A stretch of DNA of 64,000 nt. It comes from Lachnospiraceae bacterium MC2017. GTDB taxonomy: Bacteria; Bacillota; Clostridia; Lachnospirales; Lachnospiraceae. Below the pieces are notes generated by a model, which saw only the letters and a list, made by a program, of their open reading frames with translations, had not been told where the DNA came from and did no database searches. The stretch is taken from contig KL370803.1 in the NCBI GenBank assembly GCA_000701625.1, forward strand, positions 62,001-126,000, given 5' to 3'. Shown here piece after piece: positions 1 to 64,000 of the stretch (its first letter is position 1; every line of letters begins with the position of its first letter). The position numbers and the translations under genes are program-made.

Positions 1-396
1 TTGATACGCAAAGCTGTGAATTTTCCCAATGAAGAATATGTCGTAATGGGGAGTGGAGAGCAGGCAAGAGCTTTTATTCATGTAGATGATATCATAGACG
101 CAATAGTCCTGGCTTTGGATAAAGGATGGGGAAAAGGCTACATACAGATAGGACCTTCATATTGTACCAGTATCAGGGAAATTGTAGAGATGATAGTTGG
201 AATCTCAGGCAAGAATATCAAGCCGCGGTTTGATATATCAAAAGCTGAAGGCAATAAGGCAAGATGTGCAGATTATTCAAAAGCTGAAAGAATTCTTGGA
301 TGGAAACCAAAAGTCGGATTGGAAGAAGGTCTGCGTAGATGTTATGAATGGATTGAAAATAATATACTAGAGGATGGAGCAAAACGTAATGTATAA
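1..396 (+). CDS. NAD-dependent sugar epimerase/dehydratase, C-terminal part
   Basis: C-terminal 131 residues of an extended short-chain dehydrogenase (UDP-glucose 4-epimerase / dTDP-glucose dehydratase type). The coding frame is open to the window edge, so the Rossmann NAD-binding half and the YxxxK catalytic motif lie upstream. Seen here are the family's substrate-side signatures: a GxGxQxRxFIHVDD stretch near residue 17 and a late ILGWKPK segment, which in this family precedes the final helices. By family knowledge it makes or modifies a nucleotide sugar for the polysaccharide built by the downstream transferases. It overlaps the next gene by 23 bases, consistent with one operon. The exact sugar cannot be read from this part. 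Confidence 0.85.
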   Translation: MIRKAVNFPNEEYVVMGSGEQARAFIHVDDIIDAIVLALDKGWGKGYIQIGPSYCTSIREIVEMIVGISGKNIKPRFDISKAEGNKARCADYSKAERILGWKPKVGLEEGLRRCYEWIENNILEDGAKRNV

Positions 397-1669
397 ATCA
401 TCTGGCGAAAGAAAGCGTTTATTGCTTGTATCAACGAGAATATTCTGGCCTATGGACGCCGGACACAAGATTCTTCTGTATAATTATTGCAAGGGTTTAT
501 ACGATTATTACAATTATGATATCTATATGTATACTTTTTTGGAATATGGCCAGAGTTTCTGTGAGGAAAAAAAACCATATTTTATTAAAGAAGTATTTTT
601 GGCAAAAAAGCCCGGATACATTCAGATAGTTCGAAATATCATCAGGCATTCCTTTGTAGGAAAAAACAGATGGTCTTTTCAGAGCTCGTTATATTTTAGT
701 AAATGTAACTGTAAAAGAATTGAAGAACTGATTAGTAAAATTAAACCTGATGCTGTGCTGATGGATCTTGTCAGATTATCACAATATCATGTTACTTTGA
801 AAAATTTTAATGGGCTGGCGGCTATTTTCATGGAGGATGCACTATCGAAGCGATACATTCGACAGGCAGATGCAGTCAAGAATAGTGCGGGGATAGGCGG
901 TAGATATGAGCAGTTTTTACCCGTGTGGTTCAATAAGATCATTAATTTACGCGGCTTGAAAAACTATATTTTAAAAGCCGAAAGCAGGCGGCTTAATAGA
1001 GAAGAACTGGAAGCTGCCCAGAATTATGATGCTTTGATATATGTAAATAAATTTGAAACTGAAGACATGAACATACGCTCCAAGAGGAATAATGCATATA
1101 CAGTTACAATGGGGGCTGATTGCGACTATTTCGGAGAAGAGATAGAGACAAAGAAAATCCAAAATACATTGTCATTTGTTGGAAATATGATGGTGGCAGC
1201 AAATGCTGACTCGGTTCGGATGATTATGGATAAAATAATGCCGCTTATTCCGAGTAGACCTGTCATTCATTTTATTGGTCCGGCTCCTGATGCATTAAAA
1301 GAGGAGTATCGTGACAATCGCCAGTGCATATTTGAAGGTATGGTTGACGACATTAGAAAATATGTAAAGTCAACGATGGTAGTATTAGCTCCGGTTGCAT
1401 ACGGAACCGGAGTAAAAACAAAGACTATTGAGGGTATGGCAATGTCCATGCCGGTGGTGACTAATTATCTTGGGATTGACGGCTTATCGGCAGAGGTTGG
1501 TAAAGATCTGCTGATGAGTGATGACTTTGGAGAGATGGCTGATATGGTTGAGCAGTTACTGCATGATGAGAAGAAGCGGCTTGAATTAGGGAAAAATGGT
1601 TATGAATATGCAAAGAGGATGCACCGCTGGGAAGATATCTATAAAGTGTTCGGTGAAATAGGGTTTTGA
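374..1669 (+). CDS. GT4-type glycosyltransferase
   Basis: 431 residues with a GT-B fold pattern. The N-terminal half begins with an RLLLVSTRIFWP beta strand and an AGHKI loop; the C-terminal half carries the nucleotide-sugar part with GTGVKTKTIEGMAMSMPVV around residue 340, the usual position of the acidic E in GT4 enzymes. No membrane segment is evident, so it is probably cytoplasmic or membrane-associated and adds one sugar to a lipid-linked repeat unit. The ATG at 374 overlaps the preceding gene. A second ATG at 389 has GGAG at 376-379 with better spacing and may be the true start. It lies 3 bases before the next gene. Donor and acceptor are unknown. Confidence 0.85.
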   Translation: MEQNVMYKSSGERKRLLLVSTRIFWPMDAGHKILLYNYCKGLYDYYNYDIYMYTFLEYGQSFCEEKKPYFIKEVFLAKKPGYIQIVRNIIRHSFVGKNRWSFQSSLYFSKCNCKRIEELISKIKPDAVLMDLVRLSQYHVTLKNFNGLAAIFMEDALSKRYIRQADAVKNSAGIGGRYEQFLPVWFNKIINLRGLKNYILKAESRRLNREELEAAQNYDALIYVNKFETEDMNIRSKRNNAYTVTMGADCDYFGEEIETKKIQNTLSFVGNMMVAANADSVRMIMDKIMPLIPSRPVIHFIGPAPDALKEEYRDNRQCIFEGMVDDIRKYVKSTMVVLAPVAYGTGVKTKTIEGMAMSMPVVTNYLGIDGLSAEVGKDLLMSDDFGEMADMVEQLLHDEKKRLELGKNGYEYAKRMHRWEDIYKVFGEIGF

Positions 1670-1672
1670 ACT

Positions 1673-2845
1673 ATGAATGCAATGAACATTTACATTGATT
1701 ATACTACGGTTATAGATCTTGAAAATGATATAGGCACATATACTGGTGCCGGAAGCTATACAAGAGATGTGATATCTGTTCTGAAAGAGCATGGAGTTGA
1801 TTTTAAGATTCTGGTATACAAAGACTATGTTCCTCAAAAAAGATATGAAAGAGAGCTGATGCCGGATGAAACTGTGCTGATAAGGATAAAAGACATCACG
1901 GTTTTTGATTATTCAAATGGTGGTGTTTTATTTTTACCGGTGATAACCGGTCGCATTATGGCAAAAGCAGAACGGATCAAGAAAAAATATGATAATCTGA
2001 AAATTTATGCTGTAATTCATGACAGACAACATAATATTTCACATTTTGATCCAATGGACAGATATTTCCATGAGGGTATCTATAGGGTATTATCCGTATT
2101 ATATGTAAAATATATAGTGAAAAAAATTGTATATGATTTTTTATATCCAAGATGGATTAAGTCTATAGATAAAGTATTTGCTGTATCAAATTATACGCTT
2201 CAGGAGTTGAATCATAAAAATCTGAAGAGAATAACATATCTTTATCAATCAACATCCGTTGCAAGATACTCTCCTTCACTAATGATGGACTATGATGATA
2301 TCGGGGAGTATATACTATTTGTGAGCGGTGGAAGGCCGGAAAAGAATCTTGGAAGGGCACTGCTTGCTTTCAGAGATTTTTGCAAAAAGACAGATACAAA
2401 ATGCAAACTATGTATTACCGGGATTGACAGAAAAAAATTGTATTATATTGCAGATCGGCTAAAACTTACACGTAAATTTACAGATAAGTATATTAAAGCT
2501 TATGATTATGTTAATGCAGGAGAACTTGCATATCTTTACAAAAATTGCAGGTATCTTCTTTTTGTATCAAAAGGTGAAGGTTTTGGTCTTCCGGTTCTTG
2601 AGGCAATACAGTTTGGAAAGACGGTATTGTGCTCCAGGCAGTCATCGATTCCCGAGGTTGCAGGGGGCATTTTATATTACGTGGACGCATTTAATGTGGC
2701 TTCTATAACTGAGGGTATGTTATATCTAAATGATGATAAAAGACTTTTATATAGAGAAAAACTGGTTGAAAAAAAGAAGCACATCATTGATGAGCAGATT
2801 GAGTTGGATAAGCATGTGTTGGTGGATGAAATAGTTGAAGAATGA
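1673..2845 (+). CDS. GT4-type glycosyltransferase
   Basis: 390 residues. The C-terminal half has the classic GT4 pattern: a GRPEKNLGRALLAF segment (start of the nucleotide-binding domain, about residue 224), then SKGEGFGLPVLEAIQFGK with the E-x7-E catalytic pair, then SSIPEVAG. The N-terminal half is a less conserved acceptor-binding domain. Transfers a sugar from a nucleotide donor with retention of configuration, by family knowledge. ATGs occur at 1673 and 1682; neither has a strong ribosome site, and translation may be coupled to the gene ending at 1669. Its stop overlaps the next start by four bases (ATGA). Donor sugar not predictable. Confidence 0.88.
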   Translation: MNAMNIYIDYTTVIDLENDIGTYTGAGSYTRDVISVLKEHGVDFKILVYKDYVPQKRYERELMPDETVLIRIKDITVFDYSNGGVLFLPVITGRIMAKAERIKKKYDNLKIYAVIHDRQHNISHFDPMDRYFHEGIYRVLSVLYVKYIVKKIVYDFLYPRWIKSIDKVFAVSNYTLQELNHKNLKRITYLYQSTSVARYSPSLMMDYDDIGEYILFVSGGRPEKNLGRALLAFRDFCKKTDTKCKLCITGIDRKKLYYIADRLKLTRKFTDKYIKAYDYVNAGELAYLYKNCRYLLFVSKGEGFGLPVLEAIQFGKTVLCSRQSSIPEVAGGILYYVDAFNVASITEGMLYLNDDKRLLYREKLVEKKKHIIDEQIELDKHVLVDEIVEE

Positions 2846-4818
2846 ATAATAAACCAAAGATAGATAAGATATTGGAAAAAGTCGTTCTTGCTGCGCTAAT
2901 AACGCAGATAGCCTTTATTTTGTATATGAATCTGTTCCGGGCAGATACCATCATCGATTTTGATTCGTCAAGTGCATATATGCATGAAATGGAGATGGGA
3001 AGCCAAGGTAGGATTTTTCCGACAGAGTACAGCTATCAGGCATCTATGGATCTTGATGGGGCAGCTATTATATCGGCATTAATTTATCATTTCACGGAGA
3101 ATATTTTTCTTTCACGGGGTATCGCCAACAATCTGGTGGTACTTTTGTATATTTTTGTCGTTAATTCGGTGTTTAGGAATCTTTCCCTTTCAAAGACGTG
3201 GAAGAGATTCGGCATTTTATTGTTTTTTATCCCCTATAGTGTGAACATTTTAGGATATTGGCGGACATTATTTGTGGGCGGAGGCTTTTTTGCTTTTAGA
3301 GCACTGGTGCCGCTGATTGTGATCAGTCTGTTGACAGATATTAATAAAGGAAAGAAATTCAAAGAATATGCACTTAGAGTAATACTACTTTTTACAATAG
3401 TATTTCTTACCGGGTTGAGCAGTGGAGCGTATATTCTCTTATGTGCAGTATTTCCTTTGATACTGTGGGAAGTACTGAATGCCTTTATAAAAGCAGACTA
3501 TACTCAGATTTTATCAAAGAGGACAATTATTGGGAGCACAGCGTTTTTGGCTGCAATTTTTGGATTAGTGATGCAAAAGATCGTAGGATTTTCTTCCACG
3601 GCAGACAGTAAGGTTATCCTGAAATCAGATAAATGGATCGATGCGATATTTTCAAGCTTTGCGGGACTATTTGAACTGTTTGGAGGGCTGACGGTACATG
3701 AGAATGTTAAGCTATTTTCTGCTGAAGGTCTGGGAACAGCTGTTGATTTTGCAGTTACCTGCATACTGATAACAGCAGTGATATACACCTTTTTGAATTG
3801 CATAAAGAAAAAAAATATATCAGACATGAATGGATATATCTTTTCTGTTATGTTGGTAAATATGCTGATGTTCTCTTTTCTTGATCTGAAGTATGGAGAC
3901 ACGGTATTTGAGAGCAGGTACCATCTGATACCAATGCTGCCGTCCTTTTTTATGCTGACAATTATGCTGGAGGAGCTTTACAAAAGTCAATTTAAGGCTG
4001 TGCAGGTACGAAGCCTTCAGGTTATGACATTAGGAATCTTTATCCTTTCAATGTTGTATGGGGATGCTCAATGGGTTTATGCGAAAACAGCGCTTGGATC
4101 TGAATATCTCATTGAGCTTAATCATATCATTGAAAATGAAGGAATCAATACAGCATTTGTTGTCGGAGAAGATAGCAAGGATTTGGGGAGAAAGCTCAGA
4201 GTTTACAGCAGAGATACACACTATATTGTGGTAAATGACGGTGCAAAGTCAGCTTTCCGCACCACATGGGGAGGAACCACACGGTATCTTGATAACTCAA
4301 TGCAGCCGGGAAAGACAGCTATCATTGCTTCGCCGGAAGGATATAAGACATTGCCGGATTACCTTGTTTCAAATATGGAATACTTAAGAGATTATGACGG
4401 ACTAAAGATATATATTTCAGATGAGAGCAGATTTGACTGCGTTGGAGGCATTATAGCTGAAAAGGATAAGGTTGTTGATTTCCCTTACTCTCCGGGATAT
4501 TCATTTGAAAATGCAAAGCTGTGTGATGACGGTTCGCTAATTATGAAGAAGGGTGGAGGAAGTCTGAGAAGTGAATACTATGGTGCGGAAGGAACGTGGG
4601 ATTACAAGATTTATTATGATATGCCAGATAGAGCAAGTGATGCCTCCATGGAGATCACAGTAGGAGATAGCAATCCGGTTCATATTATGCTGGATAACAC
4701 AGCCGTTTCTGCCAGAATTGGCGATGTGTCAATGTCGGGAAATGAAATAGTATCCTTTATTGTAAGCGGATCGGAAGGAGTCAGAATAAAAAGTATCGAG
4801 ATCAGTCGCAGCGAGTAA
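2842..4818 (+). CDS. Large polytopic membrane protein, GT-C-like
   Basis: 658 residues. Many hydrophobic segments fill residues 15-430, followed by a soluble region of about 230 residues that should face outside. After the first membrane helix comes a loop rich in acidic residues (DFDSSSAYMHEMEMG), where GT-C glycosyltransferases and O-antigen-type polymerases hold their catalytic Asp/Glu; a second such loop holds YQASMDLDG. This architecture fits a polyprenyl-phosphate-sugar dependent transferase or a Wzy-like protein, but I do not recognise a specific family. Starts in a 4-base overlap with the upstream transferase and ends 13 bases before the next, so it belongs to the polysaccharide operon. 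It is the only candidate polymerase in this part of the cluster. Confidence 0.7.
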   Translation: MNNKPKIDKILEKVVLAALITQIAFILYMNLFRADTIIDFDSSSAYMHEMEMGSQGRIFPTEYSYQASMDLDGAAIISALIYHFTENIFLSRGIANNLVVLLYIFVVNSVFRNLSLSKTWKRFGILLFFIPYSVNILGYWRTLFVGGGFFAFRALVPLIVISLLTDINKGKKFKEYALRVILLFTIVFLTGLSSGAYILLCAVFPLILWEVLNAFIKADYTQILSKRTIIGSTAFLAAIFGLVMQKIVGFSSTADSKVILKSDKWIDAIFSSFAGLFELFGGLTVHENVKLFSAEGLGTAVDFAVTCILITAVIYTFLNCIKKKNISDMNGYIFSVMLVNMLMFSFLDLKYGDTVFESRYHLIPMLPSFFMLTIMLEELYKSQFKAVQVRSLQVMTLGIFILSMLYGDAQWVYAKTALGSEYLIELNHIIENEGINTAFVVGEDSKDLGRKLRVYSRDTHYIVVNDGAKSAFRTTWGGTTRYLDNSMQPGKTAIIASPEGYKTLPDYLVSNMEYLRDYDGLKIYISDESRFDCVGGIIAEKDKVVDFPYSPGYSFENAKLCDDGSLIMKKGGGSLRSEYYGAEGTWDYKIYYDMPDRASDASMEITVGDSNPVHIMLDNTAVSARIGDVSMSGNEIVSFIVSGSEGVRIKSIEISRSE

Positions 4819-4831
4819 GAGGAGAGAATCC

Positions 4832-6004
4832 GTGAAAATACTTATATTTGCCGAAGTGTATTATCCGGATGTCATGGGTGGCGGCGAATTTTCTACAAAG
4901 CAGATGACAGAGGGACTTGCAAAAAGAGGGCATGAGGTCATTGTCTACTGTTTGGGAAAAAAAATGCAGGAAGACGAGATAGAAGGTGTTCGCGTAAAAA
5001 GGAACTATATAAAGGGTGTGAGCGAGCATTTTTTGAGCCTTTGCAAAAATAATCATATCACGGCAGCTTTTACACAGTTTGATAAGATTATGCGGAAACA
5101 TTCTGATCTTTACTTAAATAAAAAGTGGTACGAAGTATACAAAAATATCATTATCAAAGAAAAGCCGGATCTTGTCCATACGGCATCACCAATGTCTTAC
5201 CTCGGAAGGATAAATCTGTGGAAGGCAGCCTACGATTTAGAAATACCTCTTTCGCATGTGTGCAGGGGACCGAATCTGTTGGAATTAAATTTTCCAGGCG
5301 GAATGTTGGATGATTATAACAGAAGTAGAAATGCGAAGGCTTCCTTCTATTTGACAGCTCTTGCAGCACCATCACATTATATGCTTGATAGACATAATCG
5401 TGCAGGGATCAGTGGGCAAAAATTTAATGAAGTTATATATAACGCGGTGGATACTATTGAGGTTTTACCTACTTCACAATTTATCAAAGAGAAGGAAAAA
5501 ATGGTTCTCTACGCCGGAGAGATCAGTGAGAAAAAGGGAATCCATACTTTGACAGAGGCTGTAGATGGAATGAAAGGTGTAAAACTGCTCCTTATCGGAA
5601 GTGGAGAGCTGGCAGAAACAATAAAAAAAGTCGGTAAGACAGATGTTCTCGACTGGATGGATAGAGAATTTTTATACGATTATATGAAAAAAGCAAAGGC
5701 AGTGATCCTTCCGTCTAAATGGAATGAGCCCTTTGGACGCATAATTATCGAGGCAATTAATAATGGAACAATTGCTATTGGAAGTGATAAGGGCGGAATT
5801 CCAGAGGTTCTTGATTTTAATGAAGATTATATTTTTCACAGCGGGGATGCAGACGGTCTCAGAAGACGGATTGAAAGAGTCATAAGTATGCCATCTTCCG
5901 TATATATGAATGAAGTACTCAAGCAGCAGAAAATTGCATGTCGTTTTACAGATGAGACATACATAGATAATTGGGAGAAATTCTTTTTGCAGCAGCTTGG
6001 CTGA
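4832..6004 (+). CDS. GT4-type glycosyltransferase
   Basis: 390 residues, GTG start at 4832 preceded by AGGAGAG. The N-terminus, KILIFAEVYYPDVMGGGE, is the typical glycine loop of GT4 enzymes that contacts the donor. The C-terminal domain starts near residue 225 (LYAGEISEKKGIHTL) and carries SKWNEPFGRIIIEAINNG with the E-x7-E-like acidic pair, then GGIPEVL. Retaining sugar transfer onto a lipid-linked intermediate in the cytoplasm is expected from the family. It is cotranscribed with its neighbours judging by 13- and 11-base gaps. The sugar donor cannot be deduced. Confidence 0.9.
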   Translation: MKILIFAEVYYPDVMGGGEFSTKQMTEGLAKRGHEVIVYCLGKKMQEDEIEGVRVKRNYIKGVSEHFLSLCKNNHITAAFTQFDKIMRKHSDLYLNKKWYEVYKNIIIKEKPDLVHTASPMSYLGRINLWKAAYDLEIPLSHVCRGPNLLELNFPGGMLDDYNRSRNAKASFYLTALAAPSHYMLDRHNRAGISGQKFNEVIYNAVDTIEVLPTSQFIKEKEKMVLYAGEISEKKGIHTLTEAVDGMKGVKLLLIGSGELAETIKKVGKTDVLDWMDREFLYDYMKKAKAVILPSKWNEPFGRIIIEAINNGTIAIGSDKGGIPEVLDFNEDYIFHSGDADGLRRRIERVISMPSSVYMNEVLKQQKIACRFTDETYIDNWEKFFLQQLG

Positions 6005-6015
6005 CTTTGGGGATT

Positions 6016-7002
6016 ATGAATAATATTGACGAAAAGATCGCACAGTCTGAATCGCAGTGGCGGGAATACAGATATAAAAATATGGGAATTCGTGAAAGCG
6101 CAGGGCGGCTTTGCGATGCATTTACCAGAAGTGCCAAAAAAAGGATAAACTGCGCAATTCGAAACGCATTATCAGGAGTTAAAGCAGCAAAGTTTCAGCT
6201 TTCGTATGATGAGAAAAAAGAAAACATAGTCATTTCACTCACAAGTACAAAAGGTAGAATAAAAAACATATTTCCAACATTAAATTCGCTTGTGTCACAG
6301 ACTGTCAGGCCGGATATCATTATCCTATGGCTCGGCAGCAATATACGTTATCCGCGATCAGCCATATCAAAGATCAAATCGATGGGAGTAGTGGTAAAAT
6401 ACCGTAAAGATCTGGGTCCAAATACAAAATATTATTATGCCTTCAGTGAATACAAAAAGAATGTGATCATTACGATTGATGATGACATAATATATCATAA
6501 GGATATGATAAAAGAATTGTATGAGACATATCTGAATCATAAGGGATGTGTTATTGCCAGGCGTGTTCATAAGATAAGGTTTGGAAGTGACAGACAGCCT
6601 GTAAGATATAGAGACTGGATATGGGAGTATAGAAGCACAGGTTGCATGGGTGATGATCTTTTTGCAACGGGGTGCGGAGGAGTATTGTATCCTCCGACTG
6701 TCATTTCGCTTAAATGTTGGGAGAATACAGATTTTCTTGAAGTATGTCCTACGGGTGATGATATATGGCTGAAATTTTGCGAGCTTTATTGTGGAATAAA
6801 AGTTTATCCTGTTAAAAACGCAGGTTTTAATAAAGATGTTGCGAATCTTGGAATAAAAAACTCAGGTTTGGCGGCAGTAAATGTAGATGACGGAATGAAT
6901 GATAAGTATATGAAGTCATGCACAGAGTATTTTGGATTTAATGATAATCTGTGTGAAAGAGTTTTGGGGGAAGGATTAAAGAATGGAATCAAGAACGCTT
7001 AA
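6016..7002 (+). CDS. GT-A type glycosyltransferase
   Basis: About 328 residues from the ATG at 6016, which follows GGGGATT; a longer frame from a TTG at 5971 would overlap the previous gene by 34 bases and seems less likely. The protein shows ITIDDDIIY, the metal-binding DxD of GT-A enzymes, after VISLTSTKGRI at the N-terminal nucleotide-binding strand. Further on CPTGDDIW supplies a second acidic motif that may hold the catalytic base. No membrane segment. By fold it is an inverting-type transferase acting in the cytoplasm on the growing repeat unit. The 3' end overlaps the flippase gene by 20 bases. Confidence 0.78.
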   Translation: MNNIDEKIAQSESQWREYRYKNMGIRESAGRLCDAFTRSAKKRINCAIRNALSGVKAAKFQLSYDEKKENIVISLTSTKGRIKNIFPTLNSLVSQTVRPDIIILWLGSNIRYPRSAISKIKSMGVVVKYRKDLGPNTKYYYAFSEYKKNVIITIDDDIIYHKDMIKELYETYLNHKGCVIARRVHKIRFGSDRQPVRYRDWIWEYRSTGCMGDDLFATGCGGVLYPPTVISLKCWENTDFLEVCPTGDDIWLKFCELYCGIKVYPVKNAGFNKDVANLGIKNSGLAAVNVDDGMNDKYMKSCTEYFGFNDNLCERVLGEGLKNGIKNA

Positions 7003-8509
7003 TTCAAAAAGAAATATCCTTACCGTTATCTTGTGTAACTGTCTGATTCCAGTTATGGCTTTATTTGTAAATGCTGCCGTAGTCAGATGTTTAAGTGTGG
7101 AATATATCGGTCTTGCAGGTACCTTTAACGCAGTGCTTCAAATGCTGAATCTTGCTGAATTGGGATTTTCCACTGCCATGACAGTCAACCTCTATAAACC
7201 GTTGAAGGACAATGATATTGTCAAAGTCAGAGGGATTCTTTCATATTTCAAGAACGTATATCGGATTTTGGGGATTATTATACTTGTAGCTGGAATTGTC
7301 GTTTGCCCGTTTCTTTGGAAACTTGTTGGGGACAAAGGTACGATAAGTGAAAACATATATATTCTATATCTTTTATTCCTGATAAATAAGGCATTGGGTT
7401 TTATGCTTTACGCACATAAGGAGGCATTGCTCAATGCAGCCCAGCGTTTTGACATCATAAAAATAGTTCATATCAGTATATATGCAGTAAGGAGCTGTCT
7501 ACAGCTTTTGGTAGTGATCGTTTTTAAAAATTTTTATCTCTATGTAACAGTATTGATATTGGGGACAGTCTGTTACAACATTGTCTTGGATATCATTTCT
7601 AAAAGGAAGTTCGCTCAGTATTATCCTGAGGGAAAAATCGATGAGACGACAAAACAAATTGTAAAAGAGCAGGTCGCTGGCTTGTCTGTTTCAAATGTAT
7701 TGGGAGTCAGCAGAGATTCATTGAATTCTATTTTGATCACATCGTTCTTTGGTCTGTACGTTGCCGGACAATATTCAAATTACTGTGCGATTTATGATGC
7801 GGTTATAGGATTTTTTTTAGTGACGACAAAGGCCATCATGTCCAGTATCGGCAACAGTATAGTGTCTGAAAACGTAGAAAAAAATTACAAAAACCTCACA
7901 AAAATGGAATTTTTACAAAATATAGTCACGACAGCATGTACCGCGTATCTTCTTTCATTGTATCAGCCATTTATGAAAATATGGATGGGAGAAAAGCTGA
8001 TGCTTTCTGATACAGTCATGATGCTTTTTGTTTTGTATTTTTATATCAGAGCCATGAGCGAAGTGAGAAACGCTTATTTTTCCGCTTTGGGATACTGGTG
8101 GAAAGCAAAATGGATATTTGTAACTGAAGCGATGGTTGTTATCAGTTTGATGCTTATTTTAGGAAAGCTGATGGGTCTTGCAGGAATCCTTCTTGCACCC
8201 TGTATTTCCGTTTTGACAGTTAATTATGTATGCATTACAAATCTCATGTTCCGAGAATATTTTAAAAACGGAAGGAATGATTACTATATAAATCGGATCA
8301 TCTACACAGGGATAACTGTGGTGATCAGTGGGATAGCATGGTACTTTTGTAATTTAGTTCCATATGAAGGTATACCGGGGCTAATTGTGAGGATAGTAGT
8401 ATGCACTATTGTATTGGTGATAACAATTCCAGTGATGATGTATTTGCTGAAAAGAGAGTATACGAAGGAGTCAATCGGCTTTGTTAAACAGATTATAATG
8501 GCAAAGTGA
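6983..8509 (+). CDS. Wzx-type polysaccharide flippase
   Basis: 508 residues with roughly 12-14 hydrophobic helices spread over the whole length, the pattern of MOP-superfamily polysaccharide exporters. The N-terminal LIPVMALFVNAAVVRCLSVE and the LGLAGTFNAVLQML-like stretch after it match the first two helices of Wzx/RfbX proteins. Expected role: flipping undecaprenyl-linked repeat units across the membrane. The ATG at 6983 has GGGGGAAGGA upstream and lies inside the end of the preceding gene, pointing to translational coupling. Together with the transferases it defines a Wzx-dependent cluster; a clear Wzy is not visible unless the membrane protein at 2842-4818 fills that role. Confidence 0.88.
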   Translation: MESRTLNSKRNILTVILCNCLIPVMALFVNAAVVRCLSVEYIGLAGTFNAVLQMLNLAELGFSTAMTVNLYKPLKDNDIVKVRGILSYFKNVYRILGIIILVAGIVVCPFLWKLVGDKGTISENIYILYLLFLINKALGFMLYAHKEALLNAAQRFDIIKIVHISIYAVRSCLQLLVVIVFKNFYLYVTVLILGTVCYNIVLDIISKRKFAQYYPEGKIDETTKQIVKEQVAGLSVSNVLGVSRDSLNSILITSFFGLYVAGQYSNYCAIYDAVIGFFLVTTKAIMSSIGNSIVSENVEKNYKNLTKMEFLQNIVTTACTAYLLSLYQPFMKIWMGEKLMLSDTVMMLFVLYFYIRAMSEVRNAYFSALGYWWKAKWIFVTEAMVVISLMLILGKLMGLAGILLAPCISVLTVNYVCITNLMFREYFKNGRNDYYINRIIYTGITVVISGIAWYFCNLVPYEGIPGLIVRIVVCTIVLVITIPVMMYLLKREYTKESIGFVKQIIMAK

Positions 8510-8513
8510 AAGT

Positions 8514-9542
8514 ATGAATAGGATTATGATAAACGGAGACCGCTCGTACCTTCCTATTGATGGGATAAACCGTTATTTAATGGAGATGGTAAGAAGTCTG
8601 GATGTTATTGTAAAGAATGGTAGATATGTGTTAGTAATACCTTACAATGTAGATAGGGAATTCTATGATGGAATAAAATACTTAAAAAACATAAAGGTAA
8701 AAAAAACTATCTTACCGTATTTTAGATTCTGGACATTTTTTTATATTGATATCGCTGGGCTTTTTCCACATAGGATTGTGATAAATATTGCCAATAGGAA
8801 TTCTGTTTTTGGCGGTGGAATAAATATATTGCATGATATCATACCTCTAAAGTTTTACTCAGATCGAAACAGAAAATATCTAAAGAAGCTCGAACGACTG
8901 ACGAATAACTCAGATTGTTTGATAGTGCCATCAGAGTTTACCTATGAAGATGTAAAGAAGACAATAAATTGCAAATGTAAAATGCAGACTATTCATCTCG
9001 GGTGGCAGCATTATCCGGATATTGGTGAAGATCAGGAAATTTTTAATGAATACTCTTGTCTTGAAAGAGGATCATATTATTTTACGATATCAAGTATATC
9101 ACCACATAAGAATCTGAAATTCATCTATGAAGTTGCTAAAAGAAATCCTGATAGCATGTTTGTTATTGTCGGAGCAATGAACCGTGGCTATGGATTTGCG
9201 TATAACGATTTGAAAAATCTATTATTTTTAGGGAGGATCAGTGATAAAAAGGCTAAGGCGCTTATGATGAATTGTCGAGCTTTTATCTTTCCATCTTTAT
9301 ATGAAGGAGCGGGATTGCCGCCATTAGAGGCACTGTCTTGCAAAGTGCCTGTTTTGGCATCGGATATTGAGGTGCTGCATGAGTACTGTGGTGACTCGGT
9401 ACATTATTTTGATCCTTATGATTATGATATAGACCTTGAAGATGTCTTAAAGACAAAGGTAGCAAAACCTGAAGAAGCACTTGATTTATTGTCTTGGAAT
9501 CAAGCAGCAAAAGAGCTGAAGGACATTGTTGAGGGGCTGTAA
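8514..9542 (+). CDS. GT4-type glycosyltransferase
   Basis: 342 residues, somewhat shorter than the other GT4 proteins here. Recognisable parts: DGINRYLMEM near the N-terminus, a linker INILHDIIPLKFY (about residue 105), then SISPHKNLKFIYEVAK opening the C-terminal domain and FPSLYEGAGLPPLEALSCKVPVL with the acidic pair. This arrangement resembles the mannosyltransferase-like branch of GT4, but the sugar is not certain. Five bases separate it from the flippase stop, so it is in the same operon. Confidence 0.88.
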   Translation: MNRIMINGDRSYLPIDGINRYLMEMVRSLDVIVKNGRYVLVIPYNVDREFYDGIKYLKNIKVKKTILPYFRFWTFFYIDIAGLFPHRIVINIANRNSVFGGGINILHDIIPLKFYSDRNRKYLKKLERLTNNSDCLIVPSEFTYEDVKKTINCKCKMQTIHLGWQHYPDIGEDQEIFNEYSCLERGSYYFTISSISPHKNLKFIYEVAKRNPDSMFVIVGAMNRGYGFAYNDLKNLLFLGRISDKKAKALMMNCRAFIFPSLYEGAGLPPLEALSCKVPVLASDIEVLHEYCGDSVHYFDPYDYDIDLEDVLKTKVAKPEEALDLLSWNQAAKELKDIVEGL

Positions 9543-9561
9543 ATAAATGGAGTGATATGTT

Positions 9562-10485
9562 ATGAAAACCTGTATTGGATTTGAAGGAGAAATAGTTGGT
9601 GGACTTTGCTGGAATAAGCTCACGCGTAAGCGAATGAGAGAGCCGCTTGCACTAGAAAACTTTGGATACAAGGTATACTCACAGAATGATGAAGATGGAA
9701 TCATACATGAGATTTTTAAGAGGATCGGGACAGAAACAAACGAGTTTGTTGAGCTGGGAGTAGGAAACGGTCTTGAATGTAATACACATTATCTCCTGCA
9801 TTGTGGATGGCATGGCTTATGGATTGATGGTAGTAAATCATCATGCAGACAGATTGCCAGCAGTTTTAGACCAGTGTTAAAAAGTGGACGCCTTAAAGTC
9901 ATCAATGCTTTTATCACTCGTGAAAAAATAGATAGACTGATTTCCGGAAACAGAAATTCAATAATAAAAGATACATCGCCTGATTTTTTAAGTATAGATA
10001 TTGATGGAAATGACTGGTATGTATGGGAGGCCGTAAAGTCTATAAGGCCAAGGGTTGTAGGCATAGAGTATAATGGGAAATTTCCACCGGATCTTAATTG
10101 GAAACAGGCATATTATCAAAATCATAAATGGGATGGATCTGACTGGCAGGGTGCCTCGCTGAAGGCTATGGAGTTATTGGGACGAAAAAAGGGCTACGTT
10201 CTTGTATGCACAAATTTTACCGGCGTAAATGCCTTTTTTGTAAGAGAAGATCTGTATTTTAAAGAACTGTTTCCACTTTCTGGTACTGCTGAGGAACTCT
10301 ATAATCCTTATAGGTACAACCTTAAATTTATCTCACCCGGGCATCTGGCCAGATACTGCCTTGTAGGTCAGGAAGAAAACAAGGGACCGATGAACTATTT
10401 TAAAAATAATTTAGAGTTCAAAGCAGCAAAAAATAAGTGCAGGATGGAGAAATTCATAAAAAAGATAAAGAAAATTTGTGAATAA
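9562..10485 (+). CDS. Methyltransferase-like Rossmann protein at end of polysaccharide cluster
   Basis: 307 residues, ATG at 9562 with GGAGTGATATGTT upstream. FVELGVGNGLECNTHYLL (about residue 50) looks like the SAM-binding motif I of a class I methyltransferase; DFLSIDIDGNDW (about residue 145) is the motif seen in FkbM-like and related enzymes. GIEYNGKFPP and NFTGVNAFFV follow. I infer an O-methylating or otherwise modifying enzyme of the polysaccharide, but the family is not one I can name with certainty and activity could be lost. It is the last gene of the operon; the next 116 bases hold no gene. Confidence 0.6.
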   Translation: MKTCIGFEGEIVGGLCWNKLTRKRMREPLALENFGYKVYSQNDEDGIIHEIFKRIGTETNEFVELGVGNGLECNTHYLLHCGWHGLWIDGSKSSCRQIASSFRPVLKSGRLKVINAFITREKIDRLISGNRNSIIKDTSPDFLSIDIDGNDWYVWEAVKSIRPRVVGIEYNGKFPPDLNWKQAYYQNHKWDGSDWQGASLKAMELLGRKKGYVLVCTNFTGVNAFFVREDLYFKELFPLSGTAEELYNPYRYNLKFISPGHLARYCLVGQEENKGPMNYFKNNLEFKAAKNKCRMEKFIKKIKKICE

Positions 10486-10601
10486 AAAAGCTTGAATAGT
10501 AAAGGCAGAATCCATTAAAGTTTAATTGGTTTTATGGAGTAGAAAACTGTATTGATAAGGGAATTTATGCATACAAGAGTAAATGAAGGGAGGACATTGA
10601 C

Positions 10602-13268
10602 GTGCGTATAAGGAAAGAAGTAAATATACAGCCAAAGGTCAGACTATCCAAAGTAGTATTGACGCTTTTTCTGTCACTTGCTATGACAATAGGGGCGATG
10701 CCGGGAACTTCGCCATTATCGAAGGCATATGCAAGACTGCAAGGAAAAACAATCACAGGGTTTGGTATAGGGGCAATAACAGATCCGGGAGAGCCCGATA
10801 ACCAAAATGATCCCTGGCAGGGGTGCTATGTATATTATGGTAAATACGATGATAAACCCATGAAGTACAGGGTACTGAGCTCATGCGATTCAGACATTCT
10901 TTTGGACTGTGACAATGTATTGAGTTCAATTGAATTTAATAGTGTAAATAATATCGATTGGGAAAAAAGTACTATTAGAGAATGGCTGCAAGGCAACTGG
11001 TTTTATAATAATTCAAAGGTATTCACAACTACAGAAAAAAATGCAATCAATGAAAAATATTCGGTAGATGGCATTGAAGATGCTATTGATCAATCTTATT
11101 CATCGTTTGGATTATTAAGCGAAGATCCAATATTTATTCTGAGCGCAGAGCAGGCAAAATGTTTGGAGTATGGAACATCAACATATTCAAAAACATGTAT
11201 AAAAAAGAATCTTGAGGGTATTGATTCGAAATGGTGGTTGCGTTCTACGATTAAGCATGTAAAAAGTATAGTTGCCATGGATAGTAACGGCAGTTTTACT
11301 TCACTAAGTGCAGTTGATTCGTGTGGTGTAAGTCCTGCCTTTAGTGTAGATCCGTCCAACATCATATTTTCATCTTTAATCAGTGGAGATAGCGGTCAGC
11401 CGGGATCAGAGTATAAGCTTACTCTTTTTGACATCGATATGGATATCGATGTTACAGATGGAAGTTTTGTTACTAGAGACGGCAATGTGATAACTGTGCC
11501 ATATACTATAAAGGGGGACAATGCAGGAAATGCCACTCAAGTATCGGTTCTTATCACGGATGATACATATGATCCCCGTATTGCTTCTACACAGGGATTT
11601 TCATATCAGATACTTTCTGTAGATCAATTCGGAACTTCAGGTACGGGCACATTTACCTTGCCGGATTCCTATGCTGAAAAAAATTGGGGCAGTGATTATT
11701 ATGTATATATACTCGCAGAGGATGTGAATGGTGAAAAGGAATCTGATTACGCCAGCTGGCCAACAGAAATTTATTTGGCGCCGGTTATCACTACGCAGCC
11801 TCAGAATCTTGGTTTGACATACGGATATGATAGCGGAACTCTTTCCGTTGAGGCAACGGCAAATGCTAGTCATAATATGACCTATCAGTGGTACATAAAC
11901 ACATCAAACAGCAATGCAGGTGGTACTGCAATAGTTGGTGCAACTTCTTCAAGCTATGATATTCCAACCGGGAAGGGTGTCGAAACAACTGAATACTACT
12001 ATTGCATAGTAACGGACTCTGTAGACAATGTCGCTGTGACATCTAATGTTGCGACTGTAACAGTAGGTAAACTGGCAAGCAGTGTTACAAAAATTCCTGA
12101 TGCCCAAAGCCTTTCATATACCGGCTCTTCGCAGGAACTCGTGACAGCAGGAGAAGCGACTGGCGGTAAGATGCATTATGCAATTGGAACGAATGCGACA
12201 GATGAACCGACCAGTGGTTGGAGTACATCTATTCCAAAGGAAACCAATGCCGGAACCTATTATGTATGGTATAAGGTAAAAGGTGAGGGCAATTACAAAG
12301 ATTCTCCGTCGGCATCTGTAGAGACGAGGATAAGCAAGGTAAATGATCCAGCAGTTGTAAACAATAAGGCAACAGTAAATACAGGTGGAAAGACTATAAA
12401 GCTTTCAGACTTAGTTGATGGAGCAAAGGGCAACGTCAGTTTTGAATTTGCTAATGAAAGTGAGAAACATGGCTGTGCAATAAACGGAGATACGTTTACA
12501 TCCGGAGATGAAGCTGCTGAGGTCAAGGTTAAAGTTATTATTGGAGATAGTTCTAATTACATAGGTAGAGGTACAGACACTATTGTGATATCTGTGGTTA
12601 AGTCTGTAGATGATGATCCAACATCAACGCCGAGTGAAAATGAGGTGGACGATCCGACATCAACGCCGAGTGAAAATGAGGTGGACGATCCGACATCAAC
12701 GCCGAGCGAAAATGAGGTGGACGATCCGACAACAACGCCGAGCGAAAATGAGGTGGACAATCCGACACCAACTCCTGGTGACAATGAGGCAGAACAACCA
12801 GCAGAGACTACAACTCCGGAACAGCCCGCGGTTGTCAGAAATACTGTAGCTATCGAAGGAATTGAAGGAGTTTTTGCTTCATACAGTAGTCAGATTACTT
12901 TTATTGGAAAAAAAGCGTCATTTACATCAGATGATGTAAAACTGTATACAGAAGATGGCAGTCAGATCATTTTCAAAAAGGCAAAGATCAAGAATGCCAA
13001 TAAACCTGGTACGACATACTTCAAAGTTAAAGGAGTGCAGTTAGCTGATAAGAAAGTAAAAAAAGCTATTCAGAAAACTAAATTCCCGATAACGATAGTG
13101 GCTTATGAAGTCACGGAGAAGGATGTCGTAACTATAAAGACAAACTCCAAGGGCAATGTCAAGAGTGTAACTGTAAATGGTATAAAGCTAAAAAAATCAG
13201 AATACAGCGGAGATGCAACAGCACTCACTTTCAGCGGAAGATTTAGTGGAAGCTGGAAGAAAAGCTGA
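10602..13268 (+). CDS. Large secreted protein with DUF6273-like and Ig-like domains
   Basis: 888 residues, GTG start with GAAGGGAGG at 10586-10593. A signal peptide covers about residues 1-45 (basic stretch, then VVLTLFLSLAMTIGAM). Residues about 60-265 resemble the DUF6273 domain: KYRVLS, IREWLQGNWF, then KWWLRS and a GVSPAF end. Further on come an immunoglobulin-like domain with a QWYIN core (about residues 395-490), a repeat resembling a surface-protein MBG-type module (about 495-575), a five-copy acidic Pro/Thr/Ser linker (671-730), and a basic C-terminal domain. No LPXTG anchor is seen. Probably a surface or matrix protein. It may be linked functionally to the polysaccharide cluster just upstream, though it has its own ribosome site and terminator. 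Confidence 0.75.
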   Translation: MRIRKEVNIQPKVRLSKVVLTLFLSLAMTIGAMPGTSPLSKAYARLQGKTITGFGIGAITDPGEPDNQNDPWQGCYVYYGKYDDKPMKYRVLSSCDSDILLDCDNVLSSIEFNSVNNIDWEKSTIREWLQGNWFYNNSKVFTTTEKNAINEKYSVDGIEDAIDQSYSSFGLLSEDPIFILSAEQAKCLEYGTSTYSKTCIKKNLEGIDSKWWLRSTIKHVKSIVAMDSNGSFTSLSAVDSCGVSPAFSVDPSNIIFSSLISGDSGQPGSEYKLTLFDIDMDIDVTDGSFVTRDGNVITVPYTIKGDNAGNATQVSVLITDDTYDPRIASTQGFSYQILSVDQFGTSGTGTFTLPDSYAEKNWGSDYYVYILAEDVNGEKESDYASWPTEIYLAPVITTQPQNLGLTYGYDSGTLSVEATANASHNMTYQWYINTSNSNAGGTAIVGATSSSYDIPTGKGVETTEYYYCIVTDSVDNVAVTSNVATVTVGKLASSVTKIPDAQSLSYTGSSQELVTAGEATGGKMHYAIGTNATDEPTSGWSTSIPKETNAGTYYVWYKVKGEGNYKDSPSASVETRISKVNDPAVVNNKATVNTGGKTIKLSDLVDGAKGNVSFEFANESEKHGCAINGDTFTSGDEAAEVKVKVIIGDSSNYIGRGTDTIVISVVKSVDDDPTSTPSENEVDDPTSTPSENEVDDPTSTPSENEVDDPTTTPSENEVDNPTPTPGDNEAEQPAETTTPEQPAVVRNTVAIEGIEGVFASYSSQITFIGKKASFTSDDVKLYTEDGSQIIFKKAKIKNANKPGTTYFKVKGVQLADKKVKKAIQKTKFPITIVAYEVTEKDVVTIKTNSKGNVKSVTVNGIKLKKSEYSGDATALTFSGRFSGSWKKS
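12612..12791 (+). repeat. Five in-frame 36-bp tandem repeats
   Basis: Five consecutive 12-codon units encode DDPTSTPSENEV with drift in the last two (DDPTTTPSENEV, DNPTPTPGDNEA). The first three copies are almost identical at DNA level, so copy number is likely to vary between strains by slippage. The encoded acidic, proline/threonine-rich string is a flexible spacer between the Ig-like part and the C-terminal domain. Confidence 0.95.
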
Positions 13269-13317
13269 ATGATTTTCTCTGTCCCAAATGTGGAGAAGAG
13301 ATGTAAAATAAGAATGC

Positions 13318-13360
13318 TGCCGGGTTTAGAAGTTTTTTGAACCCGGCAGTAAATTATTTT
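13318..13360 (+). terminator. Intrinsic terminator after secreted protein gene
   Basis: Inverted repeat TGCCGGGTT (13318-13326) and AACCCGGCA (13340-13348) followed by a T-rich stretch. It lies 50 bases after the stop at 13268 and separates this gene from the signalling pair downstream. Confidence 0.85.
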
Positions 13361-13454
13361 TAAAAGAATCATGGAGAATTAATGAAAAATATCCGAAATC
13401 TAAATAGGTAGTTTTTGCGAAGATGAAGACCGCAAGAATGCGAGGAATAAAGAT

Positions 13455-16400
13455 ATGCTTCAGAAAACTTTTTTTGTAAAAAACACTTTCGAATTAATGA
13501 AAGTATTTGATTCAATAGAAAAGCTTCCGGAATATAAAAACGCCTCGGATATCCTTGCGCTTTTATATGTAAACGGATTCAAAGTCAGTGACGCAAAAAA
13601 ATATGTAGATTTTATCAACCGCAATGCTTCGCGTGTAAAAGTCGCCGGTATCTCCGTGATGTCCAGTGTGAAGGAATTCAATAAATATGGAGTCTCCATA
13701 TCTTTTTTGATATTCGAATCATCAAAAGCTGATATTTTTATATACGAAACAAGTAAATATAATGGGCAGGAGATAATAGATACTTTCTCGAAAGAATTGG
13801 AAGAAAAAGAGAATGCGAAGATTGTTCTAACCTATCCTGCAAATACGCAAAATAATTTTCCAAACATATTAGAAGAATTGTCTTCGAAATATGAAGACAT
13901 AACGTTTTTTGGTGCCTATGCAGGAACCGTAAATCCTATTTCTGTTGATAACAGCGTGGGACTTTACCATAAAATTTATCATAAACAGGAGTCAATCACC
14001 CAAAATGATGACATTGGTGAACTTCTTGATAACATATATAAAAATTCCATCGACCATGCTGAAGAATTATCATATGCGCTATCAGACAGGATAATAGTCC
14101 ATGGCTGTGTATTTGTTATCCTTTCAGGCGAAAAACTGATGCAGACAGGACAGTATAATCTTGGCTGGCATCCTCTTGGAAAAGAGATACAGATAACCGG
14201 AGAAATCAACACAGATTCCAATGGCAATGCTTGTATATACGAACTTGATGGAATACCGGCAGCTGACATTTACAAAAAATACCTGGATGTTGGTGTCGAT
14301 GAGTACTTTTCTGACAATGTGTGCGAATTTCCCATGATCACAGAGAGAAATGGAACATTAATAGCAAGAGTACCTCTCTTTGCAGGAGATAAAAAAGAAT
14401 TATATTTTACAGGAGATATCTACCACGGAGATAAGCTAAGACTTTCTTACGCCTATCATAATGAATTGATAAATAATTCCAAAAAGGCCGCTGCCAAATT
14501 AGCTGTCTTTAAGCCACAGGCAGTGATCATAAGTGTTTGTTTTAACAGATTTCATTTCCTTAAATTCGACCAATATCAGGAAATTGAATACTATCTTGAA
14601 AACAATAATGAGCTGCTTTTTGGCTTTGGAGCTTATGAAATAATGAAAGGGAAAGGCTGCGGAGGTATATTGAATGGTGCAATAGCAGTGCTTGCACTGA
14701 GCGAAGGAGAGTGCGGTGAAAACTCTGCTATTATATCTGTAACTGATGATCAACCGATAGATAAAGCTATTAAACCTCTTGACGAACGCCTGGTGACATT
14801 TATCGATGTTACGGCCAGAGAGCTTAACAATGCCGTTAAAGAGGCTGAAAAGGCAAATGATGCGAAGTCCAAATTTTTGTCCAGCATGTCTCATGAGATC
14901 AGGACTCCGATAAATGCCATTCTCGGCATGAATGAGATGATACTGCGTGAAAGCAAGGACGAGGATATTCTGAGCTATGCAGAGAATATCAGAGGAGCCG
15001 GCACCAGTCTACTCGGTATCGTAAACGATATACTGGATTTCTCAAAGATAGAAGCCGGTAAAATGGAAGTTATCCCTGTCGAATATGAAGTGGCATCGGT
15101 TTTGAATGATCTCATAAATATGACAAAAGCCAGGATGAAAAATAAGGATCTTGAACTGATTGTCAATATCGACTCTGACCTGCCGCATATTTTGTATGGA
15201 GATGAGATCAGGATAAAACAGGTAGTTACCAATATCCTCACAAATGCCATTAAATACACAGAAAAAGGCAGTATTACACTTACGATAAAAAGAAAAAAAA
15301 CGGATGAAAGTACTTTATCTGACAATAATGAATTTGACACAAGATATCTGGATGAAAATGATCGTCTCAAGAATTATCCGACGGCTGTTTTTTCTATTTC
15401 AATTGAAGATACAGGCATAGGTATAAAAAAAGAAGATCTTTCCAGATTGTTCCACGCATTTGAGAGAGTGGACGAAAAGCGGAACAGAACGATCGAGGGA
15501 ACCGGACTCGGTATGTCGATCACCCAAAATCTGCTTCGGCTTATGGGCAGTGAGCTGCAGGTGGAGAGTGAATACGGGAAAGGGTCAAAGTTCTATTTTG
15601 ATCTCGTACAAAAAGTTGTTGATCCAAGCCCGATAGGAGACTTTGAAGAAGCATTAAAAAATTCGATCGCTGCACGTAAGGTATATCATGAGAGCTTTAT
15701 CGCACCCGAAGCACATCTGCTCATAGTTGATGACACTATCATGAATATAATAGTGATCATAAATCTGTTAAAAAAGACTCAGGTGCAGATCGAGTTTGCT
15801 ACAAGCGGCCGCGAATGCCTGGAAATGACTGCTGATAAGCGATATGACATTATTTTCCTTGATCACAGGATGCCGGAGATGGACGGAATAGAAACTCTGC
15901 ACCGGTTACAAGAGCAGAAAGATAATCCAAATGCTGATACACCTGTGATAGCACTTACTGCAAATGCGATCTCAGGATCAAGAGAATACTACATAAATGA
16001 AGGTTTTGATGACTATATCTCAAAGCCCGTAGATCCCGGGATTTTAGAAAATATGATCGTAAAACTGCTGCCCGATGAGCTGATCGGAAGTCTTCCGGAA
16101 AAAAACGTGGAACCCTCATCCGAGGATCTTCCTGAATGGATCAAAAAAATACCGTTTATCGACAGCGAACTCGGTATAAAAAACTGTGGATCTATTGATG
16201 GTTTGATTTCTGCTATAAAGATTTATCAGGAATCTGCTGATAATATGCAGGATGAGATCAGGAATCATCTAAAAAATAACCGGCTCGATGCATATACTAT
16301 TAAAGTCCATGCGTTAAAAAGTTCGTCCCGGATAATTGGTGCAATGGATATAGGATCTCTGGCAGAAAAACTAGAGTACGCCGGCAACAGCAGGGATCTC

Positions 16401-16724
16401 GATACGATCAATGAGTTTACTGACGAACTTTTGAGTTATCATAAGTCTTTATCTTATATGATAAAACGTAATCTCGTTGAACCTGAACCGGATGTAAAAG
16501 ATAAAGAAACGATCACAGAAGAGAAGCTGTCAGAAGCATACAGTGCTATTTATGAAATATCACAGATCTATGATTATGATACTTTGAAAATGGTTATGGA
16601 TTCTCTTGACGGATACCATATTCCTAACGAATGGAAGGGCAGATACGACAAACTCGTCAATGCATACAAAAATGCAGATTGGACCATGATACAGGAACTT
16701 GCAAAGGGGGACTTAAATGGATAA
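13455..16724 (+). CDS. FIST-domain hybrid histidine kinase
   Basis: 1089 residues. Residues about 25-430 match the FIST sensor pair (FIST_N then FIST_C: FFGAYAGTVN, then HPLGKEIQIT and a GCGGILNGAIAVLALS end), a cytoplasmic ligand-sensing domain proposed to bind small molecules such as amino acids. A short coiled linker leads to a HisKA domain (KFLSSMSHEIRTPINAILG, phospho-acceptor His480), a HATPase domain (NILTNAIKYTEKG; DTGIGI; GTGLGMSI), a receiver domain (LLIVDD; Asp803 in IIFLDHRMPEMDG) and an Hpt domain (VHALKSSSRIIG, His952). There is no membrane helix, so it senses an intracellular signal. It overlaps the next gene by 8 bases, and they probably form a phosphorelay. Confidence 0.93.
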   Translation: MLQKTFFVKNTFELMKVFDSIEKLPEYKNASDILALLYVNGFKVSDAKKYVDFINRNASRVKVAGISVMSSVKEFNKYGVSISFLIFESSKADIFIYETSKYNGQEIIDTFSKELEEKENAKIVLTYPANTQNNFPNILEELSSKYEDITFFGAYAGTVNPISVDNSVGLYHKIYHKQESITQNDDIGELLDNIYKNSIDHAEELSYALSDRIIVHGCVFVILSGEKLMQTGQYNLGWHPLGKEIQITGEINTDSNGNACIYELDGIPAADIYKKYLDVGVDEYFSDNVCEFPMITERNGTLIARVPLFAGDKKELYFTGDIYHGDKLRLSYAYHNELINNSKKAAAKLAVFKPQAVIISVCFNRFHFLKFDQYQEIEYYLENNNELLFGFGAYEIMKGKGCGGILNGAIAVLALSEGECGENSAIISVTDDQPIDKAIKPLDERLVTFIDVTARELNNAVKEAEKANDAKSKFLSSMSHEIRTPINAILGMNEMILRESKDEDILSYAENIRGAGTSLLGIVNDILDFSKIEAGKMEVIPVEYEVASVLNDLINMTKARMKNKDLELIVNIDSDLPHILYGDEIRIKQVVTNILTNAIKYTEKGSITLTIKRKKTDESTLSDNNEFDTRYLDENDRLKNYPTAVFSISIEDTGIGIKKEDLSRLFHAFERVDEKRNRTIEGTGLGMSITQNLLRLMGSELQVESEYGKGSKFYFDLVQKVVDPSPIGDFEEALKNSIAARKVYHESFIAPEAHLLIVDDTIMNIIVIINLLKKTQVQIEFATSGRECLEMTADKRYDIIFLDHRMPEMDGIETLHRLQEQKDNPNADTPVIALTANAISGSREYYINEGFDDYISKPVDPGILENMIVKLLPDELIGSLPEKNVEPSSEDLPEWIKKIPFIDSELGIKNCGSIDGLISAIKIYQESADNMQDEIRNHLKNNRLDAYTIKVHALKSSSRIIGAMDIGSLAEKLEYAGNSRDLDTINEFTDELLSYHKSLSYMIKRNLVEPEPDVKDKETITEEKLSEAYSAIYEISQIYDYDTLKMVMDSLDGYHIPNEWKGRYDKLVNAYKNADWTMIQELAKGDLNG

Positions 16725-17484
16725 TAATGTATTGATCATTAGTCAGGGTTCTACATTTATGGTTGACGCGATCGCGAAAAATCTGAAGGAAGTCGGTCTG
16801 AATTCGATCATTACTACGCCTGACATAAAGGAATTGAGATCGCATGAAGATGATGCGGAAGTCTACCTATTTTATCTTGGAGACTACATAGAGAATATGA
16901 CGGAAACGCTGATCTATCTGAAAGACGTGTGTATTGAAAAGGAGAAAATCCTAAATGTTATCGGCGATAAGGTTGAGGTCGATATGCTAAAAAAAACTAT
17001 ACCTGAAAGCATTATCGTTAATGTATTTACCAGACCTCTCGATATCAAAAAAATGATCAATGTCATGTCGGAAGTACTGTTATCCTCCGATGAATTTCAT
17101 CACAGGAGAAATATACTGTTGGTGGATGATGACGTAACATATCTAAAAACAGTGAAAGGGTGGCTTGATGAAGAATACAGAGTGACAATTGTTAACTCCG
17201 GTATGCAGGCGATTACTTATGTTGCGAAGAATACGCCGGATCTCATACTGCTTGATTACGAGATGCCGATAACCCCTGGGCCTCAGGTCATGGAAATGAT
17301 GAAGAGCGAGATGGGAACTTCATCGATTCCCATTATTTTCCTTACAGGAAAAGGTGATAAAGAAAGTGTTCAAAGGGTTCTGGCACTGAAACCACAGGGC
17401 TATATCCTTAAAACTGTCGGCAAAGAAAAACTTTTGGAGCAGATAGCTAATTTCTTTGAAAGCCAGAAGGCATCACGGTATTAA
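16717..17484 (+). CDS. Response regulator with degenerate plus intact receiver domains
   Basis: 255 residues. The second half (about 127-250) is a standard receiver domain: ILLVDDD acidic pocket, phospho-acceptor Asp180 in LILLDYEMP, then the T of IIFLTGKGD and the K of GYILKTV. The first half (about 4-120) has the length and alternation of a receiver domain but lacks the DD pair and acceptor Asp (VYLFYLGDY at that position), so it looks like a pseudo-receiver. No DNA-binding or enzymatic output domain is present, so it probably works by protein contact. Translation overlaps the FIST kinase, the likely phosphodonor. Confidence 0.88.
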   Translation: MDNNVLIISQGSTFMVDAIAKNLKEVGLNSIITTPDIKELRSHEDDAEVYLFYLGDYIENMTETLIYLKDVCIEKEKILNVIGDKVEVDMLKKTIPESIIVNVFTRPLDIKKMINVMSEVLLSSDEFHHRRNILLVDDDVTYLKTVKGWLDEEYRVTIVNSGMQAITYVAKNTPDLILLDYEMPITPGPQVMEMMKSEMGTSSIPIIFLTGKGDKESVQRVLALKPQGYILKTVGKEKLLEQIANFFESQKASRY

Positions 17485-17539
17485 AACTTTTCATGTACAT
17501 ATTTATGATATAGTGGTAATATTGATTCTGTATGGAAAC

Positions 17540-17712
17540 TAAATAAGACGGAAGGTGCTTGTTATTTCAGTGAAAAGGGAAGCGGGTGTGAATCCTGCAC
17601 GATCTCGTCACCGTATTTTGAATATTGCTATAGAACTATATTCAATAAGCCGGGAGACCTGCCTGCCGTCGTACATGGGAAACCGGGTCACGAGGCATTG
17701 ACTGTACGAAAT
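17540..17712 (+). ncRNA. Cobalamin riboswitch
   Basis: The segment contains the family's conserved strings in order: GAAGGTGC at 17550, GGGAAGCGGGTG with GAATCCTGCACG at about 17578-17605, CTCGTCACCGT, and GCCGGGAGACCTGCC (17650-17665), the B12-box region. These match the adenosylcobalamin/cobalamin riboswitch aptamer. It stands between the two-component pair and the cobaltochelatase gene and is followed by a small hairpin (17716-17740) and a terminator, so B12 binding probably stops transcription of the corrinoid genes downstream. Confidence 0.93.
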
Positions 17713-17752
17713 TCAGAGTAAGTCATATAAATTTACTCTTTATTTGTAATGC

Positions 17753-17784
17753 AAAAGTCTTCGCTTCGGTGAAGACTTTTTTGA
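17753..17784 (+). terminator. Riboswitch expression-platform terminator
   Basis: AAAAGTCTTC (17753-17762) and GAAGACTTTT (17771-17780) form a hairpin with a T-run, 29 bases before the start codon of the chelatase gene. Its place after the aptamer makes it the likely ligand-controlled terminator. Confidence 0.85.
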
Positions 17785-17812
17785 CTTTGTTTCAACAAAA
17801 GGAGGACAATTT

Positions 17813-19465
17813 ATGAAAAAGAAGGCACTGGCGGTCATTATGATCGCAGCCATGACTGCATTTTCTCTTGCAGGATGTAATGGCAAGGCAGCTGATAATA
17901 CATCTACTACTGCGACTGAGGCAGCAGTAGCATCTACTGTCGCTGCAACAGAGGAGAGCGAGACAGCATCTACAGAAACGACAGCTACAGAAACGACAGC
18001 TGCAGCAGAAACAGGAGCACTTGAAGACGGCACTTACAGCGCCAGGTTTACTACAGACGGCTCCATGTTCCATATCAACGATGCTTATGATGATATGGGA
18101 ACTCTGACAGTAAAAAACGGAGAAATGTCTATGCACATCACTCTGACATCCAAGAATATCGTTAATCTTTTCCCCGGTACAGCAGAAGATGCTCAGAAGG
18201 ACGGTGCAGAACTTCTTCAGCCTACAGTAGATACAGTGACATATGAGGACGGTACTACAGAAGAAGTAAATGGCTTTGATATACCGGTACCGGCTATCGA
18301 TGAGCCTTTTGATCTTGCACTCATCGGTACAAAAGGAAAGTGGTACGATCATAAAGTAACAGTTTCAGATGTTCAGACAGGTTCATCTGATGATGATCAG
18401 GCTGCTGCGGATAAAGTAGCTGACCTTATCGATTCTATTTATGTACAGACATGGAGTGAAGATACTGACGCTCTCTGTTCTGAGGCAAATGAAGAGTGGA
18501 ATGCCCTTACTGATGAGCAAAAGGAACTTGTAGAAGGTGAAAATGCCGATCCTGATTACTTTGGCAGAGATACAGGCGATGCCGCACAGGATGATCCGCT
18601 TAATAGCGATGACATCGGTGACAATGAACTTCTCGTTGTAAGCTTCGGAACTTCCTTTAATGACAGCAGAGCAAAGGATATCGGCGGAATCGAAAAGGCT
18701 CTTGCAAAGGCATACCCTGACTGGTCAGTCAGACGTGCGTTTACTGCACAGATCATCATTAATCACATTAATGCGAGAGACGGCGAGAAGATCGATAACA
18801 TGGAGCAGGCAATGGAAAGAGCTGTTTCTAATGGTGTAAAGAATCTCGTTGTACAGCCCACACATTTGATGCATGGCGCAGAATATGATGAACTCATGGA
18901 GACTGTTGAGTCTTATAAGGATAAATTTGAATCAGTTGCAGTAGCAGAGCCTCTTCTTGGTGAAGTTGGTAAGGATGCGACTGTTATCAACGAGGATAAA
19001 GAAGCTGTTGCAAAAGCAGTTACAGCTGAGGCTGTGAAGGCTCAGGGCTTTACAAGCGCAGAAGAAGCAAAAGAAGCTGGTGTTGCATTTGTATTTATGG
19101 GTCACGGTACTTCTCATACAGCAAAAGTTACTTACAGCCAGATGCAGACACAGATGGACAAGCTCGGCTATGATAACGTATTTATCGGAACTGTTGAAGG
19201 TGAGCCCGAGGAAACAGCACTTTCTGAAGTGATCGCTAAGGTTAAGGAAGCAGGTTATAAGAAGGTTGTTCTCCGTCCGCTTATGGTTGTTGCCGGAGAC
19301 CATGCAAATAATGACATGGCAGGAGATGACGAGGATTCCTGGAAGAGCGGCTTTGAATCAGATGGTTCTTTTGAGAGCATTGATTGCCAGATCGAGGGTC
19401 TTGGTGGAATTGCTGACGTACAGGATATCTACGTAAAGCATACAGGAGCAGTTATCAAGAAATAA
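17813..19465 (+). CDS. Lipoprotein CbiK-like cobaltochelatase
   Basis: 550 residues, strong AGGAGG site. An N-terminal lipoprotein signal ends in a SLAGC lipobox, then an Ala/Thr/Glu-rich linker. Residues about 63-185 form a domain starting EDGTYSARF with KNGEMSMHITL, resembling heme-binding NEAT-like modules (tentative). Residues about 272-550 match anaerobic cobaltochelatase CbiK: LLVVSFGTSFNDSR, PTHLMHG (His351/His354), MGHGTSH (His431) and AGDHANNDMAGDD (His497), supplying the metal-binding histidines. CbiK normally inserts Co2+ into sirohydrochlorin in the cytoplasm; here it is anchored outside, as reported for periplasmic CbiK of Desulfovibrio. B12-riboswitch control fits a corrinoid or tetrapyrrole role. 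Twice the usual CbiK length because of the N-terminal additions. Confidence 0.88.
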   Translation: MKKKALAVIMIAAMTAFSLAGCNGKAADNTSTTATEAAVASTVAATEESETASTETTATETTAAAETGALEDGTYSARFTTDGSMFHINDAYDDMGTLTVKNGEMSMHITLTSKNIVNLFPGTAEDAQKDGAELLQPTVDTVTYEDGTTEEVNGFDIPVPAIDEPFDLALIGTKGKWYDHKVTVSDVQTGSSDDDQAAADKVADLIDSIYVQTWSEDTDALCSEANEEWNALTDEQKELVEGENADPDYFGRDTGDAAQDDPLNSDDIGDNELLVVSFGTSFNDSRAKDIGGIEKALAKAYPDWSVRRAFTAQIIINHINARDGEKIDNMEQAMERAVSNGVKNLVVQPTHLMHGAEYDELMETVESYKDKFESVAVAEPLLGEVGKDATVINEDKEAVAKAVTAEAVKAQGFTSAEEAKEAGVAFVFMGHGTSHTAKVTYSQMQTQMDKLGYDNVFIGTVEGEPEETALSEVIAKVKEAGYKKVVLRPLMVVAGDHANNDMAGDDEDSWKSGFESDGSFESIDCQIEGLGGIADVQDIYVKHTGAVIKK

Positions 19466-19468
19466 AGT

Positions 19469-20983
19469 ATGAAAAAATCGCAGAGAATGATTAATTGGTT
19501 AAAAGCCACTATGATATTCCTGCTGATCACGTTATGTTTAACAGGATGCGGTGCTATCTCCGACGGAGACTACACCGCATCTGTTACTTTAACGGGAGGC
19601 AGTGGGAGAGCCTATATAGAAAGTCCGTGCAGGATCACGGTAAAGAACGGAGAGGTAACCGCAGACATTATATGGAGCAGTAAAAACTATGACTATATGA
19701 TAGTTGACGGCAAAACATACACACCGGTAAATACTGAAGGAAATTCAGAATTTATCATCCCCGTGAGTCTTGATAAGGACATACCGGTTCAGGCAGATAC
19801 GGTGGCTATGAGCACCCCGCATCTTATCGATTACACAATCAGATTTTCTCTTATTAAAGATGGAAAAACTGCAGAAAATAATAATACTGATGAGCAGGAA
19901 TCTGTTGTCGGTGGTCAGGATCTTTCTGCACCTGAAATCACCGGTTTAAAATACCTTTCCACGGACAAAAATGACTTTGCTAATTGTTTCGCTATACACA
20001 GGTATTCTGATGATCTTGCATTGATCTCCGTAGACGATGGCAGAAAATATCTGATCATACCGGAAAATTATGAAATTGATGAACTCATAAAGAATCTGCC
20101 GGAGGATGTAATACCTCTTTGTAAGCCATTAGATAGTATTTATCTTGCATCATCAAATGTAATGTGTCAGTTTGATGCGATCGATTCTGTTAACAGTATT
20201 ATCCTTTCAGGAATCGAAAGTGATGATTGGTATATCGATACTGCAAGACAGGCAATGGAAGACGGTCAGATCACTTACGGAGGAAAGTACAGTGCTCCGG
20301 ATTATGAACTTATGGTATCTTCCGGAATAGATCTTGCGATTGAAAACACAATGATCCTTCATGTGCCCAAAGTTCGTGAAAAAATTGAAAAACTTGGGAT
20401 TCCTGTATTTATAGACCGTTCCAGTTATGAGACCGAGCCACTTGGAAGATGCGAATGGATAAAAGTTTATGGTCTGATCACAGGTAAGGAAGCTTCGGCA
20501 GAAGATGCATTTGCATCCCAGAAGTCGCTTATTGACAACCTTTCATCAATCGAACCCACAGGCAAAAAAATTGCTATTTTTTCGGTCAATTCAAATCATC
20601 AGATACTGACCCGTAGAAAAAACGATTATTTCGCAAAGATGGTTGAGATTGCAGGCGGAACTTATCTGGCACCAGACGAAGAAGCCTCTGATAAAAGTAA
20701 TTCACAGCAAACGATCAGTACGGAAGACTTCTATGCCTATGCCGATAAAGCAGATATTCTGATCTACAATGCAACTATCGAGAGTGCGCCTGATTCCTTA
20801 CAGGAACTGATGGATAAAGATACCACTTTTTCTAATTTTGATGCATTCAAGTCTGGGAATGTCTACTTTACTGATAAATCTCTTTACCAATATGCTGATA
20901 AAACAGGTACAATAATCAGTGATCTTAGCAAAATAATAAACGTAGAAACGGAAGATACCGGTTTCTTTCATAAACTTAAGTAG
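19469..20983 (+). CDS. Corrinoid/siderophore-type ABC transporter binding lipoprotein
   Basis: 504 residues with a lipoprotein signal ending in LTGC. A first domain (about residues 30-135) begins SDGDYTASVTL with KNGEVTADIIWSSKNYDY, the same pattern as the N-terminal domain of the chelatase just upstream. The rest is a BtuF/FhuD-like Peripla_BP_2 domain: IPLCKPLDSIYLASSN, SSGIDLAIENT, LGIPVFIDRSSYE, ITGKEASAED. It should capture a corrinoid or related metal-tetrapyrrole outside the cell and pass it to the permease encoded next. The gap to the chelatase is only 3 bases. Riboswitch context favours a corrinoid over iron siderophore. Confidence 0.85.
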   Translation: MKKSQRMINWLKATMIFLLITLCLTGCGAISDGDYTASVTLTGGSGRAYIESPCRITVKNGEVTADIIWSSKNYDYMIVDGKTYTPVNTEGNSEFIIPVSLDKDIPVQADTVAMSTPHLIDYTIRFSLIKDGKTAENNNTDEQESVVGGQDLSAPEITGLKYLSTDKNDFANCFAIHRYSDDLALISVDDGRKYLIIPENYEIDELIKNLPEDVIPLCKPLDSIYLASSNVMCQFDAIDSVNSIILSGIESDDWYIDTARQAMEDGQITYGGKYSAPDYELMVSSGIDLAIENTMILHVPKVREKIEKLGIPVFIDRSSYETEPLGRCEWIKVYGLITGKEASAEDAFASQKSLIDNLSSIEPTGKKIAIFSVNSNHQILTRRKNDYFAKMVEIAGGTYLAPDEEASDKSNSQQTISTEDFYAYADKADILIYNATIESAPDSLQELMDKDTTFSNFDAFKSGNVYFTDKSLYQYADKTGTIISDLSKIINVETEDTGFFHKLK

Positions 20984-21083
20984 CCTGGTACCGTCCAAGA
21001 ATGCGAAGCATGATTGGTAACGGTACTGGCAACAGACCGGTTTAAGTCAGATATAAACCGATGTTTATAGATGAGGAAAAATC

Positions 21084-22106
21084 ATGCAGAAAAAAACAGC
21101 AGCACGGATAGTTTGTGTTTTCGGGATACTGACGATCCTTGTTATTATTTCATTTTTATTAAATCTATGCATCGGAACGGTAAAAGTCGATCTCACGGAT
21201 ATTTTTCGGATCATTTTTACAGGTGCCGCTGATGAAAAGTACAGAAATATAATAATGGATATACGTCTGCCGAGAGCACTTATGACCGTTATCCTGGGCG
21301 GAGGGCTGGCAGTGTCAGGTTTTTTACTCCAGACATTTTTTGCAAATCCCATTGCCGGACCATACATACTCGGCATTTCGTCCGGTGCCAAAATGGCAGT
21401 TGCGCTTTTTCTTATCTTTGTTGTTGGCAATACAGGTAGATCGTCCTCGTTTTTGCTGGTTATTACGGCATTTGCAGGTGCGCTTGTTGCGACCGGATTT
21501 ATAATATTGATCTCATCACATGTAAAAAATATGGCATCTCTTCTGGCAGCAGGCATCATGATCGGCTATATCTGCAGCGCTGTTACTGATTTTCTGATCG
21601 CATTTGCCGATGACTCTGACATAGTTAATCTGCACAGCTGGTCTCAGGGCAGCTTTTCCGGTGCAGACATGAACGGAGCCTTATATTGTCTGGTTATAGT
21701 GGGCATATCAATGGTATTTGTAATGATGCTTTCAAAAAGTCTGGATGCATTCAGACTTGGAGAAAACTATGCGCGAAGTGTCGGTGTAAATATCAGACTT
21801 TGTCGGATTCTGATCATTATTTTGTCCAGTCTTCTTTCAGCGTGCGTAACAGCGTATGCCGGACCGGTTTCGTTTATTGGTATTGCCGTTCCTTTCCTTA
21901 TGAGAGAAGCATTAAAATCTTCAAAACCGGTAATACTCATCCCTGCATCTTTTTTGTCGGGTTCCGTCTTTTGCCTAATAAGTGATTTTCTTGCACGCCG
22001 TATATTTGCTCCGACAGAGCTGAATATATCGGCTGTAACCTCTCTTTTCGGAGCACCGATCGTAATACTAATGATAATCAGGAGATACCGAAGCCATGAA
22101 AATTGA
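21084..22106 (+). CDS. BtuC/FecCD-family ABC permease
   Basis: 340 residues, about ten hydrophobic helices. Hallmarks of the FecCD family: DIRLPRALMTVILGGGLAVSG in the first third and YAGPVSFIGIAVPFLMR near the C-terminus, the latter being the coupling helix region contacting the ATPase. Imports corrinoids or iron complexes; the B12 riboswitch upstream favours corrinoids. It overlaps the ATPase gene by 11 bases. The 100 bases between it and the binding protein hold a small hairpin (CGGTTTA/TAAACCG) but no gene. Confidence 0.92.
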   Translation: MQKKTAARIVCVFGILTILVIISFLLNLCIGTVKVDLTDIFRIIFTGAADEKYRNIIMDIRLPRALMTVILGGGLAVSGFLLQTFFANPIAGPYILGISSGAKMAVALFLIFVVGNTGRSSSFLLVITAFAGALVATGFIILISSHVKNMASLLAAGIMIGYICSAVTDFLIAFADDSDIVNLHSWSQGSFSGADMNGALYCLVIVGISMVFVMMLSKSLDAFRLGENYARSVGVNIRLCRILIIILSSLLSACVTAYAGPVSFIGIAVPFLMREALKSSKPVILIPASFLSGSVFCLISDFLARRIFAPTELNISAVTSLFGAPIVILMIIRRYRSHEN

Positions 22107-22845
22107 TAAGTTAAAAGCCGGTTATCGAAAAAAGATCATTATAAATGAATTTAGTTTGGAAATATCCAGGGGAGAAGTCGTTTCGCTTATCGGACCTAAC
22201 GGTGGTGGAAAATCCACACTCCTTAAAAGCATTTCGGGACAGATAAATCCTCTTAGCGGCAGTGTTTATATAGGAAAAGAGGATATCCGAAATATTTCTC
22301 TTAGAAAATTGTCTAAACGTATGTCAATTATCACTACAGAACGTGTCAGAACCCAGCATATGACCTGCAGAGACGTGGTTTTGTCCGGAAGACTTCCGTA
22401 TAGTGATAGCTTTGGTCTTTTTAATGATACTGATAAAAAAGCTGCAGATAATGCGATGGAACTCATGAAGATAGGTGATCTATCCGAGGAATCTTATGAA
22501 GAAATGAGCGATGGGCAGAAACAGAGAGCGCTTATCGCCAGGGCAATCTGCCAGGAACCGGAATACATGATCATGGACGAACCGACATCTTATCTGGATA
22601 TTCGTTATAAACTGGAACTTATGGAAGTATTGCGTAAACTTTCATCTGAGGGCATGACGATAATCACATCCCTTCATGAGCCGCAGATTGCTCTAAAGAT
22701 CTCAAATCGGCTTCTTCTGGTTCACGATGACGGAAATATACAGATCGTTACTCCTGATGAAGTTCTCCGAGGCTGTTTGATCAAGGATTTATATGGTCTT
22801 ACCGATAATATGTATGAAACTGTTAAAAAAACGCTGACTATGTAA
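22096..22845 (+). CDS. BtuD/FecE-family ABC ATPase
   Basis: 249 residues. Walker A GPNGGGKST (about residue 33), a Q-loop region ITTERVRTQHM, signature SDGQKQR in place of the canonical SGGQ, Walker B MIMDEPTSYLD and the switch His in SLHEP. Drives corrinoid uptake by the permease with which it overlaps. The first glycine of the signature is replaced by aspartate (MSDGQKQR), as in a subset of this subfamily. Last gene of the riboswitch-controlled unit; about 290 bases of repeat-bearing intergenic DNA follow. Confidence 0.92.
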   Translation: MKIDKLKAGYRKKIIINEFSLEISRGEVVSLIGPNGGGKSTLLKSISGQINPLSGSVYIGKEDIRNISLRKLSKRMSIITTERVRTQHMTCRDVVLSGRLPYSDSFGLFNDTDKKAADNAMELMKIGDLSEESYEEMSDGQKQRALIARAICQEPEYMIMDEPTSYLDIRYKLELMEVLRKLSSEGMTIITSLHEPQIALKISNRLLLVHDDGNIQIVTPDEVLRGCLIKDLYGLTDNMYETVKKTLTM

Positions 22846-22852
22846 CTACTTG

Positions 22853-22962
22853 AAATCCGTTACGTGAGCGGGCGCAGAAATAGTGTTACTGTTCACTCGC
22901 TTACAGCTCGTTCACGTAACGGATTTTGCCAATTAAATCGCCTGCGGCGATGGGCAAAATCC
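22853..22962. repeat. Compound inverted-repeat element
   Basis: Two hairpins sharing an arm. The outer pair AAATCCGTTACGTGAGCG (22853-22870) and its near-complement (22909-22926) differ by one base; inside it, 22885-22920 is a reverse-strand copy of a 36-bp repeat found twice more in the window. The second hairpin pairs GGATTTTGCC (22921-22930) with GGCAAAATCC (22953-22962) and ATCGCC with GGCGAT. It may also end transcription of the transporter operon. The remaining bases to 23049 hold nothing I recognise. Confidence 0.85.
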
Positions 22963-23049
22963 AATGGCTATTCAACTTTTTTGGTCGTAAACTCCGCAGT
23001 AAATGCTCCGTTTACGTGTGAACTGTAACGAAATAGTGATCAGAACTTT

Positions 23050-23078
23050 TTGACATTGTTCATTAGAAATTGTATTCT
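23050..23078 (+). promoter_or_regulatory. Sigma-70-type promoter of PfkB kinase gene
   Basis: TTGACA (23050-23055), 17-base spacer, TATTCT (23073-23078). A consensus -35 and near-consensus -10 lie 57 bases upstream of the ATG. Confidence 0.8.
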
Positions 23079-23134
23079 AGTAGAGCCGTTTTAAAAACGG
23101 ATTCTTTGTTTATCAGAAAGGAATTAATATTTAC

Positions 23135-24055
23135 ATGGGTATTGTAGTAATTGGTGCAACAATGGTTGATATCAAGGGTTATCCTGATTGTCAGTATATC
23201 CCCGGAGGAAGAAACGCAGGTAAGATCGTTCAGGTTCATGGCGGTGTTTCCAGAAATATCGCAGAGGATATTGCAAATGTAGAACTTAAGCCTACTTTTG
23301 TAACTGCTCTTGATAACGGACCGCTCAGCACTGATGTACTTAACAAGTTGAAGCGTCATCATGTAAATACAGACTATACAGTTATTTGTGAGAATGGTCT
23401 TGGTACATGGCTTGCAGTATTTGATAATGATGGCGATGTTACCGCAGCTATCTCCAGCAGACCTGATCTCTCCGGAATCGGTGATCTCCTCGATGAAAAG
23501 GGAGATGAGATCATTTCAAAGGCAGACAGTGTAACAGTCGAGATCGATATGGATTCATCTATTGTAAAAAAAATCCTTAAGCTTGCTGAGAAGCATAAGA
23601 AGAAGGTTTTTGCAGTTGTTTCCAATATGTCTATCGCGATAGAACGTCGTGACCTTGTCCAGAAGACAGATTGCTTTGTTTGTAACGATGATGAAGCAGG
23701 TCTTTTCTTCTCCGACAACTATTCTGATAAGACTCCGGAAGAGCTTGCAGAGATCATCAGCACAAAGATCAAGGCGGCTAAGATCAGGCGCATGGTAGTA
23801 ACCATGGGCGGAAAGGGTGCTGTTTACGCAGAGGAAAGCGGTAATTACGGAGTTTGTCCTCCGGTTCCGGTTGCAGTTATCGATACTACAGGTGCAGGCG
23901 ACGCATTTTTCTCAGGTGTTACCATCGGAATGACCTACGGAAAATCTTTGGCTGATTCCTGCCGTATCGGTGCAAGATTAGCGTCATCTGTTATTTCTAA
24001 TAAAGAAAATGTATGCCCGAGATTCCTTCCTGAGGAATTCGGCTTAAAGGTTTAA
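23135..24055 (+). CDS. PfkB-family carbohydrate/nucleoside kinase
   Basis: 306 residues, AGAAAGGAATT ribosome site. Ribokinase-fold signatures: GGVSRNIAEDIA near residue 35 (PfkB signature 1, here with a VSRN variant common in pseudouridine-kinase-like members) and IDTTGAGDAFFSGV (about residue 249; signature 2, catalytic Asp in GAGD). Phosphorylates a sugar or nucleoside with ATP in the cytoplasm; the VHGGVSRNIAEDIA form suggests a PsuK-like enzyme, but no pseudouridine glycosidase gene is adjacent, so the substrate stays open. Own promoter, monocistronic by appearance. Confidence 0.85.
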   Translation: MGIVVIGATMVDIKGYPDCQYIPGGRNAGKIVQVHGGVSRNIAEDIANVELKPTFVTALDNGPLSTDVLNKLKRHHVNTDYTVICENGLGTWLAVFDNDGDVTAAISSRPDLSGIGDLLDEKGDEIISKADSVTVEIDMDSSIVKKILKLAEKHKKKVFAVVSNMSIAIERRDLVQKTDCFVCNDDEAGLFFSDNYSDKTPEELAEIISTKIKAAKIRRMVVTMGGKGAVYAEESGNYGVCPPVPVAVIDTTGAGDAFFSGVTIGMTYGKSLADSCRIGARLASSVISNKENVCPRFLPEEFGLKV

Positions 24056-24201
24056 GTTGCATTGTACTTTCTGTGAAACAATCCGATTTTCTTTATGTTT
24101 TCCTAAACGAACATCGTAATTTTTTGGTAACATATACGTAATACTCAGGGACAAGCACGGTACAGAAAGAGGGGTACCGTGATACAAAAGGGGTTACGTC
24201 T

Positions 24202-25863
24202 ATGGAGAGAAAAAAGCACGAAGTGATCATTGATTCGTTGCTCGCAAGCATAGATGAGAAGCGTTCAGATCTCGATGAAACAGTCATTGATGATCTGGAA
24301 GTGCTTCTCGACATTGCTAAAGAGCAGAATAACGATTATCTATGTGGTTATGCATATTACTATCTGGCTGAAGCCTATTATTTCCATGATCGTGGGTTTA
24401 ATGATATCCGCCGTTTTCTTTTAGAGGGTATACAGTACCAGGATCTGTCCGGAAATCATACGTTGGTAGCTCGTTCATATAATCTTCTCGCAACGATCGT
24501 AAGTCTTGGCGACAATATGATGCTCGCCATGGACAATTACATGACAGCACTTCGCTATTGCGATGAGGATGATCACACTACCAATATCTATGGAATTATC
24601 CTTACAAATATCTCAAGAGTTTATCTAAAACTTAATGATGCGAATACGGCTATGGATTATCTGAAGAAAGCTATCCCTTATATAGAAAACTACCGTAAAG
24701 ATGCTATGTATGAGAGAAATCTCAGCACATGCTATATCATTATGGCAAATATCTATCTGTCCAGCAATAATGATCTTCATGGTGCTCAGAAATGCATACG
24801 TCATCTTAGGGAAGTTTTAGGAACGGAAAAATGTTCTATGTATCTGGAACATGACATTTGCTTCCTTGCGCTGGAAATAAAGATGCTTCACGCTCAGAAT
24901 GATATAAGTAACTATCGTGAAAAAATTGATATTTTGCTTAGGTGTATACGTGACACGGAAGTGATCATTGATGAGATCGAGGATATCTATGAAATCTGTA
25001 AGATGCTTTTGGATTTTGATGAACTCGATGCCTGCAGTGAAGTAGGACGGATCATTTCGCCTATCGTGAAAACTGTCCGTATCTTAAATATGCGCCTGCA
25101 ATTTATGTCACTTCAGATCGATTACCTGAGAAAGAAAGGTGATACTAAAGAGGCAAACAGAATATGCGGTTATTATTTTGATATTTCACAGGAAAAGCAA
25201 AAGTCTGATGCTATAGAATATCTCTTTGCAGTAAATGTCCGTAAGAGCATGGAAGAAATGAAAAAGAAGCAGGCTGATATGAAACAGGAGAATGAACGTT
25301 TATCTCAGCAGGCAGAATATGACGAACTGACAGGACTGCCAAACAGATACAGTTTGGGTCAGATGTCAGACAAGCTTTTTGACAGAGCAAATAAAGAGCA
25401 TCGGTCGCTTGCCGTTGAAATATTTGATATTGACTGCTTTAAGCAGTTTAATGATACTTTTGGTCATCAGGCAGGAGATAAGTGTCTGAAAATGGTATCT
25501 GAGACGGTTAGAAGTTTCTGTAAGTCGCATGAACATATTTACGCAGCCCGTTACGGCGGTGACGAGTTTGTACTGATGTATCTGGGCCGAAATGACCTTG
25601 AGGTACAGGAACTGGCAGAAGATCTGCGAAAAAGAATATCAGAACTGCATATAGCGAATCCAAATGCCACCGAAGCTCCTATCATCTCTATTTCACAGGG
25701 AATACGCAATTCTGTTCCTCAAAGAGGAAACAGACTATGGGATTACATGTACACGGCAGATAATGCATTGTATCAGATAAAGCAGGAGAGAAGAGGCGGC
25801 ATAATGATTCTCCACAATGTCTATATGGATGAGAGTTCACTTGCTGATGCGCAGGTAAATTAA
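24202..25863 (+). CDS. TPR-domain diguanylate cyclase
   Basis: 553 residues, no membrane segment. Residues about 30-340 show alternating helices with tetratricopeptide-like spacing (CGYAYYYLAEAYYFHD, ARSYNLLATIVSLGDN, NISRVYLKLNDANTAMDYLKKA). A coiled linker (about 350-372) leads to a GGDEF domain beginning YDELTGLPNRYSL; the active site GGDEF is at residues 452-456, so cyclic di-GMP synthesis is likely. No RxxD inhibitory site was evident. The TPR part probably binds a partner protein or peptide. The 146 bases upstream to the kinase gene hold no recognised feature. It ends in a terminator shared with the convergent marR gene. Confidence 0.9.
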   Translation: MERKKHEVIIDSLLASIDEKRSDLDETVIDDLEVLLDIAKEQNNDYLCGYAYYYLAEAYYFHDRGFNDIRRFLLEGIQYQDLSGNHTLVARSYNLLATIVSLGDNMMLAMDNYMTALRYCDEDDHTTNIYGIILTNISRVYLKLNDANTAMDYLKKAIPYIENYRKDAMYERNLSTCYIIMANIYLSSNNDLHGAQKCIRHLREVLGTEKCSMYLEHDICFLALEIKMLHAQNDISNYREKIDILLRCIRDTEVIIDEIEDIYEICKMLLDFDELDACSEVGRIISPIVKTVRILNMRLQFMSLQIDYLRKKGDTKEANRICGYYFDISQEKQKSDAIEYLFAVNVRKSMEEMKKKQADMKQENERLSQQAEYDELTGLPNRYSLGQMSDKLFDRANKEHRSLAVEIFDIDCFKQFNDTFGHQAGDKCLKMVSETVRSFCKSHEHIYAARYGGDEFVLMYLGRNDLEVQELAEDLRKRISELHIANPNATEAPIISISQGIRNSVPQRGNRLWDYMYTADNALYQIKQERRGGIMILHNVYMDESSLADAQVN

Positions 25864-25901
25864 CAAAGAACCCGACAAAGTCGCAATTATTATCATAAGA
25901 A

Positions 25902-25939
25902 AAAAACTGCGTGAGAACCATCAATCTCACGCAGTTTTT
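25902..25939. terminator. Bidirectional terminator between GGDEF gene and marR
   Basis: Perfect 15-base arms, AAAAACTGCGTGAGA (25902-25916) and TCTCACGCAGTTTTT (25925-25939), with A- and T-runs on either side, between two convergent genes. Confidence 0.92.
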
Positions 25940-25941
25940 CG

Positions 25942-26415
25942 TTACTCAATTATCTTCTGACCGGATTTACGAATTTCTTCAAAATCGATTTCAGGCATCA
26001 GCTCGGTCTTTATGATATGCAGCATATCGTCAAGATTATCTAGTTCCTGCTGCGTAAACCTTTTTTTACAGCGTTTAGCCACTGTATCAAGGTATTCCTG
26101 ACTGATACGATAATATTCCATATACTTTTCAGTGGGATGGAGATGAAATTCACGCTTATCATCAGGTGACTGCACCTTTGTGATGTAGCCCTTCTTTATA
26201 AGATTATTTACTTTATACGCAGCATTCGGACTGGAAATACCCATAAGTTCCGCAAATTCTGAAACTGTCGGATTATGAAGTGCCATGATGCATTCCATGC
26301 AAAAAGACTCAACGGTAGTAAGAGTAGCCTCTCTTTTTTCAAATCTTGAAAAGATCTGCATATAAAAATAAATACGCATCGCGCTGTAAACTTCATTCAG
26401 CGAATCAGCAAGCAT
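25942..26415 (-). CDS. MarR-family regulator next to fatty-acid genes (FabT-like role)
   Basis: 157 residues. Winged-helix core with NPTVSEFAELMGISSPNAAYKVNNLIKKGYI (shown here only as the recognition region, about residues 50-80) and the wing SPDDKREFHLHPT. As in other MarR proteins it should be a dimer binding palindromic DNA. It lies 113 bases downstream of fabZ on the same strand, with a likely own promoter. ACTAAA half-sites occur both before this gene and before acpP, supporting by inference a fatty-acid repressor that also controls itself. It may be bound by an acyl-ACP, as FabT of lactic bacteria is. Confidence 0.85.
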   Translation of the reverse strand: MLADSLNEVYSAMRIYFYMQIFSRFEKREATLTTVESFCMECIMALHNPTVSEFAELMGISSPNAAYKVNNLIKKGYITKVQSPDDKREFHLHPTEKYMEYYRISQEYLDTVAKRCKKRFTQQELDNLDDMLHIIKTELMPEIDFEEIRKSGQKIIE

Positions 26416-26435
26416 GGAAAACCTCCCAAATGTTT

Positions 26436-26480
26436 TTTAGTCACGAAGATTTAGTATACTACTTTTTGAAAAAATTGTAC
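26436..26480 (-). promoter_or_regulatory. marR promoter with TTTAGT half-sites and TAGTATACTA palindrome
   Basis: On the minus strand a TGTACA-17-TATACT promoter pair reads toward marR. The -10 lies inside the perfect palindrome TAGTATACTA (26452-26461). TTTAGT half-sites, plus-strand sense, sit at 26436-26441 and 26450-26455, the same half-site seen four times at acpP. This arrangement fits autoregulation. Confidence 0.55.
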
Positions 26481-26528
26481 ATTATCATTATCGGTCAAAA
26501 ATCAAAATAATGTAAGGGGCAACAGATA

Positions 26529-26996
26529 TCACTCTGCGACTGCAAAGACGAGCTCTGCGCGGCATGCAAGCTTTCCGTTTACGGTAGCTTTTGCTTTACC
26601 GATGCCTACAGGACCTTTCATCTCAACAACTTCACATGAAAGCTCCAGTACATCACCGGGAGTAACCTGCTGTTTAAAACGTGCATTTTTTACTCCACCG
26701 AAAAGTGCGATCTTTCCCTTATACTCAGGAAGAGAGAGAAGAGCAACTGCTCCTGTCTGCGCAAGTGCTTCAAGGATCAGTACTCCGGGCATAACCGGCT
26801 GACCCGGAAAATGTCCCTGGAAGAAGGGCTCATTCATGGTCACGCACTTAATACCCTTAGCCCACTTTCCTGATTCATAATCTGTGATCCTGTCAACAAG
26901 AGCAAAAGGATAACGATGGGGCAGTATTTCTGCGATCTCTGCTGCTGTAAGTGTGTTAGGTACACGTTCTTCTGTATTTTCTATAATTTCGCTCAT
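26529..26996 (-). CDS. fabZ: 3-hydroxyacyl-ACP dehydratase FabZ
   Basis: 155 residues. LPHRYPFALVDRI holds the catalytic His, and GHFPGQPVMPGVLILEALAQ the FabZ helix with the catalytic Glu. Removes water from 3-hydroxyacyl-ACP to give trans-2-enoyl-ACP in the elongation cycle. No FabA-type isomerase is present in the cluster, so FabZ is probably the only dehydratase here. Last gene of the fab operon, 24 bases after fabF. Confidence 0.96.
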   Translation of the reverse strand: MSEIIENTEERVPNTLTAAEIAEILPHRYPFALVDRITDYESGKWAKGIKCVTMNEPFFQGHFPGQPVMPGVLILEALAQTGAVALLSLPEYKGKIALFGGVKNARFKQQVTPGDVLELSCEVVEMKGPVGIGKAKATVNGKLACRAELVFAVAE

Positions 26997-27020
26997 ATAC
27001 GATAAACTCCCATTAAATTA

Positions 27021-28259
27021 TCATTCTGCTTTAGCAAAGATGAGGCAGGCATTGTGACCGCCAAATCCAAGGCTGTTGCTCAGTACATAGTGCAGATCAG
27101 CTTTTCTTCCTTCATTTGGAACATAATCAAGATCGCACTCCGGATCAGGAGTCTTGTAGCCTACTGTCGGAGGGATAAAGCCTTCCTCAAGTGCTTTTAC
27201 GCAGAATACAGCTTCTACACCACCTGCTCCGCCAAGAAGATGACCTGTCATGGATTTTGTGCTGGACACAGCCATTTCCTTTGCATGATCACCAAATACA
27301 GCCTTGATAGCAGCTGTCTCGCCTGAATCATTGAGGTGAGTAGATGTACCGTGGGCATTTACATAGTCAATATCGTGAGCTTGAAGACCTGCGTCTTTGA
27401 TAGCTAGCTTCATGCAGGCTGCTCCGCCTTCTCCGTTAGGGGAGGGTGCTGTGATATGATAAGCGTCGCAATTTGAACCATAACCTACGATCTCTGCAAG
27501 GATCTTTGCTCCACGAGCCTTTGCGTGCTCATATTCCTCCATCACGAGGACACCTGTACCTTCGCCCATTACAAATCCGCTTCTTTCTGCGTCAAACGGG
27601 ATGCTGGCACGATCAGGATCCTCAGAACGGCTAAGAGCTCTCATGCTTGTGAAACCGCCGATAGCGAGAGGAGTGATAGAGGACTCTGTACCTCCTGCGA
27701 TCATAACATCTTCATATCCATCGCGAATTCTGTGGAAAGCATCACCGATAGCATTGCTTCCGCCTGCGCATGCAGTTACAGGGCAGGTGCACATACCACG
27801 GAATCCGTGGCGGATAGCTACCTGAGCTGCAGCCATATTAGAGATAGTCATAGGGATATAATGAGGATTAACTCGCTCAAAACCCTTTTCCATTCCTCTA
27901 CTGTGTTCCTGCTCTGTGACATCGATTCCGCCGATACCGCTGGAGATGATCACGCCGGTATCATCTGTGGGATCATCCTTATCAGCATGGATTCCGCTCA
28001 TGGAGATAGCTTCCTCTGCAGCAACAACTGCAAACTGGGCAAAACGTGCCATACTTCTTGTTTCTTTTTTGGAAATAACATTAAAAGGATCGAAATTCTT
28101 TACTTCGCCTGCAACCTTTACAGATGATTCGGATGTATCAAATGCAGTGATGGGGGCGATTCCGTGACGACCCTCACGGATTGACTTCCAGCTTTCTTCT
28201 ACATTGTTTCCGGTAGGATTTACTGTACCGATTCCGGTAATTACAACTCTACGTCTCAT
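27021..28259 (-). CDS. fabF: 3-oxoacyl-ACP synthase II FabF
   Basis: 412 residues, full family length. Thiolase-fold condensing enzyme with the nucleophile Cys in VTACAGGSNAIGDA and the two catalytic histidines in NAHGTSTHLND and SMTGHLLGGAGG, plus the GFGGHNA C-terminal loop. Condenses malonyl-ACP with acyl-ACP in chain elongation. Sits between fabG (19-base gap) and fabZ. Confidence 0.97.
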   Translation of the reverse strand: MRRRVVITGIGTVNPTGNNVEESWKSIREGRHGIAPITAFDTSESSVKVAGEVKNFDPFNVISKKETRSMARFAQFAVVAAEEAISMSGIHADKDDPTDDTGVIISSGIGGIDVTEQEHSRGMEKGFERVNPHYIPMTISNMAAAQVAIRHGFRGMCTCPVTACAGGSNAIGDAFHRIRDGYEDVMIAGGTESSITPLAIGGFTSMRALSRSEDPDRASIPFDAERSGFVMGEGTGVLVMEEYEHAKARGAKILAEIVGYGSNCDAYHITAPSPNGEGGAACMKLAIKDAGLQAHDIDYVNAHGTSTHLNDSGETAAIKAVFGDHAKEMAVSSTKSMTGHLLGGAGGVEAVFCVKALEEGFIPPTVGYKTPDPECDLDYVPNEGRKADLHYVLSNSLGFGGHNACLIFAKAE

Positions 28260-28278
28260 ATTTATCCTTTCTTAGGGA

Positions 28279-29043
28279 TTACATTCCCATTCCACCATCT
28301 ACTCCGATGACCTGACCTGTTATATAGGAAGCTGCATCTGATGCAAAGAAACGAACAGCGTTTGCAACATCTTCAGGTGATCCGCCTTTTTTCATAGGGA
28401 TTCCGGCAAGGATAGCTTCCTTTGCCTTATCCGGAAGTACAGCAGTCATATCTGTTTCGATAAAGCCCGGTGCAACTGCATTTACTGTTACATTACGTCC
28501 TGCAAGTTCCTTTGCAAGGCTCTTTGTCATACCAATAACACCGGCTTTACTTGCAGAATAATTAACCTGTCCTGCGTTACCGTGGATACCAACTACACTT
28601 GAAATATTGATAATACGACCGAAACGCTTACGGATCATTTTTTTCGCAGCTGCTCTGCAGCAGAAGAAGGTTCCCTTGAGATTAAGGTCTATAACGCTAT
28701 CAAAGTCCTCTGTTTTCATACCGATAACGAGACCGTCTTTTGTACGTCCTGCATTATTAACGAGGATATCTATACGTCCAAACTGTTCTTCAGCATAGTC
28801 AATAAGCGCATTTGCCTGTGTTTCATCTGAAACATCTGCCTGATAGACAAGAACCTGTATTTCTTTTTCGTCTGCAGCCTCACGGCAAAGTGCAGCTGTT
28901 TCTTCTGCACCAGCTGCATTTCCGGCATAATTAATGAGTATATTGCAGCCTGATCGAGCGAGTGCAATAGAAATAGCACGGCCAATTCCGCGACTGGCTC
29001 CTGTTACAACTGCATTACGTACTGTCAGTTCATTTTCTGCCAT
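28279..29043 (-). CDS. fabG: 3-oxoacyl-ACP reductase FabG
   Basis: About 254 residues from the ATG at 29043, which follows GGGGGAC; a longer frame from 29067 would run into fabD. Short-chain dehydrogenase with GASRGIGRAI (NADPH loop), NNAG (as VNNAGRTKDG), catalytic Ser in INISSVVGIHG and YSASKAG (Tyr and Lys). GGMGM closes the protein, the usual FabG end. Reduces 3-oxoacyl-ACP to 3-hydroxyacyl-ACP. Confidence 0.96.
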   Translation of the reverse strand: MAENELTVRNAVVTGASRGIGRAISIALARSGCNILINYAGNAAGAEETAALCREAADEKEIQVLVYQADVSDETQANALIDYAEEQFGRIDILVNNAGRTKDGLVIGMKTEDFDSVIDLNLKGTFFCCRAAAKKMIRKRFGRIINISSVVGIHGNAGQVNYSASKAGVIGMTKSLAKELAGRNVTVNAVAPGFIETDMTAVLPDKAKEAILAGIPMKKGGSPEDVANAVRFFASDAASYITGQVIGVDGGMGM

Positions 29044-29056
29044 TTTGTCCCCCGTT

Positions 29057-30031
29057 TCAAAGTTCACTTAAAAGTGTATTGAAGTCCTCCAGTGTGTCGA
29101 TGGAGAATGTTCTGTAATTATCGGTTCCAACAGCTTTTGCTGTTTTCTTTACGAAGCCGGAGAGTGTCTTTCCGGGACCTACTTCGATAAAGGTATCTAC
29201 ACCAAGCTCAATCATTCTTCTGATGATCATTTCCATACGTACACTTTTCTGTACCTGATTTATGAGAAGATCCGGAACTGCCTTTGATGCGCTTTCAGGT
29301 GTTACTTCTGCGCCGTTAAGGTCATCAGTTGTGATCTCACGACCGAGATAGTTAAACATTACCGGTATCTGCATGGGAGAGAAGGTAAGTGACTGAAAAC
29401 GTTCTTTAAGTTTTTCTCCTGCAGGAGCCATGAAGCTTGTATGGAAAGGTCCGCTGACTTTAAGAGGGATGCAGCGACGTGCACCTGCCTCGGAAGCGAG
29501 AGCAGAAGCCTTTTCTACAGCCTTCTTTTCACCGCTGATAACCAGCTGTCCCGGGCAGTTAAAGTTACATATAGAAACAACACCTTCGGAAGAAGCTGCA
29601 TCACAGCACTCCTGGAGCTTTTCTTCTTCAAGATTCATGATAGCAGCCATACCGCAGTCAATTCCTTCTGCAGCATCTTTCATTGCCTGGCCGCGAAAAG
29701 CGACAGTTTCAACGGTGGATTTTGGATCAAGAACACCTGCGAAAGCAAGAGCAGAGTACTCACCAAGTGAGAGTCCGGCCGCATAATCAATCTGTACATT
29801 TTTTTCTTTGAGCATTGCGGATACGCCCATTGCAAAGGCTGTCATACAAGGCTGTGTATATTCTGTCTGATTGAGAAGTCCGTCAGGATCCTCAAAACAC
29901 ATCTTATGAAGATCAAATGAAAGCTCAGCTGCATCAAAAGCGTTACGGAAGGTTTCGGAAGCTTCATAGAAATCCTTACCCATTCCTGCATGCTGACTTC
30001 CCTGTCCGGCATATAGAATTGCTGTTTTCAT
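29057..30031 (-). CDS. fabD: Malonyl-CoA:ACP transacylase FabD
   Basis: About 324 residues from the ATG at 30031 (AAGAAAGGAAAA upstream); the longer frame from 30082 overlaps fabK. N-terminal YAGQGSQHAGMG, nucleophile Ser in GLSLGEYSAL (the family mostly has GHSxGE; here Leu replaces His), His in PFHTSFM and the late VGPGKTLSGFV. Moves malonyl from CoA to ACP. Lies between fabK and fabG in the operon. Confidence 0.95.
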   Translation of the reverse strand: MKTAILYAGQGSQHAGMGKDFYEASETFRNAFDAAELSFDLHKMCFEDPDGLLNQTEYTQPCMTAFAMGVSAMLKEKNVQIDYAAGLSLGEYSALAFAGVLDPKSTVETVAFRGQAMKDAAEGIDCGMAAIMNLEEEKLQECCDAASSEGVVSICNFNCPGQLVISGEKKAVEKASALASEAGARRCIPLKVSGPFHTSFMAPAGEKLKERFQSLTFSPMQIPVMFNYLGREITTDDLNGAEVTPESASKAVPDLLINQVQKSVRMEMIIRRMIELGVDTFIEVGPGKTLSGFVKKTAKAVGTDNYRTFSIDTLEDFNTLLSEL

Positions 30032-30047
30032 TGTATTTTTTCCTTTC

Positions 30048-30953
30048 TTAGAACTCTCCACCTGTAATATCTGCGAAGACATCTGCTACACTTCGGATTT
30101 CTTTTACCTGTCCGCATGTCTGTCCTGCCATCAGACTTCCGGTTTTTGTGTCACCATCAAATACAGCGCGGCGAAGTGAACCTAATGTGAATTTCTCAAG
30201 TTCCATCTTATCAGCGCCTGCTTTTTCCTGTTTGATATACTCGCGAGTCATCTGATTCTTAAGTACACGGACAGGAGTACCGCCGATACGTCCGGTAACA
30301 ACTGCATCATTTCCCTTTGCCTTGATCACAGCATTTTTGTAGTTTTCATGGATCGGGCACTCCGGTGTAGCCAGAAGAACGGTTCCAACCTGTACGCCGC
30401 ATGCTCCGAGAGCGAGTGCTGCACGGAACTGTCTGTTGTCAGCGATGCCGCCGGCTGCGATAACAGGGATATTTACTGCATCACATACCTGTGGAACGAG
30501 TGTCATTGTTGTCATTTCACCGATGTGACCGCCGCTTTCACAGCCTTCTGCGATGACTGCATCGGCTCCGAGGGATTCAAGATGCTTTGCAAGGATAGCT
30601 GCCGCAACAACAGGGATAACAATGATTCCTGCGTTTTTGAAGCTTTCCATATATTTTGCAGGATTTCCTGCGCCTGTAGTGACGACAGGAACCTTTTTCT
30701 CAACAACGATCTCAGCGAATTCATCTGCTGCGGGATGCATGAGCATGATATTTACACCGAAAGGCTTATCTGTGAGGCTTCTGCACTTATCGATCTCCTC
30801 ACGAAGCATATCAGGATTCATTCCACCGGTACCGATAAGTCCGAGTCCACCTGCATTAGAGCATGCAGCTGCAAATGTTCCGTTTGCGATATTTGCCATG
30901 CCACCCTGAATGATGGGATAGCGGACACCAAGAATTTCATTAAGATATTTCAT
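30048..30953 (-). CDS. fabK: Enoyl-ACP reductase FabK
   Basis: 301 residues. FMN-dependent TIM-barrel of the nitronate monooxygenase-like family: YPIIQGGMANIANG at the start, AGGLGLIGTGG, then VIAEGCESGGHIG with the FabK-type ESGGHIG flavin loop and GGIADNRQ. Reduces enoyl-ACP with NAD(P)H; replaces FabI, the common case in Clostridia. Preceded by AGGTGG. A GTAAGGGGCAA string also seen upstream of marR and at 56.8 kb lies in the gap before it. Confidence 0.94.
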   Translation of the reverse strand: MKYLNEILGVRYPIIQGGMANIANGTFAAACSNAGGLGLIGTGGMNPDMLREEIDKCRSLTDKPFGVNIMLMHPAADEFAEIVVEKKVPVVTTGAGNPAKYMESFKNAGIIVIPVVAAAILAKHLESLGADAVIAEGCESGGHIGEMTTMTLVPQVCDAVNIPVIAAGGIADNRQFRAALALGACGVQVGTVLLATPECPIHENYKNAVIKAKGNDAVVTGRIGGTPVRVLKNQMTREYIKQEKAGADKMELEKFTLGSLRRAVFDGDTKTGSLMAGQTCGQVKEIRSVADVFADITGGEF

Positions 30954-31008
30954 GACTTTTCCACCTTTATTTTTCGATTTCTATACCATGATGTAAGGGG
31001 CAATAATA

Positions 31009-31968
31009 TTACTTTTTCAGAGGAGCATAACGCAGCAGTACACCTGCTTCTGTAAGTCCTCCGCCAAAACCGACCATCATAACAGAATCATTTTCTTTGA
31101 CTTTTCCTGATTCACAGAGCTCGTTAAGTGCCAGCGGAACGGAAGCTGCGCTGGTATTTCCGAATCTGTCCATATTTTTGTAGAACTTTTCTGAGGGAGC
31201 CTTGAATTTCTTTACGACGTGATCAATGATACGAGCGTTTGCCTGGTGACATACTACCCAGTCTACATCGTCCATTGTCAGTTCAGATTTAGAAAAGAGA
31301 CCGTTGATAACTCTCGGAATAGCACTTACTGCAAATTTGAATACATTTTTTCCGTTCATTGATACATAGGACTTGCCATCTGCTTCATTAACTCCGGGAA
31401 CAAGAATGTCCTTTGAACCGCTTGCACCCTGAATGCTGTAGTACATAGCATCGTCATCCGCCTCATATACAGCAGCACCTGCACCATCACCAAAAAGTAC
31501 ACAGGTTGTTCGATCAGTCATATCGAGGATCTTTGAAAGCTTCTCGACACCGATAACAAGTGCATATTTTTTACCATTACCGGAAAGAAAACCACGTGCG
31601 ACTTCTGTTCCGTAGATAAAACCTGTACAAGCTGCATTTACGTCGAGAGCGGCGATATCTGCGGGAAGCCCCAGAGCTTCCTGCACGAGACATGCGGTAC
31701 TAGGACAGGCAAATTCAGCTGAAAGAGTTGCGACAATTACGCAGCCGATCTCGTTTTTATCTATAGCAGCTCTCTCAAGGGCCTGAGAAGCTGCCCTTAT
31801 AGCGAGATCGGTTGCGCTTTCATCTTCGCCGCAGAAATATCTGGAATGGATACCTGTTCTCGGATAGATCCATTCATCACTTGTTTCAACGATCTTTGAG
31901 AGATCATCATTTGTAACGACACGTGACGGAAGAGCCCCGCCTGTCGCGATCACTTTGAGTCCTGTCAT
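31009..31968 (-). CDS. fabH: 3-oxoacyl-ACP synthase III FabH
   Basis: 319 residues. Catalytic Cys in NAACTGFIYG (about residue 112), His in VVCHQANARI and Asn in FGNTSAAS form the KAS III triad; GGGLTEAGVLL closes it. Starts chain synthesis by condensing an acyl-CoA with malonyl-ACP. The ATG overlaps the accA stop (ATGA), so the two are translationally coupled. Confidence 0.96.
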   Translation of the reverse strand: MTGLKVIATGGALPSRVVTNDDLSKIVETSDEWIYPRTGIHSRYFCGEDESATDLAIRAASQALERAAIDKNEIGCVIVATLSAEFACPSTACLVQEALGLPADIAALDVNAACTGFIYGTEVARGFLSGNGKKYALVIGVEKLSKILDMTDRTTCVLFGDGAGAAVYEADDDAMYYSIQGASGSKDILVPGVNEADGKSYVSMNGKNVFKFAVSAIPRVINGLFSKSELTMDDVDWVVCHQANARIIDHVVKKFKAPSEKFYKNMDRFGNTSAASVPLALNELCESGKVKENDSVMMVGFGGGLTEAGVLLRYAPLKK

Positions 31969-32900
31969 GCGCTGACTGCTCCAATCTTTCTGAATTTTTC
32001 TTTTCTATCGATCAAAATCTGTTCCGGAGTCATCTGCATGAGATGGGAGAGATTCTTTTCGAGTGACATATCGAGACTTCCATAGAGACGCTTGGGATTT
32101 TCCTGAGCACCACCGAGAGGCTCCTGAATGATTTCATCAGCAACGCCTGCATCTAAAAGGTCATCAGCAGTAAGCTTCATGATCGCACATGCTTCACCGT
32201 GGCGTGATGAATCTTTCCAAAGGATACTTGCGAAGCCCTCGGGACTAAGTACGGAATAAATTGCATATTCGAGCATCAGTATCTTGTTTGCTACACAGAT
32301 TCCGAGTGCTCCGCCGGAACTGCCTTCTCCGGTTACTACGGATATTACGGGTACACGCAGTCTGGACATGGCAGCCAGATTCTTAGCTATAGCTTCACCC
32401 TGACCATGTTCCTCAGCATCGATTCCCGGAAATGCTCCTGGAGTGTCTACGAAAGTAATGATCGGACGATCGAATTTCTCTGCCTGTTTCATGAGACGGA
32501 GAGCTTTTCTGTAACCTTCAGGCTTGGCCATACCAAAATTGTACTTTGCGCTGGTTTCAGCTGTATGACCCTTTCTATGTCCGAGTACAGTTACCGGTAT
32601 GCCATGAAAACGGGCAATACCGCCATACATCGCGGGATCGTCATCATAAAGATGATCACCCTTCTGTTCAAAGAAATCGGTGAAAAGATTTTCTATAAAA
32701 TCATCGATATGAGGACGTTCGATCTTACGCGCGAGGTAAACTTTATCCTCGGGAGTCAGGCTTGTGCAGGGACGAAGTGCCTTTGCCTTTTCTATAGAAA
32801 GCAGCAGAAGTTCCTGATCATTTTCATTTTTTCCCTCTGCACGGAGTTCTCTGATCCTGCTTTCGATTTTTTCTGCTTCTAAAAGAGAATCTCTGATCAT
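31965..32900 (-). CDS. accA: Acetyl-CoA carboxylase carboxyltransferase alpha subunit
   Basis: 311 residues. N-terminal RARE-like helices, then ALRLMKQAEKFDRPIITFVDTPGAFPG and SGGALGICVANKILMLEYAIYSVLSPEG-type segments (only short parts quoted), the crotonase-fold signatures of AccA. With AccD forms the carboxyltransferase that moves CO2 from carboxybiotin to acetyl-CoA. Overlaps accD and fabH by four bases each. The biotin carrier and carboxylase genes are not in this cluster. Confidence 0.95.
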   Translation of the reverse strand: MIRDSLLEAEKIESRIRELRAEGKNENDQELLLLSIEKAKALRPCTSLTPEDKVYLARKIERPHIDDFIENLFTDFFEQKGDHLYDDDPAMYGGIARFHGIPVTVLGHRKGHTAETSAKYNFGMAKPEGYRKALRLMKQAEKFDRPIITFVDTPGAFPGIDAEEHGQGEAIAKNLAAMSRLRVPVISVVTGEGSSGGALGICVANKILMLEYAIYSVLSPEGFASILWKDSSRHGEACAIMKLTADDLLDAGVADEIIQEPLGGAQENPKRLYGSLDMSLEKNLSHLMQMTPEQILIDRKEKFRKIGAVSA

Positions 32901-33754
32901 ATTGCGTCCATCCTCCTTGTAAATCTGGAATCAACATGAAGCTTGAGTACATCATAAAGTGTCTGCTTCATCTGTTCTCTGGGAACGATCTTATCTATAA
33001 ATCCATGCTTTAAGAGATACTCACTTCGCTGGAATCCCTTTGGAAGTTTCTGACCGATCGTCTGCTCGATAACACGCGGGCCGGCAAAGCCAATAAGTGC
33101 TCCGGGTTCTGCGAGAGTGATATCTCCAAGTGTTGCAAAGCTTGCTGTAACACCTCCGGTAGTCGGATGGGTGAGATAGCTTATGTAAAGACCGCCATGC
33201 TCGGAGAATTCTTCAACTGCAGCGCTTGTTTTTGCCATCTGCATAAGAGAGTAGATTCCTTCCTGCATTCTTGCGCCGCCACTGGCAGAAAAGATGATAA
33301 GCGGAAGACGGTGTATGTCTGCAAACTCAACCGCGCGGGTTACTTTTTCTCCAACAACAGAACTCATGGAACCCATGAAAAATCTGGTATCAAGAACAAC
33401 AGCAACTACATGGATACCATTGATACGGCCCTCTGCAGTCACAGCAGATTCGTTGATGCCTGTTTTTTTCTCAAGCTGCTTTACCTTTGCCTCATAGCCT
33501 GGGAAATCGATCTTATCTGTTGTGATCATATCCTGATTGAATTCTTTCATAGTACCTTCGTCAAAAATAGCACGAAGACGGCTATGTGCAGTCATGGGAC
33601 GGTATTTGCCGCAAGTCGGGCAGATGCTTAAGTTTCTCTCCCAGACATCCTTTAATGCACGCCGGCTGCAGGCCTTACAGGTAATATATTCCGGTGAGAC
33701 TTTACCGGTAATCCGTTCAAACACCGATTTGAATTTACTTACTTCTTTTTCCAT
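32897..33754 (-). CDS. accD: Acetyl-CoA carboxylase carboxyltransferase beta subunit
   Basis: 285 residues from the ATG at 33754 with GGAG upstream; a longer frame from 33814 is unlikely. The N-terminus holds a four-Cys zinc ribbon (CKAC, 15 residues apart from CPTC), typical of AccD. The crotonase-fold body includes FSASGGARMQEG and HPTTGGVTASFA. Partner of AccA. A hairpin with T-run separates it from acpP, and a TTTAGT half-site at 33839 suggests its own regulated expression. Confidence 0.95.
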   Translation of the reverse strand: MEKEVSKFKSVFERITGKVSPEYITCKACSRRALKDVWERNLSICPTCGKYRPMTAHSRLRAIFDEGTMKEFNQDMITTDKIDFPGYEAKVKQLEKKTGINESAVTAEGRINGIHVVAVVLDTRFFMGSMSSVVGEKVTRAVEFADIHRLPLIIFSASGGARMQEGIYSLMQMAKTSAAVEEFSEHGGLYISYLTHPTTGGVTASFATLGDITLAEPGALIGFAGPRVIEQTIGQKLPKGFQRSEYLLKHGFIDKIVPREQMKQTLYDVLKLHVDSRFTRRMDAI

Positions 33755-33791
33755 GTTTTCTCCAAAAATATATGATGACAGGGTCAAAAGT

Positions 33792-33830
33792 AAAAAATCT
33801 GTTTGTGCTTGCACAAGAAGGATTTTTTAT
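33792..33830. terminator. Hairpin with flanking A/T runs upstream of accD
   Basis: AAAAAATCTGTTTGTGC and GCACAAGAAGGATTTTTT form a stem around a TT loop with T-rich ends in both directions. On the minus strand it lies in the accD leader, where it could end or attenuate acpP-initiated transcripts. Confidence 0.5.
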
Positions 33831-33904
33831 TTGTGTCATTTAGTAAGATAAGGGATTATTTTCCCCTGATCAGTCAATAACGTGGATTTTTGTTTTAAGA
33901 TAAT

Positions 33905-33936
33905 AAAGGATGCTGGTCAAAAGACCGCATCCCTTT
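33905..33936 (-). terminator. Partial terminator after acpP
   Basis: On the minus strand GGGATGCGGTC and GACCAGCATCC pair with one bulge, followed by TTTATTA, 18 bases after the acpP stop. It may adjust acpP to fab transcript levels. Confidence 0.6.
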
Positions 33937-33953
33937 CTTAAAACAATAACATC

Positions 33954-34184
33954 TTAGGCAGTAGCACCCTTAAGGTACTCAACGATATCGCCTACTGTAG
34001 CGAGCTTTGCAAGCTGCTCGTCAGGGATCTTAATATTAGCTGCTTCTTCAAATGCCATGTGAAGCTCGACAAGATCCAGAGAATCAGCCTCAAGGTCATC
34101 CATAACCTTTGCCTCAGGAGTAACTGCATCCTCGTCACAACCAAGAGTGTCAACAATGATCTGCTTAACCTGTTCGAAATCCAT
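33954..34184 (-). CDS. acpP: Acyl carrier protein
   Basis: 76 residues, normal ACP length. The phosphopantetheine attachment Ser lies in [15 protein letters not shown], inside the DSL motif; the [14 protein letters not shown] stretch before it is the usual loop. Carries acyl intermediates for all enzymes of the downstream fab genes. First gene of the cluster, with a strong promoter and a cluster of putative operator half-sites in its leader. Confidence 0.97.
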
Positions 34185-34324
34185 GATATTTTTCCTTTCG
34201 TTTCCGGGATGAATTTGAGCTTTTTTTTGCTCCCCCGTTTGGTGACCGGGATTTTCATCACCGGTAGTTTGCGTTTGAGACCTGTTTTTATGTAGAAATG
34301 AAAACTATGTCTCAGTGAAACAAT

Positions 34325-34371
34325 AACTAAAAACAGTTTAGTTAAAATATATTTAACTAAATCACACTAAA
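34325..34371. promoter_or_regulatory. Operator cluster TTTAGTTA/TAACTAAA upstream of acpP
   Basis: Half-sites at 34325-34331 (AACTAAA), 34337-34346 (TTTAGTTAAA), 34352-34361 (TTTAACTAAA) and 34365-34371 (ACTAAA region). The middle two form a 25-base palindrome with an ATATA centre. It covers the predicted transcription start of acpP, a normal site for a repressor, most simply the MarR protein encoded at the far end of the cluster. Confidence 0.65.
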
Positions 34372-34400
34372 TTTTTACACCCTTTAATGGAATTTGTCAA
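34372..34400 (-). promoter_or_regulatory. acpP promoter
   Basis: Minus-strand TTGACA (34395-34400), 17-base spacer, TAAAAA (34372-34377). The predicted start, near 34365, lies inside the half-site cluster that follows. Confidence 0.7.
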
Positions 34401-34428
34401 CGTATATTTTAAAAAGTGTCGAGAATAA

Positions 34429-34463
34429 AGAATCTGACTTTGTTGGATTCTCCGCGCAAGTGC
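34429..34463 (+). repeat. Dispersed repeat AGAATC...GCGCAAG, copy 1
   Basis: Matches 58635-58672 (opposite strand) at most of about 36 positions: AGAATCTGACTTTGTTGGAT followed by TCTCCGCGCAAG here. Inner AGAATC/GATTCT can form a hairpin. It sits between the divergent acpP and trp promoters. Confidence 0.65.
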
Positions 34464-34560
34464 CGTATTTACGACATTTCTGTGATTAAAATATAATTAT
34501 GTTGATGTATTTTTAGGTGACGTGGTGCGCAAAATATTATCCAAAAATTAAAATTGTCCA

Positions 34561-34589
34561 TTGCATATAACGAATTCATAGACTATTAT
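34561..34589 (+). promoter_or_regulatory. trp operon promoter
   Basis: TTGCAT (34561-34566), 17-base spacer, TATTAT (34584-34589), pointing toward the T-box leader and trpE. The 130 bases between this and the acpP promoter hold a dispersed repeat (34429-34463) and no gene. Confidence 0.7.
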
Positions 34590-34611
34590 TTATTCAATTT
34601 AATAATGCTTT

Positions 34612-34945
34612 AAACCGTTGAAGCGGAGATAAAGGATGAAAAAGGCCTTACAGAGAGCTCTGATTTGCTGAGACAGAGCAGGTACTGTCATTCAAATGGA
34701 CCGCCGAGGGCGCAGGGAAAAGACTTTTGTTTTAACTAAAAGTTTTAGTATCGTGCGACGTGAGGGCATACGTTAGTTGCCGGGAATATGATGGTATTCC
34801 ATAGAGAGTACAGAGAGTTACGTGAACAAGCATTTAGCGAGTGAGCAGTAATGGATTTTCTGTAAAGCAGGGTGGCACCGCGAATTATTGTAGATTTTTC
34901 GTCCCTGACTGAGTAGCTAATACTCGGTCAGGGATTTTTTACATA
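34612..34945 (+). ncRNA. T-box leader with tryptophan specifier
   Basis: A long structured leader before trpE. The T-box core GGGTGGCACCGCG (34870-34882), which pairs with the uncharged tRNA end, precedes a terminator with arms TCCCTGACTGAGT (34902-34914) and ACTCGGTCAGGGA (34922-34934) and a T-run. A TGG at 34697-34699 in AAATGGACC is the likely specifier codon, matching tRNA-Trp and the trp genes downstream. Between Stem I and the T-box lies a copy of a dispersed 36-bp repeat (34817-34851), which is unusual for such leaders. Confidence 0.92.
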
Positions 34946-34991
34946 ATAGCCCTGACCGCAGGCGTATAGAGTTGTACGCGGAAAGGATCTT

Positions 34992-36464
34992 ATGATACCA
35001 ACAATTGAAGAGTTTCAAAAATTTGCTGCCGATCCCGAGTATCACAAAGTACCGGTAGCAAAGGAGATCATGTCGGATTTTACTACGCCGATACTGGTAC
35101 TCCAAAAGTTAAAGAATGTATCCCAGCATGTTTTCTTATTAGAATCTGCTGAGCAAAAAGACAGCTGGGGACGATATACGTTTCTGGGTTTTGATCCGTC
35201 TCTTCATATCTCATGTACAAATGGACATATGAATATCGGTGCAACTACGATCGACACGGATCACCCTGATCACTATATAAGAGAGATCCTTGCAGCGTAC
35301 AAGGCTCCGAAAGTACCCGGACTTCCTCCTTTTACCGGTGGTCTGATGGGGTATTTTTCCTATGACTGGCTTAAATATGCAGAACCCGTACTTAATCTCG
35401 ATGCAGAGGACACAGAGCATTTTAATGATGTGGATCTAATGCTTTTTGACAGGATCATCGCTTTTGATAACTATCGTCAAAAGATCATACTTATTGCTAA
35501 TGCCGATACAGCTGAGGGAGATGCAGGTTATCACAATGCTGAGTTAAAGATCCACGAAATGGAAAAACTCATCCGGGACGGAGAACCTGCAAAGGATGTG
35601 CCGGGACAGCTGATATCTGAAATAACCTCGCTTTTTAATGAAGACGAATATATCTCCATGGTCAATAAAGCAAAATATCATATTAAGGAAGGAGATATCT
35701 TCCAGATAGTTCTTTCAAACCGTTTGGAAGCGCAATATGAGGGAAGCCTCTTAAATTGCTACCGTGTTCTCAGAACCTTAAACCCTTCTCCTTATATGTT
35801 TTATTTTTCCGGAGCAGATGTAGAAGTGGCAGGCGCTTCTCCTGAGACTCTTGTAAAGCTTGAAAACGGTGTACTTCATACTTTTCCGCTTGCAGGAACC
35901 CGTCCCAGAGGCAAGACACCGGAAGAAGATAAGGCATTGGAAGAAGATCTGCTCTGTGATGAAAAGGAACTGGCTGAGCACAATATGCTGGTGGATCTCG
36001 GTAGAAATGACATCGGAAAGATCAGTAATTTCGGTACTGTAAAAGTTGAAAAATATCACGAGATCGAACGCTTCTCCCATGTAATGCATATTGGCTCAAC
36101 AGTTCGCGGAGATATCCGGGACGGTCTGGATGCACTGGACGCCGTAAATTCCATCTTGCCTGCAGGAACTTTATCCGGTGCGCCAAAACTCAGAGCATGT
36201 CAGCTGATAAACGATCTCGAGCGTAACAAACGCGGTATCTACGGCGGAGCTATAGGATATCTGGATTTCACCGGCAATCTCGACACCTGTATCGCGATCA
36301 GACTCGCATGGAGAAAGAATAACAAGGTCTTTATAAGAAGCGGAGCCGGCATAGTATCAGACTCTGTTCCGGAAAAAGAATACAGGGAATGCATCAATAA
36401 AGCTGCTGCCGTTGTCAATGCGCTTAAAACGGCAGAGAAGATGCACGAAACGGAGGGATGCTGA
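34992..36464 (+). CDS. trpE: Anthranilate synthase component I
   Basis: 490 residues with GGAAAGGA before the ATG. The N-terminal Trp-binding region and a C-terminal chorismate-binding domain are present: [38 protein letters not shown] and the late [15 protein letters not shown]. Makes anthranilate from chorismate with ammonia from TrpG. Expression is controlled by the Trp T-box upstream. Start of the trpEGD unit. Confidence 0.97.
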
Positions 36465-36466
36465 TA

Positions 36467-37045
36467 ATGATTCTTTTAATAGATAACTATGATAGTTTTT
36501 CCTATAACCTTTATCAGTTGATCGGAACTGTCGCGCCAGATATAAAGGTCATAAGGAATAATGAAAAGACTGTGCAGGAAATAGAAGATATGGCTCCATC
36601 CGGAATAGTTATTTCTCCCGGACCCGGAAAACCGTGCGATGCCGGCATATCAGAGGATGTTGTTAAAGAACTTGGAAAAAAGATACCGATCCTCGGTGTC
36701 TGCCTCGGTCATCAGGGAATCTGTGAGTCCTTTGGGGCTACTGTGACATATGCCAAAGAACTCATGCACGGCAAACAATCGGTCACTGAAATAAATACGA
36801 AATGCCCGCTTTTTAAGGGATTAGAGAGAAAGATACCGGTTGCGAGGTATCATTCACTCGCAGCAGACGCAGAGACATTACCTGAATGTCTGGAGATCAC
36901 AGGAGTCGCAGATGACGGCGAAGTCATGGCGGTACAGCACAAAGAATATCCTATATACGGAGTTCAGTTTCATCCGGAATCCATAATGACTCCGGATGGT
37001 GAAAAAATACTTAGAAATTTCGTAGATATAACAGAAAGTCGTTAA
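36467..37045 (+). CDS. trpG: Anthranilate synthase glutamine amidotransferase
   Basis: About 192 residues from the ATG at 36467 (GGAGGG with 9-base spacing); an ATG at 36458 overlaps that ribosome site. [15 protein letters not shown] is the usual TrpG start. Catalytic Cys in GVCLGHQGI and the His-Glu pair in [11 protein letters not shown] complete the class I amidotransferase triad. Supplies ammonia to TrpE. Separate trpG and trpD genes, not the fused form found in enteric bacteria. Confidence 0.96.
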
Positions 37046-37101
37046 AAAAAAGCAAATATTGCATAAAGTATTGCATGGAAAACATGAAAAGGAGAGAAGA
37101 T

Positions 37102-38187
37102 ATGATTAAAGAAGCTATCACAAAGATCGTTAACAAGGGTGACCTCACATATGATGAGGCAAAGACAGTAATGAATGAGATCATGAGTGGAGAGACAAGT
37201 CCGACTCAGAATGCAGCTTTTCTTGCAGCTCTTTCAACTAAGAGCACCAAAGCTGAGACCATTGATGAAATTTCCGGATGTGCAGAAGCTATGCGTGACC
37301 TTGCGACTCCTGTTCCTCATCCCGGAATGGAAGTTATGGAGATCGTTGGAACAGGCGGAGACGGAGCTCATACATTCAATATTTCAACAACTTCTGCAAT
37401 GGTAGTTGCTTCCGCCGGAGTGAAAATTGCAAAACATGGTAACAGAGCTGCCTCATCTATGTCCGGTACAGCTGACTGCTTAGAAGCACTTGGCGCAAAT
37501 ATCAATATTGATCCTGATAAAGCATATAAGCTCCTGAAGGAAGTTGGCTTCTGCTTCCTTTTTGCGCAGAAGTATCATAAAGCAATGAAATACGTAGGAC
37601 CTATCCGTAAGGAGCTTGGAATCCGCACAGTATTTAATATCCTTGGACCTATCACAAATCCTGCAAAACCGGAAATGTTCCTCCTCGGTGTATATGATGA
37701 ATATCTTGTTGAGCCTGTTGCAAAAGTACTTGCGTCCCTTGGAGTAAAGAGAGCGCTGGTTGTTTATGGTCAGGACAAAATGGATGAGATCTCATCAAGT
37801 GCACCTACAACTGTCTGTGAGCTTAAGGACGGCTACTACAGAACAAGCGTGATTAAGCCGGAAGACTTTGGTTTAGAGCGCGGCACAAAGGCAGATCTCG
37901 TTGGTGGAACTCCTGACGAAAACGCCCAGATCACTCGTGACATCCTCGCAGGCAAGATACAGGGACCTAAGAGAACAGCCGTACTTATGAATGCAGGTGC
38001 AGCTCTTTTCGTAGCAGGAAAGGCTGATTCAATTGCATCCGGAATCAAACTCGCTGCAGAACTCATCGATAACGGCAACGCATCAAATACGCTGGATCAG
38101 TTTATCAAACTCTCAAATGAGCTTGAAGATGATGCAAATGCAGATATCTGCCTCGAAAATATGGTAAGTTCCGAACATTCTGCTTAA
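37102..38187 (+). CDS. trpD: Anthranilate phosphoribosyltransferase
   Basis: About 361 residues from the ATG at 37102, preceded by AAAAGGAGA; the longer frame from 37075 has no ribosome site. [17 protein letters not shown] binds phosphoribosyl diphosphate and [15 protein letters not shown] follows; both are the family's marks. Transfers phosphoribose to anthranilate. The next tryptophan genes (trpC, trpF, trpB, trpA) do not follow; fbp does. Confidence 0.96.
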
Positions 38188-38201
38188 TCTAGTGCTTTTT
38201 C

Positions 38202-38233
38202 TTTAGGTACACTTGTGTTACAGTGTACCTAAA
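38202..38233. promoter_or_regulatory. Perfect 12-bp hairpin in trpD-fbp gap
   Basis: TTTAGGTACACT (38202-38213) and AGTGTACCTAAA (38222-38233) around an 8-base loop. No T-run follows on either strand, so it is not a standard terminator; perhaps mRNA end protection or a regulator site. Confidence 0.6.
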
Positions 38234-38242
38234 GAGGGAGGC

Positions 38243-38289
38243 GGTAAGGGCAATTTTTTGATTTTTGGAGAAAATCGAAATTCCTTACC
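38243..38289 (+). promoter_or_regulatory. Leader hairpin adjoining the fbp ribosome site
   Basis: GGTAAGG (38243-38249) and CCTTACC (38283-38289) close a long imperfect stem whose inner part pairs an AATTTTTTGATTTTT stretch with AAAATCGAAATT. It ends 3 bases before AGGAGGAG and could affect fbp translation. Confidence 0.55.
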
Positions 38290-38303
38290 ACTAGGAGGAG
38301 AAG

Positions 38304-40271
38304 ATGGAAAAGAAAAAATATGGGGCATGTCAGTATCTTAGGGTTCTTTCAAAACAATTCCCAAATGTAGCGACCACAGCTACAGAAATAATTAATCTAC
38401 AGTCTATTTTAAGCCTGCCAAAGGGCACAGAGCATTTCCTTTCAGATATACATGGGGAACACGAACAATTTGCCCATGTACTGAAGAATGGCTCTGGTGC
38501 AGTCAAACGCAAAATCGATGAAGAATTTGGCAATATGCTTTCCGAAAAGGAAAAGCGTGATCTCGCCACTCTTATTTATTATCCACAAGAACGAATAAAA
38601 ATGATACAAGAGGCTGGCGCCTGGAATATGGATGATTGGTATGTTGTAATGATCAATCGTCTTATTCAGGTATGTAAAAGTTCGGCCAGCAAATATACCA
38701 GATCAAAGGTGAGAAAGGCTCTTCCAAAAGACTTCGCGTATGTGATTGAAGAGCTAATTACCGGTCGGAGAGATCACGGGGATCAGGAAGCGTATTTTAA
38801 TGAAATCATACATACTGTAATCAGAATTGGAAAAGCACCAGAGCTTATTGTGGCTCTTTCCAACGCTATAAGTCGCTTCGTTGTTGATCATCTGCATATC
38901 GTCGGTGATATATATGACAGAGGACCAGGTCCACACATTTGTATGGATACACTTATGAATTATCATAGTGTTGATATCCAATGGGGAAATCATGATGTGG
39001 TGTGGATGGGAGCTGCGACAGGACATATGGCATGCGTTGCTACAGTACTTCGATTTTCTGCTCGCTATGGCAATCTTGATATTCTGGAGGATGGCTATGG
39101 AATAAATCTGTTGCCGCTTTTTAAATTTGCAATAGATACTTACAAAGAGGATCCATGCGATTGTTTTAAACTGCATTATCGTGAAGGTGAATATGACATA
39201 GCAAATGCTGAGACAGATAGAAAGATGCATAAGGCCATAGCCATAATTCAATTCAAGGTAGAGGGACAGCTAATAAAAGAACATCCGGAGTTCCATATGG
39301 AGGATAGACTTCTACTTGATAAGATGGATTTAACAAGAGGAGTCATTACTATTAATGGTAAAGAATATGAGCTTCTTGATAAGAATTTTCCGACGGTAGA
39401 TCCGGCAGATCCATATGCACTTTCATCAGAAGAAGCAGAGGTGATGGAGAAGCTTCGGGGAGCATTTATCAACTGCGAAAAGCTTCAGGATCATGTAAGA
39501 TTTTTATATCGAAAAGGCGGATTGTATAAGACCTATAATAACAATCTTCTTTTTCATGGATGTGTTCCACTTGATGATAATGGAAGGCTTAAAGAGGTTG
39601 AGCTCTGTGGTAAGAAATATAAAGGAAAGGCACTATATGATGCTCTGGAGCAGGAACTTAGAAGGGGATATTATGCTATAGATCCTGTGGAAAAAAAGCG
39701 TGGCATGGATATGCTCTGGTTCACCTGGTGTCATGCGAATTCCCCTGTGTTTGGCAAGGATAAGATGGCGACCTTTGAACGATATTTTGTTGATGATAAA
39801 GGGCTTCATGCTGAAAAGAAAAATCCTTACTATACCTGGTATGATAAAGAAGAAACTGTGACTATGATCCTGAAGGAGTTTGGTCTCGAATCTCCTGAAA
39901 GTCATATCATAAACGGACATGTTCCGGTGGAAGCAAAAAAGGGAGAACTACCTGTTAAATGCGGTGGAAGGCTTATAGTGATCGATGGCGGTTTTTCCAA
40001 GGCGTATCAGCCGAAAACAGGCATCGCAGGCTACACTCTTACATATAATTCCTATGGCTTTTTACTGGCGGCTCATGAGCCCTTTGAATCTGTTGAAAAA
40101 GCTGTTGAAACCGGAAGTGATATTCACTCCGATACAGTTCTGGTGCAGCATGTGGACAGGAGAAAGACTGTGGCTGACACAGATAACGGGCAGGCGATCA
40201 AAGAAAGCATCGCTGAGCTTGAAGAACTACTAGAGGCATATAGAACAGGACTTTTAGCAGAAAAGGAATAG
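38304..40271 (+). CDS. fbp: Fructose-1,6-bisphosphatase class III
   Basis: 655 residues, usual for the class III (FBPase III) family, AGGAGGAG ribosome site. Metallophosphatase motifs: FLSDIHGEHEQF, VGDIYDRGPGPH, WGNHDVVWMG and, late, IINGHVPV. Hydrolyses fructose 1,6-bisphosphate to fructose 6-phosphate in gluconeogenesis. Synonymous usage seems a little more A/T-ending than trpEGD, not enough to claim transfer. It probably has its own leader, with two hairpins in the 116-base gap. Followed by about 50 bases, then the gene remnant at 40322. Confidence 0.96.
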   Translation: MEKKKYGACQYLRVLSKQFPNVATTATEIINLQSILSLPKGTEHFLSDIHGEHEQFAHVLKNGSGAVKRKIDEEFGNMLSEKEKRDLATLIYYPQERIKMIQEAGAWNMDDWYVVMINRLIQVCKSSASKYTRSKVRKALPKDFAYVIEELITGRRDHGDQEAYFNEIIHTVIRIGKAPELIVALSNAISRFVVDHLHIVGDIYDRGPGPHICMDTLMNYHSVDIQWGNHDVVWMGAATGHMACVATVLRFSARYGNLDILEDGYGINLLPLFKFAIDTYKEDPCDCFKLHYREGEYDIANAETDRKMHKAIAIIQFKVEGQLIKEHPEFHMEDRLLLDKMDLTRGVITINGKEYELLDKNFPTVDPADPYALSSEEAEVMEKLRGAFINCEKLQDHVRFLYRKGGLYKTYNNNLLFHGCVPLDDNGRLKEVELCGKKYKGKALYDALEQELRRGYYAIDPVEKKRGMDMLWFTWCHANSPVFGKDKMATFERYFVDDKGLHAEKKNPYYTWYDKEETVTMILKEFGLESPESHIINGHVPVEAKKGELPVKCGGRLIVIDGGFSKAYQPKTGIAGYTLTYNSYGFLLAAHEPFESVEKAVETGSDIHSDTVLVQHVDRRKTVADTDNGQAIKESIAELEELLEAYRTGLLAEKE

Positions 40272-40321
40272 TACGATTGTCTGATTTATGTGTGATCATT
40301 TTGGGATTAAGGAGATTATCT

Positions 40322-40410
40322 ATGAGGAGAAAAATGTTTTATAGAAAGGCAGCAGAGAGGGTGGAAACGGTTCAAAGAAAAAATACAAATTTACATTAAA
40401 AGTAAAGTAA
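40322..40410 (+). pseudogene. Gutted remnant of a secreted protein gene
   Basis: AAGGAG and ATG at 40322 begin MRRKMFYRKA, resembling the MRRNMF start of the intact gene 2 kb away on the other strand. About 40 bases on, in another frame, 40363-40410 encodes GNGSKKKYKFTLKVK and a stop, near-identical in pattern to that gene's NGTRKKYKLKIKVR end. The simplest reading is a paralogue that lost its whole middle by deletion. The C-terminal match is the stronger evidence; the start match could be chance. Confidence 0.55.
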
Positions 40411-40480
40411 AGTAAAGCAGGAGGCGGTGACTAACCGCCTCCTCTCACCGCACCGTACATAACGCTCGGTATACGGTGCT
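40410..40480 (-). mobile_element. Group II intron 3' remnant (domains V-VI)
   Basis: Read on the minus strand: GCACCGTA...TACGGTGC-type stem (40479-40450) with AGC at its 5' side resembles intron domain V; GTACGGTGCGGTGAGAGGAGG, broken here into its short parts, is the widespread sequence at the V-VI junction; then AGGAGGCGGT / ACCGCCTCCT (40443-40419) makes a domain VI-like hairpin. No reverse transcriptase gene or 5' intron part is present, so this is only a scar. Confidence 0.65.
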
Positions 40481-40500
40481 GTCAATTGCTGACATTCACA

Positions 40501-40546
40501 GACTGATAGGCTGTGGCTAAATAATAAAAGCCATTGTTTATCAGTC
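40501..40546 (+). terminator. Long hairpin with T-rich tail
   Basis: GACTGATAGGCTGTGGCT (40501-40518) pairs with AGCCATTGTTTATCAGTC (40529-40546) with three G-U pairs and one mismatch, then TTTCTTTT. G-U pairs form only in a plus-strand RNA, so it was shaped for that strand. It could end fbp transcription. Confidence 0.55.
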
Positions 40547-40599
40547 TTTCTTTTATCACGGAGCATTTTACCGTTGTCAAAGCCAACTTCTTTACCGTA

Positions 40600-42423
40600 T
40601 TATCTGACCTTGATTTTTAACTTATATTTTTTTCTGGTACCATTTTTATCCGAAAGAGAGTCTGCACCATAAACTGCGTATATCGTCGCATTTCCTTTTT
40701 CTTTTACGGTTAACAATCCGGTTGATTTATCAACCTCTGCCACAGAAGTCTTGGATGAAATCCATACAGGACCTTCTGAAACACCTTCAGAATTGAGATA
40801 ATCTGCAAGATTTACACTTACGGTTGAAGAACTATCAATTTCTATTTTTTTCGAGCTGAAAGACGGTACTTTAACATCAATAGACATAGAACTCACTGTT
40901 GATTTGGATGATCTGTCAATTGCCGAAATAGTTGCCGTACCTGCTTTTTTGCATGTAACAATGCCTTTTTTACTTACTTTTGCAACGTTCTTATCTGAAG
41001 AAGTATACTTAACATTTGATAGGGATCCGAAATAATCATTTAAATCGATTTTTTCGTTGCCAGCGTATACATTGGATGTTCCATTGCTCGAACCATCATA
41101 ACTGGTACCACTGACGTATAAAGTATAGCCATTAGTATCTATAGTTCCATTGTTTGTAAGAGATGTTACATAGGAATCACCCGTAAGCTTCCAGGTGGAG
41201 CCGGAATCAATAGTCATATTTACAGTACCGATACTGTCTGATATTGAATTTCCGCTACCATCCGTAATGACACCGGATGTCTTTCCTTCGAATGTTGATG
41301 AGTTTGCCAGTGAGACAGTAAGTGAAGAGTCTTCTCCTACAAGAATATCTCCTTCAAGCTTTTGCTTTGAAGTGGTAAGAACAGCCTCATTCGAAGCACC
41401 ACTCCAACCATCATCACACACGGAAATAAGTACATTATCATCAGAATTATTAATATTAACATCCGACAGATTGATTTTTGCACTTGTATTTGTTACATGG
41501 AAAGTATGTCCTTTTTTTGAAGTCAGAGTACCTCCTGTCATTGTAAATGAGGATGTTCCGTCAGATGCGTCACCTGATTGCGACTGATATATCATTATCG
41601 TGTCATAAAATTTAGCATTTCCGTTTAATGTCGTATTTGAAGCTGTAAGATCGCAGTCAGTAAGTTTGATAGATCCTGTACCTTCAATACACACGCCCTC
41701 AGATTTATTTGATACAAGCGTAGCATTTGATACATCAACATCAGCAGTAGAATAAATTGCAGGTGATCCTTGACCGTTTGATGTGTATGTTCCTCCATCA
41801 ACATTTACCCAACCACCACCACGATCTGTTCTTATTGGTGCCGATGAACCTCCTTCTGTTGTGATTGTAAGATTTTCAGCATTAGTCGTTCCGCCATAGG
41901 TGGTCATAATTCCACCACTGCCATTACCTGTTGTAGTGATCACAAGGTCTGAAAGATTGACTGTTGTACCGTCTCCCTCTGCATTAGTTGTTCCATTATT
42001 TGCTCCATACGAAAATACTCCGTTAGCTCCGGCTGCATCCGTTGTTACGGTTCCGCCAATAATATTAGTTGTACCGCCACCCTTACACATCACTGCAGAA
42101 TTAGTTCCGTAAAAGCTATATTCATCACTAGCACTGGTACCACCGCTTTTATTCACAGTAGGATTATTCAAAGTAACTGTATCTGAACAGTTTATAAGAA
42201 CAGCATTCTCATCTGCCTGAGTTGAATTATAGCTAACATCTGTGCTTGTAAATTCACTTGTTATTTCTGTTGCTCCACTCCATGAAGGGTCTGATGATGG
42301 TCCACCCGGTGGAGTTGGCATCGCAAATATACTTTCAGAAATATTTGACGAAAGTAAAACTACAGCCGATAAGGTGGCTATTAGCCTGAGATTCTTCCGT
42401 GACATAAACATATTCCTCCTCAT
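40600..42423 (-). CDS. Secreted beta-helix protein with C-terminal Big2 domain
   Basis: 607 residues. Start is either the ATG at 42423 or, better spaced from AGGAGG, one seven codons on (MSRKNLRLIATLSAVVLLSS, signal peptide). A Pro/Gly patch (MPTPPGGPSSDPSW) follows, then a long region (about 60-420) of short Thr/Ser/Gly/Asn-rich strands resembling a right-handed beta-helix: TVTTDAAGANGVFSYG, GGIMTTYGGTTNAENLTI, APIRTDRGGGWVNVDGG. Residues about 460-540 form a bacterial Ig-like (Big2) domain, VTCKKAGTATISA being typical. Probably exported and surface-bound. It is a clear paralogue of the lipoprotein at 53.0-54.5 kb. Function unknown; related proteins carry the label carbohydrate-binding domain. 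Confidence 0.8.
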   Translation of the reverse strand: MRRNMFMSRKNLRLIATLSAVVLLSSNISESIFAMPTPPGGPSSDPSWSGATEITSEFTSTDVSYNSTQADENAVLINCSDTVTLNNPTVNKSGGTSASDEYSFYGTNSAVMCKGGGTTNIIGGTVTTDAAGANGVFSYGANNGTTNAEGDGTTVNLSDLVITTTGNGSGGIMTTYGGTTNAENLTITTEGGSSAPIRTDRGGGWVNVDGGTYTSNGQGSPAIYSTADVDVSNATLVSNKSEGVCIEGTGSIKLTDCDLTASNTTLNGNAKFYDTIMIYQSQSGDASDGTSSFTMTGGTLTSKKGHTFHVTNTSAKINLSDVNINNSDDNVLISVCDDGWSGASNEAVLTTSKQKLEGDILVGEDSSLTVSLANSSTFEGKTSGVITDGSGNSISDSIGTVNMTIDSGSTWKLTGDSYVTSLTNNGTIDTNGYTLYVSGTSYDGSSNGTSNVYAGNEKIDLNDYFGSLSNVKYTSSDKNVAKVSKKGIVTCKKAGTATISAIDRSSKSTVSSMSIDVKVPSFSSKKIEIDSSSTVSVNLADYLNSEGVSEGPVWISSKTSVAEVDKSTGLLTVKEKGNATIYAVYGADSLSDKNGTRKKYKLKIKVR

Positions 42424-42493
42424 AAAATCATCAGTAGTTCGTTTGTCCTTTACATTATTATATTTATTAAACTTTAATATAACCTTAGTAAGT

Positions 42494-42691
42494 ATGTCCT
42501 CTATATTGGGTATTTACGTCAACGATGATTTTGCAGGCATTGCCGAATTCTATGGATTCATAGATAGAATTCATAAGATAAGTATCGGTATCAGACTTTC
42601 AGAGAAATATTGGGGCAGGGGCATTGGTACAAAGACGGTTAGTGCAATGATTAAGTATTTGAAGGATAAAACTAATGATCGAATGTATTAA
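42494..42691 (+). pseudogene. GNAT acetyltransferase fragment
   Basis: An open stretch of 65 codons encodes the middle of a GNAT protein: AGIAEFYGFID and then IGIRLSEKYWGRGIGTK, the acetyl-CoA-binding motif A (R/Q-x-x-G-x-G/A form). The N-terminal part is missing and the stop falls right where sequence matching the gpx 3' end begins (42683), so the normal C-terminal strands are gone. No ribosome site. Confidence 0.7.
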
Positions 42692-42726
42692 ATCTCTTCT
42701 TTGATGTACAGAACTGATATGATAAA
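42683..42726 (+). repeat. Copy of the gpx 3' end
   Basis: 44 bases matching 48540-48583 with two differences (T for C at the seventh base, C for T near base 32). At 48.5 kb these are the last codons of glutathione peroxidase and its downstream DNA; here they follow a truncated acetyltransferase. This marks a recombination or duplication joint. Confidence 0.85.
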
Positions 42727-42727
42727 T

Positions 42728-42764
42728 TGATGATAGGTCAAAAGTACTTTTGGCCCTGTCATCA
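42728..42764. repeat. TGATGN-AGGTCAAAAG palindrome, short copy
   Basis: TGATGATAGGTCAAAAG and CTTTTGGCCCTGTCATCA are arms around TA. It is a compact version of the element at 56773-56886, and its left arm recurs near 33770 before accD. Confidence 0.75.
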
Positions 42765-42797
42765 TACTATTAATTAAACCAAAATGGAGAAAAGAAT

Positions 42798-43325
42798 ATG
42801 ATTCGTAGTGCTGTAGTTAGTGATGCAGAAAGACTTTTAGAAATTTATTCGTATTATGTAGAGAATACGGCAATATCATTTGAATATAAGACGCCGGATT
42901 TAAATGAATTTAGAAATCGTATTGAAAATACCTTAAAAAAATATCCTTATCTCGTTATAGAAGAGAATGGAGTGATCATGGGTTATGCGTACGCCGGTGT
43001 TTTTAAGGGAAGAGCGGCTTATGATCATTGCTGCGAAGTCACGATATATCTGGATCACGATTCAAAAGGAAATGGCTATGGGCGGGCTTTATATAATGCA
43101 CTGGAAAAGGAATTGAAAAAAATTGGAATTATCAATCTATATGCCTGCATCGGAGATCCTATCATCGAAGATGAATATCTGACAAAGAACAGTGAACATT
43201 TCCATCAGCACATGGGTTATACAAAAGTTGGTGATTTCCATAAATGTGGGTACAAATTTGGTCGTTGGTATAACATGATCTGGATGGAAAAGATCATCGG
43301 CGAGTATGAAACTGTAAACATTTGA
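42798..43325 (+). CDS. GNAT N-acetyltransferase, phosphinothricin-acetyltransferase-like
   Basis: 175 residues, GGAG ribosome site. IRSAVVSDAERLLEIYSYYV is the normal opening of the Pat/YncA branch of GNAT enzymes; YLDHDSKGNGYGRALYNAL is the acetyl-CoA motif, and NLYACIGDPIIEDEYLTKNS extends it. FHKCGYKFGRWYNMIWMEK near the end matches the branch. Acetylates an amine substrate in the cytoplasm. Substrate unknown; the Pat name does not imply herbicide resistance. It stands between a GNAT fragment and a two-component system 33 bases downstream. Confidence 0.85.
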   Translation: MIRSAVVSDAERLLEIYSYYVENTAISFEYKTPDLNEFRNRIENTLKKYPYLVIEENGVIMGYAYAGVFKGRAAYDHCCEVTIYLDHDSKGNGYGRALYNALEKELKKIGIINLYACIGDPIIEDEYLTKNSEHFHQHMGYTKVGDFHKCGYKFGRWYNMIWMEKIIGEYETVNI

Positions 43326-43358
43326 TCCGGCAACGTTAGATAAAGCGGAGCGAATTCC

Positions 43359-44048
43359 ATGAAACTATTGCTTGTTGAAGACGAAAAGAGAATGTCTGAA
43401 GCCTTATGCGAAATCCTCAGACAGGAAAAATATGATGTAGATGCATTTTCAGATGGAATAAGCGGACTTGATGCAGCGAGAAGCGGCATATATGATCTGC
43501 TTATTCTTGATGTCATGCTTCCCGGGATAAATGGATTTGATATAGCCCGCACTTCCAGAAAAGAAGGTATACAAACTCCGATATTAATGCTCACTGCCAG
43601 GGCAGACACTGATGATAAAGTAATCGGTCTTGACAGCGGAGCAGATGATTACCTCACAAAGCCGTTTGAGACAAAAGAACTTCTTGCGAGGGTAAGGGCC
43701 TTACTTCGCAGAAATAATATTCAAAATACGGATGATACCGGCAATCTCATCTCCGGAGATCTTAAGTTAGACAGAAGCAGGTCACTTTTGATAAATACTC
43801 AAAGCGGCACTGATGTGCGCCTGTCAGAAAAAGAACTTCATATCATGGAGATATTTCTTGCAAATAAAGGAGCGATCGTCAGTAAGGAACAGCTCGCCGT
43901 TAAGATATGGGGATTTGATAATGAAGCTGAGTATAACAATGTAGAAGTCTATATCTCTTTTACCAGAAAAAAGCTGCAGTTCCTTGGCTCAATGATGGAG
44001 ATCAAGGCAGTACGCGGGCTTGGATATGAATTAAGGAAGAAGGCATAG
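43359..44048 (+). CDS. OmpR/PhoB-type response regulator
   Basis: 229 residues. Receiver domain with LLVEDEKRM acidic pocket, acceptor Asp51 in LLILDVMLPG, T in LMLTAR and K in DYLTKPFE; C-terminal winged-helix (about residues 130-227) with LSEKELHIMEIFLANKG and VEVYISFTRKKL, RGLGYEL. Binds direct repeats of DNA when phosphorylated by the kinase encoded 2 bases downstream. A pair of CTTCAAG repeats, 11 bases apart, precedes the lipoprotein gene that follows, a likely target. Confidence 0.95.
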   Translation: MKLLLVEDEKRMSEALCEILRQEKYDVDAFSDGISGLDAARSGIYDLLILDVMLPGINGFDIARTSRKEGIQTPILMLTARADTDDKVIGLDSGADDYLTKPFETKELLARVRALLRRNNIQNTDDTGNLISGDLKLDRSRSLLINTQSGTDVRLSEKELHIMEIFLANKGAIVSKEQLAVKIWGFDNEAEYNNVEVYISFTRKKLQFLGSMMEIKAVRGLGYELRKKA

Positions 44049-44050
44049 GA

Positions 44051-45319
44051 ATGGTTAAGAAGTTTGGAAACAGACTATTTTCAACTTCACGACGTAAGAT
44101 CACTGCTGCGATCATGGGTTTTACTGCGCTTATTCTTCTTGGAACCCTGCTTACTATCTCAATTACAACTTACAATGCGGTTTACAGGAATGATCAGCGG
44201 ATCCTGGAAATATTTCTTGATGATTACATGAGAGGAAATGGACCCAAAGGTGTCCCGGATGATACGGCAGACGGCCTTGAAAACCGTAGGCTTGCAGACG
44301 CTGCTGTCATGTATCTTGTAGAATTTTCTTCTGATGGCAATGTAACCGGGATATTAAATGATGTTAAGCCTGTGATGAGCGATGGGGCTCTGATACACCT
44401 TGCATCGCAGCTTATTTTAAACGGCAAAATAAGCGGTGTAAGTGGAAGAATGGTCTATCGTATCGCTTCAGATGGATCATCAGGAAAAACATATGCAGTA
44501 ATGATGGACAATACCCTGATAGACAGCAGTATGAAAACACTCATACTGAATACGGTTATATTTGGTGCTATTGCCTTAATAATACTGTTCTTTATCTCTT
44601 TAAGAGCTTCGAAGGAGATAATGAAACCTATCGAAGAGATATATCAAAAACAGAAACAGTTCATTTCTGATGCCGGTCATGAACTAAAAACTCCCATATC
44701 AACGATAAATGCAAATGCCGAACTTCTTAGACGTGAGATAGGAACTAATAAATGGCTTGATAATATCTTTTACGAAAATCAGCGTATGAAAGAACTTGTG
44801 ACAAGTCTTCTGGATCTTTCAAGAACGGAGAACATGGAGACTATACATACGGATGTTGATTTTTCCAGAATAGTTACAGGAGGTATACTTCCGTTTGATT
44901 CCGTTGCTTTTGAAAAGGGGATGCTTTTGGAAAGTGACATAGAAGAAAATATCCATCTGGAAGGTGATGCGAACCAGCTTGGACAGCTGGTTTCGACACT
45001 TTTGGATAATGCAGTTTCCCATGCTGAAAAAACACAAAATGACAATGTGGATCCGTGCAAAGTTTTAGTCACACTGTATGAGAAGAATAAAAATGCTGTG
45101 CTTAAGATATCTAATCCAGGAAAAGAAATCCCCAAAAAGGAAAGAAGCATGATATTTGAGCGCTTTTACAGGACAGACTCGTCCCGTGCGCTTAACGGAC
45201 ACTATGGTCTTGGGCTTGCAATAGCAAAGGCTGTCGTAATAGCCCATGAAGGTGAAATAAGCGTGGATTGTGATAAGGGTATAACAACGTTTATAGTCAG
45301 GATTCCGGTAAAAAAATGA
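44051..45319 (+). CDS. Membrane sensor histidine kinase
   Basis: 422 residues. Two membrane helices (about residues 18-40 and 160-182) bracket an extracellular sensor of about 120 residues, so the signal is outside the cell. Next come HisKA with His210 in SDAGHELKTPISTINANAE (split: H-box SDAGHELKTP), and the HATPase domain with NQLGQLVSTLLDNAVSHA (N-box) and HYGLGLAIAKAV (G-box). No HAMP domain is obvious. Partner of the OmpR-type regulator just upstream. Probably governs the large lipoprotein downstream. Confidence 0.93.
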   Translation: MVKKFGNRLFSTSRRKITAAIMGFTALILLGTLLTISITTYNAVYRNDQRILEIFLDDYMRGNGPKGVPDDTADGLENRRLADAAVMYLVEFSSDGNVTGILNDVKPVMSDGALIHLASQLILNGKISGVSGRMVYRIASDGSSGKTYAVMMDNTLIDSSMKTLILNTVIFGAIALIILFFISLRASKEIMKPIEEIYQKQKQFISDAGHELKTPISTINANAELLRREIGTNKWLDNIFYENQRMKELVTSLLDLSRTENMETIHTDVDFSRIVTGGILPFDSVAFEKGMLLESDIEENIHLEGDANQLGQLVSTLLDNAVSHAEKTQNDNVDPCKVLVTLYEKNKNAVLKISNPGKEIPKKERSMIFERFYRTDSSRALNGHYGLGLAIAKAVVIAHEGEISVDCDKGITTFIVRIPVKK

Positions 45320-45342
45320 AACGGTTATAAATTCTTTAAAAA

Positions 45343-45376
45343 CTTCAAGCTTTCTTCAAGTTTCATTTTATATCAT
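45343..45376 (+). promoter_or_regulatory. Direct repeats CTTCAAG before a -10 box
   Basis: CTTCAAG at 45343-45349 and 45354-45360, 11 bases apart (one helix turn), then TATCAT at 45371-45376, 10 bases after the second repeat. This is the layout of an OmpR/PhoB-type activator site replacing the -35 box. It lies between the kinase gene and the lipoprotein gene. Confidence 0.6.
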
Positions 45377-45418
45377 ATGCCTGTCAAAGATAAACAGCTT
45401 GACCGGAGGCATATATAG

Positions 45419-47731
45419 ATGAAAAGAAAGAAGATACTTGCATTATTGACAATTGTTGCGCTGACATCATCACTTATCGGGTGCAGCGGAGCAGTTTCGG
45501 AAATTAAAAATACTGAGGACAAAGTCAGCTCAGCAGAAACATCGAGTGCGGTTGAAACAGAAGGATCTTCTCAAGGATCGGAGACGGATTCCAAAAACGA
45601 AACCACATCATCACTGGAGACGACTTCTGCAGAGGAAAGGGCATCCATAGAGGAGACACTTAATCTTGCAAATAACGAGGAAGTGACATGGGGCTATGAC
45701 CGGGATGCGGATGCCTGGGTGATGAGTATCGTAACAGCAGTGGCTAATGCGGAGATCGAAGATGAAGAAGGTGTTTCGGTATGTGTTCCCGGTGCTTATA
45801 TAAAGGGAATCGATACAAATGGTGATGGAGTAGAAGATATCACTGCTGACAATTATTCTGAAGATGTTCATGGACAACTTGTGATCGATCACGACACAAA
45901 GGTAACAAGCTCAAATGGGCAAATTTATACAGCAGACACAGCACCGGTAATCCTGAATACCGGAGCTGCCGGATACAGTTCATCCACTAATACAAATGCT
46001 TCGACATCATACGCAGCAGAAGGCTACATTAATGTCTCCTGTGGTAACAGAGGAAAAAATGATACAGCCACAGACGAGAACGGAAACGAGTATTACACAG
46101 GCGATGCGCCCTCATGTCTGGTGGATCAGAAGGCAGCGTCAAGATTTGTAAGATATAACATACTTCTTGGTAATCTGCCCGGAAGCACAGAGTACTTTGT
46201 ATCTACCGGCGGAAGTGGCGGCGGAGCACATGCTGCCATGTTTGCAGCAACTTCAGACAGTTCCGATTTCTATGATTATCAGATAGCTGTCGGTGCGGTC
46301 GGCGTCTATGTCAATGAAGATGGTACTTATGATACTACTGTTACTATAGATGGTGTGACCTATGATCTTTCAGATGGAGCATGGGGAGCGGTTGCATATT
46401 CTCCGATAACATCGCTTTATGAAGCAGACATGGCCATGGCTTTTGAGTATTTCATGGATTCTGACTATGATTTCAACACTTCATTTCAGAAACAGATGGC
46501 AAAATACCTCTCAGAAGAGTACATGACATATATTAATGATCAAAACCTTTCCGTTAAAGAGGCTGATGTAGATCTTGATATCAACGGCGATGGCGACATC
46601 GATGATACAGTAGAGCTTTCTATTGAATATGATGAAACAAAATATGCTGACACAAACGGCTACGGCGGAACATATGTTGATTTTTATCTTGCAGAATTTA
46701 TTTCAAATCTGCAATGGTATCTTGATAACCTTGACTATGCAGATGGATGGACATGGTTTGATAAGGATGGCAATGCACTTTCTGACGAAGAAGTAGCAAA
46801 TATGACATCTGAAGATAAAGCTCAGGCTTTTATAGAAGGCAGATATACTAAGAACAGCTCATCATCAGGTGGAATGGGTGGCCCTGGTGGAATGCCCGGC
46901 GGTCCGGATGGAATGACAGATGGCCCTAAAGGTGATATGGCCGGAGGTCCCAGAGGCAACAGAAACTTTGCAAATGCAGACGTAGCCGCAAACTCGGCAG
47001 GAGACACTATGGATGTAGGAACTCCGGATGCAGGCACGACTCAGTCAACAGGAAGCAAAACCGATTCATCTAACTATTCAACATATGAAGAAATGCTTGC
47101 AGCATATCAAAGTGATGTTGCGGAAGTTTATGAAGGCGATAAATATGGAAATGTGATAGTAGATCTTTACAATCCGCTTAATTACATAGGTGATGAAGAC
47201 GGAACAGATCCCACATGGATCAGGATGGTCTGCGGTGCATCAGAAGGTGATATTTCAATGTTCAATTCCCTTAACCTTCAGATTGCATTTCTTTCTTCAG
47301 GAGTTGATGCAGATATTGAATGGCAGTGGGATGGCGGACATGTTCCTTCAGAGATTCTCGGGAACTCTCTTGCACTTACTGTAGATACCATGTATGGCGA
47401 GTATGTTGATGGAGCTGAGAAGATCACTAAGTCTGCAGCAGAAAAGCAGACATCTAACGGAGATGCAGAAGAAGCAACAGGAAAGGACATAAGCAGCTGG
47501 GTAAATTATGATGATACATCCTCTGTATCATTTACGTTAGCAGATGCTGTCAGCTATAGAACAGCAGGCGCCAGCAAATCTACACCCGGCTTTGATGTGA
47601 TCGATTACGGACAGGAAGACTATGTCTTTGGCGATTCCGAAGCTGATGCAAGGCACTGGAGCAAATGGGTATTAAAAGTTCTTGAAGAACATGAGGAAGA
47701 ACTGAAAGAATTATTTAATAACGACAAGTAA
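45419..47731 (+). CDS. Large lipoprotein with alpha/beta-hydrolase features
   Basis: 770 residues, CCGGAGG ribosome site. Lipoprotein signal with LIGCS lipobox, then a Ser/Thr/Glu-rich linker. The body has YFVSTGGSGGGAHAAM with a candidate nucleophile Ser266 in a GxSxG-like turn and DGGHVPSEILG with His641 late in the protein, the order expected of an alpha/beta hydrolase or tannase/feruloyl-esterase-like enzyme. Calcium-like DINGDGDIDDT and DTNGDGVED stretches occur. A Gly/Pro/Met-rich insert (GGMGGPGGMPGGPDGM, about residues 482-520) resembles that of the secreted protein at 54.3 kb. Probably a surface esterase on plant or host material, but the substrate is unknown. Follows the two-component pair and its putative binding site. 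Confidence 0.7.
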   Translation: MKRKKILALLTIVALTSSLIGCSGAVSEIKNTEDKVSSAETSSAVETEGSSQGSETDSKNETTSSLETTSAEERASIEETLNLANNEEVTWGYDRDADAWVMSIVTAVANAEIEDEEGVSVCVPGAYIKGIDTNGDGVEDITADNYSEDVHGQLVIDHDTKVTSSNGQIYTADTAPVILNTGAAGYSSSTNTNASTSYAAEGYINVSCGNRGKNDTATDENGNEYYTGDAPSCLVDQKAASRFVRYNILLGNLPGSTEYFVSTGGSGGGAHAAMFAATSDSSDFYDYQIAVGAVGVYVNEDGTYDTTVTIDGVTYDLSDGAWGAVAYSPITSLYEADMAMAFEYFMDSDYDFNTSFQKQMAKYLSEEYMTYINDQNLSVKEADVDLDINGDGDIDDTVELSIEYDETKYADTNGYGGTYVDFYLAEFISNLQWYLDNLDYADGWTWFDKDGNALSDEEVANMTSEDKAQAFIEGRYTKNSSSSGGMGGPGGMPGGPDGMTDGPKGDMAGGPRGNRNFANADVAANSAGDTMDVGTPDAGTTQSTGSKTDSSNYSTYEEMLAAYQSDVAEVYEGDKYGNVIVDLYNPLNYIGDEDGTDPTWIRMVCGASEGDISMFNSLNLQIAFLSSGVDADIEWQWDGGHVPSEILGNSLALTVDTMYGEYVDGAEKITKSAAEKQTSNGDAEEATGKDISSWVNYDDTSSVSFTLADAVSYRTAGASKSTPGFDVIDYGQEDYVFGDSEADARHWSKWVLKVLEEHEEELKELFNNDK

Positions 47732-47738
47732 AAACCTA

Positions 47739-47778
47739 AGGAGCTGTCGCACAAGTATACTGTGCACAGCTCCTTTTT
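47739..47778 (+). terminator. Terminator after lipoprotein gene
   Basis: AGGAGCTGT (47739-47747) and ACAGCTCCT (47766-47774), plus inner GCACA/TGTGC, then TTTTT. About 8 bases after the stop. Confidence 0.92.
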
Positions 47779-47927
47779 GGATAAATATAAACAAAATTTT
47801 GCCGACATAGGAAGAGTGGTGCAAATTTTGGTTATTATTCTCCAAACAGCGATCTGGCACAACTTGGATTTAAATGGGCATTCAGGATGTCTCCCATCGA
47901 GAAAAGTAAAAAATTCCGGAATAAGAC

Positions 47928-47971
47928 TTGATTTAAAATAGATTTTTATGCTATTATAATTGCATGCAATT
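47928..47971 (+). promoter_or_regulatory. gpx promoter with AATTGCATGCAATT palindrome
   Basis: TTGATT (47928-47933), 18 bases, TATTAT (47952-47957); the perfect 14-base palindrome AATTGCATGCAATT (47958-47971) directly follows, and a further ATGCAATT lies at about 47979. Overlap with the start site is typical of a repressor, perhaps a MarR/OhrR-type redox regulator. The bases from 47780 to 47927 hold only a possible coding scrap. Confidence 0.55.
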
Positions 47972-48021
47972 GAATGTAATGCAATTTTAATTACACATCA
48001 AATATACGGAGGATACAAGAG

Positions 48022-48561
48022 ATGATCTACAATTACAAAGTAACTACAGGAACCGGTGAAGAACTTAATCTTGCTGACTACAAGGGTAAAGTCATCCTTG
48101 TTGTGAACACGGCTACGGGCTGTGGATTTACTCCCCAGTACCAACCCATTGAAGAGCTCTATAAAAACTACCATGATAAGGGACTTGAGATTTTAGACAT
48201 TCCCTGTAATCAGTTTGGCGGACAGGCTCCCGGTACAGATGCGGAGATCCATGAATTCTGCACGCTTCATTACAACACTACATTTCCTCAGATGAAAAAG
48301 GCTGATGTAAATGGTGAGAATGAACTTCCTCTTTATACTTATCTTAAGTCACAGAAGGGATTTGAAGGATTCCAGGAACATCCGTATAAGGACTTGCTTG
48401 AAAAGATGTTTGCAGAGGCTGATCCCGATTGGGCCAAGAAACCTGATATTAAATGGAATTTCACAAAGTTCGTAGTAGACAGAGAAGGCAACGTGGTTGC
48501 ACGCTTTGAGCCCACTGCTGATGTAGCAGATGTTGAGGCATGTATCAAATCTCTTCTTTGA
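48022..48561 (+). CDS. Glutathione peroxidase family thiol peroxidase
   Basis: 179 residues, ACGGAGGA ribosome site. VVNTATGCGFTPQYQP holds the peroxidatic residue as Cys in place of selenocysteine; DIPCNQFGGQ and KWNFTKFVVDREG carry the Gln and Trp of the catalytic set. Clostridia mostly lack glutathione, so it probably uses thioredoxin to reduce peroxides. Its last codons and trailing DNA are duplicated at 42683-42726. Confidence 0.95.
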   Translation: MIYNYKVTTGTGEELNLADYKGKVILVVNTATGCGFTPQYQPIEELYKNYHDKGLEILDIPCNQFGGQAPGTDAEIHEFCTLHYNTTFPQMKKADVNGENELPLYTYLKSQKGFEGFQEHPYKDLLEKMFAEADPDWAKKPDIKWNFTKFVVDREGNVVARFEPTADVADVEACIKSLL

Positions 48562-48592
48562 TGTACAGAATTGATATGATAAAATAAGAATG

Positions 48593-48637
48593 AAGCAAAG
48601 GCGCTTACAGAAATGATAGGCGTACTTTGCTTTTTTC
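48593..48637 (+). terminator. Terminator after gpx
   Basis: AAGCAAAG (48594-48601) and CTTTGCTT near 48625-48632 with inner GCGC/GCGT and a T-run, 32 bases after the stop. Confidence 0.8.
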
Positions 48638-48672
48638 GATTTAAAATACTTTTCTGGAGAGGGGAATTGCTT

Positions 48673-51243
48673 ATGGCAGCGTTTGAAAGGGTACTGTCCG
48701 GTATACCGGAAATGGATAAGGCGCTTGATAATATCAGACTCGGTGACAATGTCGTATTCAGGGTTTCCGATCTATCTGAATTTAAGCTGTTTGTAGATCC
48801 GTATATAGAGCAGGCAAAGAAAGATGCGCGAAATATCATCTATTTCAGATTTGCAAGTCATGAACCGCTTGTAGAAGACTGTCCTGAAGTAAAGACCTTT
48901 CATGTGCCGCTAACACACCGCTTTGAGACCTTTACAGTCGATATCCATAATATCATTGAAAAAGAAGGACGTGATGCCTTCTATGTTTTCGACTGTCTGT
49001 CAGAATTGCAGATACGATGGGCAACTGACCTTATGATGGGCAATTTCTTCCGAGTAACCTGTCCGTTTCTCTTTATTCTCGATACCGTAGCTTTCTTCCC
49101 GATAATAAGAGGAAAGCATTCTTTTCATGCAGTCAATAAAATCCTCAACACAACACAGCTGTTTCTTGATGTGTATTCCGATGCCAAAAACATATATGTC
49201 CGACCGGAGAAAGTATGGAACAGGGATTCAGATACCATGTTTCTTCCACATATTTACAAAAAAGAGGAAAAAACTTTCAGGCCGATCCTTGATGGAGTTC
49301 AGTCCAGCCGTTTCTATCAGCTGCTGAATAATTTCCAGCGTCCCGGAGAAGATCAGTACGTTGACTTTTGGGACAAATTTTTCAATACAGCAAAGCTTCA
49401 GTACGACAGTAATATGGACATGACCGAGTCCTGCAACATTATGTGCAATATCATGATGAGCAGGGATGAAAAAATGCGGCTTATGGTAAAAAAGCATTTT
49501 AAGCCTGAGGATTATTTTGCGGTAAGAAATCATATGATAGGAACCGGAATGATCGGTGGAAAAGCCTGTGGAATGCTTCTTGCACGAGCAATCATCCGAA
49601 ACATGAGTCCGGAGATCAATGAAGTGCTGGAACCTCACGACTCATTCTTTATGGGTTCAGATGTTTACTATACTTATATTGTAGACAATGAATTTTGGGA
49701 TATGCGTATCCGTCAGAGAACAGACGAAGAATACTTTTCACTGGCAGATGAGTTTGCAGAAAAACTGAAACAAGGGTCTTTTTCTGAAGAACTTTGCACT
49801 CAGTTCAAACACATCCTTGAATATTATGGGCAGGATCCGTTTATCGTAAGGTCAAGCAGTATTCTGGAGGACGGCTTTGGAAATGCATTTGCAGGTAAAT
49901 ATGAGTCGGTATTCTGTGCAAACAGAGGAACTTTAGAGGAACGGCTTGAAGAATTTGAGAACGCCATAAGAACAGTTTATGCCAGTACGATGAGTCTGTC
50001 TGCGCTTGATTACAGAAAAAGGCGCGGACTGGATAAAAGAGACGAGCAGATGGCGCTGCTAATACAAAGGGTTTCCGGTTCTTATTATGGTCCATATTAC
50101 ATGCCATGTGCTGCGGGTGTTGGCTACTCATACAGTCCATATAAGTTTCTTGCAGGTATCGATCCAAAAGCAGGAATGCTGAGGCTCGTCATGGGGCTCG
50201 GAACATCAGCTGTAGACAGGACAATGGGATCTTACCCACGCCTTGTGAGCCTTGATATGCCTGAAGCTTCTTCATCTGTAACTGTTGCTGAGAGGCATCA
50301 GTTTTCGCAGAAAGCAGTAGAGACCATAGATGTGAGCGAGCATACACTGAAACGCCTGGATCTTAAAGAAATAGAGGATAAATTGCCCAGGTATCTGAGC
50401 AATGTTTTGCTTGAGCATGATTATGAAGTAGAAGATTCATTAAAATCACGCGGAATTAATCGTGACGTGAGATTTATATCATGCAGAGGACTTGTGAAAA
50501 AGCAGGTCATAATGTCACAGATGCAGCAGCTGATGAAGATAATACAGGATGAATATGAGCACCCTGTAGACATAGAGTTTACTATGAATCTCTCGGAAAA
50601 TGGCGAGTATTCCATTAACCTTTTACAATGCAGGCCGCTTCAGGTCTTTAAGGACATTGCAGCCATAGCAGTTCCCGACAACGTGCCGGAGGACAAGATC
50701 CTTCTTGAAAGCGTAGATTCATCAATGGGGCTTTCAAGAAGTGTTCCTATCGATCTGATAGTCTATGTTGATCCGAAAGGCTACTATAACATGCCTTATT
50801 CCGATAAAAACCGTATTGCGCGGATCATTGGCAAGATCAACTGGACGTATAGAGATCAGGAAAGGCATATGATGCTGATCGTTCCGGGACGTATAGGCAC
50901 TTCATCTCCGGAACTCGGCGTACCCACTTCATTTGCGGACATCAGTGAATTTGAAGCAGTATGTGAAGTGGAAGAGAAATCGTCAGGTTATAATCCTGAA
51001 TTGTCATACGGCAGTCATATATTTCAGGACCTGGTAGAAGCAGATATACTTTATACGGCCGTGTTTGCGAATGAGAAAACAAAACACTTTTCCATGGATA
51101 AACTATCAGCTTTTAAGAATATAGTATCTGATTTTACAGATACTGCTAGCGACAGCAATATTGTGCATGCGGTAGATTTAAGGGAAACAGAGTGTACGCT
51201 TTTTTATGATCTGGAAAAGAATCATCTGTTGCTTAAGATGTAA
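48673..51243 (+). CDS. PEP/pyruvate-binding (PPDK N-domain) protein with KaiC-like N-terminus
   Basis: About 856 residues from the ATG at 48673, preceded by GGAGAGGGG; an in-frame ATG at 48613 lies in the gpx terminator and lacks a ribosome site. Residues about 1-200 start FERVLSGIPEMDKALDNIRLGD, the opening pattern of KaiC/RadA-like proteins, but no Walker A is seen. Residues about 290-700 match the ATP-grasp PEP/pyruvate-binding domain of PPDK/PEP synthase: GGKACGMLLARAI, FIVRSSSILEDG, AFAGKYESVF, DIEFTMN and LLQCRPLQ. The swivelling phospho-His and C-terminal PEP barrel of PPDK are absent, so it is not a full dikinase. Likely a phosphotransfer or signalling protein; function unknown. Confidence 0.75.
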   Translation: MAAFERVLSGIPEMDKALDNIRLGDNVVFRVSDLSEFKLFVDPYIEQAKKDARNIIYFRFASHEPLVEDCPEVKTFHVPLTHRFETFTVDIHNIIEKEGRDAFYVFDCLSELQIRWATDLMMGNFFRVTCPFLFILDTVAFFPIIRGKHSFHAVNKILNTTQLFLDVYSDAKNIYVRPEKVWNRDSDTMFLPHIYKKEEKTFRPILDGVQSSRFYQLLNNFQRPGEDQYVDFWDKFFNTAKLQYDSNMDMTESCNIMCNIMMSRDEKMRLMVKKHFKPEDYFAVRNHMIGTGMIGGKACGMLLARAIIRNMSPEINEVLEPHDSFFMGSDVYYTYIVDNEFWDMRIRQRTDEEYFSLADEFAEKLKQGSFSEELCTQFKHILEYYGQDPFIVRSSSILEDGFGNAFAGKYESVFCANRGTLEERLEEFENAIRTVYASTMSLSALDYRKRRGLDKRDEQMALLIQRVSGSYYGPYYMPCAAGVGYSYSPYKFLAGIDPKAGMLRLVMGLGTSAVDRTMGSYPRLVSLDMPEASSSVTVAERHQFSQKAVETIDVSEHTLKRLDLKEIEDKLPRYLSNVLLEHDYEVEDSLKSRGINRDVRFISCRGLVKKQVIMSQMQQLMKIIQDEYEHPVDIEFTMNLSENGEYSINLLQCRPLQVFKDIAAIAVPDNVPEDKILLESVDSSMGLSRSVPIDLIVYVDPKGYYNMPYSDKNRIARIIGKINWTYRDQERHMMLIVPGRIGTSSPELGVPTSFADISEFEAVCEVEEKSSGYNPELSYGSHIFQDLVEADILYTAVFANEKTKHFSMDKLSAFKNIVSDFTDTASDSNIVHAVDLRETECTLFYDLEKNHLLLKM

Positions 51244-51262
51244 TTAATAAGAAAAAAGCTGG

Positions 51263-51307
51263 AAAATGCCGTTTGACAGTACATAAAAATGTCAAATGGC
51301 ATTTTTT
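51263..51307 (+). terminator. Terminator after PPDK-like gene
   Basis: AAAATGCC-GTTTGACA (51263-51278) and TGTCAAAT-GGCATTTT (51290-51305) with one G-U pair, ending in TTTTTT. Confidence 0.9.
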
Positions 51308-51308
51308 C

Positions 51309-51317
51309 TGTTATAAT
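51309..51317 (+). promoter_or_regulatory. Extended -10 promoter TGTTATAAT
   Basis: TG-T-TATAAT lies right after the terminator T-run, 43 bases before the lipoprotein start. The same TTTTTTCTGTTATA arrangement occurs after the terminator at 56.75 kb, and a TGTTATAAT at 58674. A good -35 box is not visible. Confidence 0.5.
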
Positions 51318-51359
51318 CAGAACGTATGTTAAAAAATTTGATAATAAAGGAGCTATCCT

Positions 51360-51866
51360 ATGAAAAGAGCTGCAATAGCCGTAGTGATGTTGGTCCTTGT
51401 TACAAGCATGACCGCTTGCGTCAATAATAAAGAAGCGAAAAAGGCAGAAGATAACGGTAGTTCGAGAGAATCAATAACTATCGAAGCGTCATCTGTTGAA
51501 TCAACGTCTATAGAGTCAGTATCTGTCGAGACATCGTCCGAGATATCTACTGAAAATACAACTAATCAGGAAAGGATCACCGACGACCAGTCTCTTGAGG
51601 CGATCAAGAATTACTGTCTTCTGAACAATCCGGATTTAGAGGAAATGTTAAATTCTGATGAGCAAACTATTTACTGGGATGTGGAATCCAGTGACGAAAA
51701 CCAGATCGTTGTACTGTATAGATCATATACAGCTGCATTAGTACGCTATTATATTGATCCAACTACAGGCGAGACTTACGTAACAGAGTTCGTTCCCGGC
51801 ATAACAGAAGAGGAAGAACGGACTGATGAAAGCTTTAATTTGAAGGATTATATCGTATCAAAATGA
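51360..51866 (+). CDS. Small lipoprotein of unknown function
   Basis: 168 residues, AAAGGAGCT ribosome site. Signal ends with SMTACVNN (lipobox TAC). Residues about 30-75 are Ser/Glu/Thr-rich and repeat a short IEASSVES-like theme, a typical tether. The C-terminal 90 residues (SLEAIKNYCLLNNPDLEEML, TIYWDVESSDENQIVVLYRSYTAA, PTTGETYVTEFVPG) look like a small folded domain, perhaps PepSY-like. I do not recognise the family. Monocistronic, 83 bases from the next gene. Confidence 0.75.
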   Translation: MKRAAIAVVMLVLVTSMTACVNNKEAKKAEDNGSSRESITIEASSVESTSIESVSVETSSEISTENTTNQERITDDQSLEAIKNYCLLNNPDLEEMLNSDEQTIYWDVESSDENQIVVLYRSYTAALVRYYIDPTTGETYVTEFVPGITEEEERTDESFNLKDYIVSK

Positions 51867-51949
51867 AACGAATGGTACATAAATCCGCTGCTTTTGCCGT
51901 TTGGCGGTATGAGACCTGATATATTCTAAATTGCTAAGGAGTATTTGAA

Positions 51950-52960
51950 ATGAAACTTGGAATAATCGGAACAGGCAAGATCGTTGCCGACGCATTATAT
52001 GCGATCAAACCATTAACTGAAATAGAATTAAAAGCAATATTTGCAAGACCTCACAGCAGAGAAAAGGGAGAGGCAATAGCATCGGAATATGGAATCTCTT
52101 CTGTATTTACGGACTATGATGAGCTGCTTGATAATGCCGGTGTTGACACTGTCTACATCGGTCTCATAAACAGTGTTCATTATGAATATGCTAAGAGGGC
52201 TCTTGAAAAAGGCATAAATGTTATCGTGGAGAAACCCTTTACCGGCACTTATGAAGAAGCCGAAGATCTGATCGCTCTTGCCAGAAAAAAAGGATGCTTT
52301 GTATTTGAAGCAATAACAGTTCTTCATAATGACGTAATAGAAAAAATGAAAGCAGCTCTGTCTAAACTCGGTCCCATAAAGATGATGACAGCCAATTATT
52401 CCCAGTACTCCAGCCGCTATGACAGGTATCTTAATGGAGAGGTAGATCATTCATTTGATCCGGCTTTTCTTGGCGGAGCTCTTCGGGACATAAATGTCTA
52501 TAATATCCATTATGCGGCAGCACTTTTTGGACTTCCAAAGAGCGCCCGTTATTATCCAAATAAGGGATTCAATGGTATCGATACATCAGGAACACTCATC
52601 ATGAAGTACGATGGATTTAATGCTGTCTGTACAGGAGCCAAGGATTCCGACAGCCCCGGATTCGTATGCATACAGGGCGAAAAAGGGTATATGCGTATCG
52701 ACGGTAAGCCTAATGTAGCTCCAAACCTGACGATCATACATGTGGATGAAGAAAATCCCGAACTTGTAAAGGATGCAGCCGGAGCTATGGTCCGTGCTAC
52801 AAAAGCAGAAGAGTTTATACCACCGCAGGTTCATCATCGCATGACTCAGGAATTTAAGGATTTTGCAGAAATGATCGACAATAAAGACACGGCCAAAGCT
52901 GATTCTTATATGAAAGAAACGCTGGATGTAATGAACATTATTTCCGAAATGGTTGATTAA
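51950..52960 (+). CDS. Gfo/Idh/MocA-family oxidoreductase
   Basis: 336 residues. N-terminal Rossmann fold, KLGIIGTGKIVADAL, then YIGLINSVHYEYAKRALEKG and VEKPFTGTYEEAEDLI with the EKP Lys characteristic of the family; the larger C-terminal half is the substrate beta-sheet domain. Reduces or oxidises a sugar or cyclitol with NAD(P). No partner gene points to the substrate. It ends in a terminator shared with the convergent beta-helix gene. Confidence 0.9.
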   Translation: MKLGIIGTGKIVADALYAIKPLTEIELKAIFARPHSREKGEAIASEYGISSVFTDYDELLDNAGVDTVYIGLINSVHYEYAKRALEKGINVIVEKPFTGTYEEAEDLIALARKKGCFVFEAITVLHNDVIEKMKAALSKLGPIKMMTANYSQYSSRYDRYLNGEVDHSFDPAFLGGALRDINVYNIHYAAALFGLPKSARYYPNKGFNGIDTSGTLIMKYDGFNAVCTGAKDSDSPGFVCIQGEKGYMRIDGKPNVAPNLTIIHVDEENPELVKDAAGAMVRATKAEEFIPPQVHHRMTQEFKDFAEMIDNKDTAKADSYMKETLDVMNIISEMVD

Positions 52961-52989
52961 TACCATACAAAATTAAGTTAAGAAAGTGA

Positions 52990-53036
52990 AAAAAGAGGGA
53001 GAATGACCAGGTTTATGGCCATTCTTCCTCTTTTTG
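52990..53036. terminator. Bidirectional terminator
   Basis: AAAAAGAGGGAGAATGACCA (52990-53009) with TGGCCATTCTTCCTCTTTTT (53015-53034) between convergent genes. A long stem with A/T runs at both ends. Confidence 0.9.
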
Positions 53037-54524
53037 TCAGTTAACTGCCTTACCGTTTACATACAGTGTGTAGCCATTACTTACTATATTTGAAACATCT
53101 CCGTCAAAGGAAGTGATATAAGTATCTGCTGTCAGAGTCCAGGTGCTGTTCTCATCAAGAGTTACATTGACCTCGCCGACTTCTGTGGAAACAGATTCAC
53201 CTTTAGCATTTGTGATCTCGCCGCTGATAGAACCGGTAAACTCAGATCCATCTGTAAGATTAAGCGTAAGGGTTGAATTGCTGCCTACAAGAATTGTTCC
53301 TTCAAGAGTCTGCTTTACGGCATTAACAGTTGCGATGTTGTCAGCTCCGTTCCATCCATCATCGCAGACAGAAAGCAGAATGTTCTCAGAATCCGTATTT
53401 GTGATCTTTACATTATTCAAATTGATAACAGAGTTTGTGTTTGTTACGTGGAATACGTGACCACTCTTGCTTGTAAGGCTGCCGCCTGTCATGTCGAAAG
53501 TAGATGTACCGCTGTCAGCATCTCCTGACATAGACTGATAGATCATGATCGAGTCAAGAAATGTAGCATTGCCGTTCATCTCTGTATTATTAGCTGTCAT
53601 ATCACAGTCTTTAAGAGTTATTGAGTTCATTCCTTCAATGCATACACTTTCTGAAAGATTTGAAGTAAGCGTCGCATTTGAAACAGTGATGTCTGCAGTT
53701 GAGTAGATCGCAGGTGAGCCGAGACCGTTTGTCGTATAAGTCCCGCCGTCAACTGTTACCGTTCCGCCGCCGCGATCTGTACGGATAGAAGCTGATGACC
53801 GTCCACTTGTTTCAACTGTGAGGTTTGAAGCCTTTGTGATCCCGCCTCCGGTTGTCATGATACCGCCGGAACCATCACCTGTCGTTGTGATAGTCGAATC
53901 TGAGATCACTACTGTAGTTCCATCTCCGGCTGCACCGTTCTGACCGCCATTTCCACCATAAGAAAATACACCGTTTGCACCATCTGCATCAGAAGAAATA
54001 TCAGCACCGGTAATAGTGGTTGTAGAGCCGTCTTTTACAAGTACTGCAGCGTTCAGTCCGTAGAAATTGCAGCTGTCTCCGCCATCTGAATCACCGGTCT
54101 TACTTACGGTTGCATTTGAGATCGTTACATCATCAGATGTTGATATCAAAAGGGCACTTTCATCTGCAGTAGTGCTTTCATAGCTTTGTCCATCCTGAGA
54201 GTCGCTGCTTGTGATCTCTACTGCTCCTGAGTAATCTATGTCAGCGCTGCTCATTCCGCCGCCAAATCCGCCGCCCGGAGCACCGCCGGGAGCTCCTTCG
54301 GGTTTATCTCCACTTGGCGGTTCACCAGGAGCTTCCCCCTCTGGTTTCCCCGATTCTTCTCCAGGAGTCATTTCTTCTGTGGATGCAGTAGCTTCTGCTG
54401 TGGCTTCAGCAGCAGTTTCAGTCGCAGCTGCAACCGTTGACTTCTGTCCGCAAGCTGATAGAGACAAACACATAAGTACTATTGCTGCAGAAGGAATAAG
54501 TTTCTTTAATTCGATTCTCTTCAT
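53037..54524 (-). CDS. Beta-helix lipoprotein, paralogue of the 40.6 kb protein
   Basis: 495 residues, GAGGAG ribosome site. Lipoprotein signal ending CLSLSACGQ, then an Ala/Thr/Glu linker and a Pro/Gly/Glu patch with PGGAPGGGFGGG. Residues about 115-440 are short beta strands rich in Thr, Ser, Gly and Asn: GANGVFSYGGN, GGIMTTGGGITKASNL, ASIRTDRGGGTVTVDGG, GSPAIYSTADITVSNATL. The same strings occur in order in the protein at 40.6-42.4 kb, so the two are paralogues; this one has a lipid anchor and lacks the Big2 domain. Likely a surface-attached beta-helix; ligand unknown. Confidence 0.82.
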   Translation of the reverse strand: MKRIELKKLIPSAAIVLMCLSLSACGQKSTVAAATETAAEATAEATASTEEMTPGEESGKPEGEAPGEPPSGDKPEGAPGGAPGGGFGGGMSSADIDYSGAVEITSSDSQDGQSYESTTADESALLISTSDDVTISNATVSKTGDSDGGDSCNFYGLNAAVLVKDGSTTTITGADISSDADGANGVFSYGGNGGQNGAAGDGTTVVISDSTITTTGDGSGGIMTTGGGITKASNLTVETSGRSSASIRTDRGGGTVTVDGGTYTTNGLGSPAIYSTADITVSNATLTSNLSESVCIEGMNSITLKDCDMTANNTEMNGNATFLDSIMIYQSMSGDADSGTSTFDMTGGSLTSKSGHVFHVTNTNSVINLNNVKITNTDSENILLSVCDDGWNGADNIATVNAVKQTLEGTILVGSNSTLTLNLTDGSEFTGSISGEITNAKGESVSTEVGEVNVTLDENSTWTLTADTYITSFDGDVSNIVSNGYTLYVNGKAVN

Positions 54525-54667
54525 AATTTTTGCTCCTCGTCTAAAAACTCAATGAACTGTGTTGGAAGAATGATAAACAGAGAACCTTAAATTAAACTTA
54601 GAAGCATTTGTATACGATATATATTTAAAGATTTTTCAAAAATTCCGATTTGGAGAGGATGGAACCG

Positions 54668-56683
54668 ATGTACTATGCAAGTTTTGGAATTCTGGCAGTA
54701 ATACTTCATTTAATAATTAATAATAGAATACTTACCGGTAAAAAGAAGTGGCATTTACAAGGCGCTTATTTTCGATATGGTCAGTTCCTTAATGCAATTC
54801 TTGTTTTTTATGTATCAGATCTGCTGTGGGGATTCATTTTCGATGCAAAATTAAGGTTTTTGGCTTACGTAGATACATCTCTGTTTTTTGCAGCTATGGC
54901 TGTTTCTGTTCTTTTATGGACCAGATTTGTCGTGGCTTATGTAGATGCGCATGGAGTCCGCGCCAATATCTTTAGCGCAGCAGGATGGCTGATCTTTGGA
55001 TTTGTGCTGGTTCATCTTGTCGTAAATATCTTCAATCCTATAATATTTTGGTTTTCGGAAGACATGGATTATTATCCGGGAATTATCAGATATATGTTAT
55101 TAGCAGCACAGGTTATCCTTTTTGTTTCAACATCAGTTCACTCCTTCTTTGTTTCAAGAAAAAAATCAGGCATACAGAAAAGACACTATTTTACTATCTG
55201 TGTGTCAGGTCTGGTAATGGCGTTATTCATAATATTTCAGTCTTTTAATCCCTTAGCACCGTTTTACACAATAGGATGTCTTTTTGCTAACTGCCTGGTT
55301 CATGTTTTTATTGAGGAAGACGAGAAAAACGAACTGCACCGAATAGCGAAAGAAACCGGCAAAGAAAAAGAGAGATACAGCCAGATAGCAAATAGTCTCG
55401 CAAGAGATTATGATGCGATTTTCTATATCTCGATAGACAGCGGAAAATATTACGAACTGTCCGTTAGTGATATGTATAAATCTATGAAGGTTCCACAAAA
55501 GGGCAGTGATTTTTATGAAGAGACGCGGGCGAATGCACGAAGATATGCGCATCCGGACGATAGAAACTTTGCAGAAAGTTTCTATTACAAAGAGGTAATG
55601 CTTGAAAAACTCAAGGGGCAGAAATCATACTCCTATCGATACAGGATCATGGTCGGAGGACACCCTAGATATTTCCAATTTATTGTAATGCTTTCCAGTG
55701 ACGGCAAGCATTTCATACTATGTGATAAAGATATAAGCGACACAATAACTGCTGAAACAGCATTTCTCGAGAAGCAGAAGACTCAGATAACATTTTCAAA
55801 TATTGCAGAAAGCCTTGCTGCAAACTACGATATGCTATTCTACGTTGATATCAGAAATAACAGTTATGCAGGATATAATTCCAATAATAGTTTGGGAAAA
55901 TTGAATTTAGAGCAGCTCGGTGAGGATTTCTTTGAAGACACCATGAAAAATATGGGGCATTTCATTCATCCTCAAGACCGCGAAAAGCTTGTCATGACCC
56001 TTGATAAAGATCATTTTTTAACGGCTCTCGAAGACAGAAAACAGTTGAATCTGGAATATAGTTTTCTTGTAAATGAAAAGATACAGTATATCAGGATGTC
56101 AGTCAGAAAAATAAGTGATGGACATCATCTGATCATCTGTATCGAAAATATTGATGATGAGATCAAAAAGGAAGCCGAGATAGCCAGAGCACTGCAAACA
56201 GAAAAAGATATGGCAAGACGTGATGAGCTTACGAGAGTAAAAAACAAGCTGGCTTTTGATGAATTTGAAAAATCTATTCAGAACAATCTTGATAAAGGTG
56301 GAGAGAAGCAGGCTTTTGCCATTGTGGTATGTGACCTGAACGACTTAAAAAAGATCAATGATACGCAGGGACATAAAGCCGGTGATGAGTACATCAAAAC
56401 ATCCGCGAAGCTTTTATGCAATGTTTTCGACCACAGCCCTGTATTCCGCATAGGCGGAGATGAATTTGCTATTTTCTTAAGCGATGAAGACTACTCAGCA
56501 AGGCATCAGCTCATAGAAGAAATACAAAAACACTCGCTTGCAAATATTGCAAAGCACGAAGGTCCAGTGATCGCGATCGGCATGGCAGAATACATACCGG
56601 AAACCGACCGGAATGTAACAGAAATCTTTGAACGCGCTGATCAATTGATGTATAAGAGCAAGAAAGAGTTGAAGCGTCTTTAA
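54668..56683 (+). CDS. Membrane diguanylate cyclase
   Basis: About 671 residues from the ATG at 54668, 9 bases after GGAGAGG; the two earlier start codons lie on that ribosome site. Seven hydrophobic helices fill residues 1-210, a 7TM sensor-like region. Two PAS-like repeats follow, each beginning with an AN(S/Y)LA.DYDxxFYxxI pattern (about 235 and 375). The GGDEF domain starts RRDELTRVKNKLAF; the active site FRIGGDEF gives residues 596-600. Makes cyclic di-GMP from an extracellular or membrane signal. The 143-base divergent gap to the beta-helix gene shows no clear promoter. Confidence 0.9.
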   Translation: MYYASFGILAVILHLIINNRILTGKKKWHLQGAYFRYGQFLNAILVFYVSDLLWGFIFDAKLRFLAYVDTSLFFAAMAVSVLLWTRFVVAYVDAHGVRANIFSAAGWLIFGFVLVHLVVNIFNPIIFWFSEDMDYYPGIIRYMLLAAQVILFVSTSVHSFFVSRKKSGIQKRHYFTICVSGLVMALFIIFQSFNPLAPFYTIGCLFANCLVHVFIEEDEKNELHRIAKETGKEKERYSQIANSLARDYDAIFYISIDSGKYYELSVSDMYKSMKVPQKGSDFYEETRANARRYAHPDDRNFAESFYYKEVMLEKLKGQKSYSYRYRIMVGGHPRYFQFIVMLSSDGKHFILCDKDISDTITAETAFLEKQKTQITFSNIAESLAANYDMLFYVDIRNNSYAGYNSNNSLGKLNLEQLGEDFFEDTMKNMGHFIHPQDREKLVMTLDKDHFLTALEDRKQLNLEYSFLVNEKIQYIRMSVRKISDGHHLIICIENIDDEIKKEAEIARALQTEKDMARRDELTRVKNKLAFDEFEKSIQNNLDKGGEKQAFAIVVCDLNDLKKINDTQGHKAGDEYIKTSAKLLCNVFDHSPVFRIGGDEFAIFLSDEDYSARHQLIEEIQKHSLANIAKHEGPVIAIGMAEYIPETDRNVTEIFERADQLMYKSKKELKRL

Positions 56684-56710
56684 TTGCTCGCAAGTAATTT
56701 ACAAAAAATT

Positions 56711-56750
56711 GCCGTTTAACAGTACCGTTAACTGTTAAACGGCATTTTTT
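56711..56750 (+). terminator. Terminator after GGDEF gene
   Basis: GCCGTTTAACAGT (56711-56723) and ACTGTTAAACGGC (56731-56743 region), a perfect 13-base stem, then TTTTTT. Confidence 0.93.
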
Positions 56751-56772
56751 CTGTTATAGTAGATACATATTT

Positions 56773-56886
56773 TGATGTCAGGGTCAAAAGGTCAAAATCC
56801 GTTACGTGAGCGAGCTGGAAGCGAGTGAACAGTAACCAATCCGTGACATCAGTAAGGGGCAAAATTTACTTTTGACCCTTACATCA
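56773..56886. repeat. Long inverted repeat carrying a 36-bp repeat copy
   Basis: Outer arms TGATGTCAGGGTCAAAAG (56773-56790) and CTTTTGACCCTTACATCA (56869-56886) differ by one base. Inside lie a copy of the GTTACGTGAGCGAGC element (56801-56836) and GTAAGGGGCAA. The element ends 19 bases before the SGNH gene start and would be in its leader. Confidence 0.85.
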
Positions 56887-56905
56887 TTTTTGGGAGGAAT
56901 GATCG

Positions 56906-57748
56906 ATGAAAATACTTTTTATAGGTAATAGTCATACCTATATGAATGACTTGCCCGAACTAACCCGGGAAATGATCGAAAATGCTGCAGGCACGAGCTG
57001 TGAAGTTTTTATGCTGGCATATTCTGCAAGATCACTCAAATGGCATATGGGAGAGGAATATTTCTCAGAAAGGTTTAACATACTTCATGGGGGATATGAT
57101 TACTGTGTTATTCAGGAACAGGCACATCCCATGGTTGACGTAAATGACACGATTACTTACACTGATAAAATAATTGAGCTCTGCCGAAAAGTGAATACTA
57201 AACCTGTTATTTTTGAAACATGGGCCGAAAAAGCAAAACCTGAAAATCAGAAAGAAATGAATCGCAGATATCAGGAACTTTCCAAAAATCAGGGTGTAAT
57301 ATTGGCTCCGATCGGCGAAATATGGAGTGCAGTTAACGACGAAGCCCAAAATATTCCGAATGCTGATCTGTACTGGATAGATGGAGCACATGCTTCTGCA
57401 ATTGGCGACTATCTGACCGCTATGGTTCTTACCAGGACAATAACCGGAAAACTACCGGATGATAATTTCTTAAGAGCATACGATTTTACACTTCCTGACG
57501 ATGATTGGCTTCATGTAAAAGAAAATGTCGATGACGAGATCATTGAAATCCCCTTAAAAGTAGCACATATGATCAGAAAGTGTGTAAAGAATCACGACGC
57601 TTTTGCCAATTCCGCTGCAAGCGGAATTGGCAAAACAGCAGAAAAGCTTGAGGAGTATGTAAAAGGCGCTGCCTCAGTAGAAGCAAAGCTGGTACATAAT
57701 GCTTCTGAAGTAGAAAACTGGAAAAAGGGGAAAATATACGTCATATGA
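56906..57748 (+). CDS. SGNH/GDSL-like hydrolase
   Basis: 280 residues, GGGAGGA ribosome site. KILFIGNSHTYMNDLP gives the block I Ser in a GNSHT variant; VIQEQAHPM follows and WIDGAHASAIGDYLTA holds the block V Asp-x-x-His. No signal peptide, so probably an intracellular esterase or acetylhydrolase of the DUF4886-like kind. It overlaps the next gene by 4 bases. A perfect 15-base inverted repeat lies in its coding region near residue 235 and encodes FANSAASGIGK. Substrate unknown. Confidence 0.8.
   Translation: MKILFIGNSHTYMNDLPELTREMIENAAGTSCEVFMLAYSARSLKWHMGEEYFSERFNILHGGYDYCVIQEQAHPMVDVNDTITYTDKIIELCRKVNTKPVIFETWAEKAKPENQKEMNRRYQELSKNQGVILAPIGEIWSAVNDEAQNIPNADLYWIDGAHASAIGDYLTAMVLTRTITGKLPDDNFLRAYDFTLPDDDWLHVKENVDDEIIEIPLKVAHMIRKCVKNHDAFANSAASGIGKTAEKLEEYVKGAASVEAKLVHNASEVENWKKGKIYVI
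57601..57635. repeat. Perfect 15-bp inverted repeat inside the SGNH gene
   Basis: TTTTGCCAATTCCGC (57601-57615), loop TGCAA, GCGGAATTGGCAAAA (57621-57635). It leaves the reading frame open. The arms resemble the GGATTTTGCC/GGCAAAATCC hairpin at 22.9 kb. Confidence 0.95.
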
Positions 57749-58563
57749 AACAATACATGTTGCCGGCAGTATTGTTGTCGATATTTGAGATAGTAGCCGT
57801 AACATTATGTATAACTAAGGATAACCTGTTTTACCTGTTCAATTTCAGCTATATAGGTATCTCCATTTCGCTTGGAGTGTTTCTGTTTATTAGAAAATAT
57901 AAATATGCGCGGCGCATAGTACAACTGCTCGTCGGTTTATATATGCTGATCTATCTGGGGTTGATCTGCCGCGAAAATATGCAGATCGAGGGATTTTGGT
58001 ATTACCTCTTTAGCGGTGTCTTTGAGGCAGCAACAATACATTATGCTGTGGCAAAGATATTCGGTCCATTGCTTTTCGGACGTGGATGGTGCGGATATGC
58101 CTGCTGGACAGCGATGGTCTTGGATTTTCTCCCTTATAAGACGTCTAAAGAACCAAGGCGAAACCTGGAGTGGATCCGTTATATCACTTTTTCCGCATCG
58201 CTTGTATTTGTATCAGCATTATTTTTATATAAAGTAACTAATCTCGAGCATATTATGTTTTTTGCTTTTATAGCCGGGAATATCATATACTACGGAATCG
58301 GCATAGGACTGGCATTTGCACTTAAGGATAACAGAGCATTTTGTAAATACATTTGTCCCGTAACAGTGTTCTTAAAACCGATGAGCTATTTTTCATTGAT
58401 ACGGATAAAATGCGATAAAGAAAAATGTGTATCCTGCGGCAAATGTAAACAAGTTTGCCCGATGGATGTAGATATTACCGATAATTCAAGAAAACGCAAA
58501 AATGGAACGGAGTGCATCCTCTGCATGGAATGTGTAAAAAACTGCCCGAAAGGTGCACTGTGA
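57745..58563 (+). CDS. Membrane polyferredoxin (NapH/YccM-like)
   Basis: 272 residues. About six hydrophobic helices, with FGRGWCGYACW between helices 4 and 5 and FCKYICPVTVFLKP before the last part, the conserved Cys loops of NapH/NosR-like proteins. The C-terminus holds two 4Fe-4S clusters: CVSCGKCKQVCPMD and CILCMECVKNCP. It should carry electrons between membrane and soluble donors. Four-base overlap with the SGNH gene suggests cotranslation, though no reductase partner is encoded nearby. Function uncertain. Confidence 0.82.
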   Translation: MKQYMLPAVLLSIFEIVAVTLCITKDNLFYLFNFSYIGISISLGVFLFIRKYKYARRIVQLLVGLYMLIYLGLICRENMQIEGFWYYLFSGVFEAATIHYAVAKIFGPLLFGRGWCGYACWTAMVLDFLPYKTSKEPRRNLEWIRYITFSASLVFVSALFLYKVTNLEHIMFFAFIAGNIIYYGIGIGLAFALKDNRAFCKYICPVTVFLKPMSYFSLIRIKCDKEKCVSCGKCKQVCPMDVDITDNSRKRKNGTECILCMECVKNCPKGAL

Positions 58564-58634
58564 TCCATTTAAAAAGCAGCGAAAGAAATGCACTACGTTC
58601 ATTGGACGCGAGTGGATAGGAAGAACCTACGGCT

Positions 58635-58672
58635 CCCGCGCTTGCGCGGAGAATTCGATAAAGTCGGATTCT
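58635..58672 (-). repeat. Dispersed repeat AGAATC...GCGCAAG, copy 2
   Basis: Minus-strand reading AGAATCCGACTTTATCGAAT then TCTCCGCGCAAGCGCGG; compare 34429-34463. It precedes the extended -10 of the rtcB leader. Confidence 0.65.
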
Positions 58673-58673
58673 G

Positions 58674-58682
58674 TGTTATAAT
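58674..58682 (+). promoter_or_regulatory. Extended -10 promoter before the rtcB leader
   Basis: TGTTATAAT, 100 bases before the leader peptide ORF. A -35 box near 58654 (TTCGAT) is weak. A dispersed repeat copy (58635-58672) lies immediately upstream. Confidence 0.5.
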
Positions 58683-58781
58683 CAGATGTATCCTATCGTA
58701 AACTGCAGATTTATCTGACGTTTATAATAGCTACAACAAATCAATTCAGTGTGCTCATGATGAGCAGAAAGGAGGACGATC

Positions 58782-58859
58782 ATGAAACATATGACGACCA
58801 CAAAAAACAGTAACTTAACAAACTACAGAGGCATGATTGTCCGCTATCGATTTTCCTGA
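58782..58859 (+). CDS. Putative 25-residue leader peptide
   Basis: ATG at 58782 with a very strong AAAGGAGG site 6 bases upstream, 25 codons, stop TGA at 58857. The product MKHMTTTKNSNLTNYRG... has no known domain and ends RYRFS. It precedes two overlapping hairpins and rtcB, the layout of a translation-coupled attenuator. It may alternatively be a small functional protein, or not translated. Confidence 0.55.
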   Translation: MKHMTTTKNSNLTNYRGMIVRYRFS

Positions 58860-58892
58860 TCATTCTATCAGATTTTTCATGGATAATAGATA

Positions 58893-58937
58893 AGGCTGGA
58901 CAGGTATAAGCCTCTGGGGATTTTTAGAGGTGTTTTT
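58893..58937 (+). promoter_or_regulatory. Alternative hairpins (attenuator-like) before rtcB
   Basis: AGGCT (58893-58897) can pair with AGCCT (58909-58913). CCTCT (58911-58915) can pair with AGAGG (58926-58930), followed by TGTTTTT. Both use CCT at 58911-58913, so only one forms at a time; the second resembles a weak terminator strengthened by G-U pairs. Confidence 0.45.
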
Positions 58938-58976
58938 AACTCAAAAAGAGTGGGACACTTCGACGGAGGTTTTATT

Positions 58977-60110
58977 TTGATACCGGTAAAAGGTAAATAT
59001 ACAGAAGCATATATTATGTGCGATCAGTCTCTTGCAGGAGCTGACATTGACCAATACGCGATCGCCCAGATACAGATGATCTGCGACAACAAGGCATCTG
59101 AAGGCGCAATTATCAGAGTCATGCCCGATGTTCATCCGGGTAAAGTAGGTCCTATCGGACTTACAATGACGATCACAGACACTATCCTTCCTTCACTTGT
59201 TGGTATTGATATTGGCTGCGGAATGTATGCTGTGAAGATCGGAAAGTTCCGAAACGACTATCAGAAGCTTGATACAGTAATCAGAGACAACGTTCCAGTG
59301 GGATTCAAGATCAGAAGTAAAGTGCACAGAGATGCGGAATTTGATCTTACGAGACTTGCCTGCTGCAAGCACATCCGCAGTGATAAGGCTCTCCTTAGCA
59401 TTGGCACACTTGGCGGCGGTAATCATTTCATAGAGCTTGATCAGGATGATAATAAGGATGTCTACATGATAATACACAGCGGCAGCCGACATCTCGGTAA
59501 GGAAGTCGCTGAGTACTATATGGAAGCAGGACAGAGGGAGCTCAAGGATAAAGGGATCACGGATGTACCCTATGAGATGACATATCTTTCCGGAAGGCTT
59601 ATGGAGGATTATCTTCACGACCTTGAAGTTGTGCAGGAGTATGCTGAGTTAAACCGCAGGGTTATAGCATCTGAAATCCTTAAGGGTATGAAATGGAAGG
59701 AAAAAGAAACTGTTTCTTGCATTCATAACTATGTTGATTTTTCAGGAAATCTTCCCCTTCTCAGAAAGGGTGCTATTTCTGCAAAGAAAGATGAGGATGT
59801 GATCATACCCATTAACATGAAGGATGGGGTGATCCTTGGTAAAGGACTCGGAAACAAGGATTGGAACGATTCAGCTCCTCACGGCAGTGGAAGGATCGCA
59901 TCAAGAGATAATGTGAGAAATAACCATACTGTGTCTGAATTTAAGTCAGAAATGAAGGGCGTTTATACAACCTGCATAGGTGCAGATACACTTGACGAAG
60001 CTCCTTTTGCTTACAGAAGAATAGATTATATCAAAGAGGCAGTAAGGGACACAGTAGAAATGAATAAGCAATTAAAGCCTCTCTACAACTATAAGGGAGG
60101 TAATAAATGA
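58977..60110 (+). CDS. rtcB: RNA-splicing ligase RtcB family protein
   Basis: 377 residues from the TTG at 58977, 7 bases after CGGAGG; a GTG at 58950 lies before that site. Start VKGKYTEAYIM is usual for the short RtcB form. Metal and GTP-site motifs: MPDVHPGKVGPIG, GIDIGCGMYA (Cys and Asp of the Mn site), GGGNHFIELDQD, IHSGSRHLG and, near the end, HGSGRIASR with the His that is guanylylated in this family. Joins RNA 3'-phosphate or 2',3'-cyclic phosphate to 5'-OH. Pairing with prfH (4-base overlap) marks it as the RtcB2 type, which is linked by published work to repair of cleaved 16S rRNA. Confidence 0.93.
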   Translation: MIPVKGKYTEAYIMCDQSLAGADIDQYAIAQIQMICDNKASEGAIIRVMPDVHPGKVGPIGLTMTITDTILPSLVGIDIGCGMYAVKIGKFRNDYQKLDTVIRDNVPVGFKIRSKVHRDAEFDLTRLACCKHIRSDKALLSIGTLGGGNHFIELDQDDNKDVYMIIHSGSRHLGKEVAEYYMEAGQRELKDKGITDVPYEMTYLSGRLMEDYLHDLEVVQEYAELNRRVIASEILKGMKWKEKETVSCIHNYVDFSGNLPLLRKGAISAKKDEDVIIPINMKDGVILGKGLGNKDWNDSAPHGSGRIASRDNVRNNHTVSEFKSEMKGVYTTCIGADTLDEAPFAYRRIDYIKEAVRDTVEMNKQLKPLYNYKGGNK

Positions 60111-60721
60111 TAATACAGCTTAGTTCAGGTATGGGACCTGTAGAATGCAGAGTTGCTGTGGGCGGTATATGCAGGAGTCTTCTTGATGAATTTCCGGAAC
60201 TTGAGGTGGTAACAGGTACAAAAGGTGAAGTTGAGGGCTCTTTTTCATCAGTGATATTGTCATCGGATAGTGATCTTTCAGAGCTTGAGGGTACTATGGA
60301 ATGGATATGTAAGAGCAGCTACCGACCGGGACACAAGAGAAAGAACTGGTTCATTGATGTCAGCATCATTCCTGATGCTGCTCAGGTGGATGAAAAGATA
60401 AAGGAAAGTGACCTAAAAATTGAGTCGTTTCATTCAGGGGGGCCCGGCGGACAGAATGTAAATAAAGTCGAAACAGGAATCCGCATTATTCATCTCCCTA
60501 CCGGAATAACAGTTACTTCTACGCGGGAAAGAAGTCAATTTATGAATAAGCAGGACGCGCTTAAGAAACTCTCTGCGATCCTGAAACAAACAAATTCTGC
60601 CGGAAGAGACCGTCAGAAGAATGAGGCATGGAGCAGACACGCACAGATAACAAGAGGAAATCCGATAAGGATCTATGAAGGAAAGAATTTTAAGCTTACC
60701 TTTCGAAGGGAAATAAAGTAA
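60107..60721 (+). CDS. prfH: Peptide chain release factor homologue PrfH
   Basis: 204 residues. The GGQ catalytic loop SGGPGGQNVNKVETGIRI is present, and the downstream TSTRERSQFMNKQDAL is the usual RF pattern, but the codon-recognition domain of RF1/RF2 is missing, as in PrfH/ArfB-like proteins. Expected to release peptides on ribosomes damaged at the decoding centre so the paired RtcB can reseal the rRNA. Overlaps rtcB in an ATGA and ends in a terminator. Confidence 0.93.
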   Translation: MIIQLSSGMGPVECRVAVGGICRSLLDEFPELEVVTGTKGEVEGSFSSVILSSDSDLSELEGTMEWICKSSYRPGHKRKNWFIDVSIIPDAAQVDEKIKESDLKIESFHSGGPGGQNVNKVETGIRIIHLPTGITVTSTRERSQFMNKQDALKKLSAILKQTNSAGRDRQKNEAWSRHAQITRGNPIRIYEGKNFKLTFRREIK

Positions 60722-60742
60722 ATAAAATAGGATGAACTATAG

Positions 60743-60775
60743 CGGGAATGACAGATGATGTCATTCCCGTTTGGT
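60743..60775 (+). terminator. Terminator after prfH (GGGAATGACA family, copy 1)
   Basis: CGGGAATGACA (60743-60753), loop GATGA, TGTCATTCCCG (60759-60769), then TTTGG. First of three near-identical hairpins in 2.5 kb. Confidence 0.9.
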
Positions 60776-60842
60776 ATAATTAAAATATAGACGTTAAAAT
60801 TTTTTGCTGAAAAGCGGAAAGTATTTCAGGAGGAATTTGCTG

Positions 60843-61685
60843 ATGTTAGGTGCGCTTATCGGTGACATTGCTGGTTCAAGATTTGAGATGTATAACCTTA
60901 AGTCAAAAGAGTTTAGATTCCTGGATAGAAAATGCTGTCCAACAGATGACAGCATTATGTCATTAGCAATCGCAAAAGCAATACTTGGCTGCGATGGAAA
61001 CTATGAAAATCTTTCAGAAAAAGCAATTTCATGCATGCAGGAGCTTGGACGACTTTATCCGAGGGCAGGATATGGCGGAAGATTTAAAAAATGGCTTTTT
61101 CTTGAGAATCCGGAGCCATACAATAGTTTCGGGAATGGATCCGGAATGAGAGTTGGTCCATGCGGATATGCAGCAAAGTCTCTCGATGAAGCAAAGGAAC
61201 TCTCAGCGATGGTAACAAGAGTAACACATAACCATCCTGAAGGCATGAGAGGGGCAGAAGCGGTAGCAACGTCTGTTTATCTCGCAAGAAACGGAAAAAC
61301 GAAGGAAGAGATAAAAGATCATATACAGGAAAATTACTACTGGCTCGGCTTTACTATAGATGGGATCCGTGACCTCTATAAGTTTGATGTTTCATGTCAG
61401 GGGTCTGTTCCTATCGCGCTTGAGGCATTTTTAGAATCAACGGATTTTGAAGATGCAATTCGAACTGCAATTTCTGTCGGAGGTGATAGTGACACGATAG
61501 CAGCAATGACCGGTGCTATCGCGGAAGCATATTACGGAATCCCTGTAGACATAATTGAGGAAGTGCAAAAATTCCTGGATGTTCGTCATATGGAAATCCT
61601 GTGGGAGTTTGAAAAGAAGTATCCGTCAAAGGCAATAGCCCATGATGGAACAGAAGTAACTATATTTGAAGTGATCAATAAATAA
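60843..61685 (+). CDS. ADP-ribosylglycohydrolase (DraG-like)
   Basis: 280 residues from the ATG at 60843 with CAGGAGGAAT; a TTG at 60804 is less likely. MLGALIGDIAGSRFE holds the first acidic motif, PTDDSIMSLA the second and GGDSDTIAAMTGAIAEAYYG the last; these bind two Mg ions and ADP-ribose. Removes ADP-ribose from proteins, nucleic acids or small molecules. It lies 122 bases after prfH, behind a terminator and without a clear promoter; functional linkage to RtcB-PrfH is inferred only. Confidence 0.93.
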   Translation: MLGALIGDIAGSRFEMYNLKSKEFRFLDRKCCPTDDSIMSLAIAKAILGCDGNYENLSEKAISCMQELGRLYPRAGYGGRFKKWLFLENPEPYNSFGNGSGMRVGPCGYAAKSLDEAKELSAMVTRVTHNHPEGMRGAEAVATSVYLARNGKTKEEIKDHIQENYYWLGFTIDGIRDLYKFDVSCQGSVPIALEAFLESTDFEDAIRTAISVGGDSDTIAAMTGAIAEAYYGIPVDIIEEVQKFLDVRHMEILWEFEKKYPSKAIAHDGTEVTIFEVINK

Positions 61686-61721
61686 GTGGCAGCTCAGGAA
61701 AACAGAACACATAGATTTCAG

Positions 61722-61754
61722 CGGGAATGACAGATTATGTCATTCCCGTTTTTG
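61722..61754 (+). terminator. Terminator (GGGAATGACA family, copy 2)
   Basis: CGGGAATGACA (61722-61732), loop GATTA, TGTCATTCCCG (61738-61748), then TTTTT. Preceded by ACATAGATTT, shared with copy 3. Confidence 0.92.
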
Positions 61755-61766
61755 GTTTACTAAATA

Positions 61767-61813
61767 TTGACAAACGAATATATGTTTGCTATTATAATAT
61801 CGAACTATTGTTT
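61767..61813 (+). promoter_or_regulatory. Promoter and operator-like site of first Rpn gene
   Basis: TTGACA (61767-61772), 17 bases, TATTAT (61790-61795), then GAACTATTGTTTG (61802-61813 and on), aligned in place with the perfect palindrome of the next promoter. The 175 bases from here to the start codon at 61989 hold no gene, and no other signal was recognised there. Confidence 0.7.
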
Positions 61814-61988
61814 GTGAAATGATGAAATTATAAGCATAAATGGTTCGATTTGATCGTTGAACAAATTGGATTTAGTGTATAATTATTTTGAATATGTCGA
61901 ATGAAATTATAACAATTTATGGCTTACGGGAATATAATCCCAAGTAGTTTTATCATCCAGCAGGCAGGGAAGGATTTTAGAAGTATTT

Positions 61989-63152
61989 ATGAGCAAAAAA
62001 ATGCCAAGACCGGATGAGGCACTAAAGGAGTTTCTGGGAGATGATAAGGTTTATGCAGCTATATTCAATGGATATTTTTTTAACGGAAAGAATGTCATTG
62101 ATTCAGAAAATCTAGAAAGAGCAGATACAGCTTATGCGAAGTCAGTAACAGCAAATACGAAGATTGAAAAGATCAATAAATATCGTGATAACGTCAGAAG
62201 AACATCACTAGGGTATTTTGTAATATTGGCGATAGAGGATCAAGATAAGATTCATTATGCAATGCCGATACGAAAGATGTTATATGATGTACTTGGATAT
62301 AGTACAGAAGTAACGGCATTAGGGAATATTCAGGATAATAGGAACTGGACTGTGGATGAGAAGCTGTCAAAAGTTGCAAAGGGAACCAAAGTAACACCGA
62401 TAGTGACAGTTGTTTTATATACAGGTGAGGCAAAATGGGATGGACCTAGAACGCTTCATGATATGATGGATATTAGTGAAGAATTAAGACCGTTTGTTCC
62501 AGATTATCCACTCTACGTCATAGATATCGGTCATGATGAAAATCTAACATTTCCAAATGACGCACTTGAGGAATTAAGAGTAACTCTGTCAGCAATATAT
62601 GCAGACACAGCAGATCAAAACGAAACAGAGATAGACGGAAGTATCATGGCGCTTGCGGGCATATTGGCAGGAGATTATAAGCTATATAAAGCAGCGAATT
62701 ATGATGGGAGGCAGCGTATGTGTAAGGTTTTAGAAGCAAGAGACGAACGTATAAGACGTGAATATGAAGAAGAAAAGCAACGTATGTGCAAGGTTTTACA
62801 GGAAAGAGACGAACGTATAAGACGTGAATATGAAGAAAAGCAGAAGGTCTTAGAGGAAAGAGGCGAAAAGATAAGGCTTGAATATGAAGAAAAGCAGAAG
62901 GTCTTAGAGGAAAGAGGCGAAAAGATAAGAAGAAAAAAAGAAGAAAAAAAGAAGGTCTTAGAGGAAAGAGGCGAAAAGATAATAAGAAAAACAGAAGAAG
63001 AAACTGCTAAGAAAAAGGAATTGGAAGCTGTTAAAAATATGATCTCGTTCGAAGTACCGGAGGAAAAGATACTGAGTAAGTATTCCAAGTCGATTTATGA
63101 CGAAGCACTCAAGCTCGTAGAACAGGAAAATAGCGAACCTAAAGAAATGTAA
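61989..63152 (+). CDS. Rpn/PD-(D/E)XK nuclease-transposase family protein with coiled tail
   Basis: 387 residues. N-terminal half has the Rpn-type restriction-endonuclease fold marks: a short DTAYAKSVTAN helix, then YFVILAIEDQDKIHYAMPIRKMLYD with the E-x-Q signature and the conserved Met-Pro-Ile-Arg following. GTKVTPIVTVVLYTGEAKWDGP is the normal next block. Residues about 235-345 are charged heptad-like repeats (VLEERGEKIRREYEEKQK), a coiled coil. Related proteins promote recombination, but the role here is unknown. Own strong promoter, terminator copy 2 before and copy 3 after. Confidence 0.85.
   Translation: MSKKMPRPDEALKEFLGDDKVYAAIFNGYFFNGKNVIDSENLERADTAYAKSVTANTKIEKINKYRDNVRRTSLGYFVILAIEDQDKIHYAMPIRKMLYDVLGYSTEVTALGNIQDNRNWTVDEKLSKVAKGTKVTPIVTVVLYTGEAKWDGPRTLHDMMDISEELRPFVPDYPLYVIDIGHDENLTFPNDALEELRVTLSAIYADTADQNETEIDGSIMALAGILAGDYKLYKAANYDGRQRMCKVLEARDERIRREYEEEKQRMCKVLQERDERIRREYEEKQKVLEERGEKIRLEYEEKQKVLEERGEKIRRKKEEKKKVLEERGEKIIRKTEEETAKKKELEAVKNMISFEVPEEKILSKYSKSIYDEALKLVEQENSEPKEM
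62716..63000 (+). repeat. Tandem repeats in the Rpn tail
   Basis: Five related units of about 57-66 bases, the last three about 57, encoding K-V-L-E-E-R-G/D-E-K-I-R cores. The third and fourth copies are almost identical at DNA level, so unit number may vary among strains. Confidence 0.9.
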
Positions 63153-63175
63153 TAAATAGAATACATAGATTTTCG

Positions 63176-63210
63176 CGGGAATGACAGATGATGTCATTCC
63201 CGTTTTCTGT
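63176..63210 (+). terminator. Terminator (GGGAATGACA family, copy 3)
   Basis: CGGGAATGACA (63176-63186), loop GATGA, TGTCATTCCCG (63192-63202), then TTTT. Stem identical to copies 1 and 2. Confidence 0.9.
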
Positions 63211-63222
63211 ATGCTTTCGTTA

Positions 63223-63270
63223 TTGACAAAAGAAAGCATGTTCGATAAAATGATTAGTGAACAATTGTTC
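63223..63270 (+). promoter_or_regulatory. Promoter and palindromic operator of second Rpn gene
   Basis: TTGACA (63223-63228), 17 bases, TAAAAT (63246-63251), and the perfect palindrome GAACAATTGTTC (63259-63270) at about +1 to +12. The same relative layout is found before the first Rpn gene. Confidence 0.75.
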
Positions 63271-63359
63271 TTTGTAAGCGCTTACGAACCTTGAAAACTT
63301 AGGAGCATTTATAAAAAATATATGTTAGTATTAAAATACAACAGAACGGAGTGTGAGTT

Positions 63360-64000
63360 ATGAGCAACAGCAATACACCTTATGATGACGCATTCCGAAC
63401 GCTGTTAACAGATTGCAGCAGACTGATAATACCGGTAGTTAACGTATTATTTGACGGAAACTATGGATTAGATGATGAAGTGAATCTGTTTCAAAATGAG
63501 TCATTTATTACAGCGGGAAGTGATGAAAAGCGGATAACTGATTCGAATTTCAGCGTGGGACCAAATCTTAACCAACGCTATCATATAGAATGTCAGTGCA
63601 AACCAGATGGATCAGTTATAGTACGAGTATTCGAATATGCGACTCAGATTGCCATCTCCACAGCAGAATCCGATACAGATAATACAAGCTTTAATCTTCC
63701 GAAATCAGGAGTACTGTATCTTCATTCGACTAAGAATACAAAGGAGCATACTATTACAGTTGTCGCACCAAACGGAAAGAAATTATCATACGCGGTTCCG
63801 GTAATAAGGATGTATGATTATTCACTGGAAAAACTGATCGATAAGAGGCTGTGGTTTCTGATACCGTTTTATTTCTTCAACTTCAATTTGGAAGAGATGG
63901 ATTCTTCAGAAGAAAAGATACAGGAAATGCAGAAGACCTATCGCGACCTGTGGGATAAAATGGATGGTTTTGTTGATAACGGATTAATCACAGAATTTGA
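63360..64000 (+). CDS. Second Rpn/PD-(D/E)XK family protein, 5' part
   Basis: ATG at 63360, open to the window end (213 codons), preceded by ACGGAGTG. MSNSNTPYDDAFRTLLTDC matches the start typical of this family in Lachnospiraceae; ITDSNFSVG gives the acidic Asp and YHIECQCKPDGS the E-x-Q-x-K motif, the PD-(D/E)XK active site. IPFYFFNFNLEEM then begins the helical part. This is the longer family form, different from the gene upstream. The C-terminal part lies beyond the window. Confidence 0.85.
   Translation, partial: MSNSNTPYDDAFRTLLTDCSRLIIPVVNVLFDGNYGLDDEVNLFQNESFITAGSDEKRITDSNFSVGPNLNQRYHIECQCKPDGSVIVRVFEYATQIAISTAESDTDNTSFNLPKSGVLYLHSTKNTKEHTITVVAPNGKKLSYAVPVIRMYDYSLEKLIDKRLWFLIPFYFFNFNLEEMDSSEEKIQEMQKTYRDLWDKMDGFVDNGLITEF

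Follow-up and report, generated by a model that had tools for sequence, protein, structure and literature searches.

To our knowledge, how cells sense cut ribosomes is largely an open question, and the rtcB–prfH operon of Lachnospiraceae bacterium MC2017 raises it: could the leader of this operon report on the ribosomes themselves? The operon lies in the window, which here means the whole analysed stretch of 64,000 nucleotides (contig KL370803.1), in whose numbering all positions are given. An earlier note on this DNA had suggested that a leader ORF lets the operon sense translation failure and raises transcription when decoding is impaired. The 25-codon leader ORF with its Shine-Dalgarno (SD) sequence, as well as the TTG-start rtcB and the overlapping prfH, described in that note, are confirmed in the sequence (Table 1); the extended -10 site is also present, as a consensus match only (hexamer end at 58682; 9 such sites were found in the region vs 8.8 expected).

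The window RtcB belongs to the family PF01139 (score 197.6, gathering score 27). The name RtcB2, used earlier, had to be dropped, since the protein stays below the cut-offs of the NCBIfam models TIGR03073 (108.8 vs 271.8) and NF007153 (142.2 vs 407), which we take to be models of RtcB2; the type II RtcBs scanned (three of seven) pass both. The PrfH assignment is upheld by TIGR03072 (174.7 bits, cut-off 166.65) and by the GGQ motif present in the sequence. Searches for PrfH relatives gave two plasmid records (E 1e-30) and seven phage records (E 1e-15), all with less than 60% identity. A defence-system label was considered and rejected, as PADLOC gave no match at E 1e-5 for RtcB, PrfH, MoxR-AAA, DUF2201 or ADP-ribosylglycohydrolase.

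Table 1. Features of the rtcB–prfH leader and operon in the window
Feature	Position	Strand	Remarks
Promoter-like site, weak -35 and extended -10 TGTTATAAT	58655..58682	+	10/12 consensus matches, with TG
Small palindrome TGCTCATGATGAGCA, directly 5' of leader SD	58752..58766	+	by eye
Leader ORF SD AAAGGAGG	58768..58775	+	
Arm 1, SD/start region GGACGATCAT	58774..58783	+	10/10 pairs with 58833-58842; covariation
Leader ORF MKHMTTTKNSNLTNYRGMIVRYRFS	58782..58859	+	25 codons, ATG at 58782
Arm 2 CAGAGGCATGATTGTCC, within leader ORF	58826..58842	+	3' part pairs with arm 1, whole pairs with arm 3
AGGCT/AGCCT hairpin	58893..58913		
Arm 3 GGACAGGTATAAGCCTCTG	58898..58916	+	antiterminator pairing with arm 2
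Arms 3:4, intrinsic-terminator-like hairpin GCCTCTGGGGATTTTTAGAGGT (58910-58931), then GTTTTT	58910..58937	+	
rtcB SD GACGGAGG	58962..58969	+	
rtcB, RtcB RNA ligase family	58977..60110	+	TTG start
prfH, peptide chain release factor H	60107..60721	+	overlaps rtcB
Palindromic terminator-like repeat, 3' of prfH	60742..60772	+	repeated after next two genes

The leader of 291 nt folds better than its shuffles (z -3.2; 0/200 as good), and the same applies to the segments 58820-58920 (z -3.6; 0/200) and 58820-58942 (z -2.5; 2/200). The two short hairpins and the T-run described in the earlier note do exist, but the hairpins alone do not surpass their shuffles (z +0.36 and +0.53), and the terminator of the window is modest or weak, the segment 58880-58942 folding at -9.7 kcal/mol, again no better than shuffles. 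What had been missed is a long pairing of arm 2, within the ORF, with arm 3, where the GCCTCTG of arm 3 doubles as the 5' side of the terminator; a second pairing, of arm 1 with the 3' part of arm 2, masks the leader SD. In the fold modelling, the terminator has its decisive partner in the long pairing of the 3' half of the ORF with 58898-58916, the predicted antiterminator; the AGGCT/AGCCT hairpin, which alone does no better than its shuffles, was rejected as the main competitor of the terminator.

A comparison of related leaders gives four arms, namely the leader SD (arm 1), ORF nt ~41–70 (arm 2), a downstream arm (arm 3) and a terminator arm (arm 4), the last of which is apparently replaced in a few relatives by the SD of the next gene. 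Lack of conservation in relatives would have told against the proposed sensing; the leader is, in fact, kept before rtcB–prfH operons. Of 33 prfH operons of this class for which the upstream DNA is visible, 25 possess it, seven carry a different leader ORF and one has none found. Two of the 25 (L136, -6.3; L170, -2.1) have no clear 1:2 pairing. The prfH of genome G056 was inspected and no leader was found there; the upstream DNA of four prfH loci (L130, L131, L132 and L135) ends at the contig end. On inspection by eye, L129, L193 and L195 also contain short hairpins resembling the palindrome TGCTCATGATGAGCA.

The leader work also yields a search model, and its matches extend to rtcB genes without prfH and to MoxR-AAA/DUF2201 genes. 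One match (G004:C32:2714, E 3.8e-5) stands before a 340-aa gene that is unrelated, and the training member G413 (L141) is not listed at E <= 0.01. Two other training members, G039 and G347, are among the matches with E 1e-3 to 0.5. Weak matches (E 1e-4 to 1e-2) in G127, G350, G224, G747, G534 and G627 were taken as chance, since they lie at or in genes with no rtcB, prfH, MoxR-AAA or DUF2201 match; the match in G000:C4 (E 0.024) was also taken as chance. A script accepting ORFs of 8–45 codons within 600 nt found an SD-preceded short ORF in 22 of 26 rtcB upstream regions vs 8.75% of mononucleotide-shuffled regions; a narrower rule (18–45 codons, 400 nt) accepted 3/22 gene upstreams of the window, possibly including that of rtcB itself, and 52/176 upstreams in the fetched loci, the repair operons among them. 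For 19 of 20 named non-clostridial rtcB–prfH loci that have 300 nt or more of upstream DNA (L034 and L036–L054; L035 was too short), the script revealed no SD-preceded short ORF. The locus L037 of Fulvivirga sediminis (Bacteroidota) possesses such an ORF and a terminator-like hairpin, with a weak model match (25.7 bits), and this look-alike hints that the design extends beyond one class.

Folds conserved before one functional gene set might also belong to a riboswitch or a protein-binding leader, e.g., one serving autoregulation by RtcB or PrfH, the ORF being incidental. This is very improbable: conservation falls on the SD (where several columns of the 23-leader alignment hardly vary), on the start codon and on the arms that complement each other, and the loop is rich in A (A 0.48 over codons 2–13); an open frame of 20–42 codons follows the SD in 23 leaders, picked for a frame, and in 17 unpicked ones; most length changes preserve the frame (22/28 in one frame); and no Rfam family was found at the gathering score in the window leader or in 18 loci, the window leader having no match at E <0.9.

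Both pairings co-vary. When partners were dealt among 20 leaders (20/23, with the near duplicates L138, L172 and L164 dropped), in permutation tests that ignore relatedness among the leaders, the own 1:2 duplex reached -15.4 vs -12.0 (sd 0.55) and the own 2:3 duplex -25.0 vs -19.2 (sd 0.79), with 0/20000 permutations as good in each case; the covariation score of 1:2 was 0.356 vs 0.226 in shuffles (0/500), and slides gave <= 0.162. The covariation of both recurs in 16–17 leaders found later with the model, where 2:3 gave -24.9 vs -20.9 (1/20000, n=17, the G004:C38 copy L197 left out) and, without the near copy L196, -25.0 vs -20.8 (0/20000, n=16). The leaders L129 and L235 showed no 2:3 in the scripted windows. 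Synonymous recoding, which keeps the peptide, weakened the mean 1:2 from -14.9 to -9.9 and the mean 2:3 from -24.1 to -18.5 (n=36, after dropping L138, L172, L164 and L196, as in the mask and nt-80 folding tests below), and 0/200 replicate means reached the real mean for either pairing; taken singly, 20/36 leaders for 1:2 and 17/36 for 2:3 passed at p 0.05.

This selection for pairing thus acts on codon choice, beyond the peptide, which argues against classical attenuation of the erm, msr or bmrCD type, where a nascent peptide together with a particular antibiotic halts the ribosome and so releases the antiterminator. A leader ORF followed by a terminator is of the same general kind (cf. PMC4191407 and PMC10314930), and elongation inhibitors would be expected to trigger the present switch too, as is reported for PA5471.1 (PMC12057347). 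However, the leader peptides share no arrest motif by eye, the downstream genes are of repair type, being neither drug pumps nor methylases, and the frame of arm 2 varies (of the 28 leaders, among 36 scanned, where a simple pattern found arm 2, 22 have it in frame 0, five in frame 2 and one in frame 1); we regard such attenuation as improbable.

The fold was also modelled for a shortened RNA and with ribosome masks. With RNA through nt 80 only, the SD core is paired to arm 2 (P>0.5) in 28/36 leaders, whereas 25 synonymous replicates average 12.8 and never exceed 17. A mask over the start codon raised the mean P(2:3) from 0.26 to 0.57 (up in 25/36 leaders, down in 0) and lowered the number of leaders with P(3:downstream)>0.5 from 12/36 to 1/36, an effect that is partly built in, because the mask takes away arm 1 as a competitor. 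Masking arm 2 gave P(2:3) = 0, with P(3:downstream)>0.5 in 16 of the 22 leaders folded (L164 dropped) and in only 12/36 under other settings of the mask and of arm 3. Folds were also made for the type II leaders (L151, L152, L162 and L165–L168).

About half of the leaders have a terminator as their modelled output, and a few seem to mask an SD. In 20/39 leaders (L164 dropped; counted with no shuffle control), arms 3:4 form a hairpin that resembles a terminator and is followed by a T-run. For the nearly identical leaders L138 and L139, the probability that the next gene's SD is paired is 0.20 in the start state and 0.99–1.00 in the passing state; the states are also separated in L193 and L195, where the start codon used is a guess, since no recognised gene follows. 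Read by SD masking, the states were not told apart in L137, L141, L133, L163 and L169, and only partly in L129.

The ribosome-free equilibrium favours 2:3 in the window (P 0.80) and in seven others of the 22 leaders (L138, L139, L142, L143, L150, L032 and L136), as would be expected of a general sensor of missing translation (e.g., anti-SD loss or initiation shortage), whose untranslated leader folds 2:3 and turns the operon on. This was the simplest reading of the earlier note, and we consider it rather unlikely, given that 1:2 is conserved and co-varying with no evident purpose were an empty leader meant to be on, that in 28/36 leaders its formation is predicted to precede the synthesis of arm 3, and that in 12/36, when no mask is applied, arm 3 preferentially pairs downstream. 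For the window, where the equilibrium already favours 2:3, an off state without translation requires that 1:2 form first and be kinetically held.

The leader is probably a ribosome-mediated attenuator, which would be on while a ribosome stays at the start codon and does not move forward. The comparison of sequences gives the short leader ORF, preceded by an SD of its own, and the mutually exclusive folds overlapping this ORF, an antiterminator against a terminator or SD-masking fold, though some leaders are not clean. What follows on the translation of the leader ORF, on the signal and its direction, and on the kinetics is our inference. On a leader without a ribosome, or one that a ribosome has finished translating, the SD would pair with arm 2 and arm 3 would go to arm 4, turning the operon off; a ribosome crossing arm 2 would likewise prevent 2:3. 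Only a started, non-advancing ribosome, lying over the SD and the initial codons, would leave arm 2 free for arm 3, and with 2:3 formed, transcription (or translation) of rtcB–prfH would continue.

Ribosomes cut by colicin E3 are reported to initiate at ~75% of control and to form dipeptides 15-fold more slowly, according to PMC2615495, which also cites older reports that E3-treated ribosomes are unable to form initiation complexes. Ribosomes cut in the decoding centre, which reportedly initiate almost normally and fail at decoding, would thus produce the on state. The earlier suggestion that the leader senses translation failure is partly supported, in that the ORF is coupled to conserved alternative folds, with a logic tied to ribosome behaviour; that the operon is on when decoding fails is suggested by the fold modelling together with the published E3 biochemistry. 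Tentatively, and with slightly less than even confidence, we extend this to a general broken-ribosome sensor, on only with initiated, non-elongating ribosomes, which would distinguish decoding-centre-damaged ribosomes from both healthy and absent ones and would be common to a regulon of rtcB, prfH and MoxR-AAA/DUF2201 genes in which the outputs are interchangeable. If true, the leader would be a cis-acting RNA reporting initiation-competent, decoding-dead ribosomes, and the MoxR-AAA/DUF2201 pair would join the same response as rtcB and prfH.

Attenuators of the trp type combine alternative 1:2, 2:3 and 3:4 pairing with a leader ORF, as does the window-type leader; the differences are that no run of regulatory codons for a single amino acid was seen, that the SD serves as arm 1, and that the ORF contains arm 2. 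In translational attenuators of the ermC type, a stalled leader ribosome frees 2:3 and thereby the SD of the next gene, and L138/L139 are modelled to free it in the start state; here, however, no conserved arrest peptide was seen, the stall is expected at the start codon, and the family includes terminator versions. The window pair of RtcB and PrfH resembles the RtcB2–PrfH rescue operon of Escherichia coli, which protects against colicin E3 (PMC9223846), but the window RtcB fails the RtcB2 models, and no leader is described in the accessible part of that report. The available text of PMC2965389 contains no occurrence of rtcB or release factor. The closest precedent is PA5471.1 of Pseudomonas aeruginosa, the only work on rtcB/prfH leaders within the titles and abstract starts covered, a scope with most subscription journals and bioRxiv outside. 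It is also a short leader ORF before an RtcB-like gene, PA5471 (armZ), and prfH (PA5470), for which attenuation responding to, and released by, stalled ribosomes was proposed (PMC12057347); it differs in phylum and, compared by description only, no arm 1 formed by the SD is described in the part of that text available. The best reading of the leader type is a variant of the known ribosome-mediated attenuators, with the leader's own SD as arm 1.

The Shine-Dalgarno (SD) sequence, 25-codon ORF, TTG-start rtcB and overlapping prfH described in the earlier note are all present (see table). Its naming of the operon as RtcB2 type did not hold, since the window RtcB, though a member of PF01139, did not reach the cut-offs of the RtcB2 models.

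Features of the rtcB-prfH leader and operon (window positions)
Feature	Position	Remarks
4Fe-4S ferredoxin-type gene	upstream of leader	family-profile match; napH model score below cut-off
Leader, about 290 nt	between 4Fe-4S ferredoxin-type gene and rtcB	transcription start inferred from -10
Extended -10	last base 58682	promoter-like consensus match
Leader SD, strong, AAAGGAGG	58768-58775	
Leader ORF, 25 codons	58782-58859	
Terminator-like hairpin	58910-58931	
rtcB	TTG start at 58977	PF01139 member
prfH	60107-60721, overlaps rtcB	NCBIfam PrfH cut-off passed

The region 58820-58920 folds strongly (z -3.6; equalled by 0/200 shuffles), because the segment CAGAGGCATGATTGTCC within the leader ORF (arm 2) pairs at length with the downstream GGACAGGTATAAGCCTCTG (arm 3). 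The final seven bases of GGACAGGTATAAGCCTCTG double as the terminator's 5' side, which makes the 2:3 pairing and the terminator (3:4) mutually exclusive. A second pairing, of GGACGATCAT in the leader SD region (arm 1) with ATGATTGTCC, rivals 2:3 for one part of the ORF and would mask the SD (1:2). The short local hairpins named in the earlier note do not exceed shuffles (z +0.36 and +0.53). In the unblocked equilibrium fold of the window leader, 2:3 is already favoured (P 0.80).

Comparison of related leaders, with relatedness ignored throughout, indicates that the arms change together. The mean 1:2 duplex of 20 leaders is -15.4 kcal/mol vs -12.0 (sd 0.55) with partners redealt, and the mean 2:3 duplex is -25.0 vs -19.2 (sd 0.79), with 0/20000 in both cases; the 1:2 covariation score in a MAFFT alignment of 23 leaders is 0.356 vs 0.226 shuffled (0/500) and at most 0.162 with the partner slid. 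Both sides change in seven of the ten 1:2 pairs, a count also reached by 118/500 shuffles. The nearer arm 3 of leader L129 caused the scripted interval to miss 2:3; shifting the interval recovers this pairing (P 0.73 with the start region blocked).

Synonymous recoding of 36 leaders weakened the mean 1:2 duplex from -14.9 to -9.9 kcal/mol and the mean 2:3 duplex from -24.1 to -18.5; for neither pairing was the real value reached by any of the 200 replicate means. Taken singly, 20 leaders (1:2) and 17 leaders (2:3) reached p 0.05. The arm 2 pattern, a simple one that caught a neighbouring motif in a few leaders, matched in 28/36 (22 in frame 0, five in frame 2, one in frame 1). The predominance of one frame favours translation of the leader ORF, and the off-frame positions count against a peptide requirement. 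Codon choice appears to preserve RNA pairing and not only the leader peptide.

Fold states were taken from MFE-type models of short RNAs. In RNA cut at nt 80, the SD core is predicted to pair with arm 2 in 28/36 leaders vs a mean of 12.8 (maximum 17) in 25 synonymous replicates. Blocking the start region, as a ribosome parked there would, raised P(2:3) from 0.26 to 0.57 (higher in 25/36 leaders, lower in none) and reduced the leaders with P(3:downstream) > 0.5 from 12 to one; with arm 2 blocked, P(2:3) was 0 and P(3:downstream) exceeded 0.5 in 12/36. Under other settings (22 leaders), P(2:3) exceeded 0.5 in eight free, 13 start-blocked and no arm 2-blocked leaders, and P(3:downstream) in 10, six and 16. 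As to the output, 20/39 leaders carry a T-run and a terminator-like hairpin at 3:4 in a hand-picked script list without shuffle control, and two further such hairpins were seen by eye (L032, L150). In the near-identical L138 and L139, arm 4 appears to be the rtcB SD, released in the modelled fold when the start region is blocked; L193 and L195 behave likewise, but with no recognised gene downstream. Modelled SD masking distinguishes the states only partly in L129 and did not separate them in L137, L141, L133, L163 and L169.

We infer a mechanism based on ribosome position. According to passages of Lancaster et al. (PMC2615495), colicin E3-cut ribosomes initiate at ~75% of control, form dipeptides 15-fold more slowly and have elongation as the step at which translation is abolished; older work cited there disagrees about initiation. 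An E3-cut ribosome on the leader would sit over arm 1 while arm 2 (from ~nt 38) stayed free, favouring 2:3; a healthy ribosome would move past, and 1:2 could close behind it; in a leader without a ribosome, 1:2 would close first. Passages of PMC9223846 describe protection of E. coli against colicin E3 by RtcB2-PrfH, and by homology the window RtcB-PrfH may protect similarly.

PrfH was searched for in 48 genus, 397 family and 391 class genomes, two other genera (10 and 12 genomes) and GTDB contigs (best 80 matches), the compared genomes being partly fragmentary. The closest prfH loci that carry a name (L032, L033) belong to Lachnospiraceae, and the class in question is accordingly taken as Clostridia. 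The 37 same-class prfH loci taken up (10 genus, 17 new family, seven new class, one new from the 10-genome genus, two from the best 80 GTDB matches) include four truncated upstream. Conservation of the leader ORF was borne out: among the remaining 33, a window-type SD and short ORF immediately precede rtcB in 23 (including L136, which is without 1:2), and in two more (G029, G099) a covariance-model match lies ahead of a MoxR-AAA/DUF2201/rtcB/prfH operon (L169 strong, 52.8 bits; L170 weak, 27.1 bits). Seven loci with distant RtcBs have another leader ORF of 11-14 codons with a terminator (read by eye), and all three of these RtcBs scanned reached the RtcB2 models; in G056 no leader was found, the top model match (21.8 bits) lying at another gene's start. 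The terminators of this other type (L151, L152, L162, L165, L166, L167, L168) end in ATCGTG or GTCGTG plus a T-run. By script, an SD-led short ORF occurs in 22/26 rtcB upstream regions vs 8.75% of mononucleotide shuffles; a narrower ORF rule was positive for 3/22 gene upstreams in the window. Two prfH loci (G039, G525) showed an internal stop at first look.

A covariance model of the arm 1-arm 2 segment (R1), run against 48 genus, 397 family and 381 class genomes, gave 17 places beyond the training set at E <= 1e-4 (seven, 10 and none, respectively); at E <= 0.01 it did not recover its own training member G413. Twelve places lie immediately ahead of rtcB or MoxR-AAA/DUF2201 genes, some partial; two (G041:C1 and G009) are without such a gene, the sole trace in G009 being a 16-residue MoxR-like start (E 0.055); two are at G004 contig ends and one precedes an unrelated 340-aa gene in G004. 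This last match (L196, G004:C32:2714-2808, E 3.8e-5) lies ahead of a protein that resembles, by eye, one in G001 C15 (L248 319-1341). The 2:3 pairing, absent from R1, had a mean of -24.9 vs -20.9 kcal/mol in the later leaders (1/20000; n=17, with the weakly found L170 and without the second G004 contig-end copy; relatedness ignored), and -25.0 vs -20.8 (0/20000; relatedness ignored) minus one near copy. MoxR-AAA (AAA_5) and DUF2201 genes follow the same leader in L229, L230, L233 and L234 (families scanned in L229 only), with no rtcB found within the stretch examined.

Among 20 named loci outside the class, a single one (L037, Fulvivirga sediminis) combines an SD-led ORF of 17 codons with a terminator-like hairpin (2299-2420), ~480 nt ahead of rtcB. 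Its ORF could pair with the terminator arm (-20.5 kcal/mol), 1:2 being weak (-7.5); it is possibly a look-alike of the switch in Bacteroidota.

Behind prfH and the next two genes lie near-identical copies of a 28-nt palindrome with a T-run (60742-60769, 61721-61748, 63175-63202). The exact pattern has five copies in the genome containing the window and 10 in G001, all clustered and pointing the same way, and none in the other 46 genus genomes searched; it is likened to a terminator travelling with arrayed single-gene units, among which several look by eye like members of one repeated family. The first unit behind prfH is an ADP-ribosylglycohydrolase-family gene (PF03747, 60843-61685), an order repeated in G001 (L247, by eye). 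A second RtcB-like protein (434 aa, L246 8256-9560, by eye) is encoded outside the window, ~5.5 kb downstream of prfH.

Ribosome-mediated attenuation as a general kind is well known. The titles, abstracts and passages searched gave no account of this leader family, of an SD serving as arm 1 or of a leader shared by rtcB, prfH and MoxR-AAA/DUF2201, and an Rfam search of the window leader and 18 loci found no family at the gathering score. In Pseudomonas, according to passages of PMC12057347, a leader peptide that likewise precedes an RtcB-like gene and prfH is already known.
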